Positions 1-64,000 of a stretch of DNA of 64,000 nucleotides are shown here, piece by piece. Numbering within the stretch: position 1 is the first letter of the stretch; each line of letters starts with the position of its first letter. This stretch comes from Klenkia brasiliensis (lineage in GTDB: Bacteria; Actinomycetota; Actinomycetes; Mycobacteriales; Geodermatophilaceae). A program made the translations under genes and the position numbers. The notes beneath the pieces were generated by a model, which saw only the letters and a list, made by a program, of their open reading frames with translations, was not told the origin of the DNA and made no database searches. The DNA lies in assembly GCF_900100695.1 (NCBI RefSeq), contig NZ_FNCF01000008.1:62001-126000 (forward strand). The letters are read 5' to 3'.

Positions 1-50
1 GGCGCACCGCCGGCGTGCGGGCGCTCATCGACCCGCGCGTGCACGCATGA
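1..50 (+). CDS. 3' end of an upstream gene (partial)
   Basis: Only the last 15 codons are in the window. They read RTAGVRALIDPRVHA and stop at TGA 48-50, which overlaps the ATG of the next gene as ATGA, so the gene is probably translationally coupled to the lysine-degradation operon. Fifteen residues are not enough to name it. By pathway logic a 3,5-diaminohexanoate dehydrogenase or another lysine-fermentation enzyme would fit, but that is inference from context only. Confidence 0.5.
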   Translation, partial: RTAGVRALIDPRVHA

Positions 51-1561
51 GCCTGCTGCTCACCGGGGTCACCGTCGGCGACGCGGCCGACCGGGCGGTG
101 CACGTCGTCGACGGCGCGGTCGCCTGGGTCGGCCCGGCCGCCGACGCACCGCGCGCCGACCGGACCTGGGACGGCGGGGGAGCGCTGCTCACCCCGGCCT
201 TCGTCGACGCCCACGTGCACGCCACCGCCACCGGCCTGGCGCTGACCGGGCTGGCGCTGCACGGTGCCGACAGCCTGCGCTCGGCGCTGGCCGCGGTCGC
301 CGCGCACGTCGCCGCGCACCCCACCGGCACGGTGCTCGGCACCGGCTGGGACGAGACCGTCTGGCCCGAGGGCCGGGCCATCACCCGGCACGACCTGGAC
401 GCCGTGGTCGGCGACCGGCCCGCGTACCTGGCCCGCGTCGACGTGCACTCCGCGACCGTCTCCACCGCCCTGCTGGACCGCATCCCCGGGATCACCGACC
501 TGCCCGGCTACGGCGCGGACGGCCAGCTGCGGCTGGACGCCCACCACGCCGCCCGCCAGGTGGCCTACGGCTCGGTGGACCCGGTGCAGCGGGCCACCGC
601 CCAGCGCGCCACCTTCGACGCGGCCGCCGACCTCGGCATCGGCTGCGTGCACGAGATGGCCGGACCGGAGGTGTCCAGCGCCGAGGACCTCGCCGGGCTG
701 CTCCGGATCGCCGGCGAGGCCCCCGGCCCCCAGGTGCTGGGCTGGTGGGGCGAGCTGGCCGAGCGCGGCGGGCTGGACGTCGTCGCCGAGCTCGGCCTGG
801 CCGGCGCCGGCGGCGACCTGTTCTGCGACGGCGCGTTCGGCTCGCACACCGCGGCGCTGTCCACGCCCTACGCCGACCGGCCCGACACCTCCGGCGCGCT
901 GCGCTTCGACACCGGCCAGCTCGTCGAGCACGTGCGGGCCTGCACCGCCGCCGGCGTCCAGGCCGGCTTCCACGTCATCGGCGACGCCGCCGTCGACCAG
1001 GTGCTCGCCGCCGTGGCCGCGGTCGCCGAGCAGCTGGGCCGCGACGCCGTCCGGGCCTGCCGGCACCGGCTCGAGCACGTCGAGATGGTCTCGCCCGACG
1101 CCGTGGAGACCCTGCGCTCGCTGGGCATGGTCGCCAGCGTCCAGCCGGCCTTCGACGCCGCCTGGGGCGGGGACGCCGGCATGTACGCCGAGCGGCTGGG
1201 CGTCGAGCGGGCGCTGGGCTGCAACCCGCTGGCCGACCTCTCCGACGCCGGGGTCGCGATCGCCCTGGGCAGCGACGCCCCGGTCACCCCGCTGGACCCC
1301 TGGGGCGGGGTGCACGCCGCGGTCGACCACCGCACGCCCGGCGCCGGCATGCGGCCCTTCGACGCCTACGACGCGGCCACCCACGGCGGCTGGTACGCCG
1401 CCCGGGCCGAGCACGCGCAGGGGCCGCTGGCCGTCGGCGCCCCGGCGCACCTGGCCCTGTGGGCCACCGACCTGACCCTGTCCGGGGTGCTCGCGCAGCG
1501 CGCCCGGCCCACCTGCACCGGCCTGCTCGTGGCTGGCGACGTCGTCCGAGGAGCCCCGTGA
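47..1561 (+). CDS. Amidohydrolase family protein (YtcJ-like, amidohydrolase 3)
   Basis: A 504-aa metal-dependent hydrolase of the amidohydrolase superfamily, YtcJ-like branch. The N-terminal beta-strand region is followed by the HxH metal motif at about residues 56-58 (DAHVH). Further on come FHVIGDAAVDQ, the HRLEHVEM segment and LGSDAPVTPLDPW, which match the metal ligands and conserved loops of this branch. ATG 47 overlaps the preceding stop, and the TGA overlaps the GTG of kamD, so it sits inside the lysine 5,6-aminomutase operon. The substrate cannot be read from sequence. A role in processing a lysine-derived amide or lactam is speculation from the neighbours. Family call is sure; function is not. 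Confidence 0.88.
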   Translation: MSLLLTGVTVGDAADRAVHVVDGAVAWVGPAADAPRADRTWDGGGALLTPAFVDAHVHATATGLALTGLALHGADSLRSALAAVAAHVAAHPTGTVLGTGWDETVWPEGRAITRHDLDAVVGDRPAYLARVDVHSATVSTALLDRIPGITDLPGYGADGQLRLDAHHAARQVAYGSVDPVQRATAQRATFDAAADLGIGCVHEMAGPEVSSAEDLAGLLRIAGEAPGPQVLGWWGELAERGGLDVVAELGLAGAGGDLFCDGAFGSHTAALSTPYADRPDTSGALRFDTGQLVEHVRACTAAGVQAGFHVIGDAAVDQVLAAVAAVAEQLGRDAVRACRHRLEHVEMVSPDAVETLRSLGMVASVQPAFDAAWGGDAGMYAERLGVERALGCNPLADLSDAGVAIALGSDAPVTPLDPWGGVHAAVDHRTPGAGMRPFDAYDAATHGGWYAARAEHAQGPLAVGAPAHLALWATDLTLSGVLAQRARPTCTGLLVAGDVVRGAP

Positions 1562-3129
1562 GCGCCCGCCTGACCCTGGACCCGGGGCTGGTCGCCCGGG
1601 CCCGCGAGCTCGCCGAGCTGGCCGCGCAGCCGGTCATCGACCTGGCCACCCGGCACACCACCGTCTCCGTCGAGCGGGCCGTGCTGCGGCTGGCGGGCCT
1701 GGAGGGCACCGACCCGGTCACCGGCGAGGGCGAGATCCCGTGGGTGAACCGGGTGGTGGACGTCGTCCGCGAGCAGGTGGGCCTCGAGCACGGGGTCGCG
1801 CTGCCGGTCTGGCACGCCATCGCCTCGGGCGCGGCGAGCAGCCTGCAGGACGTCGCCGAGCAGGTGGGCGCCGGCACCGCCCGCTTGGCCGTCCCCACCG
1901 GGGGCGACGAGGAGCGCGCCCGTGAGGCCGCGCTGGCCGCCGTCGGGGCGGGCCTGGGCCGGGTGGACGCCGCCCGCCGCCGGCGGGAGGAGCTGGTGGC
2001 CACCCACGGCGACCCGCCCCGCCGTCCCTGGATCTACCTGATCGTGGCCACCGGCGACATCTACGAGGACATCCCGCAGGCCCAGGCCGCCGCCCGGGCG
2101 GGCGCCGACGTCATCGCCGTCATCCGCTCCACCGGGCAGTCGCTGCTGGACTACGTGCCCGAGGGCGCCACCCGCACCGGGTACGCCGGCACCTACGCCA
2201 CCCAGGAGAACTTCCGGCTCATGCGGGCCGCCCTGGACGACGTCTGCGCCGAGCTCGGCCGCTACGTGCGGCTGACGAACTACGCCTCGGGCCTGTGCAT
2301 GCCCGAGATCGCGGCGCTGGCCGGCCTGGAGCGGCTGGACATGATGCTCAACGACGCGATGTACGGGATCCTCTTCCGCGACATCAACCCGATCCGCACC
2401 TTCGTCGACCAGCGGTTCAGCCGGATGGTGCACGCCCGCGCCGGGATCATCATCAACACCGGCGAGGACAACTACCTGACCACCGCCGACGCCGTCGACG
2501 AGGCGCACACCGTCACCGTCAGCCAGCTGCTCAACGAGCGGTTCGCGCGGGAGGCCGGGCTCGAGGACTGGCAGCTGGGCCTGGGCCACGCGTTCGAGAT
2601 CAACCCGGCCATCCACGACTCCTTCCGCCTGGAGCTGGCGCACGCCATGCTCGCCCGGGCGCTGTTCCCCCACGCGCCGCTGAAGTGGATGCCGCCCACC
2701 AAGCACATGACCGGGGACGTGTTCGGCGGCTACCTGCTCGACGGGTTCTTCAACCTGGCCGGGGCGCTCACCGACCAGGGCATCCTGCTGGTCGGGATGA
2801 TGACCGAGGCCGTGGTCACCCCGTGGCTGTCCGACCGCGACCTCGCGCTGCGCAACGTGCGCTACGTGCTGGACGCCGCCGGCGGCCTGTCGGAGGACTT
2901 CGCCCCGCCGCCGGGCGGGTTCATCGACCGCCGGGCGCACACCGTGCTGGGCGAGGCCGTGGAGCTGCTGGAGAAGATCACCGCCGACGGCCTGCTGCCC
3001 GCCATCGCGCAGGGCACCTTCGGCATCACCAAGCGCCCGGCCGACCGCGGCAAGGGCCTGGACGGCGTCGTCGTCAAGGCGCCGGGCCACCTGGACCCCG
3101 CGACGGAGCTGATGGAGGGGCGGGCATGA
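1558..3129 (+). CDS. kamD: Lysine 5,6-aminomutase, alpha subunit
   Basis: The 523-aa alpha subunit of the adenosylcobalamin- and PLP-dependent D-lysine 5,6-aminomutase, which moves the terminal amino group of lysine (or beta-lysine) to C5. The family-typical core is continuous, with stretches such as LIVATGDIYEDIPQAQAAA, GYAGTYATQENFRLM and MLNDAMYGILFRDIN. Length matches the known subunit (about 515 aa). The start is GTG 1558, overlapping the stop of the amidohydrolase (GTGA). The frame stays open far upstream, but that is a shadow of the amidohydrolase gene. The stop overlaps the kamE start (ATGA), as expected for a stoichiometric complex. Confidence 0.96.
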   Translation: MSARLTLDPGLVARARELAELAAQPVIDLATRHTTVSVERAVLRLAGLEGTDPVTGEGEIPWVNRVVDVVREQVGLEHGVALPVWHAIASGAASSLQDVAEQVGAGTARLAVPTGGDEERAREAALAAVGAGLGRVDAARRRREELVATHGDPPRRPWIYLIVATGDIYEDIPQAQAAARAGADVIAVIRSTGQSLLDYVPEGATRTGYAGTYATQENFRLMRAALDDVCAELGRYVRLTNYASGLCMPEIAALAGLERLDMMLNDAMYGILFRDINPIRTFVDQRFSRMVHARAGIIINTGEDNYLTTADAVDEAHTVTVSQLLNERFAREAGLEDWQLGLGHAFEINPAIHDSFRLELAHAMLARALFPHAPLKWMPPTKHMTGDVFGGYLLDGFFNLAGALTDQGILLVGMMTEAVVTPWLSDRDLALRNVRYVLDAAGGLSEDFAPPPGGFIDRRAHTVLGEAVELLEKITADGLLPAIAQGTFGITKRPADRGKGLDGVVVKAPGHLDPATELMEGRA

Positions 3130-3863
3130 CCGTCATCCGGCCCTACGGCGACACCACCGGCGACGGCATGGTGCAGACGTCGTTCACCCTGCCCGTCCCG
3201 CCCGGGCCCCGCGCCGAGGGCGCCGCCCTGCAGCTGGCCGGCAAGATGGGCATCCACCCGGCGATGGTGGTGCACAGCCACGGCATCGGGGAGGGCTTCA
3301 CCTTCTTCGTGGTCTACGGCTCGGTGACCCACCTGGTCGACACCGACGAGGTCGAGGTCGAGGAGCGGGACTACCCGCTGCTCAGCCCGGCCGAGGTCAA
3401 CGGCGCGATCAAGGCCCGGCTGCACCGCAAGCTGGTGGTGATGGGCGCCTGCATCGGCACCGACGCGCACACCGTGGGGATCGACGCGATCCTCAACCTC
3501 AAGGGCTTCGCGGGGGAGAAGGGCCTGGAGTACTACCGGGAGATGGACGTCGCGAACCTCGGCGCGCAGGTCACCGTCCCGGAGCTGGTCACCCGCGCCC
3601 GGGCGGCGCGGGCCGATGCCGTGCTGGTCAGCCAGGTCGTCACCCAGAAGGACGCGCACCTGCGCAACACCCGCGAGCTGGCCGGCGCGTTCCGCGAGGC
3701 GATGGGGGAGGACCGCCCCCTGCTCGTGGTCGGCGGCCCGCGCTTCGACCCGGCCATGGCCCGCGACCTCGGCGTCGACAAGGTCTTCGGCCGCGGCACC
3801 ACCCCCGGCGAGGTGGCCTCCTACCTCGTCTCCGCCCTGCTCCCCGAGGAGATCGCCGCGTGA
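3126..3863 (+). CDS. kamE: Lysine 5,6-aminomutase, beta subunit (B12- and PLP-binding)
   Basis: The 245-aa beta subunit carrying the Rossmann-like cobalamin domain. The base-off B12 motif DxHxxG is present as DAHTVG (residues 113-118, His115 as lower axial ligand). Lys126, 11 residues later in LNLKG, has the spacing of the PLP-binding lysine of the Clostridium enzyme (His133/Lys144). An N-terminal dimerisation region precedes the B12 domain. ATG 3126 overlaps the kamD stop, and its stop overlaps the GTG of the next gene. All key cofactor residues are intact, so the enzyme should be active. Confidence 0.96.
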   Translation: MTVIRPYGDTTGDGMVQTSFTLPVPPGPRAEGAALQLAGKMGIHPAMVVHSHGIGEGFTFFVVYGSVTHLVDTDEVEVEERDYPLLSPAEVNGAIKARLHRKLVVMGACIGTDAHTVGIDAILNLKGFAGEKGLEYYREMDVANLGAQVTVPELVTRARAARADAVLVSQVVTQKDAHLRNTRELAGAFREAMGEDRPLLVVGGPRFDPAMARDLGVDKVFGRGTTPGEVASYLVSALLPEEIAA

Positions 3864-4264
3864 CCGCCGAGATCGGCCTGACCGTCACCCACCGCCGGTA
3901 CGTGCCCCATTCCCACGCCCACTACGGCGGTGCGCTGGTCGACGGCGCCTACACCCTGGGCCTGTTCGGGGACGTCGCCACCGAGGTCGCGATCGTGGGG
4001 GACGGCGACGAGGGCCTGCTCGCCGGGTACGCCGACGTCGCGTTCCTGGCGCCGGTGCAGGCCGGCGACGTGCTGGAGGCCTCCTGCGAGGTCGTCCGGG
4101 TGGGCACCCGCTCGCGCACGCTGCGCTGCTGGGCCGACGTCGTCGCCCGGGCGGTCCCCGAACGCGGCGCCTCGGCGGCGGCGGTGCTGCCGGAACCGCT
4201 GCGGGTGGTGGAGGCGACCGCGACGCTGGTCGTCCCCCTGCCTCCCGCGACTGAGCGTGAGTGA
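3860..4264 (+). CDS. kal: 3-aminobutyryl-CoA ammonia-lyase (hotdog fold)
   Basis: A 134-aa single-domain hotdog-fold protein (start HRRYVPHSHAHYGGALVDGA) of the size and type of Kal, which removes ammonia from L-3-aminobutyryl-CoA to give crotonyl-CoA late in lysine fermentation. The GTG start overlaps the kamE stop, and this is the last gene of the operon. The identification rests on the fold pattern together with the kamDE neighbours. A generic hotdog thioesterase would be the alternative if the context were ignored. Confidence 0.82.
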   Translation: MTAEIGLTVTHRRYVPHSHAHYGGALVDGAYTLGLFGDVATEVAIVGDGDEGLLAGYADVAFLAPVQAGDVLEASCEVVRVGTRSRTLRCWADVVARAVPERGASAAAVLPEPLRVVEATATLVVPLPPATERE

Positions 4265-4517
4265 CACGTAACGATCCGATAACGGCCTGCCGCAGGTGCC
4301 CCGATGCCCTGTGCGCGGGGGTCCCGGCTCCCTAGGGTTCCGTTGTCGCACCACGCGGTCCCGGGCCACCACCGGTGATCGCCGGGCGGCACCCCGCGCC
4401 ACCAGACAACGACGGCCCGAGGACACCCAGTCCCCGGACCGGCGGCCCGAAGGCCGGGGTGCCGCCGCGGGCGACCGCGTGCACCGGTCGCCGGCGCGCA
4501 GGTGGGATGCTCGCGGG

Positions 4518-6191
4518 GTGACCGTGACCGACCCGGTGGTGCGCCCGGCCGACGACGCACCCGCCCCGCGACGGCGCGGAGCGGGCCTGCTGGCCCGCAC
4601 GCTGCTGGCCGCGGCCGGCGGCGTCGCGATGTACTTCGCGTTCCCCGGCTGGGACCTCGCCGCCCTCGCCGTGCTCGGCCCGGCGTCCCTGTCGCTGGCC
4701 ACCCGCGGCGTGCGGTTCCGCACCGGACTGTGGCTGGGCCTGGTCCAGGGCCTGTGCTTCTTCCTTCCCCTGCTGTCCTGGACCGGCATCTACGTCGGGT
4801 CCTTCCCCTGGTACGCCCTGTCGGTCGCGGAGTCCCTCTACGTCGCGGTGCTCGGCGGGGCGCTGGCCGTCACCGCCCGGCTGCGCGGCTGGTGGCTGTG
4901 GGCCGCGGCGCTGTGGGTCGGCCAGGAGGCCCTGCGCGGGCGCTGGCCCCTGGGCGGGTTCCCCTGGGGCCGGCTGGGGTTCAGCCAGGCCGAGGGCCCG
5001 TTCACCGCGCTGGCCGCCTACGGCGGGGTGCCCCTGGTCAGCTTCGGGGTGGCGCTCACCGGCACGCTGCTGGCCGCGGCCGTCCTGGCGTCGGCCCGGG
5101 CCTGGCGGGACAGCGACGACGCCGCCCGCCGCGCCGGGTCGCTGCGCGCGGCCGCCGTCCTCGTCGTGGGCACCCTCGCCGTCCCCGTGGTGGGCACCGT
5201 GGCCCGGTGGCCGCTGGCCGGCGGGTCGCTGACCGAGGGCGGGCCGACCCGCACCGTCGCGGTCGTCCAGGGCAACGTGCCGCGCGCCGGGCTGGACTTC
5301 AACGAGCAGCGCCGGGCCGTGCTGGACAACCACGTGCGCGAGACCCAGGACCTGGCCGCGCAGGTCGCCCGGGGCGAGGTCGCCCAGCCCGACCTGGTCA
5401 TCTGGCCGGAGAACAGCTCCGACATCGACCCCTACCTCAACGACGACGCCGCCGCGGCCATCGACCGGGCCGCGCGGGCCATCGGCGCGCCGATCCTGGT
5501 GGGCGCCGTGGTCAGCGGGCCGGGCCGCTTCCTGTCCAACACCGCCATCGTGTGGGACCCCGAGACCGGCCCGGGGGAGACCTACGTCAAGCGGCACCCG
5601 GTCCCGCTGGCCGAGTACGTGCCGGCACGGTCGTTCTTCCGGTTCTTCAGCGACAAGGTCGACCTGGTGCGGGCGGACTTCCGCGCCGGCAGCGACGTCG
5701 GCACGCTGGACATGGCCGGGACGACGGTCGGCGACGTCATCTGCTTCGAGGTCGCCTACGACGGCCTGGTGCACGACACCGTCGTCGGCGGGGCGACCAT
5801 GCTCGTCGTCCAGACCAACAACGCCACCTTCGGGTTCTCCGACGAGAGCCCCCAGCAGCTGGCCATGGGTCGGCTGCGCGCGGTCGAGGCCGGCCGCAGC
5901 GTCGTGATGGCCTCCACCAGCGGCATCAGCGCGATCATCGCACCCGACGGGTCGCTGGTGCGCAGCTCGGGGCTGTTCACCCCTGCCACGTTCGTCGAGG
6001 ACATCGCCCAGCGCGACGGGACGACGCTGGCCACCCGGCTGGGCGCCTGGCCGGAGGCCGCGCTCACCGCCCTGGGACTGGGTGCGACCCTGCTCGTCGT
6101 CGGCTCCGGGCTGCGCCGTCGGCGGGCCGGGAGCGTCAGCGGCTCCTCGGACGTTGGGGGTGCAGGAGACACGAGGAGAGGACGAGCATGA
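4518..6191 (+). CDS. lnt: Apolipoprotein N-acyltransferase
   Basis: A 557-aa integral membrane enzyme that N-acylates the lipid-modified cysteine of lipoproteins. About residues 20-215 hold a hydrophobic multi-helix domain; a periplasmic nitrilase-like domain follows. The catalytic triad is visible: Glu298 (IWPENSS), Lys358 (TYVKRHPVPLAEYVP) and Cys409 (GDVICFEVAY). A last helix lies near the C-terminus. I chose GTG 4518 because it gives the normal length with the basic residues before helix 1. The frame is open 74 codons further upstream, but that part is not protein-like. The stop overlaps the fxsA start (ATGA). In some actinobacteria a polyprenol-phosphate mannose synthase follows lnt; here it does not. 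Confidence 0.95.
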   Translation: MTVTDPVVRPADDAPAPRRRGAGLLARTLLAAAGGVAMYFAFPGWDLAALAVLGPASLSLATRGVRFRTGLWLGLVQGLCFFLPLLSWTGIYVGSFPWYALSVAESLYVAVLGGALAVTARLRGWWLWAAALWVGQEALRGRWPLGGFPWGRLGFSQAEGPFTALAAYGGVPLVSFGVALTGTLLAAAVLASARAWRDSDDAARRAGSLRAAAVLVVGTLAVPVVGTVARWPLAGGSLTEGGPTRTVAVVQGNVPRAGLDFNEQRRAVLDNHVRETQDLAAQVARGEVAQPDLVIWPENSSDIDPYLNDDAAAAIDRAARAIGAPILVGAVVSGPGRFLSNTAIVWDPETGPGETYVKRHPVPLAEYVPARSFFRFFSDKVDLVRADFRAGSDVGTLDMAGTTVGDVICFEVAYDGLVHDTVVGGATMLVVQTNNATFGFSDESPQQLAMGRLRAVEAGRSVVMASTSGISAIIAPDGSLVRSSGLFTPATFVEDIAQRDGTTLATRLGAWPEAALTALGLGATLLVVGSGLRRRRAGSVSGSSDVGGAGDTRRGRA

Positions 6192-6673
6192 CGAGCCGAC
6201 TGCGCACCGTGCTGGGCCTGGGCGCACTGGCCGAGCTGGTGGTGTTCATCGCCGTGGCGGCCTGGATCGGGCTGGGCTGGGCGATCCTGGCGTCGCTGGC
6301 CACCAGCGCGCTGGGCTGGGTGCTGCTGGCCAAGCAGGGCACCAAGACGCTGACCGAGCTACGGCTGCGGGCCCAGGAGCACCGCGCGCCGGGCACCGCG
6401 CTGGGCGACGCCGGGCTGGTGGCCGCGGGCGGGTTCCTGATGATCCTGCCCGGGTTCATCGGCGACGTGCTGGGCCTGCTGTGCCTGCTGCCGGGCACCC
6501 GGAAGCTGCCCCGCGCCCTCATCGCGCGGGCGGTGCTGAACCGGTTGCCCGACCGCGCCCGCGGCCCGGTGCGGGTGCAGAGCACCCGGCCGGCGCAGGT
6601 CGACCCCGAGCCCGGGGTGGCGCACGTGACCAGCACCCGGGTCATCGAGGGCACGGTCGTCGACAAGCCCTGA
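6188..6673 (+). CDS. fxsA: FxsA family membrane protein
   Basis: A 161-aa protein with two hydrophobic segments near the N-terminus (about residues 10-45) and a third at about 75-100 (GGFLMILPGFIGDVLGLLCL), the hallmark FxsA pattern in which the GFxxD segment follows. FxsA in E. coli is linked to phage exclusion when over-expressed; its normal role is unknown. The start ATG 6188 is preceded by a purine-rich stretch (acgaggagaggacg) and overlaps the lnt stop, so the two are cotranscribed. A strong terminator follows at once. Confidence 0.9.
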   Translation: MTSRLRTVLGLGALAELVVFIAVAAWIGLGWAILASLATSALGWVLLAKQGTKTLTELRLRAQEHRAPGTALGDAGLVAAGGFLMILPGFIGDVLGLLCLLPGTRKLPRALIARAVLNRLPDRARGPVRVQSTRPAQVDPEPGVAHVTSTRVIEGTVVDKP

Positions 6674-6681
6674 CGAACGCG

Positions 6682-6719
6682 AGAAGGGCCCCTCCGGAGC
6701 GATCCGGAGGGGCCCTTCT
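6682..6719. terminator. Perfect 17-bp hairpin, bidirectional terminator
   Basis: Arms 6682-6698 and 6703-6719 are exact inverted repeats of 17 bp with a 4-nt loop (gcga). It lies between the convergent ends of fxsA and rbpA, 9 nt after one stop and 12 nt from the other, so it can serve both. There is no long U-tract, as is common in high-GC actinobacteria. Confidence 0.9.
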
Positions 6720-6730
6720 GCGTCAGCGGG

Positions 6731-7075
6731 TCAGCTGACCTTGGTGCGGCGGCTCTTCAGCACGTCGAGGCGCTCGGCCAGGACCTCCTCGAGGTCGTCG
6801 ACGGAGCGACGCTCGAGCAGCATGTCCCAGTGGGTCCGCGGCGGCTTGACCTTCTTGGGGGCCGGCTCGGCGCCGCCCACCAGCTTGGCGTTGGAGCCGT
6901 CGTACTTGCACTCCCAGGTGTCGGGGATCTCCGCGTCGTCGGCGAAGGGCACGGTCACCACGTGGCCCTGCTCGCAGCGGTACTCGGCGTACTGCCGCTC
7001 GATCGGCGCGGTGTTGCGCTCGGTCTCGTAGCTGACGCTGCCCAGTCGGCTGCCGCGAAGGGAACGCTCGCCCAT
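6731..7075 (-). CDS. rbpA: RNA polymerase-binding protein RbpA
   Basis: A 114-aa actinobacterial RNA polymerase-binding factor that stabilises open complexes through the principal sigma factor. The family signatures are present: N-terminal tail MGERSLRGSRLGSVSYE, core domain YRCEQGHVVTVPFADDAEI with IPDTWECKYDG, then a basic linker and the sigma-interaction domain (KPPRTHWDMLLERRSVDDL). Length matches Streptomyces and mycobacterial RbpA. It is transcribed alone, with a SigR/SigH-type promoter about 120 bp upstream and a shared terminator downstream. Confidence 0.97.
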   Translation of the reverse strand: MGERSLRGSRLGSVSYETERNTAPIERQYAEYRCEQGHVVTVPFADDAEIPDTWECKYDGSNAKLVGGAEPAPKKVKPPRTHWDMLLERRSVDDLEEVLAERLDVLKSRRTKVS

Positions 7076-7191
7076 GGCACACCGTCCTCTCGTGCTCGTG
7101 TGTCGGTCCGTGCGTCATGCCCCATCGGCACGTCGGTGACGCCTCCGCAGCCGGAGCAGCGGTGCGTCACCCGGAGGGGGCCGGTGGGTCC

Positions 7192-7217
7192 AACGAAGGA
7201 AGTCGCGCGGAGATTCC
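7192..7217 (-). promoter_or_regulatory. SigR/SigH-type promoter of rbpA
   Basis: Read on the minus strand there is GGAAT (7217-7213), exactly 18 nt, then GTT (7194-7192). This is the consensus for the thiol-oxidative-stress sigma factors SigR (Streptomyces) and SigH (mycobacteria). rbpA is a known SigR target in Streptomyces coelicolor. Transcription would begin near 7185, leaving a leader of about 110 nt. Confidence 0.7.
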
Positions 7218-7234
7218 GTCGCGTCAGTCGGTCA

Positions 7235-7966
7235 TCATCGCACGGCCACCTGCTCGTCGGCCAGGGGCTGCCCGGAGAGGGTCAGCTGGCCGGGTCCGGT
7301 GGGGGTGGGCCCGAGCTGTCCGCCGACGTGGTGCCGGCGGCAGAGCACCTGGTACCGCACCTCGTCCGGCGCGGTGCCGAGGTCGGTCTCCGGGGCGGTG
7401 TCGGCGACGACGACGGTCTCGCCATCGCGCACCATCGCGCCACCCACCACCCGGGCGTTGAGCAGGCCGGGCGCGCCGCACCAGCACAGCACCTCGACCT
7501 GGATCCGCTGCACCACGTCGGCCAGCTCGAACAGCCGCTGCGTGCCGGGGAACAGCTGGGCGCGGAAGTCGGTGGTCAGCCCGAAGGCGTAGACGTCCAC
7601 GTGCGACTGGTCGACCAGCTCGGCGAGGTGCTCCACCTGGGCGCCGGTGAGGAACTGGGCCTCGTCGACGACCACGTAGTCCACCCGGTGCCCGGCCGCC
7701 CAGCGGTCCCGGACCAGCAGCCGGACGTCGGTGCCGGCGTCGACCTCCACGGCGTCCCGCGACAGCCCGACGCGGCTGCTGATCCGCGCCGAGCGGGACC
7801 GGTCGCCCTGGGTCAGCCGCAGGCCGTGCCGGCCCTGCCGGCTCTGGTTGTGGTCGACCTGCAGCGCCAGGGTGGACTTGCCGCAGTCCATCGGGCCGTG
7901 GAAGAAGGTCAGGTGGGCGGGTGCGGCGTGCCGGCGACGGTCACCGGCCGCGGGGACGGCGTTCAC
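7235..7966 (-). CDS. tdk: Thymidine kinase
   Basis: A 243-aa type II thymidine kinase, which phosphorylates thymidine in the salvage pathway. The P-loop GPMDCGKST is at residues 24-32, the Walker B/catalytic DEAQF at 101-105 (Glu102 as the general base), and the lasso region carries zinc-ligand cysteines (VLCWCGAPG, YQVLCRRHH). The start GTG 7966 overlaps the stop of the MFS gene, which explains why the frame seems to continue upstream. It is the last gene of a four-gene minus-strand operon. The roughly 20-residue N-terminal lead before the first strand is slightly longer than usual. Confidence 0.93.
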   Translation of the reverse strand: MNAVPAAGDRRRHAAPAHLTFFHGPMDCGKSTLALQVDHNQSRQGRHGLRLTQGDRSRSARISSRVGLSRDAVEVDAGTDVRLLVRDRWAAGHRVDYVVVDEAQFLTGAQVEHLAELVDQSHVDVYAFGLTTDFRAQLFPGTQRLFELADVVQRIQVEVLCWCGAPGLLNARVVGGAMVRDGETVVVADTAPETDLGTAPDEVRYQVLCRRHHVGGQLGPTPTGPGQLTLSGQPLADEQVAVR

Positions 7967-9297
7967 AGCTTCTCCGGCGGGGTGTTGCCCGCCTCGACGA
8001 CGGCGCGGCGCATCGGCAGCCGGGCCAGCAGCGCGAAGCCGGCCACGAAGAACACCACCAGGCTGATGATGGCCAGCCGGTAGGAACCGGTGAGCTGGTA
8101 CGTCAGGCCGAACGCCAGCGGGCCGAGCCAGCTGGTGCCGCGGTCGCTGATCTCGTAGAAGCCGTAGTACTCGGCCTCCTTGCCGGCGGGGATGAGGTGG
8201 CTGAACAGCGAGCGGGACAGCGCCTGGGTGCCGCCCTGCACCAGGCCGATGACCGCGGCCAGGGCGTAGAACTGCGCGACGGCGCCCTCCTGCAGGAAGA
8301 ACGCGGCGACCAGCACCGCCGTCCAGGCCACCAGGCAGCCGAGCACGGTGCGGGTGGCGCCGTAGCGGGCGGCCACCCGGCCCAGGCCCAGCGCCCCGGC
8401 GATGGCGACCACCTGCACCATGAGGATCGCGCCGGTGAGCACGGACTGGTCCAGGCCGAGCTCCTCCGTGGCGTAGACCGCCGACAGCGAGATGACGGTC
8501 TGCACACCGTCGTTGAACAGCAGGTAGGCGCCCAGGAACCACAGGGTCAGCGGGAAGGCCCGCATCTCCCTCAGCGTCCGGGCCAGCTGCCCGAACCCGC
8601 TGCCGGTGCGGCCCCCGGTGACCGCGACGGGGCGGTTGCGCAGCCGGGACACGGTGAAGACGGTGAACGCGCCCCACCACAGGCCCGCCGTGGCCAGGCA
8701 GATGCGCACCGCCTCGCCGCTGGTCAGCCCCAGGGACTCCGCGGACAGGAACAGACCCAGGTGGACGGCGAGCAGCAGGGCGCCGCCGACGTACCCGACC
8801 GCCCAGCCGCGGCTGGAGACCTTGTCCCGCTCGTCGGGGGCCGCCAGGTCGGGCAGCCAGGAGTAGTAGACGACGGTGGCCGCGCCGAAGCTGATGTTGG
8901 CGACGACGAACAGCAGCGCGCCCAGCAGGTACCGCCCGTCGGCCACGAAGAACAAGCCGGTGCAGGCCGCGGCGCCCAGCAGGGCGAACCCGGCCAGCAG
9001 CTCGCGGCGGCGTCCGGTGCGGTCGGCGACGGCGCCGGTGATCGGCAGCACCAGCACCTGGGCCAGCACGGAGAACGACAGCACGAAGGAGAACCAGCTG
9101 CCCGGGTCGATGCCCAGGAACCCCAGCCTGCCGTCCGGCCCGGCCGCCTCCCGGGCCACCGACGTCAGGTACGGGCCGAGGAAGACCGTGGTGACGCTGG
9201 TGTTGAACACCGACATCGCCCAGTCGTAGGAGTACCAGCCGACGCGCTCGCGGCGCAGGGCGCGGTCGGGCGTGCGGGTGGTGTCGGCGGCGCTCAC
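7963..9297 (-). CDS. MFS transporter, UMF1/Atg22-like family
   Basis: A 444-aa permease with about 12 hydrophobic segments. The N-terminal VGWYSYDWAMSVFNTSV and the loop VADRTGRRRELL are typical of the UMF1 family, related to the yeast vacuolar amino-acid effluxer Atg22. The substrate is unknown. GTG 9297 overlaps the stop of the upstream acyltransferase, and its own stop overlaps tdk, so it is mid-operon. Confidence 0.9.
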   Translation of the reverse strand: MSAADTTRTPDRALRRERVGWYSYDWAMSVFNTSVTTVFLGPYLTSVAREAAGPDGRLGFLGIDPGSWFSFVLSFSVLAQVLVLPITGAVADRTGRRRELLAGFALLGAAACTGLFFVADGRYLLGALLFVVANISFGAATVVYYSWLPDLAAPDERDKVSSRGWAVGYVGGALLLAVHLGLFLSAESLGLTSGEAVRICLATAGLWWGAFTVFTVSRLRNRPVAVTGGRTGSGFGQLARTLREMRAFPLTLWFLGAYLLFNDGVQTVISLSAVYATEELGLDQSVLTGAILMVQVVAIAGALGLGRVAARYGATRTVLGCLVAWTAVLVAAFFLQEGAVAQFYALAAVIGLVQGGTQALSRSLFSHLIPAGKEAEYYGFYEISDRGTSWLGPLAFGLTYQLTGSYRLAIISLVVFFVAGFALLARLPMRRAVVEAGNTPPEKL

Positions 9298-10217
9298 CGG
9301 CGCAGCGTGTCAGCCGCGGGCCGGGGTGGTCCAGCACCGGGCACGTCGTCGGGGACGCGTCCTCCCGGGAACATGGCCGCGGCCCTCACCGGCCGGGTGG
9401 GGTCGGAGAAGGCGATGCGGTCGGTGGGTTCCCCGGCGCGCAGCGGCACCAGGCCGCGGGTGATGGCGGCCATGATCCGGGTGCGGGCGCGGTGGGCGTC
9501 ACCGACCCGGCCGGCGTCCAGGTCGTCGAGGGGGACCGGCGGGCCGACGTGCACCCGCAGGGCGGGCTGGCGCCAGGCCGCGGACAGCGCGGTGCGCAGC
9601 TTGCCCCAGTCGTTGGCGTACTGGAGCACCTCGTGCGCGCCCCACTGGCTGACCGGCAGCACCGGCACCCGGGTCTGCAGGGCCAGGCGGGCCAGGCCGG
9701 TGCGGCCGCGCTCGGGCCAGCCGTCGGCGGTCAGCCCGACCCGGCCCTCGGGGTAGACCAGCACCTGGCCGCCGTGCTCGAGGGCGACCAGCACCACCCG
9801 CATGGCGTGCGCGGCGACGTCGGTGCCGCGGTCGACCCGGATGCCGCCGGCCCGTTCCAGCATCGGCCCGGCGACCGGGGCCCGCATGATGCCGCCGGTG
9901 GCCAGGAACCGGGGGACGACGCCGAGCCGGTGCAGCGCGGCGGCCACGGTGAAGGTGTCGTAGTCGCCGATGTGGTTGGCGGCCAGGATGAGCGGCCCGT
10001 CGCGCAGCTCCGCGGGCACCCCGCCGGTGACCTGCACCCGCCCGAACAGCGACACCGCCGGGGACACCGTGGTCAGCAGGAAGCGCCACACCCACCACGG
10101 CGGGTGCGCGGCGATGGCCAGCTCGCGGGCGAACCAGTCGGGGTCCTCGTCGCTGACCGAGCCCTCGAGCTCCTCGGGCAGCGGCGGGGGGACCGGCCGC
10201 CAGTACCGCAGGCTCAC
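9294..10217 (-). CDS. 1-acyl-sn-glycerol-3-phosphate acyltransferase family (PlsC-like)
   Basis: A 307-aa lysophospholipid acyltransferase-like protein. It has the acyltransferase block ANHIGDYD (a variant of NHxxxxD, with His as the catalytic base) and the second block VYPEGRVG for phosphate binding. The proline-rich N-terminal 50 residues are not part of the domain. GTG 10217 overlaps the stop of the GDPD gene, suggesting a shared role in glycerolipid turnover. The exact acceptor is unknown. Confidence 0.9.
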   Translation of the reverse strand: MSLRYWRPVPPPLPEELEGSVSDEDPDWFARELAIAAHPPWWVWRFLLTTVSPAVSLFGRVQVTGGVPAELRDGPLILAANHIGDYDTFTVAAALHRLGVVPRFLATGGIMRAPVAGPMLERAGGIRVDRGTDVAAHAMRVVLVALEHGGQVLVYPEGRVGLTADGWPERGRTGLARLALQTRVPVLPVSQWGAHEVLQYANDWGKLRTALSAAWRQPALRVHVGPPVPLDDLDAGRVGDAHRARTRIMAAITRGLVPLRAGEPTDRIAFSDPTRPVRAAAMFPGGRVPDDVPGAGPPRPAADTLRR

Positions 10218-10990
10218 GCCGGGCTCCAGACCCCGCGCTCGGCGTAGACGTCGCGCAGCATGGCCGGGCGGTCGGTGAGGATGCCGTCGACGCCGAGGTC
10301 GAGCAGCCGGTGCACCTCGGCGGGGTCGTCGACGGTCCACACGTGCACCTGCAGGCTGCGCTCGTGGGCGGCGGCCAGGAACCGCTCGTCGACCACCGGC
10401 CGCCCGCCGAGCTCCAGCGGCACCTGGGCGCAGCCCGCCTGGATCCGGACCAGCCCCGCGGCGCGGGGGGAGTAGGAGGACAGCCGCAGGGCCGCGACGC
10501 CCTTGGGCCCCAGCGAGGTGCACAGGTCCGGCCCCAGCAGCCGCCGCGCCGCGGCGACCCGGGCGTCGGAGAACGACGCGAGGCAGACCCGGTCCAGCGT
10601 GCCGGTGCGCCGGATCAGGGCGGCCAGGGGCGCGAGGACACCGGCGGTCTTGACGTCGATGTTGACCCGGACGTCGGGCCAGGCGGTGAGCAGGTCCTCC
10701 AGCGCCAGCACCGGCTCCCGGCCACCGATGAGGGCGTGCTTGACCTCGCTCCAGGGCAGCGCGTCGATGCGGCCGGTGCGGTCGGTGACCCGGTCCAGGA
10801 CGGCGTCGTGGAAGGCGACCAGCACCCCGTCGGCGGTGGCCCGGACATCGGTCTCCAGGTACCGGTAGCCCATCGCGACGCAGGCCTCGAAGGCCGGGGC
10901 GGTGTTCTCCACGTGCTCGATCGCGCCGCCGCGGTGCGCCATCGCCAACGGCGTCGGCCCCTCGAGGAACGGGAAACGCGCGGGCGGCAC
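10214..10990 (-). CDS. Glycerophosphodiester phosphodiesterase
   Basis: A 258-aa GDPD TIM-barrel enzyme that hydrolyses glycerophosphodiesters to glycerol 3-phosphate and an alcohol. Catalytic and metal motifs are visible: AHRGG and ENTAPAFE near the N-terminus, YLETDVR with a Glu/Asp pair, and FHDAVLDRVTD. No signal peptide is seen, so it is probably cytoplasmic. It is the first gene of the GDPD-acyltransferase-MFS-tdk operon, joined by 4-nt overlaps. Confidence 0.93.
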   Translation of the reverse strand: MPPARFPFLEGPTPLAMAHRGGAIEHVENTAPAFEACVAMGYRYLETDVRATADGVLVAFHDAVLDRVTDRTGRIDALPWSEVKHALIGGREPVLALEDLLTAWPDVRVNIDVKTAGVLAPLAALIRRTGTLDRVCLASFSDARVAAARRLLGPDLCTSLGPKGVAALRLSSYSPRAAGLVRIQAGCAQVPLELGGRPVVDERFLAAAHERSLQVHVWTVDDPAEVHRLLDLGVDGILTDRPAMLRDVYAERGVWSPA

Positions 10991-11100
10991 GGGCCCACGC
11001 TAGGGGCGCGCGGGACGGACGGCGCGGGCGGGGTCACGGCTGGGTCGACGGCGGGCGTGTCCGGCTCCCTGGCAGCCCGCTGAGCAGTACCTTCTCGGGC

Positions 11101-11538
11101 GTGGTGGCAGAGCAGGTCCCGGTGCACGACATCCCTGCGGTCGACGTCCCCGCGCCGGGTGCACCGACCCGGCGGTCCCGCCGGCGTGCCCCCGACGCCG
11201 AGGAGCGCCGCTGCGGCTGGTGCCGCAACGTGCTCCCGGCGCAGGAGTCGGTGGGCCGGCCGCGGCTGTACTGCGGGCAGGCGTGCCGGCAGCGGGCCTA
11301 CGAGCAGCGGTCGGCGACGGCGAAGGCCGGGTTGTCCCCGGACGTCGTGCTGGTCACCCGCACCGAGCTCGACGGGCTGCAGGACCGGCTGTTCCAGCTG
11401 CGCTGCGCCCTCGAGGACGTGCAGACCCTGCTGGCGGAGAAGCCCACCAAGGTGGAGATGGAGCGCGCCCTGGCCGAGCTGGTGCGCTCGACTGGGCGGC
11501 TGGACAAGCTCTGGCTGTCCGGGCGCAACGCCGGCTGA
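11101..11538 (+). CDS. Actinobacterial small zinc-ribbon protein
   Basis: A 145-aa conserved hypothetical protein of a type common in actinobacteria. A basic N-terminal tail leads to a CxxC-x16-CxxxC zinc-finger-like motif (Cys38, Cys41, Cys58, Cys62; CGWCRNVL then YCGQACRQRAYEQR). A helical C-terminal half of about 70 residues looks coiled. A DNA- or ribosome-related role is plausible but unproven. It is divergent from the GDPD gene. Confidence 0.8.
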   Translation: MVAEQVPVHDIPAVDVPAPGAPTRRSRRRAPDAEERRCGWCRNVLPAQESVGRPRLYCGQACRQRAYEQRSATAKAGLSPDVVLVTRTELDGLQDRLFQLRCALEDVQTLLAEKPTKVEMERALAELVRSTGRLDKLWLSGRNAG

Positions 11539-11563
11539 GCCGGCGCCGCGCCCTCCCGTCGGG

Positions 11564-11806
11564 TCAGCCGACCGGGCCGCCCTCGGCGTTCTCGGCGCCG
11601 CTGCCGGGCCGCTCGTTCCCGTGGTTGTAGACGCTGCCCTGCTCGACGCTCGTCGGGTCGTCCCCGGAGAAGTTCTCCGTGGAGTCCTTCGACGTGCCGG
11701 TGCGCTGCTCCAGGCCGTTCACGTCGCTGCAGCCGGTCAGGGCCGCGGTGCCCCCGAACAGGGCGAGGGCGGCGAGGACGGACACGACCGGACGACGGAT
11801 CTGCAT
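11564..11806 (-). CDS. Small lipoprotein
   Basis: An 80-aa predicted lipoprotein. The N-terminus is a type II signal peptide: basic start, hydrophobic core LAALALFGGTAA, lipobox LTGC with Cys26. The mature part of about 54 residues is polar, rich in Gly, Asn, Glu and Ser, with no domain I recognise. Lnt (4518-6191) could acylate it. Function unknown. Confidence 0.75.
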   Translation of the reverse strand: MQIRRPVVSVLAALALFGGTAALTGCSDVNGLEQRTGTSKDSTENFSGDDPTSVEQGSVYNHGNERPGSGAENAEGGPVG

Positions 11807-11900
11807 GTGCGGAGCCTAAGGGACCGAGCCCCCCGGTGAGCACTCGACACCGGGGGCCGCGACACGGCTCGGGAGCGTCCGGATCTGGCACGATCCGCGC

Positions 11901-12344
11901 GTGCCCGACACCTACGCCGTCACCCGCCAGGTCACGATCGCCGCACCGGCCGCCGCGGTGCACGCCCTGCTGGCCGACTTCCGCCGCTGGCGGGCCTGGT
12001 CGCCGTTCGAGGACCTGGACCCGGACATGTCCCGCGAGTACGACGGCACCGGCGCCGGCAGCGCCTACCGGTGGGCCGGTTCCTTCAAGGCCGGCAGCGG
12101 CTCGATGCGCATGACCGACGTCGCGTCCGCCCGGGTGGTCGTCGAGCAGCAGAACACCAAGCCGATCCGGTCGTCGAGCACGTCGACGTTCACCCTCGCC
12201 GAGGCCGACGGCGCGACCACGGTGACCTGGTCCGGCTCCGGCCGGCAGGGCCGGCTGATGCGGCTGCTGCCGATGGAGAAGTTCCTGGGCCCGACGTTCG
12301 ACAAGGGCCTGGCGCAGCTGAAGGCCGCCGCCGAGCAGGGCTGA
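11901..12344 (+). CDS. SRPBCC family protein (polyketide cyclase/START-like)
   Basis: A 147-aa helix-grip protein. The N-terminal VTRQVTIAAPAAAVHALLADFRRWRAWSP is the classic first strand and helix of the SRPBCC superfamily, and the C-terminal long helix (MEKFLGPTFDKGLAQLK) closes the ligand cavity. Such proteins bind lipids or other hydrophobic ligands; the ligand is not predictable. GTG start. It is the last gene before the dif region. Confidence 0.87.
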   Translation: MPDTYAVTRQVTIAAPAAAVHALLADFRRWRAWSPFEDLDPDMSREYDGTGAGSAYRWAGSFKAGSGSMRMTDVASARVVVEQQNTKPIRSSSTSTFTLAEADGATTVTWSGSGRQGRLMRLLPMEKFLGPTFDKGLAQLKAAAEQG

Positions 12345-12383
12345 CCATCCGTCGTTCCGTCAGCGTGACGCAATGACGGATGG
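12345..12383 (+). terminator. Hairpin immediately after the SRPBCC gene
   Basis: A 9-bp perfect stem (12345-12353 with 12375-12383, CCATCCGTC/GACGGATGG) starts at the first base after the stop. The 21-nt loop contains a second nested dyad (see 12355-12373). It probably ends the SRPBCC transcript, though the loop is longer than usual. Confidence 0.5.
12355..12373. promoter_or_regulatory. Palindromic element A (TTSCGTCA-N3-TGACGSAA)
   Basis: The site reads TTCCGTCA, gcg, TGACGCAA: 8-bp half-sites with one mismatch around a 3-nt centre, operator-like. Its reverse complement nearly matches element B at 12433-12451, so two copies lie 78 bp apart in the same gap. Confidence 0.45.
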
Positions 12384-12432
12384 GTGGCCGCACCGTCCAG
12401 GGGAGGCGGCACAGGCCGGTGGGGCGGCCGAG

Positions 12433-12451
12433 TTGCGTCAGGCTGACGGAA
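12433..12451. promoter_or_regulatory. Palindromic element B
   Basis: TTGCGTCA, ggc, TGACGGAA: the second copy of the dyad at 12355-12373, in inverted orientation, with a single-base difference over the shared 17 bp. It could bind the same dimeric protein. Confidence 0.45.
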
Positions 12452-12634
12452 TGCGGCAGATCCGGGGTCGGGCGAGGGAGTGGCCGCCGAGCGGTGGCCA
12501 GGCAGGACGCCGGGACGGGCGGGTCGGCACGGCGTGGTCCCGCGGGGCGGCGCGGCGCGGGCGGACCGACCCGTCGCGCACCGACGACGGGCTCGGACGG
12601 ATGGACCGCGGATGACCCCGGACGACGCGGACCG

Positions 12635-12647
12635 GGTTCGACGAACC
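12635..12647. repeat. 13-bp perfect dyad GGTTCG-A-CGAACC
   Basis: A perfect palindrome with 6-bp arms and a 1-nt centre, 33 bp before dif. It is not linked to any gene start. It could be a protein site or chance in GC-rich DNA. Confidence 0.3.
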
Positions 12648-12680
12648 TGCGCGGCGACCGTCCCGAGCACCTGCATCCCG

Positions 12681-12708
12681 TGCGCCGATAATCGACATTA
12701 TGTCAACT
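12681..12708 (+). other. dif: dif chromosome-dimer-resolution site (XerC/XerD)
   Basis: A 28-bp site of 11-6-11 design: left (XerC-type) arm TGCGCCGATAA, centre TCGACA, right (XerD-type) arm TTATGTCAACT. The right arm differs from the B. subtilis dif arm (TTATGTAAACT) at one base and from E. coli (TTATGTTAAAT) at two. The central CCGATAAT..ACATTATGTCAA matches the actinobacterial dif consensus as I remember it. It lies in a non-coding gap and is AT-rich against very GC-rich surroundings. XerC/XerD, activated by FtsK, resolve chromosome dimers here, so this marks the replication terminus. Confidence 0.9.
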
Positions 12709-12710
12709 CG

Positions 12711-12789
12711 TCAGGCCAGGGCCTCGGTCCCCGTGCGCCCGTAGGCCTCGACCGCCTTCTCCGCGCCGGCCACCAGCTCACCTAGGGGG
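12711..12789 (-). pseudogene. Possible 3' remnant of a decayed gene beside dif
   Basis: On the minus strand a frame ending at TGA 12713-12711 reads ELVAGAEKAVEAYGRTG and then TEALA. The amino-acid usage is ordinary, unlike the Arg/Gly/Pro-rich shadow frames nearby. It has no start of its own and runs into trmL in another frame, so if real it is the last roughly 22-26 codons of a gene cut off at this point. Weak evidence; it may be chance. Confidence 0.22.
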
Positions 12790-13251
12790 TCAGGACCCGG
12801 CGAAGTCGTGCTGGCGCCATGCTTCGTACGCCGCCACGGCCGCGGTGTTCGACAGGTTCAGCGAGCGCCGGCCGGCCAGCATCGGCAGCCGCACCCGGTC
12901 GGTGACCCGCGGGTGGGTCAGCACCTCCGGGTCCAGCCCGGTCGGCTCGGGTCCGAACAGCAGCAGATCCCCCGGCACGTAGGCGACGTCGGTGTACCGG
13001 GTCGTCCCGCTGGCGGTGAAGGCGAACACGCGTGCACCGGGCAGCGCAGCCAGGAGCTCCTCGAGCCCCGGGTGGACCGTCACCGACGCCAGGTCGTGGT
13101 AGTCCAGGCCCGCCCGCCGGAGCTTGGCGTCGGACAGGTCGAAGCCCAGCGGCTCGACCAGGTGCAGGTGGGCCCCGGTCGCTGCCACCATCCGGATCGC
13201 GTTGCCGGTGTTGGGCGGGATCCGCGGCTCGTGGAACGCGATGTGGAACAC
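12790..13251 (-). CDS. trmL: tRNA (cytidine/uridine-2'-O-)-methyltransferase TrmL
   Basis: A 153-aa SPOUT (alpha/beta-knot) methyltransferase that 2'-O-methylates the wobble base (position 34) of tRNA-Leu isoacceptors. Typical segments are FHEPRIPPNTGNAIRMVAATG at the start, LLLFGPEPTGLDPEVL in the middle, and the knot VRLPMLAGRRSLNLSNTAAV, where the SAM-binding loop lies. Length is standard (about 155 aa). GTG start. It is the first gene on the right side of dif. Confidence 0.94.
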   Translation of the reverse strand: MFHIAFHEPRIPPNTGNAIRMVAATGAHLHLVEPLGFDLSDAKLRRAGLDYHDLASVTVHPGLEELLAALPGARVFAFTASGTTRYTDVAYVPGDLLLFGPEPTGLDPEVLTHPRVTDRVRLPMLAGRRSLNLSNTAAVAAYEAWRQHDFAGS

Positions 13252-13299
13252 CGCGTCAGTCTGCCCCGGACGGGTCGGCCGGCACCCGGTGCCGGTCGG

Positions 13300-14280
13300 T
13301 CACATGTCGGCGGCGAGGCCGCGGTAGGTGCCCCACCAGGGGTCGAGGTCCCGGCTGCTGTCCACGCCGTCGGACCGCTCCCCCGCCTCCGGCAGCAGCC
13401 CGGCCGCGACCAGCCCGGCGCGCAGGGCGTCGACCTCGGCGTCGTCGAGCTCGGCCAGCGGCTGGCGCACGCGCCGGTTGTCCAGCACACCCAGCAGCTG
13501 CAGCGCGGCCTTCGCCGTCGTCGCGCCGTAGTTGGGGACGCCCATGATCGCGTCGAAGGCGGGCAGGAGCCGGGTGTGCGCGGCCAGCGCGGCGGCGTGC
13601 TCCCCCGCCAGGAACGCCTCGATCATCGTCCGCAGCGGCCGGCCGGCGGCGTGCGCGACCACGCTGACCAGACCGACGGCACCGTAGGCCAGGTAGCCCA
13701 GGGTCAGCGCGTCGTCGCCGCAGTAGACCTCGTAGCCCAGGTCGACCAGCCGTGCGGCGTGCGCCGGGTTGCCGGTGGCGTCCTTGACCGCGACCACGGT
13801 CTCGATCTCGCGGGCCGCCCGGTAGGTGTCCAGGCCGATCGAGGAGCCGGTGCGGCCGGGCACGTCGTAGAGCATCACCGGGATGTCGCTGATCGAGGCG
13901 ACGGTGCGGAAGTGCGCGAGGATGCCGTTCTGGCTGGGCTTGTTGTAGTACGGGGTGACCAGCAGCAGGCCGTCGGCGCCGACCCGGGCCGCCTGCTCGG
14001 CGATCTCCACCGAGTGCGCGGTGCTGTTGGTGCCGACCCCCGCCACCACCACCGCGCGGTCGCCGATGGCCTCGCGGACGGCGGCCAGCACCTCGCCGTC
14101 CTCGGGCACCGTGGTGGTCGGGGCCTCCCCCGTCGTCCCGGACACCACGACGCCGTCGCTGCCGGTGTCGACCACGTGCCGGGCGATCGCCACGGTGGCG
14201 TCGAGGTCGACCCGCTCCTGCGCGTCGAAGGCGGTGGCGACGGCGGTGAGGAGGCGGCCGAACCGCGGCGTGGAGCTCAC
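13300..14280 (-). CDS. dapA: 4-hydroxy-tetrahydrodipicolinate synthase
   Basis: A 326-aa class I aldolase that condenses pyruvate and aspartate semialdehyde in the lysine/DAP pathway. The Schiff-base lysine is Lys166 (AVKDATGN), with Tyr138 (YDVPGRT) and the Thr49-Thr50 motif (SGTTGEAPT). A C-terminal extension of about 25 residues (GERSDGVDSSRDLDPWWGTYRG) goes beyond the normal length of about 300. It stands without other dap genes here, so a DapA-like aldolase with another substrate is possible, but the catalytic set is complete. Confidence 0.9.
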   Translation of the reverse strand: MSSTPRFGRLLTAVATAFDAQERVDLDATVAIARHVVDTGSDGVVVSGTTGEAPTTTVPEDGEVLAAVREAIGDRAVVVAGVGTNSTAHSVEIAEQAARVGADGLLLVTPYYNKPSQNGILAHFRTVASISDIPVMLYDVPGRTGSSIGLDTYRAAREIETVVAVKDATGNPAHAARLVDLGYEVYCGDDALTLGYLAYGAVGLVSVVAHAAGRPLRTMIEAFLAGEHAAALAAHTRLLPAFDAIMGVPNYGATTAKAALQLLGVLDNRRVRQPLAELDDAEVDALRAGLVAAGLLPEAGERSDGVDSSRDLDPWWGTYRGLAADM

Positions 14281-14329
14281 CGCGGCACTGTAGGCCAGCC
14301 CCCTCGGCCGCCGTGACGGACGACCGTGC

Positions 14330-14884
14330 TCAGCCGGCGAACTCGACCTCGGCGGCCGGGACCACCGCGGCGGTGCGGCCGGGGGCGCCCTGGAAACCCC
14401 AGTAGAGGTTCGTGTGGGAGATGACGTCGGCCGGCGACGGCGCCCCGTAGGCCGACAGGTCCTCGGTGGTGTGCGCGTCGCCGACCAGGGTGACGTCGTA
14501 CCCGCGGGTGAAGCCGCCGTGGATGGTCGACCGGATGCAGGCGTCGGTCTGCGCGCCGGTGACCACCAGCCGACCCACCCCGGCGTCGGCCAGCACCTGC
14601 TCCAGGTCGGTGCCCTCGAAGAAGTCGCCGTACTGCTTGTGCACCAGCGCCTCGCCCTCGGCGCGCTGCAGCTGCGGGACGTACTGCCACTGCTCGCTGC
14701 CCTGCGGCAACTCCTCGGAGCTGTGCTGCACCCACACCACGGGGACGTCGGCCGCCCGCGCCCGCTCGACCAGGTCGCCGATGCGGCCGACCACGGCGTC
14801 GGCGTCGTGCGAGGCGGCCATCACCCCGTTCTGCACGTCGATCACCAGCAGTGCGGTGGCCGTCCGGTCGGTCAGGGTGCTCAT
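14330..14884 (-). CDS. Isochorismatase family cysteine hydrolase
   Basis: A 184-aa single-domain hydrolase. The Asp of LLVIDVQNGVM, the Lys of EGEALVHKQYGDFF and the Cys of VVTGAQTDACIRSTIHGG form the Asp-Lys-Cys triad of the family. Related enzymes act on nicotinamide, ureidoacrylate or other amides; the substrate is unknown. I chose the ATG at 14884 because a GAGGAGG ribosome-binding site lies 5 nt upstream. An in-frame ATG 12 codons earlier has none. Confidence 0.9.
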   Translation of the reverse strand: MSTLTDRTATALLVIDVQNGVMAASHDADAVVGRIGDLVERARAADVPVVWVQHSSEELPQGSEQWQYVPQLQRAEGEALVHKQYGDFFEGTDLEQVLADAGVGRLVVTGAQTDACIRSTIHGGFTRGYDVTLVGDAHTTEDLSAYGAPSPADVISHTNLYWGFQGAPGRTAAVVPAAEVEFAG

Positions 14885-14958
14885 GGCGTCCTCCTCGTCG
14901 AGTGCGGTTGGTGGCTGCACCCTAGGACCGGGGTCGGACAGAACGGCCCCCGCCGGTG

Positions 14959-15645
14959 CTACCCGCGGTCGCCCTCGGCCTTCTTCTCCGCGGCGTGCTC
15001 CGCGGCCAGCCGGCGGAGCTTCGCCGCGGTCTTGGCCCGACCCGGGATGACCGGCGGCGCGCTGGCCCGCACCTCGGTCATCACCCGGTTGGTCAGGGCG
15101 ACCGCGGACTCGCCCTCGCGCGGGGTGACCGGCGGCAGGAACTCGACCAGCACCCGGGGCCGCACCGGGAAGCGCACGATGTCGTCCTGCCCCGTGATCC
15201 GCAGGCCCAGCACGGTGGTGCCGGGGACGGCGAGCGCCAGCCGCCCCGCGCCGGACAGGAACCGCATCGTGCGCCCGCGGGAGACGGTGCCCTCGGGGAA
15301 GACACCGATGCAGCCGCCCTCGCGCAGCACGTCGATGGCGGCCTGCAGCGCGTTCGCGTCACCCCGCCCGCGGGCGATGGGGATCTGGCCCATGCCGTCG
15401 AGCCACGTGCCGACCACGGGGTTCTTCCAGAGCGAGTCCTTGGCCAGCGCGCGCAGGTGGCGCCGGCGCAGGGCCGCGATGCCGGCCACCACCGGGTCCC
15501 ACTGGCTGTCGTGGTTGGCCATCACCACGGTGGGCCCCGACGCCGGCAGGTTCTCCAGGCCGCGCACCTCCATGCGGCCCCACCACTTCGCGGCGGGGGT
15601 TCCCACGGCCATGACGACGCGGTAGACGAACGGCGGGGCGGTCAC
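14959..15645 (-). CDS. 1-acyl-sn-glycerol-3-phosphate acyltransferase family protein
   Basis: A 228-aa PlsC-type acyltransferase. The catalytic motif is MANHDSQWDP (NHxxxxD), followed by GQIPIARGRGD, VFPEGTVSRG and PVTPREGESA. The C-terminal tail is lysine/alanine-rich (AEHAAEKKAEGDRG). The start is GTG 15645 with GAGGAGG 5 nt before it. It is a second, divergent PlsC-like protein in the window (compare 9294-10217). The exact lipid substrate is not known. Confidence 0.9.
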   Translation of the reverse strand: MTAPPFVYRVVMAVGTPAAKWWGRMEVRGLENLPASGPTVVMANHDSQWDPVVAGIAALRRRHLRALAKDSLWKNPVVGTWLDGMGQIPIARGRGDANALQAAIDVLREGGCIGVFPEGTVSRGRTMRFLSGAGRLALAVPGTTVLGLRITGQDDIVRFPVRPRVLVEFLPPVTPREGESAVALTNRVMTEVRASAPPVIPGRAKTAAKLRRLAAEHAAEKKAEGDRG

Positions 15646-15724
15646 GCAGGCCTCCTCGGGGTCCGCCCGGACGCCGGGCAGCCGGATCAGTCTGCCCGAC
15701 GCCCGCCCCCCGTGCCGGACGGGG

Positions 15725-15985
15725 TCACTCCCCCTCCACGTGCACGTCCGCCCCCCGCCGGACGGCGCGGCGGACCCGCAGCGGCAGCACCCGGCCGAGC
15801 AGCCGGACCAACCCCGAGCAGCCCGGTACGGGCCCGTGGAGGGCGAGGGAGCCGCGCGGGCCGTCCACCATCTCCCCGCTGCGCACGTCGTGGCGGGACC
15901 GGTGCCACGGGCAGACCAGGCAGCCGTCGGCGTCGACGGAACCGGCCGACAGGTCGGCCAGCTGGTGGCGGCAGCGCACGGACAC
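15725..15985 (-). CDS. Rieske [2Fe-2S] domain protein, probably lacking its N-terminus
   Basis: About 86 aa with both cluster-binding boxes, CRHQLADL (Cys-x-His) and LVCPWHRSRHD (Cys-x-x-His), then GEMVDGPRGSLALHG. That is a Rieske ferredoxin domain. The strand expected before the first box is almost missing: only a few residues (GGPVAVSV) precede it. In this frame there is no ATG or GTG between the GTG at 15985 and the divergent M50 gene. Either it starts at GTG 15985/15979 with a very short N-terminus, uses a rare start codon, or has been truncated. The C-terminal part is arginine-rich. Confidence 0.55.
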   Translation of the reverse strand: MSVRCRHQLADLSAGSVDADGCLVCPWHRSRHDVRSGEMVDGPRGSLALHGPVPGCSGLVRLLGRVLPLRVRRAVRRGADVHVEGE

Positions 15986-16048
15986 CGCGACGGGTCCCCC
16001 GGCGCGTTCGGCCCGGTCGGCGGCCCGGGTGTGGTCGGGTGGACGGCG

Positions 16049-16741
16049 ATGAGCGAGATCTGGGACCGCGTGGCCGCCGCCTCTCCCCCGCTGCCGCTGC
16101 CCTGGCTGGTGGGCACGGCCCTGGTGGCCCTGGTGCTGGTCGGCCAGCGCGACCTCTGGCGGGTCACCCGCAACGCGGTGACGATCGCCCACGAGGGCGC
16201 GCACGGGGTGGCCGCGCTGGTCACCGGGCGGCGGCTGGCCGGCATCCGGCTGCACTCGGACACCTCCGGCGTCACGGTGTCCGCGGGGCGGCCCACCGGC
16301 CCCGGCATGGTGGCCACCGCGTTCGCCGGCTACCCGGGGCCGGCGCTGCTCGGCCTCGGCGCCGCGGCCCTGCTGGCCGCCGGGCACGCGGTCGGGGTGC
16401 TCTGGGCGCTGCTGGCGCTGCTGGCGCTCCTGCTGCTGCAGATCCGCAACTTCTACGGCCTGTGGTCGGTGCTGGTCACCGGGACGTTGGTGTTCGCCGC
16501 GACCTGGTGGCTGCCGGGCTTGTGGCAGGCCGCGTTCGCCCACGTCGTCGTCTGGTTCCTGCTGCTGGCCGCACCGCGGGCGGTGTGGGAGCTGCAGGCG
16601 CAGCGGCGTCGCCGTCCCACCCCCGACAGCGACGCCGACCAGCTGGCCCGGCTGACCGGCGTCCCCGGGCTGCTCTGGGTCGGGGTGTTCCTCGCCCTGT
16701 GCCTGGGGTCGCTGGCCCTCGCCGTCCGCTGGCTGGTCTGA
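16049..16741 (+). CDS. M50 family metallopeptidase, membrane protein
   Basis: A 230-aa membrane protein with a zinc site HEGAH (VTIAHEGAHGVAALVTGRR) near residue 50, the HExxH-like motif of site-2-protease-type M50 peptidases. About six hydrophobic segments follow. The C-terminal region contains VPGLLWVGVFLALCLGSLALAVRWLV. A second metal ligand of the LDG/NPDG type is not obvious, which is usual for this small M50B-like group. Substrate unknown. ATG start. It ends 3 nt before the convergent GH65 gene. Confidence 0.83.
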   Translation: MSEIWDRVAAASPPLPLPWLVGTALVALVLVGQRDLWRVTRNAVTIAHEGAHGVAALVTGRRLAGIRLHSDTSGVTVSAGRPTGPGMVATAFAGYPGPALLGLGAAALLAAGHAVGVLWALLALLALLLLQIRNFYGLWSVLVTGTLVFAATWWLPGLWQAAFAHVVVWFLLLAAPRAVWELQAQRRRRPTPDSDADQLARLTGVPGLLWVGVFLALCLGSLALAVRWLV

Positions 16742-16744
16742 CCG

Positions 16745-19102
16745 CTAGCGCCCCCGCCGGCGCGGCGCGCAGTGGGTGGGCTGGCGGACCGGCTCGACCT
16801 GCGGTGCGGGCGGCACGTCGCGCACGACCTCGGCCGTGCCGACGGTGAGCGGCTCGCCGTGGTGGGTGATCTCCAGGTCCTCGCCCGACACCAGCTGGTA
16901 GGTCGCCTGCTCCTGGGTGATCCGCACCCGCAGGCACCGACCGCGGTAGACCACCCGGAACGCCAGCCCGGTCAGCCGGGGCGGCAGCCGCGGGGCGAAG
17001 GACAGCCGGCCGTCGTGGTCGCGCATGCCGCCGAACCCGGCGACGGCGACGGTCCAGCCCCCGGCCAGCGAGGCGATGTGCAGGCCGTGGCCGGAGTTGC
17101 CGTGCAGGTTCTGCAGGTCGGTGAGCGCGGCCTCGCCCCAGTAGTCGTAGGCCAGGTCCAGGTGCCCGACCTCGGCGGCGACCACGGCCTGCTGCGCGGC
17201 CGACAGCGACGAGTCCCGCACCGTGCGGGCCTCGTAGTAGGCGAAGTCGGCCACCTTCTGCTCGGGCGTGAACGCGTCGCCCCGCAGGTGCAGCGCCATG
17301 ACCAGGTCGGCCTGCTTGACGACCTGCTTGCGGTAGATCTCGAAGTAGGGGAAGTGCAGCAGCAGCGGGTACTTGTCCGGCGGGGTGCCGTCGAAGTCCC
17401 ACTCCTGGTGGCGGGTGAAGCCCTCGCTGGTCATGTGCACGCCGAGCTCGTCGTCGTAGGGGATGCGCATGCGGTCGGCGGCCTCGCGCCAGGCCGCGAC
17501 CTCGTCGTCGCCCACCTGCAGCCGGGCCGCGACCTCGGGACGGCGGCCGACCGCGGCGGCGGCCTCGCGCAGGTTCCGCTGCGCCATGAGGTTGGTGTAG
17601 ACGTTGTTGTCGACCACCGCGGTGTACTCGTCGGGGCCGGTGACGCCGTCGATGCGGAAGCCGCGGCCGTCGTCCATGTGACCGAGCGAGGCCCACAGGC
17701 GCGCGGTCTCGACCAGCATCTCGGTGCCGTGGTCGACGTCGAAGGACTCGTCGTGGGTGGCGTGCCAGTACCGGGCGACGGCGTCGGCGATGTCGGCGTT
17801 GACGTGGAAGGCGGCGGTGCCGGCCGGCCAGTAGCCGCTGGTCTCCTCGCCGCGGATGGTCCGCCACGGGAAGGCCGCGCCGTGCTGGCCGAGCACCCGG
17901 GCCCGCTCGCGGGCCAGGTCCAGGGTCGACCACCGCCAGATCAGCGCGTCGCGGACGGCCTCGGGTGCGGTGTAGGTCAGCACCGGCAGCACGTAGGTCT
18001 CGGTGTCCCAGAAGGCGTGCCCGTCGTAGCCCGGGCCGGTGAGGCCCTTGGCCGGGATCGGCTGCCGCTCGGCGCGCAGCCCGGCCTGCAGGACGTGGAA
18101 CATGCCGACCCGCACGGCCTGCTGCAGCTCGTCGTCGCCCTCGATGGTGACGTCGGCCTGCGCCCAGTGCCCGTCCAGCAGCTCCCGCTGCTCGCTGACC
18201 AGCCGCTCCCAGCCGGCCAGCTTGGCGATGCCCAGGACGCCCTCCACCTGGTCGCGGACGGCGGCCGCGGACCGGCGGGAGGACCAGCCGTAGGCCAGGT
18301 ACTTGGTCAGCCGGAGCTTCTCCCCCGCCGGCAGCCGCGCGGCCAGGGTGTAACGGGCCAGGTCCGCCGACACCTCCAGCTCCTCGTTGGCGCTGTCGGG
18401 GGTGAGCACGTCGTGGTCCATGCCGGCGGCCATCCGCAGCCCGCTGGTCTTCGTGCGGTGCACCAGGACGGCGTGCCGGCCCTTGCCGGTGTGGTGCTCG
18501 GAGACCAGCGGCTTGCGCAGCGCCGCGGCGGCGCGCGGGTCGTCGGAGCCGGAGTTCTCGACCACCTCGTTGGCCAGCAGGTCCGACTGCAGCGCCACGT
18601 AGAGGTCACCGCCGTCGTCGGTGCAGCGCACCTCGTAGCGGATCGCGGCGATGGAGCGGCGGGTCAGCGAGACCAGCCGGGTGCTCTTCACCTCGACGGT
18701 GCGCCCGTTGGGCGAACGCCACTCGGTGCACCGCTCCAGCACACCCGCGCGCAGGTCCAGGGTGCGGCGGTGGGCCACGACGTGGCCGTAGTCCAGGTCC
18801 AGCGGGGAGTCACCGACCAGCAGCCGGATCAGCTTGCCGTCGGTGACGTTGACGACGGTCTGGCCCATCTCGGGGAACCCGTAGCCGGCCTCGGCGTAGG
18901 GCAGCGGCCGCTCCTCGAAGTAGCCGTTGAGGTAGGTGCCGGGGACGACGGAGGGCTCCCCCTCCTCCAGCGTGCCGCGCATGCCGATGTGCCCGTTGGC
19001 CAGGGCGAACACCGACTCGTTGACCGCCAGGCTGGCGTGGTCGATGGAGGTCTCGGTCAGCGCCCAGGGCTCGATCGGGAAGTGCGCGCGCCCCTCGGTC
19101 AC
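16745..19102 (-). CDS. Glycoside hydrolase family 65 (disaccharide phosphorylase)
   Basis: A 785-aa GH65 enzyme. The N-terminal beta-sandwich is followed by the (alpha/alpha)6 barrel. The general acid is Glu492 in GPDEYTAVVDNNVY; HAFWDTETY and the phosphate-loop segment HGNSGHGLHIASLAGG are also present. Such enzymes phosphorolyse alpha-linked disaccharides (maltose, trehalose, kojibiose) to beta-glucose 1-phosphate. The start GTG 19102 overlaps the stop of the beta-phosphoglucomutase-like gene, which would convert that product. The same pair occurs as Rv3400-Rv3401 in M. tuberculosis. The specific sugar cannot be read from sequence. Confidence 0.93.
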   Translation of the reverse strand: MTEGRAHFPIEPWALTETSIDHASLAVNESVFALANGHIGMRGTLEEGEPSVVPGTYLNGYFEERPLPYAEAGYGFPEMGQTVVNVTDGKLIRLLVGDSPLDLDYGHVVAHRRTLDLRAGVLERCTEWRSPNGRTVEVKSTRLVSLTRRSIAAIRYEVRCTDDGGDLYVALQSDLLANEVVENSGSDDPRAAAALRKPLVSEHHTGKGRHAVLVHRTKTSGLRMAAGMDHDVLTPDSANEELEVSADLARYTLAARLPAGEKLRLTKYLAYGWSSRRSAAAVRDQVEGVLGIAKLAGWERLVSEQRELLDGHWAQADVTIEGDDELQQAVRVGMFHVLQAGLRAERQPIPAKGLTGPGYDGHAFWDTETYVLPVLTYTAPEAVRDALIWRWSTLDLARERARVLGQHGAAFPWRTIRGEETSGYWPAGTAAFHVNADIADAVARYWHATHDESFDVDHGTEMLVETARLWASLGHMDDGRGFRIDGVTGPDEYTAVVDNNVYTNLMAQRNLREAAAAVGRRPEVAARLQVGDDEVAAWREAADRMRIPYDDELGVHMTSEGFTRHQEWDFDGTPPDKYPLLLHFPYFEIYRKQVVKQADLVMALHLRGDAFTPEQKVADFAYYEARTVRDSSLSAAQQAVVAAEVGHLDLAYDYWGEAALTDLQNLHGNSGHGLHIASLAGGWTVAVAGFGGMRDHDGRLSFAPRLPPRLTGLAFRVVYRGRCLRVRITQEQATYQLVSGEDLEITHHGEPLTVGTAEVVRDVPPAPQVEPVRQPTHCAPRRRGR

Positions 19103-19830
19103 GACGGGTCCCCCAGCAGCTCGGCGAGGTCGGTGACGACGACGTCGGCGCCGTGGGCGCGCAGCTGGTCGGCCTGGCCCACCCGGTCCACGCCGACGAC
19201 GAAGCCGAACTCCCCGGCCCGGCCGGCCTGCACCCCGGACTGGGCGTCCTCGAACACGGCGGCCTCGGCGGCCTCCAGGCCCAGCGCGCGGGCGCCGGCG
19301 AGGAAGGTGTCCGGGGCGGGCTTGCCGCGGTAGCCCTCGCGGGCCCGGACGACGCCGTCGATGCGGGCGTCGACCAGGTCGGCGAACCCGCCGGCGGCCA
19401 CGACCTTCTCGCCGTTGGCCGAGGCGGTCACGACCGCGACCGGCAGGCCGGCGTCCTTCACCGCGCGCAGGTAGCGCATCGAGCCCTCGTAGACGTCCAC
19501 GCCGTGCTCGTCGAGCTCGGCCTGCACGAGGTCGTTCTTGCGGGTGGCCACCCCGCGGACGGTCTGCGCGTCCGGGCCGTCGTCGTCGCCGCCCTCGGGC
19601 AGCTCGATGTCCCGGGAGGCCAGGAAGTCGCGGACGCCGTCCTCCCGGGGCTTGCCGTCGACGTAGCGCTGGTAGTCGGAGTCGGTGAACTCCGGGACGT
19701 GCGGGTCGCGGGCACGCAGGAACTCGTCGAACGTGCGCTTCCAGGCGGCCTGGTGCACCGCCGCCGTCTGCGTCAGAACGCCGTCGAGGTCGAACAGGCA
19801 GCCGCGGATGGTCTCCGGTAGTCCCAGCAC
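19099..19830 (-). CDS. HAD family hydrolase, beta-phosphoglucomutase-like
   Basis: A 243-aa HAD phosphatase/mutase. Motif I is FDLDGVLTQTA (nucleophile and acid/base Asp pair), followed by a long helical cap, VVTASANGEK (motif II), a KPAPDTF lysine (motif III) and FEDAQSGVQAG (motif IV). It precedes and overlaps the GH65 phosphorylase gene, so conversion of beta-glucose 1-phosphate to glucose 6-phosphate is the likely role. The cap is larger than in Lactococcus PgmB, as in actinobacterial relatives. Confidence 0.9.
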   Translation of the reverse strand: MLGLPETIRGCLFDLDGVLTQTAAVHQAAWKRTFDEFLRARDPHVPEFTDSDYQRYVDGKPREDGVRDFLASRDIELPEGGDDDGPDAQTVRGVATRKNDLVQAELDEHGVDVYEGSMRYLRAVKDAGLPVAVVTASANGEKVVAAGGFADLVDARIDGVVRAREGYRGKPAPDTFLAGARALGLEAAEAAVFEDAQSGVQAGRAGEFGFVVGVDRVGQADQLRAHGADVVVTDLAELLGDPS

Positions 19831-19937
19831 GAGGGGGACGGTACGGGCGGATGACCACGCTTTCCCGTCGAGCGGGCCCGGCGTCCCCCTCCTAGGTTGG
19901 GTGCGACCGATCCGTCGACGTCCGAGGAGGACCAGCG

Positions 19938-20471
19938 ATGTCCCGACCCACCCCGCCGAACCCCTACGACTTCCTGCCGGAGGTCCCCGAGTTCACCGTG
20001 ACCAGCGGCGACGTCCGCGACGGCGAGGTGCTGGGCCGCGAGCAGGTCAGCGGGAAGATGGGCCTGGACGGCGAGGACCGCTCCCCGCACCTGTCGTGGT
20101 CGGAGTTCCCGGAGGCCACGAAGGGCTTCGCCGTCACCGTCTACGACCCCGACGCGCCCACCACCAGCGGGTTCTGGCACTGGGCCGTCACCGGCATCCC
20201 GGCCTCGGTGACCGAGCTCCCCTCGGGTGCCGCCGACGGCGGGCTGCCCGAGGGCGCGGTCCAGCTGCGCAACGACGCCGGGTTCGCCGGGTTCGTCGGC
20301 GCCGCTCCCCCGGCCGGCCACGGCCCGCACCGCTACTACGTCGTCGTGCACGCCCTCGACACCGACGACCTCGGCGTCCCGGCCGAGGCCACCCCGGCGT
20401 TCCTCGGGTTCAACCTGTTCAGCCACACCCTGGCCCGGGCGACCATCGTGCCGACCTACGAGGTGTCCTGA
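19938..20471 (+). CDS. YbhB/YbcL family Raf kinase inhibitor-like protein
   Basis: A 177-aa PEBP-fold protein. Signatures are [35 protein letters not shown] (the DPDAP...HW anion-binding pocket) and [13 protein letters not shown]. No signal peptide. The bacterial role is unclear. ATG 19938 is preceded by GAGGAGGA at good spacing. Confidence 0.92.
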
Positions 20472-20536
20472 CCCGTAACCTCCGCTCCACGCAGGCCGCA
20501 GGTTGATGCGGGGCACCCGCGGGTAGTTCAGGGTTC

Positions 20537-21448
20537 ATGCGACGGTGGGGCGGGCGGACGGCGGCGGTGACCGCCGTCCTGGTGGCGGGTCTGCTGGTCG
20601 AGGCGGGCCCGGCCACCGCCGCACCCGCCGCCCCCCTCCCCCGCCCGGCCGCGGTCGCCCCGGCCGACCGGTTCGCCGCCGACCTGACCGCCGCCGGGCC
20701 GTCCGCGGCCGAGGCGGCCCGGGCCTCGTTCGGTCCGGTCGGGTCGCTGGTGGTCGTGGTGGCCCCCGACCAGCCCCCGCGGCCACCGGGCACCAGCGCG
20801 GACGCGGCCGCCCGGACGACGGAGGGCACGTCGGTGGCCGGGGACGCCGACCTACCCGTGCCGACCGCGTCGCTGGTGAAGCTGTACCTGGCCGAGGGCA
20901 TCCTGACCGGGGCCCGCACCGCCGGGCAGACGGTGCCCCCCGAGGACCTGGCCCGGGTCGAGGCCATGCTCACCAGCTCCGACGACCCGTCGGCGTCCGA
21001 GCTCTGGGTGGCCTACGACGGCCCGGCGGTGCTCGCCGACGTCGTGGCCCGGTACGGGCTCACGGCCACCACCCCGCCCACCCCCGACCCCGGCGCCTGG
21101 GGGTCCGCCCAGTCCTCCGCGTCGGACCTGGTGCGGTTCCTGACCGCGCTGCCGGAGGTGGCGCACCCCGACGACGCCGCGCTCGTGCTCGGCGCGCTGG
21201 GCCGCAGCACGCCGGCGGGCGCGGACGGGTTCGACCAGACCTTCGGCCTGCTGTCCCCCGCCGTCGGCGGTGTGCAGGCCGCCAAGCAGGGCTGGATGTG
21301 CTGCGTGGACGGCGTGCGCCACCTGCACTCGGTCGGCCTGGTCGGTGACCGGGTCGTGGTGCTGCTGGCCGCCTTCCCGCCCGAGGTGGGGTGGGGGACG
21401 GCCCGGGCCGCGCTGGACGCGGCCGCGGTCGCGGCGGTCAGCCGCTGA
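20537..21448 (+). CDS. Secreted serine hydrolase, class A beta-lactamase-like fold
   Basis: A 303-aa exported protein. Residues 1-29 form a signal peptide (RRWGG, hydrophobic core, cleavage near ATAA). The SxxK motif is Ser112-Lys115 (TASLVKLYLAEG), an SDD triad lies at 148-150 (SDN-like), and KQGW at about 250-253 replaces the usual KTG. This gives a penicillin-binding-type active site. Roles could be beta-lactamase-like or a cell-wall peptidase; resistance cannot be inferred. The 3' end overlaps the convergent GNAT gene by 11 nt. Confidence 0.8.
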   Translation: MRRWGGRTAAVTAVLVAGLLVEAGPATAAPAAPLPRPAAVAPADRFAADLTAAGPSAAEAARASFGPVGSLVVVVAPDQPPRPPGTSADAAARTTEGTSVAGDADLPVPTASLVKLYLAEGILTGARTAGQTVPPEDLARVEAMLTSSDDPSASELWVAYDGPAVLADVVARYGLTATTPPTPDPGAWGSAQSSASDLVRFLTALPEVAHPDDAALVLGALGRSTPAGADGFDQTFGLLSPAVGGVQAAKQGWMCCVDGVRHLHSVGLVGDRVVVLLAAFPPEVGWGTARAALDAAAVAAVSR

Positions 21449-22262
21449 CCCGCTCCCCCACCAGCGTCGTGCCAATGCGGGCGAAGCCGACCCGCTCGTA
21501 GACCCGCGCGACGTCGTCGTCCCCGGCGGCCAGGAACACCGTCTCGACGCTCTCGCGGGCGTGCTCGACCAGCACCGACGCGAGCCCGGCACCCAGCCCG
21601 CGGCCGCGGTACCGGGGCAGCGTCGCGACGCCGACGATCTCGCTCATGCCGTGGCCGTCGACGTCCTGGGGCTGGTGGGAGCCCACCGCGACCGGTGCGC
21701 CGTCCTCGACGGCGATCATCATCACCGTGCGGCCCGCGGCGATGCGCTCGCGCAGCACGCTGGTGGGCTGCGGCGGGTCGACCAGCCGGTCGGGGGCCGC
21801 CCCGGGGGCCGAGGACACCGGGCCGTCGACCGCCCCGACCGGCACCGCGAAGGCCAGCTGCGCCAGCCGCTGGTAGGTGGCCAGCTGGGGGTCGTCGGCA
21901 CCGACCAGGTAGAACCGCACGCCCTCCGGCAGGGTCACCTCGACGTCGTCCACCGACACCAGCAGCGGCAGCTCGTCCACGCCGAGGCCCGCGGCGCGCA
22001 CCGCGTGGCCCAGGCCGGGGTTGCGCTGGGCGAACCACTCGACCGCCTCGGGCAGGTCGGCGGCGCGCTGGATGGCCAGCGCCGCCTCGACGTCCTCCTG
22101 GTCGACCGGGCCGCCGCCGGGGACCGGCCGGGCCGGGTAGGGCCACTCGGGGGTGCCGACCGGCACGGCCAGGCCACCCACCGTGCGCACGGGGGTGTCG
22201 GGCAGGGGCGACTGCGCGAAGTACCGCTCGATGCGGTCCAGCAGGCCCGGTCGGGTCGGCAC
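21438..22262 (-). CDS. GNAT family N-acetyltransferase
   Basis: A 274-aa protein with an atypical N-terminal half (an extra degenerate GNAT-like domain) and a C-terminal GNAT domain. The latter has the acetyl-CoA-binding signature [17 protein letters not shown] (R/Q-x-x-G-x-G/A) and the terminal [19 protein letters not shown]. The acceptor substrate is unknown. Confidence 0.88.
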
Positions 22263-22342
22263 ACCCGAACCCTAGACGCGCGGCGCCCGCCCCACCCCGT
22301 GGCGGGGCCGGAGCCCACCCGGGGGAGGTGGACGGCCCGGCG

Positions 22343-23314
22343 ATGGGCACCATGGTCGCCGTGACGGACGCCGCACGCAGCCACCCCTCGCCCTACGCGG
22401 CGTTCGACCGGGCGCAGTGGCGGGCGTTGGCCGACGGCCAGGAGCTGCCGCTGGACGCCGACCAGCTGGCGCGGCTGGCCTCCCTCGGGGACCGGATCGA
22501 CCTGGACGAGGTGCGCACCGTCTACCTGCCCCTGGCCCGGCTGCTGGCGCTGCACGTGGCGGCCAGCCGGCGGCTGTGGACCGCGCAGTCGGCCTTCCTC
22601 GGCGCCCGCACGGCCAAGGTGCCCTACGTCATCGCGGTGGCCGGGAGCGTGGCCGTGGGCAAGAGCACCACGGCACGCCTGCTGCAGGTGCTGCTGGCTG
22701 CCCAGCCGGACACCCCCCGCGTCGACCTGGTCACCACCGACGGGTTCCTGCACCCCAACGCGGTGCTCGAGGCCCGCGGGCAGCTGGGCCGCAAGGGCTT
22801 CCCGGAGACCTACGACCGGCGCGCGCTGCTGCGCTTCCTGGCCGACGTGAAGAGCGGCCGGGGCACGGTGAGCGCACCGCTGTACTCCCACCAGAGCTAC
22901 GACGTGCTGCCCGACGAGCGCCAGGTCGTGGACGCCCCGGACGTGCTGGTCCTCGAGGGGCTGAACGTCCTGCAGGCCGGCAACCGGGCCGACGGCCGGG
23001 TGCCCGAGGTGTTCCTGTCGGACTTCTTCGACTTCTCCGTCTACGTCGACGCCCCGGAGGCCGACGTGGAGCGCTGGTACGTCGAGCGGTTCCTGGCCCT
23101 GCGCCGGACGGCGTTCCAGGACGAGCAGGCCTACTTCCACCGGTTCGCCGACCTCACCGACGCCGAGGCCACCGAGACCGCGCGGGGCATCTGGGCGGCG
23201 GTGAACGGCCCGAACCTGCGCACCAACATCGCGCCGACCCGGTCGCGGGCGCGGCTGGTGCTGCAGAAGACCACCGACCACACGGTGCGCAAGGTGCTGC
23301 TGCGCAAGCTCTGA
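22343..23314 (+). CDS. coaA: Type I pantothenate kinase
   Basis: A 323-aa bacterial type I PanK, the first step of coenzyme A synthesis, feedback-inhibited by CoA. The P-loop GSVAVGKST is at residues 101-109, with [31 protein letters not shown] and [13 protein letters not shown] around the pantothenate site and the C-terminal [13 protein letters not shown]. It aligns along its length with mycobacterial CoaA. ATG 22343 has GGGGGAGG 14 nt upstream; ATG 22352 is the alternative. Confidence 0.96.
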
Positions 23315-23317
23315 GGG

Positions 23318-23743
23318 TCAGTCGGGCAGCTGCGCCCGGCCGGCGTCGTCCAGCGGCCAGGCCGGGTTGTGCGCGATCTCCCAGCGGTGACCGTCGGGGT
23401 CGGCGAACACCCCGTTGTAGCCGCCCCAGGAGGTGGGCGCGCCCGCCCGCAGCACCGTGCCGCCGGCGGCCGCGGCCTCGGCCAGCACGCCGTCGACCTC
23501 GGCGGGTGACCCCACGTTGTGCGCCAGGGTGGTGCCGCCCCAGCCGCCGTGGTCGTCGGTGACCTCGGAGTCGGCGGCGAGCTCGGTGCGCGACCACAGG
23601 CCGAGGTGGGTGCCGGCGCCCTGCAGGAAGGCGACCTCGTCGGTCGACTGGCTGGACTCCCGCCACCCGAGCGCCTCGTAGAAGGCACGGGCGCGCGGCA
23701 GGTCGGTGGTCCCGAGGGTGACGAGGCTGATGACCGGTCTCAT
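23318..23743 (-). CDS. VOC family protein (glyoxalase/bleomycin-resistance fold)
   Basis: A 141-aa vicinal-oxygen-chelate protein, with start ISLVTLGTTDLPRARAFYEALGW and end NGVFADPDGHRWEIAHNPAW. These are the typical first betaalphabeta unit and metal-ligand Glu strand. Substrate unknown. It ends 3 nt from coaA on the opposite strand. Confidence 0.9.
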   Translation of the reverse strand: MRPVISLVTLGTTDLPRARAFYEALGWRESSQSTDEVAFLQGAGTHLGLWSRTELAADSEVTDDHGGWGGTTLAHNVGSPAEVDGVLAEAAAAGGTVLRAGAPTSWGGYNGVFADPDGHRWEIAHNPAWPLDDAGRAQLPD

Positions 23744-23784
23744 GCACCGACCGTGGCACGTCCCACCGACAGAACCGGTCGGGC

Positions 23785-24282
23785 ATGCTCGCCGCCGTGG
23801 ACTGGGATCAGCAGGTGGCGCAGCTGTGGGCCGGGGACGTCGAGGGCCCGGGGTTCGTGGAGCGGGCCGAGGCGGTGGCGTCGGCGTGCCCGTACGGGGA
23901 CGGGTCGGGCCTGTTCGAGCTCGCCGGGGCGCACGACTCCACCGGCGCGCCCGCCGAGGCCGTGCCGCGCTACCGGGAGGCACTGGCCCGAGGGCTGACC
24001 GGCGTGCGCCGGCGGCGGGCGACCATCCAGCTGGCGAGCTCGCTGCGCAACCTGGGCGACCCGGCGGCCGGGGTGGCCCTGCTGGAGCCCGAGCTGGCCG
24101 TCGACGACGAGCTGTCGGCCGCCGTCCGCGGATTCCTGGCGCTGTGCCTGGCCGACACCGGTCGCGAGCGCGAGGCGCTGGGGCTGGCCCTCGGCGCGCT
24201 GGCCTCGACGCTGCCGCGGTACCAGCGGTCAATGGCCGCCTACGCCGGCGAGCTGACCCGGCCGTCGCCCCGCCCGCACTGA
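23785..24282 (+). CDS. Tetratricopeptide-repeat-like protein
   Basis: A 165-aa all-helical protein with TPR-like pairs: LFELAGAHDSTGAPAEAVPRY, ATIQLASSLRNLGDPAAGVAL and AVRGFLALCLADTGREREAL. This matches small actinobacterial TPR proteins of unknown partner. No signal peptide. Confidence 0.8.
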   Translation: MLAAVDWDQQVAQLWAGDVEGPGFVERAEAVASACPYGDGSGLFELAGAHDSTGAPAEAVPRYREALARGLTGVRRRRATIQLASSLRNLGDPAAGVALLEPELAVDDELSAAVRGFLALCLADTGREREALGLALGALASTLPRYQRSMAAYAGELTRPSPRPH

Positions 24283-24319
24283 CGCCGGAACCGTCGGACC
24301 CCGGGTGCAGGGTGGCGCC

Positions 24320-24727
24320 ATGGTGACCCCCGTGATCCGGCAGGTGGTGCTCGACGGCACCGACATCCGCACCCTGGCCGAGTTCCACCGGCAGCTGTTC
24401 GGCTACGCCTACCGCCCCGGCGACGAGCCGCCGGTCGACGGGCCCGACGACCTGCAGTGGCTCGTGCTGCGCGGGCCCGAGGGCACGGTCCAGCTGGCGT
24501 TCCAGCAGGTCGACGAGCTCACCCCGACCACCTGGCCCGACGACGCGGTGCCCATGCAGCTGCACCTGGACTGCACGGTCCCCGACGTGGAGAGCCTGCA
24601 GGCGGTGCTGCAGCGGGCACTGGACCTCGGGGGCACCCTGCGCCTGGACCGCAGCGACGACCCGGACGAGCCGCTGTACGTCGTCGCCGACCCGGCCGGG
24701 CACCCCGTCTGCCTGTTCGTCGGGTGA
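24320..24727 (+). CDS. VOC family protein
   Basis: A 135-aa glyoxalase-fold protein (VLDGTDIRTLAEFHRQLFGY; C-terminal YVVADPAGHPVCLFVG). It belongs to a different VOC subgroup from the protein at 23318-23743. I prefer ATG 24320 over an in-frame GTG five codons upstream. Function unknown. Confidence 0.87.
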   Translation: MVTPVIRQVVLDGTDIRTLAEFHRQLFGYAYRPGDEPPVDGPDDLQWLVLRGPEGTVQLAFQQVDELTPTTWPDDAVPMQLHLDCTVPDVESLQAVLQRALDLGGTLRLDRSDDPDEPLYVVADPAGHPVCLFVG

Positions 24728-24765
24728 CCGCGGGCCACCGGGACGGCACGGGGAGACTGCACGCC

Positions 24766-26202
24766 ATGAGCGCAGCCGACCCCACCCGCCGGGCCCCGCA
24801 CGACCAGGCCTTCGGTCCCTGGGTGCAGACCACGCTGGCCGACGGGTGGGACCCCGAGCCCGAGGCGCCGCACCCCGCCGTCCCCGGCGCCGCGCAGGCC
24901 GCCGCCGCGCACCGCGCGCGGCTGCTGGCCGCCCTGCCCGGCCGCGCCGTCGTCGTCCCGTCCGGTTCCGCGCCGGTGCGGTCCAACGACACCGTCTTCG
25001 GCTTCCGGCCGGCCAGCGCCTACACCTGGCTGACCGGCGACCAGGCCGAGGGAGCGGTGCTGCTGCTGCGGCCCGACGGCGCCGCCACGGTCTACCTCCC
25101 GCCGTCGGCCGGCCCGGGCACGCTGACCTACGTCACCGACCGCCGCGAGGGGGCGCTGTGGGTCGGCGGCGTCCCCTCGGCCGCCACCACGGCGGCGCAG
25201 CTGCAGGTCGAGGTGCGGCCGCGCACCGAGCTCGCCGCCGACCTCGCCGCGGTCGAGCAGCCCCGGGTGCTGGGCGGCGTGGACCCCGACCTGGGCCCGG
25301 GTGACCCCGAGCTGGCCCGCACCGTCGACCGGCTGCGCGCGGTCAAGGACGACTGGGAGCTCGACCGCCTGGCCGAGGCGTGCGCGGCCACCGCCCGCGG
25401 GTTCGCCGACGTCGCCCGCGAACTGCCCGGCCTGCTGGCCACCGGCGGGCGGCGCGGCGAGCGCTGGCTGGAGGGCACCTTCTGGCGCCGCGCCCGGCTG
25501 GAGGGCAACGACGTCGGCTACTCCTCCATCGTCGCGGCCGGCGCGCACGGCACCTCGCTGCACTGGGCACCGGTGGACGGCGACATCCGCACCGGGGAGC
25601 TGCTGCTGGCCGACATGGGAGTGGAGACCACTTCGCTCTACACCGCCGACGTCACCCGCACCTTCCCCGTCGACGGCACCTGGACGCCACCGCAGCGGCA
25701 GGTGCACGGCGCCGTCCACGAGGCCCACCACGCCGGCATCGCCGAGGTCCGGGCCGGCAACGCCTTCCTCGCCGCGCACCGGGCCGCGCAGTGGGTGCTC
25801 GCCGACCACCTGCACCGCTGGGGCCTGATCCAGCACACCGCCGACGACGCCCTGCACCCCGACCTCGACCGGCCCGGCGCCGGCGCGCACCGCAGGTACA
25901 CGCTGCACTCGACCAGCCACCTGCTGGGCCTGGACGTGCACGACTGCGCGAAGCTCGACGGTGCGGAGTACCTGGACACCGTGCTGGAGCCCGGCCACTG
26001 CCTCACCGTCGAGCCCGGCCTGTACTTCCAGGTCAACGACCGCACGGTGCCCGCCGAGCTGCGCGGGCTCGCCGTCCGGCTCGAGGACGACCTGGTGGTC
26101 ACCGACGGCGCGGCCCGGGTGCTGTCCGACGCGCTGCCCACCGACGCCGACGGGCTGTCGGCCTGGCTGGCCGACGCGCAGGCTCAGCCCTTCGGCGCAT
26201 AG
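24766..26202 (+). CDS. Xaa-Pro aminopeptidase (M24 family)
   Basis: A 478-aa aminopeptidase P, which removes N-terminal residues before proline. The N-terminal non-catalytic domain (to about residue 180) is followed by the pita-bread domain. The dinuclear metal ligands are visible: Asp in LLADMGVE, Asp in TADVTRTF, His in STSHLLGLDVHD, Glu in TVEPGLYF and Glu in VRLEDDLVVT. The 3' end overlaps the convergent response-regulator gene by 19 nt. Confidence 0.94.
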   Translation: MSAADPTRRAPHDQAFGPWVQTTLADGWDPEPEAPHPAVPGAAQAAAAHRARLLAALPGRAVVVPSGSAPVRSNDTVFGFRPASAYTWLTGDQAEGAVLLLRPDGAATVYLPPSAGPGTLTYVTDRREGALWVGGVPSAATTAAQLQVEVRPRTELAADLAAVEQPRVLGGVDPDLGPGDPELARTVDRLRAVKDDWELDRLAEACAATARGFADVARELPGLLATGGRRGERWLEGTFWRRARLEGNDVGYSSIVAAGAHGTSLHWAPVDGDIRTGELLLADMGVETTSLYTADVTRTFPVDGTWTPPQRQVHGAVHEAHHAGIAEVRAGNAFLAAHRAAQWVLADHLHRWGLIQHTADDALHPDLDRPGAGAHRRYTLHSTSHLLGLDVHDCAKLDGAEYLDTVLEPGHCLTVEPGLYFQVNDRTVPAELRGLAVRLEDDLVVTDGAARVLSDALPTDADGLSAWLADAQAQPFGA

Positions 26203-26861
26203 CGCTGCTCGGGCCGGCCGGTGGTGCCGTAGCGCAGCTGCAGGTCCAGCCGGCCGTCGGCGTCCAGCGCGGCCAGGTGCCGTTGCGCGGTCGCCCGGGA
26301 CACCCCGGTGGCGGCGGCCAGCTCGGCGGCGGACCGGGGCTCGCCAGCCTCCCGCAGCGCCTGCAGCAGCAGGTCCCGGGTGGCCGAGGACGCCGTCCGG
26401 GCGGCGGGGCCGCCCTCGCCGCGCAGCGCGTGCAGGGCGGCGTCGGCGAGCTCCTGGTCGACCTCGAGGGCGTCGTCGAGCACCCGGCGGAACCGGGCGT
26501 AGGCCCGCAGCCGGGCCTGCAGCACCCGCTCCGGGAACGGCTTGACCAGGTAGCCCAGGGCGCCGGCCCGCAGCGCGGCCCGGAAGGTGGGCAGCTCGGT
26601 GGCCGCGGACAGCACGAACGCGTCGCAGTCCAGCTCGGGCAGCAACCCGATGCCCGACCCGTCGGGCAGGTAGACGTCGACCAGCGCCAGGTCGAACGGT
26701 GGCGCGCCCGAGCTGCGGCGGGCCGCGACCGCCGTGCGCGCCGCGGCCCGCGTGCCCGCCCGCGCCGCCACCGTGAACCCGGGGACGGCGGCCACCGCCC
26801 GGGCGTGCAGCTCGGCCACCCGGAAGTCGTCGTCCACCACCAGCACCGCGAAGTCCGTCAT
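26184..26861 (-). CDS. Response regulator, CitB/DctR (DcuR) family
   Basis: A 225-aa two-component regulator. The receiver domain covers residues 1-120 (VLVVDDDFRVAELHARAV, acceptor Asp in DLALVDVYLPDG, LVKPFPE Lys). The C-terminal winged-helix domain (ELAAATGVSRATAQRHLAALDADG) is of the type found in citrate/malate regulators. ATG 26861 overlaps the kinase stop by 1 nt. The divergent CitMHS transporter is the probable target. Confidence 0.92.
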   Translation of the reverse strand: MTDFAVLVVDDDFRVAELHARAVAAVPGFTVAARAGTRAAARTAVAARRSSGAPPFDLALVDVYLPDGSGIGLLPELDCDAFVLSAATELPTFRAALRAGALGYLVKPFPERVLQARLRAYARFRRVLDDALEVDQELADAALHALRGEGGPAARTASSATRDLLLQALREAGEPRSAAELAAATGVSRATAQRHLAALDADGRLDLQLRYGTTGRPEQRYAPKG

Positions 26862-28480
26862 CACGCCCCGCCCTCCTCCAGCACCCCGGGCAGCTCCACC
26901 ACGAAGACCGCCCCACCCAGCTCGCCGTCCCCGCCGGCCGAGGCCAGCCGGGCCTCCCCGCCGCGGGCGCGGGCGACCTGCCGCACCAGCCCCAGCCCGA
27001 TGCCGCCCTCGCCCGATGCCCGGGTGGTCACGCCCGGCTCGAACACCCGGTCGCCGAGGTCCGCGGGGACACCGGGCCCGTTGTCGGCCACCGCGACCAC
27101 CAGCGTGCCGCCGTCGGCGACCAGGTCCAGCTCGACCACGCCGTCCGGGCGACCGGCCAGCGCGGTCACCGCGTTGTCGACCAGGTTGCCCAGCACGGTG
27201 GTCACGTCGACCGGGTCGGCCAACCGGCTGCGCACCGACACCCCGCCCAGCCGCAGCTGCACCCCGCCCTCGCGGGCGTGCGCGGCCTTGGCCGCGACGA
27301 AGGCCTGCAGGTAGGGGTCGGCGACGGCGTCCAGGCCCTCGACGGCGGTGCCCAGCGGTCCGGTGCCGAGCAGGGTGTGCACGTACTCCCCCGCCTCGTC
27401 GGCCGCACCGGAGTCCAGCAGCCCGGACACCAGGTGCAGCCGATTGGCGAACTCGTGCCGTTGGGCGCGCAGCACGGTGCCGGCCTCGGCCACCGCGTCC
27501 AGCTGCCGGGTCAGCAGCTCGACGTCCGTGCGGTCGCGCAGGGTCAGCACCACGCCCAGGGCGCGGCCCTCCCGCTCGACGCGGCGGGAGGAGCACAGCA
27601 GCGCGCGGTCGCCCAGCACGGTCAACCGCGGCACCGGGTCGGGCTCGGCAGCCAGCGCCCGCAGCGCGAACGGCCAGTCCGCGGTGGCGTCCCCGGGCTG
27701 CACCGGCCGGCCCAGCAGCCGCGCCGCCTCCTCGTTGGCCAGCACCACCCGGCCGTCGGGGCCGACCGCCACCACGCCGTCGCCGATGCCGTGCAGCACC
27801 GCCTCGTGGCCCTGCAGCAGGCCGCCCAGCTCCTCGGGCTCGACGCCGTGGGTCAGCCGGCGCAGCCGCCGGGTCAGCAGCACGGCACCGGCCACCCCGC
27901 CCAGCAGCGCGAGCGCCGCGGTGCCGCCGGCCAGCAGGGTCGCCTCCCGGGCCAGCCGGTCGACCTCGGAGACCGCCACCCCGACCGACACCTCGCCCAC
28001 CACCCGGTCGGAGCCCGGGGCCCGCACCGGCACCTTCGCGCGGGCGGCGGGGCCGAGGGTGCCGGTGTCCTCCTCGACCACCTCTCCCCCGGCCAGCGGC
28101 ACCGACGGGTCGCTGCTGACCTCCTCGCCCAGCCGGTCGGGGACAGGGTGCGCGATGCGCAGCCCGCGGTCGTCGGTCACCACGACGAACAGCGCGCCGG
28201 TGCGCAACCGGGCGTCCTCTGCGGCGAGCTGCACCGGGCCGTCGGCCAGCTGCGACCCGGGCACGGGGTCGGCGTCGCTGGCGGCCTCCGCGCCGGCCCG
28301 GACGACGTCGTCCTCGGCGACGCTACGGGCGATGGCCAGCGCGAGCCGTCCGGCGTCCTGCTCGACCTGGCGCTGCAGCACCCACGCGGAGCCGCCGAAG
28401 GCGACCACCAGCACCACGGCGACCAGCAGCACGAGCACGGCCAGCGTCTGGGTGGTGAACGACCAGCGCCGGGGGTGCAC
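26861..28480 (-). CDS. Sensor histidine kinase, CitA/DcuS family
   Basis: A 539-aa membrane sensor. TM1 is at about 12-34, an extracytoplasmic PAS-like (PASC/sCache) ligand domain at 35-180, TM2 at about 183-205, a cytoplasmic PAS at 215-320, and the H-box LRAQRHEFANRLHLVSGLL carries the phospho-acceptor His. The ATPase domain has NLVDNAVTAL (N-box), VADNGPGVP (G1) and GGIGLGLVRQ (G2). The H-box type is that of the citrate/C4-dicarboxylate sensors. GTG start; it overlaps the regulator gene. Confidence 0.93.
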   Translation of the reverse strand: MHPRRWSFTTQTLAVLVLLVAVVLVVAFGGSAWVLQRQVEQDAGRLALAIARSVAEDDVVRAGAEAASDADPVPGSQLADGPVQLAAEDARLRTGALFVVVTDDRGLRIAHPVPDRLGEEVSSDPSVPLAGGEVVEEDTGTLGPAARAKVPVRAPGSDRVVGEVSVGVAVSEVDRLAREATLLAGGTAALALLGGVAGAVLLTRRLRRLTHGVEPEELGGLLQGHEAVLHGIGDGVVAVGPDGRVVLANEEAARLLGRPVQPGDATADWPFALRALAAEPDPVPRLTVLGDRALLCSSRRVEREGRALGVVLTLRDRTDVELLTRQLDAVAEAGTVLRAQRHEFANRLHLVSGLLDSGAADEAGEYVHTLLGTGPLGTAVEGLDAVADPYLQAFVAAKAAHAREGGVQLRLGGVSVRSRLADPVDVTTVLGNLVDNAVTALAGRPDGVVELDLVADGGTLVVAVADNGPGVPADLGDRVFEPGVTTRASGEGGIGLGLVRQVARARGGEARLASAGGDGELGGAVFVVELPGVLEEGGA

Positions 28481-28504
28481 GGGCGCAGGCTACGCCGGGT
28501 CGCT

Positions 28505-28528
28505 GCGCAGAACGCGCAGAACCGGTTC
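28505..28528. promoter_or_regulatory. Repeat/palindrome cluster between citrate kinase and transporter
   Basis: Two tandem copies of GCGCAGAAC (28505-28513, 28514-28522) run into a perfect 10-bp palindrome GAACCGGTTC (28519-28528). A third related GGAGAAC follows a few bases later. This lies in the 157-bp divergent gap between the sensor kinase and the CitMHS gene, where the response regulator would be expected to bind. Confidence 0.5.
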
Positions 28529-28637
28529 ATCGCGGAGAACGGATCACTTCGCGCGCAAGCGCTGTGGCGCACGCCACCGCTCCTAGCGTCGGCGGCACCC
28601 CGGCCCGTGGGGGCCGTCACACATCCAAGGAGCACCG

Positions 28638-30062
28638 ATGCTCGTCCTGCTCGGATTCGGCATGGTCGCCGTGTTCATGGCGCTGATCCTGACCAAGCGG
28701 CTCTCGCCGGTGGTGGCGCTCGTGCTGGTGCCGGTCACCTTCGCGATCATCGCCGGGGCCGGCCTCGACCTCGGCGACGCGGTCAAGGAGCAGATCAGCG
28801 GCTTCGCCACCACGGCGGCGCTGCTGTTCTTCGCGATCATCTTCTTCGGCCTGATGATCGACGTGGGCCTGTTCGACCCGCTGATCAAGGGCATCCTCAA
28901 GCTCTGCGGCGACGACCCGGTCCGGGTGGTCATCGGCACCGCCCTGCTGGCCGGGGTCGTCTCCCTGGACGGCGACGGCTCGACCACCTTCATCATCACC
29001 GTCTCGGCCATGCTGCCGATCTACCTGCGGCTGGGCATGTCGCCGGTGACGCTGACGGTCGCGGCGAACCTGGCCAACGGCGTGTTCAACATCCTGCCGT
29101 GGGGCGGGCCCACGATCCGGGCCGCGACGGCGCTGGACGTCTCCCCCACCGAGCTGTTCAACCCGATGGTGCCGAGCATGGTCGCCGGGTTCGCCATGGT
29201 GCTGGTCCTGTCGGTCCTCATGGGCCTGGGTGAGCGGCGCCGGCTGGCGAAGAAGGGCATCTCGCTGACCGAGGTGCGCGAGCAGGAGCTGGCCGGCGTG
29301 GGCGCCTTCGTCTCCGGCGGCACCGGCGGCGGTCGCCGTCCGGCCGCCCGGCCCACCGGCGGCGCCGGCGACGGCACGGACGCCGAGACCCCCGACGAGC
29401 AGCCCGCGATCACCGGCCTGGACCCGAACCGGTCCACGCTGCGGCCCAAGCTGCTCTGGTTCAACGCCGCGCTCACCGTCGCCCTGCTGGTGCTGCTGGG
29501 CATGGACGTCGTCCCGCTGTTCTTCGTCTTCATGGTCTTCGCCGCGATTGCCCTGGTGGTGAACTTCCCCAGCCCCGCCGAGCAGAGCGAGCGGATCAAG
29601 GAGCACGCCTCGAGCATCGTCGCGGTCGTGTCCATGGTGTTCGCCGCGGCCGTGCTGGTCGCCGTCCTGTCGGCCACCGGCATGGACACCGCGATGGCCA
29701 GCTGGATCGTCGACGTCGTCCCCGACAGCTGGGGCCCGTACTTCGCCACCATCACCGCGGTGCTGTCGATGCCGCTGACGTTCTTCCTGACCAACGACGC
29801 CTTCTACTTCGGCGTGCTGCCGATCCTGTCCGAGGCCGCGGCGAACTACGGCATCACGCCGGTGGAGATGGCCCGGGCCTCGATCATCGGCCAGCCGGTG
29901 CACATGACCAGCCCGCTGGTGCCGGCCATGCTGCTGCTGGTCTCCCTGGCCAAGGTCGACCTGGCCGACCACCACAAGCGGGTCATCTGGCGCGCCGCGC
30001 TGTGCTCGCTGGCCATGCTCGCCGTCGCGCTGCTGCTCGGCGTCGTCCCCTTCCACGCCTGA
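28638..30062 (+). CDS. CitMHS family citrate (metal-citrate) transporter
   Basis: A 474-aa permease with 11-12 hydrophobic segments, family-typical GDGSTTFIITVSAMLPIY, NILPWGGPTIRA and FLTNDAFYFGVLPIL. A gly-rich cytoplasmic loop is at about 220-255. CitMHS members import citrate complexed with Mg or Ca. It is divergent from the citrate-type sensor/regulator pair. ATG 28638 has AAGGAG upstream. The stress protein gene follows after 11 nt. Confidence 0.94.
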   Translation: MLVLLGFGMVAVFMALILTKRLSPVVALVLVPVTFAIIAGAGLDLGDAVKEQISGFATTAALLFFAIIFFGLMIDVGLFDPLIKGILKLCGDDPVRVVIGTALLAGVVSLDGDGSTTFIITVSAMLPIYLRLGMSPVTLTVAANLANGVFNILPWGGPTIRAATALDVSPTELFNPMVPSMVAGFAMVLVLSVLMGLGERRRLAKKGISLTEVREQELAGVGAFVSGGTGGGRRPAARPTGGAGDGTDAETPDEQPAITGLDPNRSTLRPKLLWFNAALTVALLVLLGMDVVPLFFVFMVFAAIALVVNFPSPAEQSERIKEHASSIVAVVSMVFAAAVLVAVLSATGMDTAMASWIVDVVPDSWGPYFATITAVLSMPLTFFLTNDAFYFGVLPILSEAAANYGITPVEMARASIIGQPVHMTSPLVPAMLLLVSLAKVDLADHHKRVIWRAALCSLAMLAVALLLGVVPFHA

Positions 30063-30073
30063 GGAGCCCGACC

Positions 30074-30454
30074 GTGACCGCACCCGTCGTCATCGCCGTC
30101 AACGACCGCCCCGAGGGCGTCGCCGCCCTGCACTGGGGCCTCAAGCGGGCCCGCCGCCTGCAGACCTCCGCCGTGCTCGTCGCCACCACCGGCGACACCC
30201 CGAGCGCGCCGGTGCACCTGTCCACCGCCACCCGCGAGCTGATCGCGACCGCCGCCGAGGGGGTCGACCACGTGCTGCACGAGCAGCCCGAGGACGTCGC
30301 CCAGACGCTGATCACCCTGTCCGAGGACGCCGACATGGTGGTGCTGCCCGTGCGGCGGCGGTCGGTGACCATGAAGTTCCTGCTCGGCAGCAACGCGATG
30401 CGGGTGATCGCGGAGGCGCACTGCCCCGTGGTGACGGTGAAGTCCCCCGCCTGA
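30074..30454 (+). CDS. Universal stress protein family (UspA-like)
   Basis: A 126-aa single UspA-type domain: VVIAVNDRPEGVAALHWGLKRARRL at the start and a C-terminal LLGSNAMRVIAEAHCPVVTVK. The ATP-binding GxxGxxxxS/T loop is degraded, so ATP binding is doubtful. GTG start, 11 nt after the CitMHS stop and probably cotranscribed with it. Confidence 0.85.
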   Translation: MTAPVVIAVNDRPEGVAALHWGLKRARRLQTSAVLVATTGDTPSAPVHLSTATRELIATAAEGVDHVLHEQPEDVAQTLITLSEDADMVVLPVRRRSVTMKFLLGSNAMRVIAEAHCPVVTVKSPA

Positions 30455-30470
30455 CCCGCGCCGCCGCACC

Positions 30471-30533
30471 AGGCAGGGGAAGCCCTGCACCCGCCCCCGG
30501 GCCCCGGAGGTGGGTGCAGGGCTTCCCCTGCCT
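30471..30533. terminator. Perfect 22-bp inverted-repeat terminator
   Basis: Arms 30471-30492 and 30512-30533 are exact reverse complements of 22 bp, with a 19-nt GC-rich loop. It sits 17 nt after the stress-protein stop and 25 nt from the convergent gcvP stop, so it can end both transcripts. Confidence 0.9.
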
Positions 30534-30557
30534 CGGGCGGGTGGGGCCGCGCGGGGA

Positions 30558-33524
<2,967 letters not shown>

Positions 33525-33546
33525 GCCCCGAACGTACCCGGCGGCG

Positions 33547-34107
33547 TTACGCCGAGGCGCGGCGCCGGCGACGGGCGGACAGCTCGTCGTCGGCCTGCAC
33601 GGGAGCACCGTCGACGCGCTCGGCGGGCAGCTCGGCCAGCTCGCCGGAGAGCTCGCGCAGCGCGCCGGAGACGGCGATGCCGAAGACGCCCTGACCGCCG
33701 GCCAGCAGGTCGACGACCTCCTCGGCGGAGGTGCACTCGTACACGGTGGCGCCGTCGGACAGGAGCGTGATGTTGGACAGCTCCTTCACCCCGCGGGTGC
33801 GCAGGTGGTCCACGGCCTTGCGGATGTTCTGCAGCGAGACCCCGGTGTCCAGCAGCCGCTTGACGACCTTGAGCACCAGGATGTCGCGGAAGCTGTAGAG
33901 GCGCTGCGTGCCCGAGCCGGTGGCGGTGCGGACCGACGGGGCGACCAGACCTGTTCTCGCCCAGTAGTCCAACTGCCGATAGGTGATACCAGCGGCGGCG
34001 CAGGCCGTCGGTCCGCGGTAGCCGAAGGCGTCGCTGTCGGCGTCGTCGTAGGAGGGAGCACCCACGGCTGCGTCGGGGAAGAGCTGGCCCTGGTTGCCGT
34101 CGCCCAC
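33547..34107 (-). CDS. MerR family regulator (Rv1830-like)
   Basis: A 186-aa regulator. The N-terminal tail is followed by a MerR helix-turn-helix ([49 protein letters not shown]) and a dimerisation/effector part. It matches the position and sequence type of M. tuberculosis Rv1830, next to the DUF151 nuclease and ftsR genes. The tail ends in ARRRRRAS. Confidence 0.9.
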
Positions 34108-34317
34108 GTCCGCGTCCTCCTGATCGAGCGGCCGAACCGGACACCCGGGTCGGGACCCCGCGCAGCTCCGAGGAGTTGCACCGGGGTGATTCGTCGAACG
34201 TAGGCGTGCCCGCTGGGGTGGTCAACCGAGGCGGGCGGCGTGTCGACGACCTCACCCCCCAGGGTGACCGGACCGTGACCTGCGACGACCCGGCTGTCAC
34301 CGGGCCCTCACCGAGCG

Positions 34318-34806
34318 TCAGGTGTTGGGGCCGGATCCCGAGGGGCCGAAGAAGTCGTCCGGGGTGACCTGGTCGAGGAACTCGCGGAACTTCTCGACCT
34401 CGTCCTCCTGCTCGTCCGGGATCTCGATCCCGACCTCGTCCAGCAGGGCCTCCGCGCCGTAGATCGGGGCACCCGTGCGCACCGCGAGGGCGACGGCGTC
34501 GGAGGGACGGGCGCTGACCGTGCGCTGCTCGCCGAAGACGAGCTCGGCGAGGTAGATGCCGTCCTTCATCTCGGTGATGTGCACCGCCTGCAGCGTGGCG
34601 CCCAGGGCGGTGACGACCTCGCGCAGGAGGTCGTGGGTCATCGGGCGGGCCGGCCGCACACCCTGCTGCTCGAACGCGATCGCGGCGGCCTCGACGGCGC
34701 CGATCCAGATCGGCAGGTACCGCTCGCCCTGCGTCTCCTTGAGCAGCAGGATCGGCTGGTTGCCGGGCAGCTCGACCCGGACACCGACCACTCTGAGCTC
34801 CTGCAC
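34318..34806 (-). CDS. Bifunctional nuclease family protein (DUF151, Rv1829-like)
   Basis: A 162-aa BFN-domain protein: MQELRVVGVRVELPGNQPILLL start, LPIWIGAVEAAAIAFEQQG, and SARPSDAVALAVRTGAPI are family signatures. Homologues in plants show nuclease activity. The role in actinobacteria is unclear, but the neighbourhood with ftsR is strictly conserved. Confidence 0.93.
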   Translation of the reverse strand: MQELRVVGVRVELPGNQPILLLKETQGERYLPIWIGAVEAAAIAFEQQGVRPARPMTHDLLREVVTALGATLQAVHITEMKDGIYLAELVFGEQRTVSARPSDAVALAVRTGAPIYGAEALLDEVGIEIPDEQEDEVEKFREFLDQVTPDDFFGPSGSGPNT

Positions 34807-34854
34807 GGTCGTCCTCCTCCGGTCGGTGCTGGTGGACCCAACGTACCCCGGGCC

Positions 34855-35619
34855 TCAGGCCCCGGCGTCGGGCCCGAGGACCTCGCGCAGGCGCAGCTCC
34901 AGCAGCGCGGTGTGCAGCTGCGCGGACAGCGCACCCAGCTCGTGCAGCTGCTCGGCCGCGCGCGTCCGGGCGTCCTCGGCCCGGGAGGCCAGCGCCGGGG
35001 CGACGACCTGCTCGAGCAGTGCCGCCTCGCGCTCGGCGCCGGTGCGGTGCACCCGCAGGTGCCGGGGCTCGATGCCGTGCCGGGCCAGCCCGGCCACGGC
35101 CTGGGCCACCGGCAGCGCACCGGCCGGGAAGGAGCCGTCGGCGCCGGGGACGAGCAGGCCGTGCTGCACGCAGTCGGCCAGCTGGGCGTCGTCCAGCCCG
35201 ACGGCGGCCGCGAAGGCCGCGGCCGGCAGCGGCGCGCCCTCCTCCGGCCGGGGGGCCGGGACGGCGGGTGCGGCCGGCGCCGCGGGGGCGGCCGCCGGCG
35301 GCTCGGGCCGGGTCGGCTGCTCCCCGCGGTCCAGGGCGTCCAGCTGCTCCTTGATCACCCGCAGCGGCAGGTAGTGGTCGCGCTGCGCGGAGAGCACGAA
35401 GCGCAGCCGCTCGACGTCGGCGGTGGAGAACTTCCGGTAGCCCGACGGCGTCCGCTGCGGGTGGACGAGGTCCTCGCCCTCCAGGTAGCGGATCTTGGAG
35501 ATGGTCACGTCGGGGAACTCCTCGCGCAGCGCGGCGAGCACCTCCCCGATGGTGAACCGCGGGCGGGCGTCGGGCCCGCCGGCGTCCACCGGGTCGTCCG
35601 AGCGCACCGCCGAGGTCAC
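34855..35619 (-). CDS. ftsR: MerR family transcriptional regulator FtsR
   Basis: A 254-aa protein. The MerR domain at residues 20-100 ([45 protein letters not shown]) is followed by an Ala/Pro-rich linker and a C-terminal helical domain. It corresponds to M. tuberculosis Rv1828 and C. glutamicum FtsR, a regulator of ftsZ and cell division. GTG 35619 overlaps the garA stop. Confidence 0.92.
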   Translation of the reverse strand: MTSAVRSDDPVDAGGPDARPRFTIGEVLAALREEFPDVTISKIRYLEGEDLVHPQRTPSGYRKFSTADVERLRFVLSAQRDHYLPLRVIKEQLDALDRGEQPTRPEPPAAAPAAPAAPAVPAPRPEEGAPLPAAAFAAAVGLDDAQLADCVQHGLLVPGADGSFPAGALPVAQAVAGLARHGIEPRHLRVHRTGAEREAALLEQVVAPALASRAEDARTRAAEQLHELGALSAQLHTALLELRLREVLGPDAGA

Positions 35620-36134
35620 GACGTGGCGGGCTCGCCGGTGCGCGGACCGGTCAGGTAGACCAACCGGAACTTGCCGATCTGCACCTCGTCGCCGCCGGCC
35701 AGGGAGGCCACGTCGACCGGCTCGCGGTTGACGTAGGTGCCGTTCAGGCTGCCGACGTCGTGCACGGTGAAGCCGCCGCCCTCGCGGTGGAACTCCACGT
35801 GCCGGCGGCTGACGGTCACGTCGTCGAGGAAGATGTCGCTGTCGGGGTGCCGACCGGCGGTGGTGACCTCCTGGTCCAGGAGGAACCGGCTGCCGGCGTT
35901 GGGGCCGCGCTTGACCACCAGCAGGGCCGACCCGGCGGGCAGGGACTCCACGGCGCCGGCGTGGGCGTCCAGCGGGGTCTCACCGGTCTGCGGGGCCTCG
36001 CCGGAGTCCTCGCCGCCGACCTTGGGGATGACGCTGGTGGACTCCCCGGCACGCTCCGGGGACAGGGCCGAGCCGCACTGCGCGCAGAAGCGACTGCCCT
36101 CGGGGTTCTGGTGTCCACATCGAGTGCAGTGCAC
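35616..36134 (-). CDS. garA: FHA-domain metabolic regulator GarA, zinc-ribbon variant
   Basis: A 172-aa protein. FHA domain at about 75-165 (GRHPDSDIFLDDVTVSRRH, GSLNGTYVNREPVD) is near-identical to GarA of mycobacteria and OdhI of corynebacteria, which inhibits 2-oxoglutarate dehydrogenase and related enzymes until phosphorylated. The phosphorylation motif is ESTSV (Thr33) in place of ETTSV, so one of the two Thr is Ser. Unlike mycobacterial GarA, the N-terminus is a four-Cys zinc ribbon (Cys3, 6, 17, 20: CTRCGHQNPEGSRFCAQCG). GTG 36134 is preceded by GGAGGAG. Confidence 0.93.
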   Translation of the reverse strand: MHCTRCGHQNPEGSRFCAQCGSALSPERAGESTSVIPKVGGEDSGEAPQTGETPLDAHAGAVESLPAGSALLVVKRGPNAGSRFLLDQEVTTAGRHPDSDIFLDDVTVSRRHVEFHREGGGFTVHDVGSLNGTYVNREPVDVASLAGGDEVQIGKFRLVYLTGPRTGEPATS

Positions 36135-36273
36135 GGTGTCTCCTCCGGTGTGCAGGCGGCAACGTCGCGGACCCAGGGCTCGGGTCGCGGTGGTGCCAGG
36201 GGGTCGTTCGATCGTCCGGGCGAGCATAGTGATCGCCGGGCCCGGGGCACCCGGGGGTGCCCCGGTCGGCGCG

Positions 36274-36678
36274 TCAGCCCTGGTCGACCAGGGCCTGGTA
36301 GGCGGCGGCGTCCAGCAGGCCGTCGGTGGGGTCCTCGGTGTCGCCGGTGACCTCGATCTCCAGCAGCCAGCCCTCGCCGTAGGGGTCGGAGTTGACCGTC
36401 TCCGGCGTCTCGGCCAGCGCGGTGTTCACCGCCGAGACGGTGCCGGCCAGCGGGGCGTACACGTCGGAGACGCTCTTGGTGGACTCCACCTCGCCCACCG
36501 GGTTGCCGGTGGTGAGCTCCTCGCCGACCTCGGGCAGCTGGACGTAGACGATGTCGCCCAGGGCGTCCTGGGCGTGGTCGGTGATGCCGATGCGGACCAC
36601 CGTCGCCGCACCCGAGGTGCCCTGGACCTGGGCCCACTCGTGCTGGTCGGTGTAGCGGCGGTCGTCGGGGGTGGCCAT
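36274..36678 (-). CDS. gcvH: Glycine cleavage system H protein
   Basis: A 134-aa lipoyl carrier. The lipoylated lysine is Lys68 in VESTKSVSD, within the usual beta-barrel fold ([11 protein letters not shown] start; [15 protein letters not shown]). It moves the aminomethyl group between P, T and L proteins. It is transcribed 15 nt after DUF881 and upstream of garA. No glycine riboswitch is seen in front of it. Confidence 0.97.
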
Positions 36679-36693
36679 GCGGGAGGGTCTCCT

Positions 36694-37479
36694 CTAGTCG
36701 GTGGGCTGAGCGTATTGAGGCTGGTCGAGGGGTCGCAACGCGTCCACCACGACCTGGTCGGACTGCACGATCGTGACGTCGCCGCCCTCGCGGCGCACGG
36801 CCGCGCTCACCCCGCCGGGGATGTCCATGGCGGTGGCGAGCACCTGCGGGTCGCCGATGACGAGCACGACGTAGGGCGCGTCGACGTCCTGGCCGTCGAT
36901 CTGCAGCGCGCCGCCCGAGCCGGTGATCGCGCTGCTCACCCCGATCCGCACGTCGTCGACCTGCATGGTCTCCGCACCGGCGCCGCGCAGCTCCTGGACG
37001 GCGTTGAGCAGGACCGCGGGGGTGATGTCGTCACCGGGGTCGCTGATGGTCATCCGCAGACCCGGGCCCTGGGCGGCCAGGCTGCCGTTGAGGATGCCGA
37101 GCTCGGTGGCCCGCTGCTGGGCCTCCGCCAGCGCCGCGGCCGCCTGGCTGTCGGTGTCGGTGAGCTGCTCGAGGGCGGCCCGCTGCTCGCTGATCTGCTG
37201 CCGGAGCCGGTCCTCGCGCGCGTTGACCTGGTCGAGGATGCTCACCAGGTCCTCCTCGCGCGCACCGGTGTAGGCGGTGTCGGTGTCGGTGCTGCGCACC
37301 TGCACGGCGAAGGCGAAGCCCAGCAGCAGGGTGAGCACGCCGATCAGCGCGGCGGCGAGCCGGTCGCGGCGGCGGTGCCGCAACCGGTGCCACAGCGAGG
37401 GCCGGGCGGCGTCGTCCTGCGGGGTCGCCCCCGGCCCGTCGTCCGGGGTGCTCTCCCGGGAGGTGTCCTCGTCGGCCAC
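36694..37479 (-). CDS. DUF881 family membrane-anchored protein (Rv1825-like)
   Basis: A 261-aa protein with one N-terminal TM segment (about residues 40-62, LAAALIGVLTLLLGFAFAVQV), then an extracytoplasmic coiled-coil (residues 75-125) and the DUF881 domain (NAVQELRGAGAETMQVDDVRI). It is homologous to the protein at 37830-38762. DUF881 proteins flank sbp in many Gram-positives and are thought to act at the cell envelope or division site. Confidence 0.9.
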   Translation of the reverse strand: MADEDTSRESTPDDGPGATPQDDAARPSLWHRLRHRRRDRLAAALIGVLTLLLGFAFAVQVRSTDTDTAYTGAREEDLVSILDQVNAREDRLRQQISEQRAALEQLTDTDSQAAAALAEAQQRATELGILNGSLAAQGPGLRMTISDPGDDITPAVLLNAVQELRGAGAETMQVDDVRIGVSSAITGSGGALQIDGQDVDAPYVVLVIGDPQVLATAMDIPGGVSAAVRREGGDVTIVQSDQVVVDALRPLDQPQYAQPTD

Positions 37480-37492
37480 GGCGGTGCTCCCC

Positions 37493-37825
37493 TCAGGCCC
37501 GGAACAGGTGGCGTCGGATGGCGGCGGCGTTGCCGAAGATGCGGATGCCCAGGACGACGACCACCGCGGTCGACAGCTGCGCCCCCACGCCGAGCTGGTC
37601 GCCGAGGAAGACGATGAGCGCGGCCACGACGACGTTGGACACGAAGGACACCACGAACACCTTGGCGTCGAAGATCCCGTCGAAGCGGGCCCGGATGCCG
37701 CCGAAGACCGCGTCCAGGGCGGCGACGACGGCGATCGGCAGGTAGGGCTGCAGCCAGACCGGGACGCTGGGGTCCAGGAGCAGGCCGAGCACCACGCCCA
37801 CCGCGAGGCCGAGGATGGGGATCAC
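37493..37825 (-). CDS. sbp: Small basic protein Sbp (DUF1290)
   Basis: A 110-aa protein with three hydrophobic segments and the conserved VAALDAVFGGIRARFDGIFDAKVF loop region, as in Rv1824 and B. subtilis Sbp. It is flanked by two DUF881 genes, the classic arrangement. Starts at GTG 37825. Confidence 0.93.
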   Translation of the reverse strand: MIPILGLAVGVVLGLLLDPSVPVWLQPYLPIAVVAALDAVFGGIRARFDGIFDAKVFVVSFVSNVVVAALIVFLGDQLGVGAQLSTAVVVVLGIRIFGNAAAIRRHLFRA

Positions 37826-37829
37826 CGGG

Positions 37830-38762
37830 TCAGTCTCCGTCGTCCCCGGCCGGTGCCGTGCCCGGGGGGCCGGACGGCGCGCCGGTGTCGGGGGTCAGCG
37901 GCCGGGCCGACCGCAGCTCGGGGCTGCTGGCACCGGGCAGCTCCAGGTCGTCGGACCGGTTGAACTCGAAGACCCAGTCGTAGGTCCGGGACAGCTGGGC
38001 GAGGTAGGTGGCCTCGGGAGCGGCCAGGAACCCGTTCTGCAGGGCGGTGGGGTCGCCGACGGCCAGCACCTCGTAGGGGCTGCTGACCGGCCGCAGGTCG
38101 ACCAGGATCGCCCCGCCGGCCTGGCGGATGGTGGTGGTGGGGCCCAGCCGCTGGCCGTCGACGCTGATCGCCTCGGCCCCGGCGGACCACAGGGCGTTGA
38201 CCAGCAGCTGCAGGTCGCGGTCGAGCACCTGCGCGACCTCGCCGTCGGAGGGGGCGGCGGTGGCGACCGGGTCGTCGTCGGCCGAGGGCAGCGCGTTGCC
38301 CAGCGTCACGGTCAGCCCGGGCCCGTGCACCGGCTCGGTGGCCGCGCCGGCCTCCTGCCGGGCCAGCTGGTCCAGCGCGAGCTGGCCGCCGGTGGACGCC
38401 GACAGCGCCTGGTCGCGGGCGGCGCCGACCTCCCCCTGCACCTGTGCGAGGGAGGCGACGAGGTCGTCGGTGACGCCGGACTCCCGGTCGATGTCGGCGA
38501 TGAGGGCGGCCCGGATCTCCTGCCGGCCCTCGGTGCCGGCGGAGGCCTGGCCGTAGGTCAGGGCGGCGAGCAGGCCGGCCAGCACCATGGTCACCGCGAC
38601 CAGCGCCTGCCCCCGCGAGCGCGCGCCGCGGGTGGGCGCCGGCCGGGCGGCGCGGGCCGCGGCGGCCTGCGCGTAGGCCGGGTCGACGGTCTCGGCGAGG
38701 ACCTGGTCGAGCAGGGACGCCCCCAGTGACCGGGTGCGGGAGGGCTGCTGGGTCGTCGTCAC
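37830..38762 (-). CDS. DUF881 family protein (Rv1823-like)
   Basis: A 310-aa paralogue of the 36694-37479 protein. N-terminal TM at about residues 53-72 (ALVAVTMVLAGLLAALTYG), coiled-coil, then DUF881 (QLLVNALWSAGAEAISVDGQRL). A proline-rich tail is at the C-terminus. The start GTG overlaps the stop of the phosphatidyltransferase gene. Confidence 0.9.
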   Translation of the reverse strand: MTTTQQPSRTRSLGASLLDQVLAETVDPAYAQAAAARAARPAPTRGARSRGQALVAVTMVLAGLLAALTYGQASAGTEGRQEIRAALIADIDRESGVTDDLVASLAQVQGEVGAARDQALSASTGGQLALDQLARQEAGAATEPVHGPGLTVTLGNALPSADDDPVATAAPSDGEVAQVLDRDLQLLVNALWSAGAEAISVDGQRLGPTTTIRQAGGAILVDLRPVSSPYEVLAVGDPTALQNGFLAAPEATYLAQLSRTYDWVFEFNRSDDLELPGASSPELRSARPLTPDTGAPSGPPGTAPAGDDGD

Positions 38763-39394
38763 GCCGGGACCCGCTCGGCCCGGGCCTGCCGGACCAGGCC
38801 GACGGCCTGCACCACGTACAGGACGGCGGACAGCAGGTACAGCGCACCACCCCAGATGGTCAGCGCGTAGGCGACCGGGGCGACCACCGCGGCGAGCGTG
38901 CCGGTGCCGGCGGCCAGCAGCAGCAACGGGAACGCGTACAGGAACAGGAACGTCGCGGCCTTGCCGAGGTAGTGCACCTGCAGCGGCGGCCAGCCGTACC
39001 GCCGCAGCACCAGCAGCACGACGGCCAGCACCAGCTCGCGGGCGACGATGGCGGCGACGAACCACAGCGGGACGACGTCGCGGATCACGAAGGCGACCAG
39101 CGTGGCCACGATGTAGAGGCGGTCGGCGGCCGGGTCGAGCATCGCCCCCAGCCGGCTGGACTGGCCCAGCGCCCGGGCGAGCTTGCCGTCGGCCCAGTCG
39201 GTGACCCCGGAGACCATGAGGACGGCGACCGCCCAGCCGTCGGCCTGCGGGCCCAGCAGCAGCCAGAGGAACAGCGGGACGCCGAGCAGCCGCAGCACCG
39301 ACAGCGCGTTGGGCACCGTCCAGACCGCGTCGCCCAGCTCGTCGCGCGACGGCGCCGGGGCCGCGCTGCCGGTCCTGCCCTGGGCGCGCGTCAC
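38759..39394 (-). CDS. CDP-alcohol phosphatidyltransferase family protein (Rv1822-like)
   Basis: A 211-aa membrane enzyme. The CDP-alcohol motif DGxxAR-x8-Gx3Dx3D is complete (DGKLARALGQ, then LGAMLDPAADR). It probably makes a phosphatidylglycerol phosphate-type lipid, as the M. tuberculosis homologue Rv1822 (pgsA2) is annotated to do. It is the first gene of the sbp-gcvH block and overlaps the next gene by 4 nt. Confidence 0.92.
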   Translation of the reverse strand: MTRAQGRTGSAAPAPSRDELGDAVWTVPNALSVLRLLGVPLFLWLLLGPQADGWAVAVLMVSGVTDWADGKLARALGQSSRLGAMLDPAADRLYIVATLVAFVIRDVVPLWFVAAIVARELVLAVVLLVLRRYGWPPLQVHYLGKAATFLFLYAFPLLLLAAGTGTLAAVVAPVAYALTIWGGALYLLSAVLYVVQAVGLVRQARAERVPA

Positions 39395-39481
39395 GCGGAC
39401 AGGTTAGTGCCCGGGTCGGTCACGGAGGGGTGAACCGGCGCCGGACGGGGCAGGTGAGGTGCACGACCCGGGGAGGGCGGC

Positions 39482-40202
39482 ATGGGCACGGTGCACACGG
39501 CGGGGACCACGCCCGAGGGCGGTGGGCTGGCGCGGCGGCTGCCGCTGCTGCCGGTGACCGAGCAGACGGTGCAGTCCGTGGCGCTGCTGGTTGCCCGGCA
39601 CGTCGAGGCGGTGCTGCCGGCGGCGGCGTCGGCCTCCCTCACCCTGCTGCGCGGCCGGCGGGCCCGCACCGTGGCCGCCACCGGGCTGCTGGCCCACGAG
39701 CTCGACGAGGCGCAGTACACCGAGGGCACCGGTCCGTGCCTGGACACCGCGCGCAGCGGGGAGCCGCACCTGCTGGCCGACGCCCGGGTCGACGAGCGCT
39801 GGCCCGCCCACGCGGCGGAGGCCCGCCGCCGGGGCACGCTGAGCTGCCTGTCGGTGCCGGTGCCCCGCGAGCACGGCATCCGGGCGGCGGTCAACGTCTA
39901 CGCCGAGCCCGCGGGCGCCTTCGTCCCCGACGACGTGCCCGCGGTCGCCGCCGAGCTGGTCGGCGTCGCGGTGGTGCTGGCCAACGTGCTGGACCACCAG
40001 GACCTGGTCGCGGCGGCCGACGGGGTGCGGCAGGCCGAGGAGAGCCGCGCGGTGATCGAGCAGGCCAAGGGGCTGCTCATGCAGGAGCACGGCTGGGACG
40101 CCGACCAGGCCTTCGCCGAGCTGCTGCGGCGCTCCAACGACACCAACACCCGCGTGCGGGACCTCGCCGCGGGGTTGGTGTCCGCGGCGGGTCGGCCCAC
40201 GG

Positions 40203-40210
<8 letters not shown>
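39482..40210 (+). CDS. GAF and ANTAR domain protein
   Basis: A 242-aa putative antiterminator. The GAF domain spans about residues 30-165 (GTGPCLDTARSGEPHLLADA). The ANTAR RNA-binding helices are at about 180-235 (SRAVIEQAKGLLMQEHGWDADQAFAELLRRSN). Such proteins sense a ligand or redox state and bind dual RNA hairpins in target leaders. The stop overlaps the convergent chromate-transporter gene by 8 nt. Confidence 0.92.
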
Positions 40211-41591
<1,381 letters not shown>

Positions 41592-41648
41592 CCACAGCCG
41601 GTGGGCCGCGCAGTACCCAGGCAGGGCAGTGCCCAGGCGGTGCGGAGG

Positions 41649-42038
41649 TCAGGCGGGGCGGACGTCGAACAGCCGGTCGAGCCCGGTCAGCCGCAGCGGC
41701 CGCAGCGCTGCGCGGCTGCCCCACAGGGGCACCCCGGCCCCGCGGTCGTGGGCCACCTGGGCGAGCAAGCCCACCCCGGGGCTGCCGAGGAAGGTGACCT
41801 GCCGGGCATCCAGGCACTGCACGCCGTCCAGCGTCGGCGCGGTGGCCCGGAACGCCAGGCACAGGTCGGTGCCGACGTCGCCGGCCAGGACCAGGGTGCC
41901 GGCGACCAGCGTGATCGACCCGTGGACGGTCGACGTGCCGACGACCGGGACGCCGTCGGGTCGCGCCAGCGACTCGTGGTCGGTGAGCGAGTCCAGCTCG
42001 GGTCGGTGGTCCGCCGGGTGCTCGACGGCTTCGTGCAT
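41649..42038 (-). CDS. STAS domain protein
   Basis: A 129-aa STAS-like protein, related in sequence to the protein at 42743-43057 (GSITLVAGTLVLAGDV; DARQVTFLGSPGVGLL). The segment before the phospho-acceptor reads GSPG, so it may act as an anti-anti-sigma factor. ATG 42038 has a GAGGAG site before it and is preferred over the longer frame upstream. Confidence 0.78.
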   Translation of the reverse strand: MHEAVEHPADHRPELDSLTDHESLARPDGVPVVGTSTVHGSITLVAGTLVLAGDVGTDLCLAFRATAPTLDGVQCLDARQVTFLGSPGVGLLAQVAHDRGAGVPLWGSRAALRPLRLTGLDRLFDVRPA

Positions 42039-42129
42039 GGGGTGCTCCTCGTCGGGGCCGGGACCGGCCCTCGACCCAGTGGACGCCGCATTGCGGAACG
42101 GATCCAGACCCCTCACCCGGACGGGTGCC

Positions 42130-42152
42130 GCCCGGCCCGGCGCGGGCCGGGC
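42130..42152 (-). terminator. GC-rich hairpin downstream of the PNPOx-like gene
   Basis: Arms 42130-42139 and 42143-42152 are a perfect 10-bp stem with a 3-nt loop, 14 nt after the stop of the gene at 42166-42645 and before the STAS gene start. Likely terminator. Confidence 0.6.
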
Positions 42153-42165
42153 CGGGCGACGCCGG

Positions 42166-42645
42166 TCAGGGCAGCTCGACCTTCTCGTTCTCCCCGACGT
42201 CGGCGCGCTCGCCCTTCGCCTTCGCCTTCACGAAGCTCAGCGCGGTGGCCACCGCGCCCGGGGTGTCCCAGTACTCCGCGCTGTCGCCGTCGACCTTGAT
42301 GAGCACGACCGAGGGGTCCTCGGGGCCCTGCGGCAGCCACGCCTCGGCGCCGGAGTTCCACAGCTCCTTCTTCTTGGCCACGTCGGTGACGACGCTGCCG
42401 CGACCGGAGATCGAGACCCACGCCGACCTCGACCCCGTGGTCACGTTGACCGTCGGGTTGGCCTGGATGCTCTGGGCCGGCCCGCCACCGGCCTCGGCGA
42501 AGAACCACAGGTCGCCGTCGAACTCGACCTCCTGGAGCGACATCGGCCGGCTCTGCAGCGAGCCGTCGGCGCCGACCGTCGTCAGCATCGCCATCTTCTC
42601 GTCCGCCACCAGCTCGCGGACCTTCTCCACACCGTGCTCGGCCAC
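42166..42645 (-). CDS. Pyridoxamine 5'-phosphate oxidase family (general stress protein 26-like)
   Basis: A 159-aa split-barrel flavin-binding protein: VADEKMAMLTTVGADGSLQSRPMSLQEVEFDGDLWFF start and AWVSISGRGSVVTD are typical of the general stress protein 26 group. It probably binds FMN or F420; substrate unknown. GTG 42645 is preceded by GGGGGAGG. Confidence 0.88.
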   Translation of the reverse strand: MAEHGVEKVRELVADEKMAMLTTVGADGSLQSRPMSLQEVEFDGDLWFFAEAGGGPAQSIQANPTVNVTTGSRSAWVSISGRGSVVTDVAKKKELWNSGAEAWLPQGPEDPSVVLIKVDGDSAEYWDTPGAVATALSFVKAKAKGERADVGENEKVELP

Positions 42646-42742
42646 GGGTCCTCCCCCTCTGTTGGATGCCCGCACCCTCTTCCCCGCCGCTCCCGGGTCG
42701 AACCCCCGTGGTGGGTGCGCAGGACGCTAGGGTCGGTGCGCC

Positions 42743-43057
42743 ATGGACGACGACCTCCCCGACCTGGACGCCATCACCTCCGGTTCCATCACCGTCGACG
42801 GCAGCACCCTCGTGCTCGCCGGCGACGTGGACTTCGCCCTCGTCAACGCCTGGGAACGCTCCGAGCAGGCGACCGACGACGTCGCGCGCATCGACGCCCA
42901 GCGCGTCACCTTCATGGGCAGCGCCGGCATCACGCTGGTCATCAAGATCGCGCGTGCCGCCGAGCCGCGCACCGTCGAGCTGCTGCACCCCAGCCGGCCG
43001 GCCCTGCGGCCGCTGCAGGCGATGGGCGTGGACAAGCTGCTGCGCATCACGACCTGA
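42743..43057 (+). CDS. STAS domain anti-sigma factor antagonist-like protein
   Basis: A 104-aa STAS domain (GSITVDGSTLVLAGDVDF, RIDAQRVTFMGSAGITLV). The Ser in FMGSAG aligns with the phosphorylated serine of SpoIIAA-type proteins. It is paralogous to the protein at 41649-42038, which is encoded on the other side of the PNPOx-like gene on the opposite strand. Confidence 0.85.
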   Translation: MDDDLPDLDAITSGSITVDGSTLVLAGDVDFALVNAWERSEQATDDVARIDAQRVTFMGSAGITLVIKIARAAEPRTVELLHPSRPALRPLQAMGVDKLLRITT

Positions 43058-43108
43058 CGCGGGCTGCGCCGGCCTGCGGCGTCGCCCGGCTTACGCCGTA
43101 GAGAACGT

Positions 43109-43132
43109 GTTTCTCCAGAAGATCGTGGGGCA
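43109..43132 (+). promoter_or_regulatory. Possible SigB/SigF-type promoter
   Basis: GTTT (43109-43112), 15 nt, then GGGCA (43128-43132). This resembles the general-stress consensus GTTT-N14-16-GGGTAT, with an imperfect -10. It lies about 80 bp before the TM-helix protein gene, and stress-type genes surround it. Confidence 0.35.
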
Positions 43133-43209
43133 CTGATCGGCTGCACCCGGGGCGTCCCGGGGCCCATCCCGGACCCCGGCATGGTCGAGCCAGACCTTGG
43201 AGACCCCGC

Positions 43210-43944
43210 ATGAACGACGTCGGCCAGTCCACGCGCAACGCGCTGGACACCGTCCTGCAGTTCCTCCCCCGCCTCGTGCTGTTCCTCGTCATCCTCGCCG
43301 TCGGCTACTTCATCGCGAAGGCCCTCGAGAAGGTGCTGGTCCGGGTCCTCGACCGGGTCGGCTTCGAGCGGGCCGTCGAGCGCGGCGGCATCAAGCGCGT
43401 GCTGGCGAACTCGCAGTACGACGCGGGCCAGATCCTGGGCCGCATCGTCTTCTACGCCGTGATGCTCTTCGTGCTCTCCACCGCCTTCGGCGTCTTCGGC
43501 CAGAACCCGATCAGCGACTACCTGTCCGCGGTGATCGGCTACCTGCCGCGGGTGTTCGTGGCGATCCTCATCCTGGTCATCGCCGCCGCGGTCGCCGCCG
43601 GCGCGAAGCTGCTGGTGCAGAACGCGCTGGGCTCGCTGTCCTACGCCCGGGTGCTGGCCAACGCCACCTCGACGCTGATCCTGGCGCTGGGCGTCATCGC
43701 CGCGCTGGACCAGCTGCAGATCGCCCAGAACGTGGTCAACGCCGTCCTGTACGCCTCCCTCGCCGCCCTGGTGGGCGTCGTCGTGGTGGCCGTCGGTGGT
43801 GGCGGCATCGTCCCGATGCGCCAGCGCTGGGAGAAGGTGCTGGACAAGGTGGAGTCCGAGGCGCCCTCGGCCCGCCGCGAGGTGCAGTCGACCGGCAACC
43901 CGGTGGACGCCGTCCGCGACGAGGCGCAGCGCTACACGAACTGA
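43210..43944 (+). CDS. Mechanosensitive-channel-like TM-helix protein
   Basis: A 244-aa membrane protein with about five hydrophobic segments and two TM_helix-type repeats (LPRLVLFLVILAVGYFIAKALEKVLVRVLDRVGF; LPRVFVAILILVIAAAVAAGAKLL). This is the conserved TM_helix family, related to MscS pore helices but without the MscS beta domain. The C-terminus is charged and cytoplasmic. ATG 43210 has GGAG upstream. Confidence 0.88.
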   Translation: MNDVGQSTRNALDTVLQFLPRLVLFLVILAVGYFIAKALEKVLVRVLDRVGFERAVERGGIKRVLANSQYDAGQILGRIVFYAVMLFVLSTAFGVFGQNPISDYLSAVIGYLPRVFVAILILVIAAAVAAGAKLLVQNALGSLSYARVLANATSTLILALGVIAALDQLQIAQNVVNAVLYASLAALVGVVVVAVGGGGIVPMRQRWEKVLDKVESEAPSARREVQSTGNPVDAVRDEAQRYTN

Positions 43945-45008
43945 GGTAGGTCGTCGACCGGCCCGGACCCCGTCGGGGGTCCGGGCCGGTCCGCTGTCCG
44001 GGGCCCGAGGAGCGCGGCGGCGAACCGGACGACGGCCTCGGCGCAGCCCCACGACAGGGTCAGCCCGGCGCCGCCGTGGCCGTAGCAGGCCACGACCGGG
44101 ACGGCGCCGCCCGGGACCGGACCCAGCCGCAGGGTGGCCCGCGCGGGGCGCAGGCCGTAGGCGGCCCCCAGCACATCCTGCCCGGCCAGCGCGGGCACCG
44201 CCGCGACCACCCGCCGAAGGATCTGCTCCTGCACGCCGGGGTCGACCGCCGTCGTGGCGGGCCACGGGTCGGCGGTGCCGCCGCACACCACGTCCTCGCC
44301 CCGCGGGATGACGTAGGTCAGGCCCGCCGGGTCCTCCTCGTCGAGCAGCCACTCGACCAGGCCCGGGTTGCGCAGCCGCACCACCTGGCCGCCCACGGGG
44401 TGGCCGGGGTCGGGGTCGGCCACCAGCTCCCCCGACCGGCCGCCGGCGGCCAGCACGACCAGGTCGGCCGCGGTGGCCGCGGCGGTGGCGTCCAGGTCGT
44501 GCACCTGCGCGCGCTGCTCCACGACGCCGAGGTGGCCGCAGCGGTCGCGCAGCCAGCGCAGGTAGTGCGGGGTGTCGGCCACCGGGAGCGACGCCCGCAC
44601 CCCGGAGGCGGCGCCGGCGGGCAGCTCGTCGGCACGCGCCTCGCGTGGGCCGATCGCCGCGGCCGTCCACGACCGGTCCGGTGCCGCGGTCCGCTCGACC
44701 ACCGTGCCCGCGCGGACGGTGACCGCCGTCCCCGGCCGGTCGGCGAGCTCCTCGAAGCGGGCCCGGGACCGCAGCAGGACGTCGTCGGCCCCGGGCGGGG
44801 TCGTCACCCGGTAGGGGAACCACAGGCCCCCGGCGACCCCGGACACGCCCTCGTGGGCGGCGCGGTCGCCCACGACCAGCACGGTCGCGCCCGCGGCGGC
44901 CAGGTCGTGCGCGGCCGACAGCCCCACCACCCCGGCGCCGACCACCGTGACCCGCGCACCCTCGAGACCCACCGACGCGTCCTCCTCACCGACGGGGCCA
45001 GTCTGCAC
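43932..45008 (-). CDS. FAD-dependent amino-acid oxidase (D-amino-acid oxidase family)
   Basis: A 358-aa flavoprotein with a dinucleotide-binding VTVVGAGVVGLSAAHDL at residues 20-36 and the C-terminal family block YGLRPARATLRLGPV then YGHGGAGLTLSWGCAEAV. This is the DAO type, which oxidises D-amino acids to 2-oxo acids with H2O2. Glycine/sarcosine oxidase is an alternative. Its 3' end overlaps the convergent TM-helix gene by 13 nt and contains that gene's likely terminator. Confidence 0.9.
   Translation of the reverse strand: MQTGPVGEEDASVGLEGARVTVVGAGVVGLSAAHDLAAAGATVLVVGDRAAHEGVSGVAGGLWFPYRVTTPPGADDVLLRSRARFEELADRPGTAVTVRAGTVVERTAAPDRSWTAAAIGPREARADELPAGAASGVRASLPVADTPHYLRWLRDRCGHLGVVEQRAQVHDLDATAAATAADLVVLAAGGRSGELVADPDPGHPVGGQVVRLRNPGLVEWLLDEEDPAGLTYVIPRGEDVVCGGTADPWPATTAVDPGVQEQILRRVVAAVPALAGQDVLGAAYGLRPARATLRLGPVPGGAVPVVACYGHGGAGLTLSWGCAEAVVRFAAALLGPRTADRPGPPTGSGPVDDLPQFV
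43957..43990 (+). terminator. Perfect 15-bp hairpin inside the oxidase 3' end
   Basis: Arms 43957-43971 and 43976-43990 are exact 15-bp repeats with a 4-nt loop, 12 nt after the stop of the TM-helix gene. The same bases code the C-terminal tail of the oxidase on the other strand. Confidence 0.7.
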
Positions 45009-45106
45009 CCGCCCGCTCGACGCACCAGGACGGCCGACCGCACGTGCAGGTGGACCAGCGGGGGCCGCTCGTCCCCCTCCCCCGGCTGACCGGCGAAGAT
45101 GCTGCC

Positions 45107-45691
45107 GTGGCCGCCCCTCACCCCGCGCCGTCCGGGGAACCGCTGCGCATCGGCGCCAAGCTGCGCGCGACCCGCCGGGCGCAGGGGCTGACGATCGACC
45201 AGCTGGCGGAGGCGACGGCGCTGACCAAGGGCTTCATCAGCCGGGTGGAGCGGGACGAGACCTCCCCGAGCGTCGCCAGCCTGGTGACCCTGTGCCAGGT
45301 GCTCTCCCTGCCGGTCGGCGCCCTGTTCGACGACCCCGTGCAGCGGGTGGTCCCGCTCGCCGACGCCCCGTTGATCAACATGGGCGGCTCCGGCGCGGTC
45401 GAGCGGCTGCTCACGCCCCGCGCGGAGTCCCGGGTGCAGCTGCTGCGCTCGACCCTGCAGCCCGGTGCGAGCGGCGGCTCGCAGCTCTACACGATCAACT
45501 GCGAGGTGGAGTCGGTGCACGTGCTGCGGGGGCGGGTCACCCTGCGGTTCGCCAGCGAGTCCGTGGAGCTGGCCGAGGGCGACACCCTCACCTTCTCCGG
45601 CCGGGACCCGCACACCTGGTCCAACCCCGCCGACGTCGAGTCCGAGATCATGTGGACCATCGTCCCGGCGGCCTGGAGCGGCTCGGCCTGA
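45107..45691 (+). CDS. XRE family transcriptional regulator with cupin domain
   Basis: A 194-aa regulator. The N-terminal helix-turn-helix spans residues 17-70 (GAKLRATRRAQGLTIDQLAEATALTKGFISRVERDETSPSVASL); the cupin sensor domain spans about 95-190 (VRGRVTLRFASESVELAEGDTL, HTWSNP). Such proteins often control amino-acid or polyamine catabolism. It is divergent from the FAD amino-acid oxidase gene, so that is its likely target. The GTG start at 45107 is set by protein length. Confidence 0.9.
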   Translation: MAAPHPAPSGEPLRIGAKLRATRRAQGLTIDQLAEATALTKGFISRVERDETSPSVASLVTLCQVLSLPVGALFDDPVQRVVPLADAPLINMGGSGAVERLLTPRAESRVQLLRSTLQPGASGGSQLYTINCEVESVHVLRGRVTLRFASESVELAEGDTLTFSGRDPHTWSNPADVESEIMWTIVPAAWSGSA

Positions 45692-45803
45692 CCGGAGCGC
45701 TCACGCACCGTGAGGGCGGGGGTGGGAGCGGTGCCGACGTCCCCTGTCGGCGCACCTGGACGGGTGACGCCGACCGGCGGGACGGTCCGGGACGGGAGAC
45801 CCT

Positions 45804-47474
45804 GTGCCGGTGCCCGAGCTCCCCGTCCTCGCCGACCGGTACGAGCTGCGGTCGCTGATCGCCACCGGCGGCATGGGCCAGGTGTGGCGGGCGCACGACC
45901 GCCGGCTGTCTCGGCCGGTCGCGGTGAAGGTGCTGCGCGACGAGTACGCGGGTGACCCGGAGTTCCTGGCCCGGTTCCGCGCCGAGGCCCGGCACGCCGC
46001 GCTGCTGGGCCACCGCAACGTCACCGCGGTGTACGACTACGGCGAGACCGGGGTCGACGGGGGCGAGCACCTGGCCTGGCTGGTCATGGAGCTGGTGCCC
46101 GGGGAGTCCCTGGCCGCCGTCCGCCGGCGGGTGGGGGCGCTGCCGGCCGAGCAGGTGCTCGACGTGGTCGCGCAGGCCGGTGCCGGGCTGGCGGCGGCGC
46201 ACGAGGCCGGGATCGTGCACCGGGATGTCAAGCCCGGGAACCTGCTGCTGCGGCCCGACGGGTCGGTCGCCGTCACCGACTTCGGCATCGCCTGGTCGGC
46301 CGGGAGCACGGCGCTGACCAGTGCCGGGCAGGTGGTCGGCACGGCGCACTACCTGTCCCCGGAGCAGGCGCGGGGGCAGGTGGCCACCCCCGCCGGCGAC
46401 GTGTACGCCCTGGGCATGGTGGCCTACGAGCTGCTGGCCGGCCGGCGCGCCTTCGACGGCGACAACTCGGTGGCCGTGGCGATGCGGCAGCTGCACGACG
46501 AGCCCGACCCGCTGCCCGACACCGTCCCCGCCCCCGTGCGGGAGCTCGTCGCGGCGATGCTGGTCAAGGACGCCGCGGGCCGGCTGGCCGACGGCGACGC
46601 GGTGGTGGCCGCCGCCGAGGGCGCCCGCCGTCGGCTGGGCGCCACGGACGAACCCACCCGCCCGCTCGCCGTGGTCCCCCCCACCGCCCGGGCCCTGCTG
46701 CGCACCCCCGGTCCGGACCGGGGGCCGGCGCGCCCCCGCTGGACCCGCCGGCGGGTGCTGGCCTCGGCCGCGCTGACCGGGTTCCTCGTCGTGGGCGGCG
46801 GCGCGGTCGCGGTGGTCGGTCTCGGCGGCACCACGGCGCCGGCGGTGGCCGAGCCCGCGACGACCTCGAGCACCCCGGCCGCCGTGACCCTGGACGCCGC
46901 CGACTGGACCGGGCGTCCCGTGCAGGAGGTGGTCGCCGCGCTCACCGCTCTGGGCTTGTCGGTCACCAGCACCGAGGTGGCCGGCGACGGGTCCACCGCG
47001 GGCCTGGTCACCGGGGTCGACCCGACCGGCACGCCGCTGCCGCCCGGCGCCGCGGTCACCGTCTCCTACGGGTCGGCCGCCCCGGCGGCGGATCCGACCA
47101 CCGACCCCTCCCCCGCGACCGTCGACGTCCCGGCCGCACCCACGCTGACCGTCGTCTCCGACACCGGCGCCGCGGACACCGGCGCCGCCCCCGCGGCGGA
47201 GCAGGTCCCCGCGACCCAGGCCGCGGCGACCCGGGCGGCCGCGGAGGAGCCGGCCGGCACGGCTCCGGGGGCCGGGAGCACCCCGGGCCCCGATCGCGCA
47301 CCCGGGAACGGACCGGGGACCGGCACCGGCTCGGGCGCGGGGAACGGCCCGGGGAACGCCGCCCAACCGGGCAACGGCAACGGCAACGGCAACGGCCGGG
47401 GGAACGGCAACGGCCCGGGCGGCGGCCACCGGGACGACGACCAGGGACCCGGACGCGGGCACGGCGCCCCCTGA
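45804..47474 (+). CDS. Serine/threonine protein kinase with PASTA domain
   Basis: A 556-aa membrane kinase of the PknB type. The kinase domain is at about 12-270 (ATGGMGQVWRAHD Gly-loop, AVKVL Lys, HRDVKPGNLLL catalytic loop, TDFGIAW, GTAHYLSPEQARG). A juxtamembrane linker leads to a TM segment at about 315-338, one PASTA repeat (about 360-425), then a long Pro/Thr/Ala tail ending in a repeated Gly-Asn tract (GNGNGNGNGRGNGNGPGGG). The single PASTA and low-complexity tail are unusual against the usual 3-4 PASTA repeats. Confidence 0.93.
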   Translation: MPVPELPVLADRYELRSLIATGGMGQVWRAHDRRLSRPVAVKVLRDEYAGDPEFLARFRAEARHAALLGHRNVTAVYDYGETGVDGGEHLAWLVMELVPGESLAAVRRRVGALPAEQVLDVVAQAGAGLAAAHEAGIVHRDVKPGNLLLRPDGSVAVTDFGIAWSAGSTALTSAGQVVGTAHYLSPEQARGQVATPAGDVYALGMVAYELLAGRRAFDGDNSVAVAMRQLHDEPDPLPDTVPAPVRELVAAMLVKDAAGRLADGDAVVAAAEGARRRLGATDEPTRPLAVVPPTARALLRTPGPDRGPARPRWTRRRVLASAALTGFLVVGGGAVAVVGLGGTTAPAVAEPATTSSTPAAVTLDAADWTGRPVQEVVAALTALGLSVTSTEVAGDGSTAGLVTGVDPTGTPLPPGAAVTVSYGSAAPAADPTTDPSPATVDVPAAPTLTVVSDTGAADTGAAPAAEQVPATQAAATRAAAEEPAGTAPGAGSTPGPDRAPGNGPGTGTGSGAGNGPGNAAQPGNGNGNGNGRGNGNGPGGGHRDDDQGPGRGHGAP

Positions 47475-47539
47475 CCGTCCGGGGACCCGCGGCCGGGGGT
47501 GCGACGATCGGCGGCACCACCGGCGAGGAGGACCACCCC

Positions 47540-48400
47540 GTGACGATCTCCACCCTGGCGTGGGTCACCACCCACCCGGCCCGCGGCCGCGACGACGACG
47601 AGCCCCTCGCGCTGGCGGCCCTCCTGCGCACCGGGGTCGCCGTCGAGGTCGTCGACCGGGACGACGCCGGGGTCGACTGGGCCGCCTTCGACCGGGCGGT
47701 GCTGCGCTCGACCTGGGACTACGCCGACCGGCTCCCCGCCTTCCTGGACTGGCTCGCCCGGGTGGACGGGGTCACCGACCTGGTCAACCCGCTCCCCGCC
47801 GTCCGGTGGAGCCTGGACAAGCACTACCTGCGCGAGCTGGCCGACGCGGGCGTGCCGGTCACCCCGACGGAGTTCGTGCCGCCCGGCACCGCGCCGGCCT
47901 TCCCGGCCGGCCGCTTCGTCGTCAAGTCGGCCGTGGGTGCCGGCAGCCGGGGGACGTCGACGTACCGCCCGGGCCAGGAGGACGCCGCCGCCGACCACGT
48001 CGGCGGCCTGCACCGCAGCGGCCAGGTGCCGCTGGTGCAGCCCTTCGTCCCGTCCGTGGCGACCGACGGCGAGTGGCCGCTGGTCTTCCTCGGCGGTGCG
48101 TTCAGCCACGCGGCGAGCAAGCGCGTCGCGGTCCCCGAGGCCGCGCTGGTGCAGGACCTGTTCGCGCAGGAGGAGAACGCCGCGCACACCGCCACCGCCG
48201 AGCAGGTGCAGGTGGCCGGGACGGCGCTGGACGTGGTCACCCGCAGGTTCGGCCCCCTGCGCTACGCGCGGGTGGACCTGGTGCGCGCCGAGGACGGCAC
48301 CTCCCAGGTGCTGGAGGTCGAGCTGGTCGAGCCCTCGCTGTTCCTCACCTGCGCCGACCCCGCGGCCCCGGACCGGCTGGCCGCCGCGCTCACCGGCTGA
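47540..48400 (+). CDS. ATP-grasp domain protein
   Basis: A 286-aa enzyme of the ATP-grasp fold. The N-terminal domain (WDYADRLPAFLDWLARV) is followed by the ATP-binding lysine region FVVKSAVGAGSRGT and the metal-binding C-terminal LEVELVEPSLFL. It is similar to glutathione-synthetase-like ligases; substrates unknown. ATG/GTG start near 47540 with GAGGAGGA before it. Confidence 0.88.
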   Translation: MTISTLAWVTTHPARGRDDDEPLALAALLRTGVAVEVVDRDDAGVDWAAFDRAVLRSTWDYADRLPAFLDWLARVDGVTDLVNPLPAVRWSLDKHYLRELADAGVPVTPTEFVPPGTAPAFPAGRFVVKSAVGAGSRGTSTYRPGQEDAAADHVGGLHRSGQVPLVQPFVPSVATDGEWPLVFLGGAFSHAASKRVAVPEAALVQDLFAQEENAAHTATAEQVQVAGTALDVVTRRFGPLRYARVDLVRAEDGTSQVLEVELVEPSLFLTCADPAAPDRLAAALTG

Positions 48401-48404
48401 GGCG

Positions 48405-49892
48405 TCAGCCGGCGTGCACCGCCGCCTCGGCGGGCAGGTCCTCCCGGCTGGCCTTGATCAGCACCGCGGAGACGACCGCGGCGACCAGCAGGAAGCCCGC
48501 CCCCCACGCGAAGGCGGTCGTGTAGCCCTCGACCTGGGCGACGAGCGGGGCGGTGGGGTCGGCAGGCGTCGGCGGCCGCTCGGCCAGCGCCTCGGTGATC
48601 GCGGTGACCGAGAAGGTGGCCAGCAGCGCCGTGCCCACGGAGGCGCCGACCTGCTGCACGGCCTGCAGCACCGCGCTGGCCGCGCCGGCGTCGTGCTCCC
48701 CGACCCCGACGAGGGCCAGATTCGACAGCGGCACGAAGGTGAAGCCGAGACCCAGGCCCAGCAGCACCTGCCCGGGTAGGGCGACCTGCCAGAACGGGGT
48801 GGACAGGCCCAGGAAGGACAGCAGGAACAGCCCGGCTGCGGCGAACAGACCGCCGGCGACCATCAGCGGCTTGGGCCCGACCCGCGGGACGAGCTGGCTG
48901 GCGCTGCCGGCCGCGACCAGCACGCCGGCGGTCACCGGCAACGAGGCGAAGCCGGCGGCGACCGGGGTGTAGCCGAGCACCTGCTGGAAGTAGAGGCTGA
49001 GGAAGAAGAAGGACCCGATGAGCCCGGCCCCGACGAGCGTGGCGGTCAGGTACGCCCCGCCGCGGTTGCGGTCGAGCACCAGCCGCATCGGCAGCAGCGG
49101 GTTGCGCACCCGCAGCTCCACGACGACGAACGCGGCGACCAGGACCAGGCCGACACCGATGAAGGCCAGGGCCGGGCCGTTGGCCCACGGGCTGCCGCCG
49201 TCCCCGGACTGCGCCGCCTCGGCCACCTTGGTGAAGCCGTAGACCAGGGAGGCCAGCCCGACGGTCACCAGCACGGCACCGGGGACGTCGTAGGTGGTCT
49301 CCCCCGGCGCCCGCGACTCCGGCACGATCCGCCAGGCGGCGACGACGGCGAGGACCGCGATCGGCACGTTCACCCAGAAGCACCAGCGCCAGTCGGCGTA
49401 CTCGGTGAGCACACCGCCCAGCAGCAGGCCGACCGCCGAGCCGCCGCCGGCGATGGCGCCGTAGACGGCGAAGGCCTTGGCCCGCTCGGCCGCGTCGGTG
49501 AACAGCACGGTGATCAGCGCCAGGGAGGCCGGGCCGAGCAGCGCACCGAAGGTGCCCTGCAGGGCGCGGGCGGCGAACAGCATCGCCTCGTTGGTCGCCA
49601 GCCCACCCAGCGCCGAGGCGAGGGCGAAGCCGACCGCGCCGACCAGGTAGGTCCGCTTGCGGCCCCAGAAGTCCGCGACCCGCCCGCCCAGCAGCAGGAA
49701 CCCGCCGAAGGTCAGCGTGTAGGCGGTGACGATCCACTGCTGGTTCGCCTCGGTGATGTCCAGGTCGGCCGAGACGGCCGGCAGCGCGATGTTCACGATG
49801 GTCGCGTCGAGCACGATCATCAGGACCGTCACGGCGATGACGGCCAGGGCCAGCCAGCGCTGCGGGTAGGGGTGGGCGTCGGGCTCGGTCAC
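48405..49892 (-). CDS. MFS drug exporter, DHA2/EmrB-QacA family
   Basis: A 495-aa permease with 14 predicted TM segments. The N-terminal TVLMIVLDATIVNIALPAV and GGRVADFWGRKRTYL are the DHA2 motifs. Substrate unknown. GTG 49892 has GAGGGA before it. The adjacent DHA2 gene (49982-51433) is a paralogue with a different regulator context. Confidence 0.93.
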   Translation of the reverse strand: MTEPDAHPYPQRWLALAVIAVTVLMIVLDATIVNIALPAVSADLDITEANQQWIVTAYTLTFGGFLLLGGRVADFWGRKRTYLVGAVGFALASALGGLATNEAMLFAARALQGTFGALLGPASLALITVLFTDAAERAKAFAVYGAIAGGGSAVGLLLGGVLTEYADWRWCFWVNVPIAVLAVVAAWRIVPESRAPGETTYDVPGAVLVTVGLASLVYGFTKVAEAAQSGDGGSPWANGPALAFIGVGLVLVAAFVVVELRVRNPLLPMRLVLDRNRGGAYLTATLVGAGLIGSFFFLSLYFQQVLGYTPVAAGFASLPVTAGVLVAAGSASQLVPRVGPKPLMVAGGLFAAAGLFLLSFLGLSTPFWQVALPGQVLLGLGLGFTFVPLSNLALVGVGEHDAGAASAVLQAVQQVGASVGTALLATFSVTAITEALAERPPTPADPTAPLVAQVEGYTTAFAWGAGFLLVAAVVSAVLIKASREDLPAEAAVHAG

Positions 49893-49981
49893 AGCTGTCC
49901 CTCGGTGCGGGTGGGTGGGTTCGGGTGCGGACGCCGTCGGCCGACACCTGGACGGTAGCTGTGTGCAACCAGTTCGGCGCG

Positions 49982-51433
49982 TCAGTGCTCGTCGGTGGCC
50001 CGGGAGTCGGTGAGCGACAGGGCGCCGTAGGTGGCGACCAGGCCGACGACGCCGGCCAGCACCAGGTAGGTGATCCGCTCCCCGCCGAAGAAGGACGTCA
50101 CCAGGTCCGACGTCCAGACCCCGGCGGGCAGCGTCGCGGTCACCAGCGCGGCGATCATGGTGCCGACGACGGCGGTGCCGAGGCTGGTGCCGATCTCCTG
50201 GGCGGTGTCGTTGAGCGCGGCCCCCATGGTGGTGCGGTTGGCCGGCATCGCCTCCACCAGCGCGACCGCGCAGATGGTCATGATGGTGCGCAGCCCGACG
50301 GTCAGCACGACCATCGCGACCGCGATCGCCGGGTAGCCGTGCTCGACCCCCCAGGCCATGCCGAGCATCGCCACCACGAGCAGGACCGCGCCGACCAGGC
50401 AGGCCGTGCGGTGGCCGAACCGGGCCGCCAGCCACTCCGACAGCGGGGTGGCGGCGATCATCGTGACGATCAGCGGCAGGTTGGCCAGGCCCGCCCGGAC
50501 CGGGCTCCAGCCGTACGCGTACTGGAAGTGCAGGACCAGCCCGAACATGACGCTGGCCATGGTGATCGAGGCGGCCATCTGAGTGATGGCCGCGCCGCGG
50601 GCCGGCCCGGCCGCGAACAGCCGGAGGTCGACCATCGGGTGCTCGGCGGCCAGCTCGTGCCGGACGAAGAGGGTGCCCGCGGCCAGGGAGCCCAGCGCCG
50701 CGAGGAGGGTGACGGGTGCGAGCCAGCCGTGCTGGACGCCGCTGGTGAGCGCGTAGCAGCCCAGGCCGACGGCGGCGACCGTCAGGACGGCGCCGGGCAG
50801 GTCCAGGGGGTCGGCGGTCAGGTCCTCGCGGCGGTCGGCGGGCACGCCGAACCGGACGCCGATCCAGGCGATGAGCGCGATGGGGGCGTTGACCAGCAGC
50901 AGCCAGGTCCAGCTCACGTGCGCCAGCGCGGTGCCGCCGAGCAGCGGGCCGAGCACGAAGCCGGACATGCCGACGACCATGACGACGGTGATGGCGCGCA
51001 TCCGCAGCTTCTCGTCGTCGAAGAGCCGGAAGATCAGCGACATGGTCACCGGGGCCATCGCCGCGGCGGCGAGGCCGAGCGCGGCGCGCAGCGCGATGAG
51101 CTCACCGGTGGTGGACACCCACACGACGGCGAGGCTGGTCGCGCCGAAGGCGGCCAGACCGGTGAGCAGCACCCGCCGGCGCCCGAGCCGGTCGGCGGCC
51201 GCGCCCGCGGTGAGCAGGAGACCGCCGAAGGTGAGGGAGTAGGCGCCGGTGACCCACTGCAGCGCGGTCGTCCCGCTGCCCAGGTCGCGGCCGATGGTGG
51301 GCAGCGCGATCGACAGCAGCGTGTTGTCGACCATCTCGACGAAGAAGGCCAGGCAGAGCGCGGCGAGCGGCACGGCGGCGGCCCGCAGCGACGCGTGGGT
51401 CGGTGCGGGGGCGACGGGGTGGGTGGTGGTCAT
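49982..51433 (-). CDS. MFS drug exporter, DHA2 family, TetR-controlled
   Basis: A 483-aa permease with 14 TM segments: VEMVDNTLLSIALPTI and AAADRLGRRRVLL. It is divergent from a TetR gene with three tandem operators in the gap, so it is very likely induced by a ligand of that regulator. The product ends DSRATDEH. Confidence 0.93.
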   Translation of the reverse strand: MTTTHPVAPAPTHASLRAAAVPLAALCLAFFVEMVDNTLLSIALPTIGRDLGSGTTALQWVTGAYSLTFGGLLLTAGAAADRLGRRRVLLTGLAAFGATSLAVVWVSTTGELIALRAALGLAAAAMAPVTMSLIFRLFDDEKLRMRAITVVMVVGMSGFVLGPLLGGTALAHVSWTWLLLVNAPIALIAWIGVRFGVPADRREDLTADPLDLPGAVLTVAAVGLGCYALTSGVQHGWLAPVTLLAALGSLAAGTLFVRHELAAEHPMVDLRLFAAGPARGAAITQMAASITMASVMFGLVLHFQYAYGWSPVRAGLANLPLIVTMIAATPLSEWLAARFGHRTACLVGAVLLVVAMLGMAWGVEHGYPAIAVAMVVLTVGLRTIMTICAVALVEAMPANRTTMGAALNDTAQEIGTSLGTAVVGTMIAALVTATLPAGVWTSDLVTSFFGGERITYLVLAGVVGLVATYGALSLTDSRATDEH

Positions 51434-51449
51434 GGCACACCTCCGAGTG

Positions 51450-51503
51450 ATCGAACAACGTTCGATTCTCGAACGCGGTTCGAACCATAGAACGCCGTTC
51501 GAT
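51450..51503. promoter_or_regulatory. Three tandem TCGAAC-N3-GTTCGA operators
   Basis: Dyad 1 is 51450-51466 (ATCGAAC, aac, GTTCGAT), perfect. Dyad 2 is 51469-51483 (TCGAAC, gcg, GTTCGA), perfect. Dyad 3 is 51487-51503 (ATAGAAC, gcc, GTTCGAT), one mismatch. Centres are 18 and 19 bp apart. They fill the gap between the divergent exporter and TetR genes, so the TetR likely represses both. Confidence 0.85.
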
Positions 51504-51514
51504 AGAGTGCAAGC

Positions 51515-52192
51515 ATGACCGGACGACGACGGGCGACCCACTCGCTGGAGGCCGTCCTGGCAGAAGCCATCGCCCTGCTCGACGAGGCAGGGGAACCGGC
51601 GCTGACCTTCCGGGCGCTGGCCGCCCGGCTGGGCGGCGGCGTCGCCAGCATCTACTGGTACGTGTCCAGCAGGGACGAGCTGCTGGACCGGGCCACCGAC
51701 GAGGTGATGGGCCGCCTGCTGGAGGACACCGCCGACCTGGGCCGGGGTCCCGACCCCGTGGCGGACCTGCGCGCCCTGTCGCTGGCCCTGTTCGACGAGA
51801 TGCGCCGCCGGCCCTGGTTCGGCACCTACATGCTGCGCAACACCGGCCTGCAGCCGAACTCGATGCTGATGTTCGACCGGCTGGGCCAGCAGCTCATGCG
51901 CCTGGACCTCACCGCGAAGCAGCAGTTCCACGCGGTGTCGTCGCTGGTCAACTACGTCGTCGGGGTGGCCGCGGACATGGCGCAGCCGCCACCGCAGGAG
52001 TTCCTCGACAGCGGGATGGAGCCCGACCGGTTCCTGGCGGTGTACGCCGAGCGGTGGCGCGCGCTGGACCCCGACCGGTACCCCTTCGCCCACCACGTCG
52101 CCGACGAGTTCGCCGTCCACGACGACGAGGAGGTCTTCCGGTCCGGTCTGGACCTGCTGCTCGCCGGCATCCGGGCGCAGGCCGGCCGGTGA
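51515..52192 (+). CDS. TetR family transcriptional regulator
   Basis: A 225-aa repressor. The helix-turn-helix is FRALAARLGGGVASIYWYVSSRDELLDRA (residues 30-58), TetR/AcrR type, with a TetR_C ligand-binding helical domain. It starts 12 nt after the third operator and shares the gap with the DHA2 exporter. The stop overlaps the GNAT gene start (GTGA). Confidence 0.94.
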   Translation: MTGRRRATHSLEAVLAEAIALLDEAGEPALTFRALAARLGGGVASIYWYVSSRDELLDRATDEVMGRLLEDTADLGRGPDPVADLRALSLALFDEMRRRPWFGTYMLRNTGLQPNSMLMFDRLGQQLMRLDLTAKQQFHAVSSLVNYVVGVAADMAQPPPQEFLDSGMEPDRFLAVYAERWRALDPDRYPFAHHVADEFAVHDDEEVFRSGLDLLLAGIRAQAGR

Positions 52193-52779
52193 CGGGCCGG
52201 CCCCCTGCCCCGGTCGGCGTGCGGGCCGGCACGCCGCTGGTCACCCCGCGGCTGGTCGTGCGGTCCTTCCGGGTCGCCGACACCGCCGACCTCCTCTCCT
52301 ACCAGGACCACCCCGACGTCCGCCGGCACCTGCCCGGACCGGCCATGGACGCCGCCGCGGCCGGGCGGTACGTCGCCGCGCAGGCCGCGCTCACCGGCGC
52401 CGAGGTCGACGCCTGGCACGGGTGGGCCGTGGAGCTGCGGGCCACCGGCCGGGTCATCGGCGACGTGGGCGTGTGGGTGCCCGCCGGGGACCCACCGCGT
52501 GGCGACGTCGGGTTCCAACTGGCGCCGAGCCACCACCGGCAGGGCTTCGCCACCGAGGCGGTGTCCGCGCTGTGCGACCACCTCCTGGGCACCGCGGGGC
52601 TGGTCTGCCTGACCGCGGGCTGCGACGCCGCGAACGCCGGGTCCCAGGCGGTGCTGCGGGCCGTGGGCATGACCGCCCTGGTGTCGACCGGCGGGACGGT
52701 CCGCTTCGAGCTCCGGGGCCGGGCTCACCCCGTCGGGGACCCCGGCAGCCAGGGGACGTGCCCGACCAGGAGCGCGTAG
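52189..52779 (+). CDS. GNAT family N-acetyltransferase (RimJ/RimL type)
   Basis: A 196-aa acetyltransferase of the RimJ type: LVVRSFRVADTADLLSYQDHPDVRRHL start, GDVGFQLAPSHHRQGFATEAVSALCDHL (acetyl-CoA loop), CDAANAGSQAVLRAVGM end. GTG 52189 overlaps the TetR stop. The 3' end overlaps the CPBP gene by 55 nt. Confidence 0.9.
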   Translation: MTGRPPAPVGVRAGTPLVTPRLVVRSFRVADTADLLSYQDHPDVRRHLPGPAMDAAAAGRYVAAQAALTGAEVDAWHGWAVELRATGRVIGDVGVWVPAGDPPRGDVGFQLAPSHHRQGFATEAVSALCDHLLGTAGLVCLTAGCDAANAGSQAVLRAVGMTALVSTGGTVRFELRGRAHPVGDPGSQGTCPTRSA

Positions 52780-53546
52780 CCGACGAAGGCGACGACGTCG
52801 ATGAGGGTGTGCGCCACCACCAGCGGGCCGACCCGGCCCCAGCGCTGGTACAGCCGCCCGAACAGCAGCCCCATCGCCACGTTGCCGACGAACCCGCCCA
52901 GGCCCTGGTAGAGGTGGTAGCTGCCCCGCAGCACCGCGCTCACCGCCAGGGCGCGGCCGTCGGACCAGCCCAGCTGGCGCAGCCGGTGCAGCAGGTAGGC
53001 CGCGACCAGCACCTCCTCGAGCACCGCGTTCTGCGCGGCGGACAGCACCAGCACCGGGATCCGCCACCACGTGTCGGGCAGCGCCTCGGGCACCACCGTC
53101 AGGTTCGCCCCCACCCCGCGGGCGGCGAGGTACAGGGCCAGCCCGGTGCCGCCGACGAGGGCGGCCAGGCCGACCCCGCGGGCCAGGTCCGCGCCGGCCC
53201 GCACGGGACGCAGCCCCAGCGGGCGGGTGCCCTCGCCGGACCGGGTGAGCAGGTGCACGACCAGCAGCACCGGCACCAGCCCGGTGAGGAGGTAGGTCAG
53301 CTGCAGTGCGAGGTCCAGCCACGGCCGGCCGGGCGCCGCCGACCCGTTGAGCACCGCGGCCTGCTGTGCGAGCGGAGCGGGCTCGAGCAGCGCACCGACG
53401 AACTGCACCGCCGCGCGGACCCCGGACGCCCCCAGCGAGAGCGCGAAGACCAGCCACACCTCGGTGACCAGCCAGCGCCGCGGCAGGGCGCCGGCCGGTC
53501 CCGCGGTCAGGGGTGCTGCTCGCCGGTCGCCGACGTCGGGTGTCAC
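52725..53546 (-). CDS. CPBP family intramembrane protease
   Basis: A 273-aa membrane protein with about 7-8 TM segments. The catalytic motif EExxxR is partly changed (NAVLEEVLVAAYLLHRL), with a second motif RGSYHLYQG and a third HTLIDVVAF. This matches CPBP/Abi-type proteins. The Arg of EExxxR is not in the canonical place, so activity should be tested. GTG 53546. Confidence 0.82.
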   Translation of the reverse strand: MTPDVGDRRAAPLTAGPAGALPRRWLVTEVWLVFALSLGASGVRAAVQFVGALLEPAPLAQQAAVLNGSAAPGRPWLDLALQLTYLLTGLVPVLLVVHLLTRSGEGTRPLGLRPVRAGADLARGVGLAALVGGTGLALYLAARGVGANLTVVPEALPDTWWRIPVLVLSAAQNAVLEEVLVAAYLLHRLRQLGWSDGRALAVSAVLRGSYHLYQGLGGFVGNVAMGLLFGRLYQRWGRVGPLVVAHTLIDVVAFVGYALLVGHVPWLPGSPTG

Positions 53547-53599
53547 GGCCGCAGTGTCGACGGGCCGGCTGTGCGTTCCCTGGTGGTCGCCGGGGCGGG

Positions 53600-54307
53600 T
53601 CAGGGACGGGGCGCCACCGCGGCGTGCAGCTGCGCGGGCGGGCCGGCCAGCAACCGCTTGGCCTCCCGGGTCTCCTCGTCGGCCAGCACCTCGTCGGCGC
53701 CGGCGGCCAGGCCGTCGAGGACGGCCCGGACGACGTCCGCGGGGTCGTTCTTGGGCACGTCCCAGCCGGCCATCATGTCGGTGTCCGTGGAGGACAGGTG
53801 CGCGCCGAGGACCTGGGTGCCCTGGGCGGCCAGCGCCAGCCGGGTGCTGTGGGTCAGCGACCACTGCGCCGCCTTGGCCGCGGCGTAGGCGCCGTTGCCC
53901 GGGTAGGTGCGGAAGGAGAGCACCGACAGCACGTTGACCACGGCTCCCCCACCGGCCCGGGCCAGCGCCGGGGCGAAGGCGCGGGTGACGCGCAGCGTGC
54001 CCCAGTAGTGCACGTCCATCTCCTCCCGGGCACGGTCCAGGTCCCCGGTGAGCAGGTCGGTGAGGGTGGCGATGCCGGCGTTGTTGACCAGCAGGGACAC
54101 GTCCGGGGCGTGCGCGGCGGCGAGGTCGACGCTGCGCTGGTCGGTGACGTCGAGCCGGAGCGGCTCGACGCCGGGGAGGTCGACGGTGCGGGGGTCGCGG
54201 GCGGTGGCGTGCACGCGTGCACCGCGGGCCAGGAGCTGGCGGGCGAACTCGCGGCCCAGGCCCCGGTTGGCGCCGGTGACCAGTGCGGTGGCGTTCTCGA
54301 TGTCCAT
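53600..54307 (-). CDS. Short-chain dehydrogenase/reductase
   Basis: A 235-aa classical SDR: cofactor motif TGANRGLGREFARQLL, LLVNNAGIATLTDLL, catalytic S-x-YxxxK (NVLSVLSFRTYPGNGAYAAAKAA). Substrate unknown. It is divergent from a MerR gene with a MerR-type promoter between them. Confidence 0.92.
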   Translation of the reverse strand: MDIENATALVTGANRGLGREFARQLLARGARVHATARDPRTVDLPGVEPLRLDVTDQRSVDLAAAHAPDVSLLVNNAGIATLTDLLTGDLDRAREEMDVHYWGTLRVTRAFAPALARAGGGAVVNVLSVLSFRTYPGNGAYAAAKAAQWSLTHSTRLALAAQGTQVLGAHLSSTDTDMMAGWDVPKNDPADVVRAVLDGLAAGADEVLADEETREAKRLLAGPPAQLHAAVAPRP

Positions 54308-54314
54308 GCGTCCG

Positions 54315-54346
54315 ACGCTAGGATCTGACACGCGTGTGAGGTTCAA
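54315..54346 (-). promoter_or_regulatory. MerR-type promoter of the SDR gene
   Basis: On the minus strand, -35 TTGAAC (54346-54341) and -10 TAGCGT (54320-54315) are 20 bp apart. A perfect 10-bp palindrome ACACGCGTGT (54328-54337) lies in the spacer. A 19-20 bp spacer with a centred dyad is the classic MerR-activated design. The ATG is only 8 nt after the -10, so the mRNA may be leaderless. Confidence 0.65.
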
Positions 54347-54384
54347 GACCGGCTGCTGTGAGCTGCGGCACGAGGAGGACGAGG

Positions 54385-54738
54385 GTGCGGATCGGGGAAC
54401 TGGCCCGGCGGACCGGGGTGAGCACCAGGTCCCTGCGCTGGTACGGCGAGCTGGACCTGCTGCGGGAGCACCGGACCGGCGGCGGGCACCGCGAGTACGA
54501 CGCGGACGCGGTGGCCCGCGTGGAGCTGATCCAGCTGCTGTTCGCCGCCGGGGTCCCGGCCCGGCACGTGGCCGAGCTGCTGCCCTGCATCTACTCGGGG
54601 ACGACGACACCGGCCATGGTCGCGCGCCTGGAGGAGGAGCGGTCCTCCCTCGCCGAGCGGGCCCGCTCGCTGGCCGAGACCCTCGGGCGGCTGGACCAGG
54701 TCCTGGTCGAGGCACGGGCCCGCGTGGTCGTCGCCTGA
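54385..54738 (+). CDS. MerR family transcriptional regulator
   Basis: A 117-aa regulator with the standard N-terminal HTH (RIGELARRTGVSTRSLRWYGELDLLREHRTGGGHREYDADA) and a coiled-coil dimer helix, with no large effector domain. It is divergent from the SDR gene and most probably activates it. GTG 54385 follows GAGGAGGA. Confidence 0.92.
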   Translation: MRIGELARRTGVSTRSLRWYGELDLLREHRTGGGHREYDADAVARVELIQLLFAAGVPARHVAELLPCIYSGTTTPAMVARLEEERSSLAERARSLAETLGRLDQVLVEARARVVVA

Positions 54739-54742
54739 CCGG

Positions 54743-55828
54743 TCACCGCAGGGTGCGGTAGAGGGCCAGGTGCGCGGCGGCAGCGGTGTCCCAGTCGTGC
54801 GCGGCGGCCACCGTGCGCCCCGCCGCCACCCGCGCCGGGTCCGCGCCGGCCGCGGCGGACACGACCGCGTCGGCGAACGCGGGCGGCGTGGCCGCGAAGT
54901 CCGCCACCCCCTCGAACACCTCGCGCAGCACGGGCAGGTCGCGGGTCACCAGCGGGACCCCGGCGGCCAGCGCCTCCATGGCCGCCAGCCCGAAGCCCTC
55001 CTTGGTCGAGGGGAAGGCGAACACCTCGGCGGCGGCGACCAGCGCGGGCAGCCGGTCGTGGTCGACCGGGCCCAGGACGACGGGGGCCACGCCGAGCGCG
55101 CGGGCGCGGGCGTCGACCTCGGCGCGGTAGTCGCGGTAGTCGAACAGGGTCTCGCCCCCGGCCACGACCAGGCCGAGGTCCGGGCGCCGGTCGCGCACCA
55201 GCGCCATCGCCTCGACCAGGTCCAGCGTGCCCTTGCGCGGCTCGATGCCGCCCACGGCCAGCACGTACCGGCCCAGCCCGGCCCGCCACCGGGCCCGCTC
55301 CGCCTCGCCGTCCGGCCCGGCCGCGGCGGCGAAGCGGGCGCCGTCCACCCCGTTGGGGATGACGGTGGCGGTCCGGCCCCACCCGTCCCGGACCTCGGCG
55401 GCGACCGCGGCGGAGACGCAGACCAGGGTGTGCGGGGTGACCACGGCGCGCTCGTGGCAGGCGGCCAGCTCCGGGGTGGTGAACCGGTCGAGGTGGTGCA
55501 CGGTGCGCACGCAGTCGGGCACGGCGTTGGCCGAGATGCAGTCCTGGGCGTGCACCACGTCGTAGTCCTCGTCGCCGAACGCCGCCCCGAGCACCGCGAT
55601 GGAGCGCAGGATCCGGGCGCCGACGTCCTCCCCGGGCACGTCCGGGAACGGGACGAGCCGCAGCCCGACCGCGGGGTCGACCGGCCGGAAGAACGCCGCG
55701 TCGCCACCGCGGCCCAGCGACCAGACGTGCACCTGGTGCCCGGCCCGGGCCATCGCCTCGGCCAGCGCGAGGGTGTGCACGACCCCGCCGCAGGGCTTGG
55801 TCGAGTAGGTCAGCAGCGCGATCCTCAC
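54743..55828 (-). CDS. Glycosyltransferase, MSMEG_0565 family
   Basis: A 361-aa GT4-type glycosyltransferase. The N-terminus LLTYSTKPCGGVVHTLALAEAMARAGHQVHVWSLGRGGDAAF is the hallmark of the MSMEG_0565 family; the C-terminal block is PSTKEGFGLAAMEALAAGVPLV. It is the last gene of the Nit1C-type operon, with GTG 55828 overlapping the upstream stop. The acceptor is unknown, and its role with the nitrilase cluster has not been explained. Confidence 0.93.
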   Translation of the reverse strand: MRIALLTYSTKPCGGVVHTLALAEAMARAGHQVHVWSLGRGGDAAFFRPVDPAVGLRLVPFPDVPGEDVGARILRSIAVLGAAFGDEDYDVVHAQDCISANAVPDCVRTVHHLDRFTTPELAACHERAVVTPHTLVCVSAAVAAEVRDGWGRTATVIPNGVDGARFAAAAGPDGEAERARWRAGLGRYVLAVGGIEPRKGTLDLVEAMALVRDRRPDLGLVVAGGETLFDYRDYRAEVDARARALGVAPVVLGPVDHDRLPALVAAAEVFAFPSTKEGFGLAAMEALAAGVPLVTRDLPVLREVFEGVADFAATPPAFADAVVSAAAGADPARVAAGRTVAAAHDWDTAAAAHLALYRTLR

Positions 55829-56640
55829 GAGTAGGCCTCCGGACGGAGTTCGCGCAGGTGCGACAGGACCAGCCGGGCGCGGGCGACCTCGCCGGCCACG
55901 TCGAGCTCGGCGACCGCCAGGCCGGCCTTGGCCCAGGTGCGGGCCAGCACGTCGCCGCCGGGGCCGACGACCTTGGACTGGCCCAGGAACCGCAGCCGGC
56001 CCATCGTCCCGGTCTGGTTCGCCGACACCACGACCACCTGGTTCTCCGCCGCGCGGGCGCAGTCGTAGAGGTCGAACAGGCGGGACTGCCGGTCCTGCAG
56101 CAGCCGCGGTGCGCGGTTGGTCAGCGAGGCCGGCCAGGCCGAGAGGCAGGCCAGCAGCTGGGCGCCGTCGCGGGCCAGGGTGCGGCCGGCCTCGGGGAAG
56201 GTCTTGTCGTAGTCCACGAGCATGCCGAGCCGGCCGACCGGGGTGTCGAAGGCGGCGAACGCGTCGCCGGCGGCGTAGGCCGCGAGCTCCCCGGCGGGCT
56301 GGTGCACCTTGCGGTGCCGGCCCAGGACGCCGTCCCCGGTGAGGCACACGGCGCTGTTGAAGAACTCCCCGCCCGCCGCCTCCCGGTAGGCCAGGCAGAC
56401 CACCGCGGGCCCGGCCGCGGCGGCCAGCCGGTCGAAGACGGCGTCGTCGGGGGCCAGCGCCGGCGGCAGCCCGGTCTCCCCCACCGCGCCGAACCCACCG
56501 AGGTAGCCCCCGAGCGTGGCGTCGGGGAAGACCAGCAGGTCCACCCCGCGCGCCCGGGCGTCGGCGGTGATGGCCTCCACCTTGGCCGCGCAGGTGTCGA
56601 CGTCGCGTCCGAAGTGCGCCGCCACGGCGGCGAGCCTCAC
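55825..56640 (-). CDS. Nitrilase-fold protein with altered catalytic residues
   Basis: A 271-aa carbon-nitrogen hydrolase homologue, clearly paralogous to the nitrilase at 57962-58813 (shared GVLGRHRKVHQP, YDKTFPEAGRTLA, VSANQTGTMGRLRFLGQSKVVGPGGDVL). The Glu of the triad is Asp40 (VFPDATLGGYL), Lys111 is kept (RHRKVHQP), and the Cys position is Asp143 (GMLVDYDKTFPE, codon GAC). A later Cys exists in LLACLSAWPAS but is not in the nucleophile position. It is therefore probably not a nitrilase in the usual sense. GTG 56640 overlaps the flavoprotein stop. Confidence 0.9.
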   Translation of the reverse strand: MRLAAVAAHFGRDVDTCAAKVEAITADARARGVDLLVFPDATLGGYLGGFGAVGETGLPPALAPDDAVFDRLAAAAGPAVVCLAYREAAGGEFFNSAVCLTGDGVLGRHRKVHQPAGELAAYAAGDAFAAFDTPVGRLGMLVDYDKTFPEAGRTLARDGAQLLACLSAWPASLTNRAPRLLQDRQSRLFDLYDCARAAENQVVVVSANQTGTMGRLRFLGQSKVVGPGGDVLARTWAKAGLAVAELDVAGEVARARLVLSHLRELRPEAYS

Positions 56641-57965
56641 GCGACCCGGGACGCCGAGGACGCGGCGGCCACGGCCAGCGCGCTGCCCAGGCCGGTGCGG
56701 GTGCCGGCGGCGGTGAGGTCGGTGATCCGGTCGGCGACGAACTCGGCGTCCCGGGCGATGCCCGAGAACCGGCCCGACCCCCAGGTGTGCAACCACGGCA
56801 GGCCGAGGACGAACAGCCCGGGGGCGGCCGTGACGCCGCGGACGTGGGTGGGGTAGCCGGCGCCGTCGAAGACCGGCACCTTCACCCAGGACCAGTCGGC
56901 GCGGAACCCGATCGCCCAGACGACGCTGCCGATCGCGGCGGCGTCCAGGGCGGACGGGTCCTCCGCGGGCGCCCAGACCGGCACGTAGCGGGGCTCGACG
57001 GGTGCGTCGATGCCGTGCGCGGCGATGTGCCGGTCGATGAGGTCCTTCGCGCTGTCGTCGACGGCGTCGGCCCGGTCCAGGTGCGCGGTCAGGTCCGGGG
57101 CGAACCGCAGGACGCCGTCGCGCACCCCGGTGAGCGTGCCGTAGAGCTGCATGCCCTGGGTGGCGAAGGTGCGCAGGTCGATGTCGCGGCCGCCGTCCCG
57201 GCCGGTGACGTAGTGGTTGGTGCCGACCCGGGCGGCCTCGCCGTCCCGGTGCTGCTCGACCGGCATGTCGTAGTGGCCCAGGTCGTGCAGCCAGGCCACC
57301 ACGTCCCGGCCGCGGTAGCGCCGGGCGATCCGCGGCGCGCTGCCCACCGCCAGGTGCACGCGCCGGCCCGCGAGGTGCAGGTCCTCCGCGATCTGCGCGC
57401 CCGACTGGCCGGTCCCCACCACCAGCACGTCGCCCTCGGGCAGCTGGCCGGGGTTGCGGTACTGCTGGGAGTGCAGCTGGGCGATCCGCTCGGGCAGGGC
57501 GGTGGCGTAGGGCGGGACGACGGGCAGGTGGTAGCCGCCGACGGCGAGCACCACCTGGTCGGCGTGCACCTCCCCCGCGCTGGTGGCCAGGGTGTAGCCG
57601 CCCTCGGCGGCCGGGGACAGCCGGGTGACCGCGACCCCCTCGTGCACCGGCGGGTCGAAGGAGGCGGCGTAGGAGCGGACGTAGTCGACGATCTCGTCGC
57701 GCAGCATGAAGCCGTCGGGGTCGTCGCCGCGGTAGGGCCAGCCGGGCAGCTGGCACTGCCAGTTCGGGGTGACCAGGCAGAAGGTGTCCCAGCGGGCGTC
57801 GACCCACTCGTGGGCGACGGTCGCCCGCTCGAGCACCACGTGCTCGACGCCGCGCTGCACCAGGTGCCAGGAGATCGACAGCCCGGCCTGGCCGCCGCCG
57901 ACGACGGCGACCGGCACGTGCTGCGGGAGGGCGGTGCGGGCAGGTGCGGTCTCGGTGAGCGTCAC
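56637..57965 (-). CDS. Flavin-dependent oxidoreductase, MSMEG_0569 family
   Basis: A 442-aa flavoprotein monooxygenase-like enzyme. FAD motif VPVAVVGGGQAGLSISWHL (GxGxxG type) is at 17-35, LVTPNWQCQLPGWPYRGDDPDGF is a family signature, and the NADPH motif DVLVVGTGQSGAQIAEDL lies at about 175-195. It belongs to the Nit1C cluster (NitH equivalent). It lies between the two nitrilase-fold genes, overlapping both by 4 nt. Confidence 0.94.
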   Translation of the reverse strand: MTLTETAPARTALPQHVPVAVVGGGQAGLSISWHLVQRGVEHVVLERATVAHEWVDARWDTFCLVTPNWQCQLPGWPYRGDDPDGFMLRDEIVDYVRSYAASFDPPVHEGVAVTRLSPAAEGGYTLATSAGEVHADQVVLAVGGYHLPVVPPYATALPERIAQLHSQQYRNPGQLPEGDVLVVGTGQSGAQIAEDLHLAGRRVHLAVGSAPRIARRYRGRDVVAWLHDLGHYDMPVEQHRDGEAARVGTNHYVTGRDGGRDIDLRTFATQGMQLYGTLTGVRDGVLRFAPDLTAHLDRADAVDDSAKDLIDRHIAAHGIDAPVEPRYVPVWAPAEDPSALDAAAIGSVVWAIGFRADWSWVKVPVFDGAGYPTHVRGVTAAPGLFVLGLPWLHTWGSGRFSGIARDAEFVADRITDLTAAGTRTGLGSALAVAAASSASRVA

Positions 57966-58813
57966 GCGACCGCCCCGACCCCGTAGGTCTCGGGACGGCG
58001 GTCGCGCAGGTGCCCCATCGCCCGGCGGGCCCCCGCGAGCGCCTCCCCCACGTCGATGCTGGCGACCGCGGTGCCGGGTGCGGTGCCGGTGGTGGCGAGC
58101 ACGTCGCCGCCGGGCCCGACGACCTTGGCGCTGCAGACGAACCGCAGCGAGCCGAAGGTCCCCGACTGGTTGGCCGACACCCAGACGATCTGGTTCTCCA
58201 GCGCCCGGGCCTGGTCGAACAGGTCGAACCGGCGGGTCCAGCGGTCCTCGGCCAGGTCGGCGGCGGCACCGGTGCGCGAGCCCGGCCAGGCCGACATGCA
58301 GACCACGACCTCGGCGCCGTCGACGGCCAGCGTGCGGGCCGCCTCGGGGAAGGCCTTGTCGTAGCAGATCATCATGCCGATCCGGCCGACCGGCGTCTCG
58401 AAGGCGGCGAAGCCGTCGCCCGCGGCGTAGACGTTGGACTCCCCGAGCGGCTGGTGCACCTTGCGGTGCACGCCGAGCACCCCGTCGCCGGTGACCGCGA
58501 CCGCGGTGTTGTACCGGTCGGTGCCGTCGGACTCGCAGAACCCGGCCGTGACCACCATGTCCCCGGCGACGGCGGCCAGCCGGGCGACCTCGGGGCCGTC
58601 GACGTCCAGGGCGGGTGGCAGTGCGTGCTCGGGCAGCACCTCGGCGACGCCGTGGTCCCCCAGGGAGGCCAGGTAGCCGCCGAGGGTGGCCTCCGGCAGG
58701 GCCAGCAGCTGCACGCCGCGGGCCCGCGCGTCGGCGACGAGGCCCTCGATCCGGGCGAAGGCGGCGTCGAGGTCACGGCCGAACGGGGCCGCGACGGCGG
58801 CGAAGGTGGTCAC
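57962..58813 (-). CDS. Nitrilase (Nit1C-type, sll0784/MSMEG_0566 family)
   Basis: A 283-aa nitrilase with the complete Glu-Lys-Cys triad: Glu41 (LALPEATLGGYL), Lys118 (VHRKVHQP) and Cys150 (GMMICYDKAFPEA). Members hydrolyse nitriles; in the Nit1C clusters of cyanide-using bacteria the nitrilase converts cyanide to formate and ammonia, as far as I recall from the literature on Pseudomonas fluorescens NCIMB 11764. GTG 58813 overlaps the fusion gene stop. Confidence 0.93.
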   Translation of the reverse strand: MTTFAAVAAPFGRDLDAAFARIEGLVADARARGVQLLALPEATLGGYLASLGDHGVAEVLPEHALPPALDVDGPEVARLAAVAGDMVVTAGFCESDGTDRYNTAVAVTGDGVLGVHRKVHQPLGESNVYAAGDGFAAFETPVGRIGMMICYDKAFPEAARTLAVDGAEVVVCMSAWPGSRTGAAADLAEDRWTRRFDLFDQARALENQIVWVSANQSGTFGSLRFVCSAKVVGPGGDVLATTGTAPGTAVASIDVGEALAGARRAMGHLRDRRPETYGVGAVA

Positions 58814-60261
58814 GGGGACTCCTCGGGTGGGCGCGGTGCACCGGTTCTGGATGCGCCGAGGCCGGTCACCGGACCGGCGAGGGCGGGGGTGGTCGAGCCG
58901 TCGGGCCAGCGCAGCAGCACGCCGGACCCGGGGACCAGCTCGCCGCAGGTGCCGGTGGTCGCCGGGCCCGCGGGGGCGACGCCGCGGTCGGCGGCGTCGG
59001 TGGTCAGGAAGGCCGAGCCGGGGAAGCAGGTGAACCAGTCGCCCACGGTCGCGGCACCCGGGCGGGGGACGGCGGCGACGTCGAGCACCGCACCGCAGCC
59101 GCTGGCCTCGGCGAGCATCCCCAGCGTGCCGACCAGGCCGGCCATGGAGACGTCCTTGGCGGCCGCGGGGGCGGTGCGCGCGACCACCGAGCCCAGCTGC
59201 TGCAGCTGCGCGGTGGTCCGGCCGGTGGTGGAGTCCCACTGGCGGCCGGTGGCACCGGCCCGCCAGCCCCCGCCCAGGTCGGCGGTGAGCCGGACCTGGT
59301 GTCCGGGGCGCCCGCCCGAGGCCGGGACGGGTCGGTCGGTGCGGCCCAGCGCGGTGACGGAGAGCGCGGCGGGGACGCCGAGCTGGGTGTGCCCGCCGAG
59401 CACCGGCACGCCCCAGGCGGCCGACCCGGCACGCAGACCGCCGACGACGCGCGCGGCGAAGGAGGCGTCGCGGGCGCCGACGGAGTCCAGCAGGCCGAGC
59501 GGGACCGCGCCCATCGCCGACAGGTCGTTGACGTTGACCAGCACGCCGCACCAGCCGGCCCACTCCGGGTCGCGCTCGACCATCGAGGGCAGGATCGCGT
59601 CGCAGGCGGCCACCACGTCGGTACCGGGCACGGGAGCGCCGTCGTCGCCGACGAACCCGGGTCCGCCCAGTCCCCCGTCCGCGGAGGAGAACCCGGCGAG
59701 CAGGCCACCGAGGGGTGACTTGGTGGCGCGCGCGAGGGCCGCCAGCCGGCCGATGGGCCAGGTCATCGCGGTGTGCGGGCGGCCGGCGATCGCCGTCGGC
59801 GCCACGACCTGCCAGCCCAGCCGGGTGAACAGGCCGGCGTAGCGGTCCTGCACGGTGGCGTCGAACCGCAGCGCGCCGGCCTGCTCGGCGCGGGCGCAGG
59901 CGGCGGCCACCAGGGCGGGGCCGATCCCGGGTGCCGACCCGGGTGCGGCGACCAGCCGGGACCCGGTCCACCAGCCCACGTCGGGCCCGCCGGGGTCGGC
60001 GGGGGCGAGCCGGACGCCGCCGAGCACCGTGCCGTCGGACCCGCGGGCCACCAGGACGACGGCGCGCGGGTCGGCGTCGGTGTCGTCGAGGTCGGTGCCG
60101 GCGAACAGGCCCTGCTCCTCGACGAACGCCCGCCGGCGCAGCTCCCGGTGGGCGGCCACCCCGGCGGCGTCGGCCTCCTCCAGCTGCCAGCCCGGGCGGG
60201 CGACGGGCAGCCGGTGGTCGACCAGCAGCACGTTGTGCTCCCAGGCCCCCTGCGCGGTCAT
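58810..60261 (-). CDS. GNAT N-acetyltransferase / AIR-synthase-like fusion (MSMEG_0567 type)
   Basis: A 483-aa two-domain protein. The N-terminal GNAT domain (about 1-160) has VAAHRELRRRAFVEEQGLF and ARAEQAGALRFDATVQDRY. The C-terminal AIR-synthase (PurM-like) domain (about 165-470) has FVGDDGAPVPGTDVVAACDAI, LVNVNDLSAMGAVPLGLL and AKDVSMAGLVGTLGMLAEA. Cyanobacteria encode the two as separate genes (sll0786, sll0787). The PurM fold suggests ATP-dependent activation. ATG 60261 overlaps the radical SAM stop. Confidence 0.93.
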   Translation of the reverse strand: MTAQGAWEHNVLLVDHRLPVARPGWQLEEADAAGVAAHRELRRRAFVEEQGLFAGTDLDDTDADPRAVVLVARGSDGTVLGGVRLAPADPGGPDVGWWTGSRLVAAPGSAPGIGPALVAAACARAEQAGALRFDATVQDRYAGLFTRLGWQVVAPTAIAGRPHTAMTWPIGRLAALARATKSPLGGLLAGFSSADGGLGGPGFVGDDGAPVPGTDVVAACDAILPSMVERDPEWAGWCGVLVNVNDLSAMGAVPLGLLDSVGARDASFAARVVGGLRAGSAAWGVPVLGGHTQLGVPAALSVTALGRTDRPVPASGGRPGHQVRLTADLGGGWRAGATGRQWDSTTGRTTAQLQQLGSVVARTAPAAAKDVSMAGLVGTLGMLAEASGCGAVLDVAAVPRPGAATVGDWFTCFPGSAFLTTDAADRGVAPAGPATTGTCGELVPGSGVLLRWPDGSTTPALAGPVTGLGASRTGAPRPPEESP

Positions 60262-61343
60262 CCGCCGGCCGCCTGCAGGGCGCTGCAGGCACCGCACGCC
60301 GCGCAGCCGGCGCCCTGGTCGGCGCCGCGCATGCCCAGCGCCCGCAGGCCCGCGGCCACCCGGGTGGTCACGTCGGCCAGCACGGCGGGGTCGGGCGCGC
60401 CCACCCCGTCGGCCATGGCCAGCGTCCCCGCCAACGGCCGGTACGGGACGACGAAGGGGTAGACGCCGCGCCGGGCCAGGTCGAGCGCGCCGGCGACGAG
60501 CTCGTCGGGGTCCTCCCCCAGACCGACCAGCAGGTAGGTGGAGACCCGGTTGCGGCCGAAGACCCGCACGGCCTCGGCCCAGGCGGCGTCGTACTGGCTC
60601 ATCGGCACGCTGGCCTTGCCGGGCATCCACCGGGCACGCACGGCGTCGTCCAGCGACTCGACGTGGATGCCGATCGCGGTGGCCCCGGCGTCCTTGAGCT
60701 CACCGATGGCCGCGAGGTCCTCGGGCGCCGGCGGCTCGCACTGCACCTGGACCGGCAGCCCGGGCACGGCGGCGGTGACCGCGCGGACGCAGCGGGCCAG
60801 GTGCCGGGCGCCGCGGTCACGGCCGTTGGTGGTGCCGGTGGTCATCACCACCTGCCGCACCCCGTCGAGCCGGACGGCGGCCTCGGCCACCTCGGCCAGC
60901 TGCGCCGGGGTCTTCACCGCGGTGGTGGCACCGGCGGCGAGGCTGGCCTCGATGGCGCAGAACCGGCAGCGGTCGGCCTCGTCGTAGCGGATGCAGGTCT
61001 GCACCACGGTGGTGGCCAGCACGTCCTTGCCGTGCAGGCGGGCCAGCTTCTCGTAGGGCACGCCGTCGGCGGTGGTCAGGTCGTAGAAGCGGGGCCGCTC
61101 GACCGCCTCGGCGTCGAACCCGAGGTCGGCGCCGTCGAGCAGCAGCCGGCCCCCGCTGATCGAGTACGGGCTGTCGGGGTTGAGCGGGAGGGCGACGCCC
61201 GTGCCGTCCAGCAGCACGTGGCCGTCGTCGCTGGGGCCCGCCCCGGCCCGTCGCCGGACCGGGGCGTCGACCCGGACGCCGAGCAGCGCCAGGTCGACGC
61301 GGTGTCCCACGCGGTCGCCGGGCCGCATCGGCGTCGAGGTCAT
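60258..61343 (-). CDS. Radical SAM protein, MSMEG_0568 family
   Basis: A 361-aa enzyme. The iron-sulfur motif is CIRYDEADRCRFC: Cys117, Cys126, Cys129, a CX8CX2C spacing in place of the usual CX3CX2C, as in this family. A C-terminal CAACGAC (Cys347, 350, 353) may hold a second cluster. Strand VVMTTGTTNG and the SAM-barrel elements are present. It is expected to do radical chemistry with the nitrilase product, but the reaction is not established. ATG 61343. Confidence 0.92.
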   Translation of the reverse strand: MTSTPMRPGDRVGHRVDLALLGVRVDAPVRRRAGAGPSDDGHVLLDGTGVALPLNPDSPYSISGGRLLLDGADLGFDAEAVERPRFYDLTTADGVPYEKLARLHGKDVLATTVVQTCIRYDEADRCRFCAIEASLAAGATTAVKTPAQLAEVAEAAVRLDGVRQVVMTTGTTNGRDRGARHLARCVRAVTAAVPGLPVQVQCEPPAPEDLAAIGELKDAGATAIGIHVESLDDAVRARWMPGKASVPMSQYDAAWAEAVRVFGRNRVSTYLLVGLGEDPDELVAGALDLARRGVYPFVVPYRPLAGTLAMADGVGAPDPAVLADVTTRVAAGLRALGMRGADQGAGCAACGACSALQAAGG

Positions 61344-61353
61344 GGCCGCGCGC

Positions 61354-61887
61354 TCAGAGGTTGTAGGTGGAGTTGATGATGGCGCCCTTGCGGGCGTAGT
61401 GGATGAGGGCGTCCTGGACGTCCAGCGGGTGGCAGGGGATGCAGCCGGCGATCAGGTCCTCCTCGCGCAGGCCGTGCAGGCTGAGCCCGAAGCGGCAGAC
61501 GTAAACCGTGCCGCCCTCCTCGATGAACTTCTCGATCTGGGCGTTGATGTTGTGCTCGCCCGGGAACGCGGAGTCGCCGGTGGTCGGGAAGCCGCGGGTG
61601 GCCATCGCGTTCATCGCGGCCGGGCCGTAGAAGTACAGGACCGACTCATAGCCCTTGCGCAGCGCGCGCAGCGCCTGCAGGCAGGCCACGAAGCTGACCG
61701 AGGACTCGTGCGCGATGCCGTGCACCAGGGTCAGGTAGCTCTCGCCCTCGCCGGCCTGGTAGTCCGGGAAGATCTTGGTCGAGCCGTACAGGTTGCTGCC
61801 CTTGGGCAGCGAGGGGTGCGGGATCTCGGCCAGGCTGGCCTCGGCGTTGGCCTTGATCTCCTCGGGCGTGGCGAGCGGCGTGGTCAC
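61354..61887 (-). CDS. Nitrogen-starvation response protein, MSMEG_0572/Sll0783 family (DsrE-like)
   Basis: A 177-aa protein of DsrE/DsrF-like fold: [52 protein letters not shown] and [21 protein letters not shown] with conserved Cys. Sll0783 is induced by nitrogen starvation in Synechocystis. It is the upstream conserved member of Nit1C clusters. Starts at GTG/ATG 61887; 10 nt separate it from the radical SAM gene. Confidence 0.93.
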
Positions 61888-61912
61888 AGGGGTGCCTCCA
61901 TCGTGATCGGTG

Positions 61913-62755
61913 TCAGGTCAGCTGGTGGAGCTGCTCGAAGTTGCGGCGGAAGACCAGGTCGGCGAGCTCGCCGTCCCCGGTGGCCGCCGCGAGGCGGGCG
62001 TGCTCGCCCGCGAAGTCGCCCCAGGGCTGGTCGGAGGCGAAGAGCACCCGGTCGTGGCCGATGCCGTGCCGCTCGATCTCGGCGGCGAACCAGCGCGGGG
62101 CGAAGCCGATGGCCCAGCTGGTGTCGGTGTAGACCCGTTTGCCGGCGGCGACCCAGGCGAAGAACCTCTGCCCGATGAGCTTGATGTGGCCGCTCATCCC
62201 GCCGCCCATGTGCACGAGGTGGACGGCGACGTCGTCGGCGTAGTCCTCGACCAGGCCCGCGACCTCGTCGATGTCGCTCGCCGCGCCGGGGCTGGTGTGC
62301 ACGTGGACCACGAGCCCGTGCTCCCGGGCGGCGCCGAAGATGGCGTCCAGCTGCGGCCGGCAGGCCTCGTCGGTCACCCGTCCGCCGAGCAGGAAGGAGA
62401 GCTTGAGCGCGCTGACCCCTCGCTCACCGGCGAGGGCGAGGGCCTTCTCGGTGGCGACGGCGTCCTGCGGCCGGGGGCTGGTCCACAGCCCGGCGCGGAT
62501 CCGCTCGTCGGTCTGCGCGGCCTCCACCACCAGCTCGTTGAGCGCGAAGGAGGCGGTCGGGTCGGGTACCCCGTAGTTGGGGATGACCAGGGCGCACTCG
62601 GTGCCCTCGCGGTCCAGGTCGGCCCGCAGCTCCGCGATCGTGGCCCGCGCGGTGGTGTCGGGGTTGACCGGCGGGCCGCCGTAGAAGGGGAAGGCGGGCA
62701 GGACGCCGAGGTGGCGGTGCGCGTCGTGCACCCGCCGGCGCCGCCCCGTGGTCAT
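61913..62755 (-). CDS. Amidohydrolase family (amidohydrolase 2) protein
   Basis: A 280-aa metal-dependent TIM-barrel hydrolase. HDAHRH near residue 10-15 is the metal HxH, HVHTSPGAASD and HLVHMGGGMSGH carry later ligands, and FASDQPWGDFAGEH has the conserved Asp. It is the first gene of the operon, 25 nt before the nitrogen-starvation gene. Its substrate is unknown; an aldehyde- or amide-handling role is a guess. ATG 62755. Confidence 0.88.
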   Translation of the reverse strand: MTTGRRRRVHDAHRHLGVLPAFPFYGGPPVNPDTTARATIAELRADLDREGTECALVIPNYGVPDPTASFALNELVVEAAQTDERIRAGLWTSPRPQDAVATEKALALAGERGVSALKLSFLLGGRVTDEACRPQLDAIFGAAREHGLVVHVHTSPGAASDIDEVAGLVEDYADDVAVHLVHMGGGMSGHIKLIGQRFFAWVAAGKRVYTDTSWAIGFAPRWFAAEIERHGIGHDRVLFASDQPWGDFAGEHARLAAATGDGELADLVFRRNFEQLHQLT

Positions 62756-62792
62756 GTCCAGAACGGTGGTCCCCGGGTGTGTCCCCGTGGTG

Positions 62793-62823
62793 ACGTCCGG
62801 AACGAGATGTCGTTACGTCCGGA
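62793..62823. repeat. Direct repeats ACGTCCGGA, 22 bp apart
   Basis: Two exact 9-bp copies at 62793-62801 and 62815-62823, two helical turns apart, 38-68 bp upstream of the amidohydrolase start. A regulator or sigma-factor site for the Nit1C-type operon is possible. Confidence 0.4.
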
Positions 62824-62892
62824 CCGGGTGGCGGGCCCTCCGGCGTCGGCCAGGTTTCCGGGACCGCACAGTGCCCTGCCCCGGCGGTGCGG

Positions 62893-63504
62893 TCAGCGCG
62901 GCGCGGGGGTGTCCAGGGCGTGCAGGGCCTGCTCGAGGGCGGCCTCCAGCGGCCACGGGTCGTGCAGGGGCTGGCTCAGCACGAGCCCGCCCTGGATGGC
63001 CGACATGATCGACGCCGCGACCCGGTCGGGGTCCACGTGCCCGCCCAGCCGCCCGGCGTCCTGCATCCGGCGCACGCCGGCCGCCAGCAGCGCCCCCCAG
63101 TCCCGGAAGGCCTGCGCGACGACGGCGGCCAGCTCGGGGTTGCGGGCGGCGGCCTCCGACGCCAGCGAGCCGATCGGGCACGCCCACCGCCCCTGCCCGA
63201 TGTAGTAGTCGACGAGCGCCTGGCGCCAGGCCTCCCAGGACTCGCGGGTGGACAGGTCGTGCACCCACGGCTCCTGCGCGGCCATCAGCTGGGCCCCCTC
63301 CCACTCGGCCACGGCGCGCACCAGCTCGTCCTTGCCGCCCGGGAAGTAGTGGAACAGCTGCGACTTGCTGGTCAGGGTCGCGGCGCGGACGTCGTCCAGC
63401 GTGGTGCCACCGATGCCGGCCGCCAGGATCTGCCGACCGGTCTCCTCCACGATGCGCTGCCGGGTCCGTCGTCCCCGCTCGGTCAGCTCGGCCACGCGGT
63501 CCAC
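62893..63504 (-). CDS. TetR family transcriptional regulator (LmrA/YxaF type)
   Basis: A 203-aa repressor. HTH TLDDVRAATLTSKSQLFHYFPGGKDELV, then the C-terminal WACPIGSLASEAAARNPEL block of the LmrA/YxaF-like group. GTG 63504 is chosen; GTG 63495 is an alternative. It is divergent from an SDR gene with two matching operators in the gap, and probably represses it. It ends 137 nt from the Nit1C-type operon. Confidence 0.93.
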   Translation of the reverse strand: MDRVAELTERGRRTRQRIVEETGRQILAAGIGGTTLDDVRAATLTSKSQLFHYFPGGKDELVRAVAEWEGAQLMAAQEPWVHDLSTRESWEAWRQALVDYYIGQGRWACPIGSLASEAAARNPELAAVVAQAFRDWGALLAAGVRRMQDAGRLGGHVDPDRVAASIMSAIQGGLVLSQPLHDPWPLEAALEQALHALDTPAPR

Positions 63505-63514
63505 CGTACTGGAC

Positions 63515-63560
63515 TGGACCGCTCGGTCCACTCCTGGTACGAACTGGACCATGCAGTCCA
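63515..63560. promoter_or_regulatory. Two TetR operators TGGACY-N4-RGTCCA
   Basis: Site 1 is 63515-63530 (TGGACC, gctc, GGTCCA), a perfect dyad. Site 2 is 63545-63560 (TGGACC, atgc, AGTCCA), with one mismatch. Centres are 30 bp apart. Site 2 contains the SDR start codon (63551-63553). The form matches operators of LmrA/YxaF-type regulators. Confidence 0.8.
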
Positions 63561-64000
63561 ACCACGAGGTCCTGTCCACCCTCCCCCGCGACGTGCGCCT
63601 GGCCGGGCGCACCGCGTGGGTCACCGGCTCCACCAGCGGCATCGGCGAGGCCGTCGCGCACGTGCTCGCCGCCTCGGGGGCCACCGTCCTCGTCAGCGGC
63701 CGCGACGCCGACCGGGCCGACGCCGTCGTCGCGGCGATCACCGGTGCCGGCGGCACGGCCCTCCCGCTGGTCGCCGACCTGGACGCACCGCCCGCGCAGC
63801 TGCGGGAGACCGCCGCCCGCGCCGTCGAGCTGGCCGGCGGGCGGCTGGACGTGCTGGTCAACAACGCCGGCGTCTACCCGGTCGGGGCCACCGAGGACCT
63901 CGCCGACGACGACCTGGACCGCCTGCTCGCGGTCAACGTCCGGGCCCCGCACGTGCTCGTCGGCGCGCTCGCCCCGGCGATGGCCGACCGCGGCGAGGGG
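63551..64000 (+). CDS. Short-chain dehydrogenase/reductase (partial, runs off window)
   Basis: 150 codons are visible. The cofactor motif TGSTSGIGEAVAHVLAASG is near residue 28 and LVNNAGVYPVGATE near 101. The catalytic Ser-Tyr-Lys lie beyond the window edge. ATG 63551 is the first codon and lies inside an operator, so repression would block transcription at the start. Substrate unknown. Confidence 0.88.
   Translation, partial: MQSNHEVLSTLPRDVRLAGRTAWVTGSTSGIGEAVAHVLAASGATVLVSGRDADRADAVVAAITGAGGTALPLVADLDAPPAQLRETAARAVELAGGRLDVLVNNAGVYPVGATEDLADDDLDRLLAVNVRAPHVLVGALAPAMADRGEG

Follow-up and report, generated by a model that had tools for sequence, protein, structure and literature searches.

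Gene content, promoter element and two nitrilase-fold proteins of a probably gpr-type nitrogen-starvation operon in Klenkia brasiliensis

Overview

An eight-gene operon of the soil bacterium Klenkia brasiliensis, located in the 64,000-nucleotide stretch of DNA analysed here (the window), is probably a copy of the actinomycete gpr-type nitrogen-starvation pathway rather than a Nit1C cluster for cyanide assimilation. It would be switched by GlnR, with one nitrilase-fold protein (nit1) cleaving its substrate, the second (nit2) binding a ligand without hydrolysing it, and the NADPH/NADP ratio being raised. At the sequence level the gene content, the absence of NitC, the promoter element, the intact nit1 and the Asp-substituted nit2 are established; the pathway product and the role of nit2 are proposed from them. 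What is new is the replacement of both the catalytic Cys and the catalytic Glu of nit2 by Asp, under purifying selection, next to an intact catalytic triad in nit1.

Operon structure and gene content

The eight genes of the operon all lie on the minus strand, within the coordinates given in an earlier sequence-only reading of this DNA. The operon is headed by an amidohydrolase (Amidohydro_2, 280 aa, 61913..62755, PF04909 3.7e-17), followed by an MSMEG_0572/Sll0783 family protein (M0572), which is NitB-like (61354..61887, TIGR04044 240.9 bits, cut-off 109.85), and a NitD-like radical SAM protein of the MSMEG_0568 family (60258..61343, TIGR04043 500 bits, cut-off 303.7). A fusion of a GNAT acyltransferase with an AIR-synthase-like domain (MSMEG_0567, i.e. 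NitE and NitF in one protein) occupies 58810..60261 and passes both cut-offs (TIGR04045 79.6 bits, TIGR04050 479.6 bits). The remaining genes are nit1 (57962..58813, PF00795 3.8e-39), a CN hydrolase with intact Glu41-Lys118-Cys150, the NitH-like flavin-dependent oxidoreductase of the MSMEG_0569 family, a FAD enzyme (56637..57965, TIGR04046 655 bits, cut-off 498.35), nit2 (55825..56640, PF00795 1.4e-30), a nitrilase-fold protein in which Asp40-Lys111-Asp143 replaces Glu-Lys-Cys, and a glycosyltransferase of the MSMEG_0565 family (54743..55828, TIGR04047 453.6 bits, cut-off 259.85).

The first two intergenic gaps are 25 and 10 nt long, and the last six genes, from the radical SAM protein to the glycosyltransferase, are joined by five 4-nt overlaps, so that the tight coupling proposed earlier is borne out by the gene coordinates. 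GC content at third codon positions is 0.95-0.99 across the eight genes. The proposed assignment to the MSMEG_0565-0572 families holds for five genes (MSMEG_0572, 0569, 0568, 0567 and 0565), which pass curated NCBIfam cut-offs and occur together in the operon. The M0572 protein has, in addition, a weak DsrE match (PF02635, at cut-off). The AIR domain passes the fused-form model TIGR04050 but stays below the cut-off of the stand-alone model TIGR04049 (166 bits, cut-off 321). The metal-site motifs DxHxH, HxGG and SDxP of the amidohydrolase co-occur in 97 of 104 homologues scored. A sequence search of the PDB gave no match for M0572, the amidohydrolase or the radical SAM protein. The upstream TetR gene was rejected as an operon member, with a homologue in 2/80 loci (strong in L036, weak in L048).

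Occurrence in related loci

The 148 loci compared were mostly retrieved via nit2. Genes in the locus tallies were assigned by whole-protein score, by which the first of several matching stretches may have been picked. M0572, radical SAM, GNAT, AIR, nit1, FAD, nit2 and glycosyltransferase genes are all present in 101 of them, and the whole set including the amidohydrolase in 91. The sequence-only reading had regarded the amidohydrolase and the second nitrilase-fold protein as additions of this version; however, with 91/148 loci both are usual in actinomycete relatives. The nit2 gene adjoins the glycosyltransferase gene in 115 of 118 loci. In a relative from the same phylum (L128), nit1 is present without nit2 in the stretch read.

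Promoter element

A conserved 38-bp promoter element lies at 62779..62816 on the minus strand, 24-61 nt upstream of the operon's first ATG; its 3' part bears the GlnR-like sequence GTCAC-n6-GACAC. In a matrix scan of the 64-kb window it is the best site (31.7 bits; next best 7.1), the matrix being derived from loci that do not belong to the Geodermatophilaceae group, with 51 distinct sites kept from 91 loci and picked by likeness to a seed. A first matrix, which included some coding sites (e.g. L099, L110), placed the element at the same position in 16/16 near loci scored. Of 107 upstream regions, placed by extrapolated gene starts, only 24 contain the strict GlnR site GNNAC-n6-GAAAC; at least two of the regions (L091, L102) are misplaced. 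Because this strict site is rare, the window's own copy deviates from it and the full element was not found at the genome's amt promoter, another regulator may own part of the element.

The nitrilase-fold proteins nit1 and nit2

Both proteins share the fold of the nitrilase superfamily, with PH0642/1j31 as the nearest solved relative and N-carbamoylputrescine amidase as the nearest named family, but differ in the catalytic residues, which are Glu-Lys-Cys in nit1 and Asp-Lys-Asp in nit2. Scores against the AguB (N-carbamoylputrescine amidase) model, 109.9 bits for nit1 and 75.1 bits for nit2, are far below the curated cut-off of 410 bits, and according to NCBIfam profile scores neither protein belongs to the Nit6803 family. 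Counted over all 203 loci by the score of the matching stretch, 115 of 121 distinct nit1 homologues retain the triad; the exceptions are two fragments and four copies outside a full operon. In nit2, Asp occupies the catalytic Cys site in 120/120 distinct homologues and the catalytic Glu site in 117/120, and a quirk of a single genome is rejected because of these 120 homologues. Peptide patterns of the first locus scan included DYDKTFPE, which contains the Asp of nit2; sequences from loci found by other routes likewise possess Asp in 52 of 52 distinct cases. The Asp-Lys-Asp protein is annotated as amidase or carbon-nitrogen hydrolase, yet a hydrolase function of nit2 is improbable, since its catalytic Cys is missing.

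In a tree built without distant outgroups a single branch parts nit1 from nit2 (support 100/98), and their split is older than the families sampled. Nine alignment columns, two of them catalytic, are conserved differently in nit1 and nit2, in a comparison that omitted L029, L082 and L172-L175 for nit1, and L029 and L188 for nit2. The nit2 gene is under purifying selection as estimated from dN/dS, with values of 0.11-0.25 versus five near genomes, a range outside which lies L042 of another genus (nit2 0.32, nit1 0.33). Misaligned radical SAM rows of L037 and L038 were excluded from the dN/dS estimates.

A decaying duplicate without function, to which the loss of both catalytic Cys and Glu and a dN/dS above that of nit1 in three of the five comparisons might point, is very improbable for nit2 and was rejected on dN/dS, which remains within the range given, and on the Asp invariant at the Cys site, where copies outside a full operon have Gly or Ser (L175, L174); the split from nit1 also predates the sampled families. 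Still less credible, to the point of being negligible, is that nit1 and the flavoprotein are translated as a single selenoprotein across a UGA codon, a proposal made for MSMEG_0571 on the basis of a predicted SECIS element (PMC6039565). The stop codon of Klenkia nit1 is indeed TGA, but 8 of 118 distinct nit1 genes end with TAG or TAA, in some of these the next in-frame stop follows after 0-4 codons, and nit1 directly adjoins nit2 in 69/116 loci, where therefore no flavoprotein stands beside nit1 on that side. Selenocysteine read-through was rejected on these stop codons and on this adjacency.

Relation to Nit1C and gpr clusters

A subfamily-1 nitrilase is what defines Nit1C clusters (NitBCDEFGH; Podar et al. 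2005, PMC1199592), and cyanide assimilation is tied to that nitrilase, NitC (PMC11049912). The Klenkia operon shares with these clusters relatives of NitB (M0572), NitD (radical SAM), NitE (GNAT), NitF (AIR) and NitH (flavoprotein), but differs in the fusion of GNAT and AIR, in two other CN hydrolases plus an amidohydrolase, and in the lack of NitC and of an adjoining NitG. Its glycosyltransferase has counterparts in some Nit1C clusters. The two nitrilase-fold proteins of the operon score 50.7 and 29.8 bits against the 502.6 cut-off of the NitC (Nit6803) model, no Nit6803-family match over cut-off was detected in the genome-wide profile search, and the Nit6803 family is never the best match in 199 of 203 loci; the remaining four had been included as examples of Nit1C. 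The operon had been called "Nit1C-type"; because the defining nitrilase is missing from both operon and genome, membership in Nit1C is rejected.

The closer counterpart is MSMEG_0565-0572 of Mycobacterium smegmatis, published as gpr and induced by GlnR (PMC6039565). GlnR binding to this operon is likewise on record. The Klenkia operon probably has seven of the eight gene families, nit1 and nit2 being taken as counterparts of two of them, and carries a GlnR-like site upstream. It differs from gpr in its gene order and in being headed by an amidohydrolase that gpr lacks. The small protein NitG/MSMEG_0570 is not encoded in the operon; a homologue is located on another contig of the genome (111.6 bits), where the promoter element was not found. 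The correspondence of nit1 to MSMEG_0571 and of nit2 to MSMEG_0566 was taken from gene order in related loci, not from the M. smegmatis sequence, namely from five of six loci of one family (L124, L126, L156, L165 and L167; not L166). The published aliphatic amidase MSMEG_0566 is, by gene order, probably the nit2 orthologue.

Among the actinomycete clusters gpr is the one with published genetics, comprising peroxide, NADPH and biofilm phenotypes (PMC6039565): resistance to peroxide and a high NADPH/NADP ratio depend on it, and planktonic growth of the mutant is unimpaired. A sll0783 mutant of Synechocystis has an NADPH phenotype. The link to nitrogen starvation made in the sequence-only reading is supported by the published M. 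smegmatis work and by the conserved GlnR-like promoter element found here.

Under the gpr-type reading, nitrogen shortage would lead GlnR to turn the operon on, and a small metabolite would be built or altered by the radical SAM, flavin, acyltransferase, ThiL/HypE-like and glycosyltransferase proteins. Cleavage of a C-N bond in an intermediate would fall to nit1, perhaps also to the metal-type amidohydrolase, while nit2, its hydrolysis lost, may bind a similar ligand and serve nit1 or the adjoining glycosyltransferase as partner or regulator. As in relatives, cells starved of nitrogen would end up with a raised NADPH/NADP ratio. Points against this reading are the displaced MSMEG_0570 homologue, the amidohydrolase foreign to gpr, the rarity of the strict GlnR site together with the deviating Klenkia copy and the amt promoter, nit1 without nit2 in L128, the dN/dS of nit2 above that of nit1 in three of five comparisons, and a redox phenotype transferred to Klenkia from distant organisms.

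General nitrogen salvage is a rather unlikely alternative, in which nit1 and the amidohydrolase would free ammonia from cellular amides or from ureido compounds, with substrate coming from the remaining genes and redox effects being indirect. It would agree with the two hydrolases in the Klenkia operon, with the resemblance of nit1 to amidases, and with M. smegmatis, where GlnR controls the operon and other C-N hydrolases are induced alongside it (PMC3662644, PMC4617892), but it leaves the radical SAM protein, the glycosyltransferase and the flavoprotein unexplained; moreover, L130-L140 carry the core in part with no nitrilase found, and planktonic growth of the gpr mutant, as noted above, is unimpaired. 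A lower probability, as unsupported rather than disproved, is given to scavenging of nitrogen from cyanide or nitriles with nit1 replacing NitC, for which the radical SAM, GNAT, AIR, FAD and M0572 genes common to Nit1C clusters speak, as does the fact that in Pseudomonas such clusters are reported to be indispensable for growth on cyanide (PMC11049912). Against it stand the absence of NitC, the best model of nit1, which is N-carbamoylputrescine amidase (likewise below cut-off) and not Nit6803, and the published actinomycete phenotype (PMC6039565), which is redox. Quite doubtful, too, is a more far-reaching version in which nit2 is no passive pseudoenzyme: Asp-Lys-Asp would be a new working centre (Asp nucleophile, metal or ligand site, or a covalent Lys-Asp cross-link) needed for a starvation metabolite common to gpr and Nit1C, with redox balance as the real job and cyanide growth as a side branch of the NitC-bearing version.

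Implications

The literature on Nit1C and cyanide and that on gpr or Sll0783 and NADPH treat the same core genes, and no described pathway product was found in either. In the locus comparison the C-N hydrolase changes between cluster versions while the core stays constant, which speaks against cyanide hydrolysis as the core function. Should the match by gene order be correct, MSMEG_0566, a published candidate for nitrogen release, needs a new assignment.

Gene content and organisation

The operon occupies the minus strand at 62755-54743 with eight genes, the extent proposed in the sequence-only reading, and the five 4-nt overlaps noted there were recovered among its last six genes. Third-position GC of the operon genes is 0.95-0.99 (window GC 73-78%), and the closest named loci belong to Klenkia, Modestobacter and other Geodermatophilaceae. 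The proposed MSMEG_0565-0572-type families hold as well: MSMEG_0572, 0568, 0567, 0569 and 0565 all exceed their NCBIfam cut-offs, the MSMEG_0567 family match consisting of two domains within one protein. The first gene encodes an Amidohydro_2 protein and two others encode CN_hydrolases, nit1 (57962..58813) and nit2 (55825..56640). The closest PDB relative of the AIR-like domain is ThiL (3.5e-9), followed by HypE (6e-5). The radical SAM protein (gene at 61343-60258) and its relatives carry the cluster motif C-x8-C-x2-C in 112 of 132 sequences and, close to the C-terminus, a second C-x2-C-x2-C in 120 of 132; this additional motif may bind another iron-sulphur cluster.

A TetR-family regulator gene (62893-63495), likewise on the minus strand, lies directly upstream of the operon; homologues were found in two of 80 named loci. 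A MerR-like regulator ORF recognised by eye (54358-54738, plus strand) converges with the end of the glycosyltransferase gene across a 4-nt gap. The MSMEG_0570 family gene, absent from the operon, is located on contig C3 of the same genome (569873-570130), behind an amino-acid-permease-like ORF (by eye) and without the 38-bp promoter element of the operon.

Active sites and divergence of nit1 and nit2

The nit1 and nit2 proteins of the window are 60% identical. The triad of nit1 is Glu41, Lys118 and Cys150, and its equivalents in nit2 are Asp40, Lys111 and Asp143. Triads were counted over all 203 fetched loci, each row being assigned to whichever of nit1 and nit2 gave it the higher phmmer score. 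In 152/152 nit2 rows the Cys site is occupied by Asp and the Lys is retained, and in 148/152 the Glu site is Asp as well (the remainder being 2 Gly, 1 His and 1 Tyr). Distinct nit2 sequences possess Asp for Cys in 120/120 and Asp-Lys-Asp in 117/120 cases; those from loci outside the motif-bearing pattern scan have Asp for Cys in 52/52. Glu-Lys-Cys is found in 115 of 121 distinct nit1 sequences, the six exceptions being the fragments L029 and L082 and the copies L172-L175, none of which lies in a full operon. In these four copies the triad is altered, with Lys replaced by Gln and Cys by Gly or Ser, and they are apparently degenerate. A weak radical SAM match lies near the L173 copy. The remaining four CN hydrolases of the window's genome have an intact Glu-Lys-Cys.

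Nine alignment columns show group-specific conservation at a 97% threshold, with one residue in nit1 and another in nit2, and the catalytic Glu and Cys columns are among them; 57 columns share one conserved residue. In a tree of 53 rows a single branch parts nit1 from nit2, with support of 100/98 and presence in 200/200 bootstrap trees. Against five near genomes, dN/dS is 0.11-0.25 for nit2 and 0.11-0.15 for nit1, nit2 being higher in three of the five. Read most simply, nit1 and nit2 would stem from a single ancient duplication, with nit2 subsequently losing hydrolase chemistry and being retained by selection. Adjacent Lys, Asp and a further acid can form covalent cross-links. Within the accessible portion of the open-licence literature, searches for nitrilase-superfamily pseudoenzymes and for the genes of the cluster brought up no report of the Asp substitution in nit2.

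Relation to Nit1C and distribution

Nit1C is defined around a subfamily-1 nitrilase (PMC1199592), and the enzyme tied to cyanide use is NitC, the Nit1C nitrilase (PMC11049912). The earlier designation of the operon as Nit1C-type could not be upheld, NitC being absent from operon and genome: scored as Nit6803/NitC, the two CN hydrolases reach 50.7 and 29.8 bits where the cut-off is 502.6, so neither is a Nit6803, and no Nit6803 match over cut-off occurs anywhere in the window's genome. Four annotated Nit1C-type plasmid loci (Synechococcus, Agrobacterium, Sagittula and Acetobacter) possess a nitrilase gene immediately before the radical SAM gene in 4/4 cases, named Nit6803 in three. No other locus among the 203 fetched has an ORF for which Nit6803 is the best match. 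The window's operon belongs to the gpr type (M. smegmatis cluster MSMEG_0565-0572) and is a relative of Nit1C, not a member. The radical SAM protein matches 515 plasmid records at 1e-20, including 373 from Klebsiella, many of them annotated with a Nit6803 nitrilase adjoining the radical SAM gene; judging by these record annotations, Klebsiella plasmids commonly carry the classical Nit1C cluster.

Within the host order, the nit2 query finds matches of 1e-40 or better in 51 of 298 genomes, two matches each in 45; for two of the 51, G036 and G045, the stretch read contains a degenerate nit1-like copy alone. Within the host phylum, 22 of 396 genomes exceed the radical SAM family cut-off, and all 27 places of at least 225 bits (radical SAM query) outside the window's genome were fetched. 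Five of the 27 contain nit1, four of these also nit2 (L128 without it). Eleven (L130-L140) contain core parts (M0572, radical SAM, GNAT, AIR), with an amidohydrolase in eight; no nitrilase was found in the stretches read, some of which are cut by contig ends. Around L132, the only known families besides core parts among the ORFs tried were an aminotransferase and a sugar epimerase. The L129 stretch ends past the radical SAM gene, and ten loci (L141-L150) have little besides that gene. M0572, radical SAM, GNAT, AIR, nit1, nit2, FAD enzyme and glycosyltransferase occur together in 101/148 loci, and with the amidohydrolase in 91/148, which are no frequencies among bacteria because most loci were found through nit2. 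The glycosyltransferase closely follows nit2 in 115/118 loci, and nit1 adjoins nit2 in 69/116.

Promoter element

A 38-bp element (consensus GnAACnnnnnnnTGTTCCGGAnGAAACCnnnCGGAAAC) lies upstream of the operon in many loci, regardless of the first gene. Its 3' part matches the published M. smegmatis GlnR site, Gn2AC-n6-GnAAC (PMC3662644). With a first matrix, the element was detected in 16/16 loci of the near group, 48-61 nt ahead of the amidohydrolase start (14.8-30.3 bits; maximum in shuffled upstream regions 14.1). A second matrix, from 51 distinct sites of 91 loci outside the Geodermatophilaceae group, gives 31.7 bits at window 62816-62779, the runner-up in 64 kb reaching 7.1. Strict GNNAC-n6-GAAAC occurs in 24 of 107 upstream regions versus a mean of 1.2 (maximum 4) in doublet shuffles, and is lacking in 83; the window's own site is GTCAC-n6-GACAC. 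The amt promoter of the genome has GlnR-like half-sites, and a matrix search did not find the full 38-bp element there. From these sites we infer that GlnR would control the operon; its TTCCGG core is possibly the site of another regulator.

Published relatives

In M. smegmatis the operon depends strongly on GlnR, which binds upstream of MSMEG_0572 (PMC3662644, PMC4222082), and MSMEG_0571 and MSMEG_0566 are also up when nitrogen is limiting in continuous culture (PMC4617892). Deletion of gpr caused peroxide sensitivity, lower NADPH/NADP and impaired biofilms, planktonic growth being unimpaired; attempts at single-gene complementation were unsuccessful, and MSMEG_0566 was termed an aliphatic amidase possibly contributing to nitrogen assimilation (PMC6039565). 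Of six loci from one family in the host order, five (L124, L126, L156, L165 and L167, but not L166) reproduce the MSMEG_0572-to-0565 gene order, and a 0570 gene is seen in three of the five. All five carry nit2 between the GNAT-AIR gene and the glycosyltransferase, and therefore MSMEG_0566 is probably an Asp protein of the nit2 type.

The Synechocystis cluster includes a subfamily-1 nitrilase (PMC1199592); in the sll0783 mutant NADPH/NADP is not raised upon nitrogen starvation (PMC3901256). Taken with the gpr phenotype, a redox phenotype is therefore common to two versions with different C-N hydrolases. The new element of the operon is nit2, an invariant Asp-Lys-Asp nitrilase-fold protein. What we infer concerns its role, as a putative partner, sensor or site of new chemistry, and the product of the pathway.
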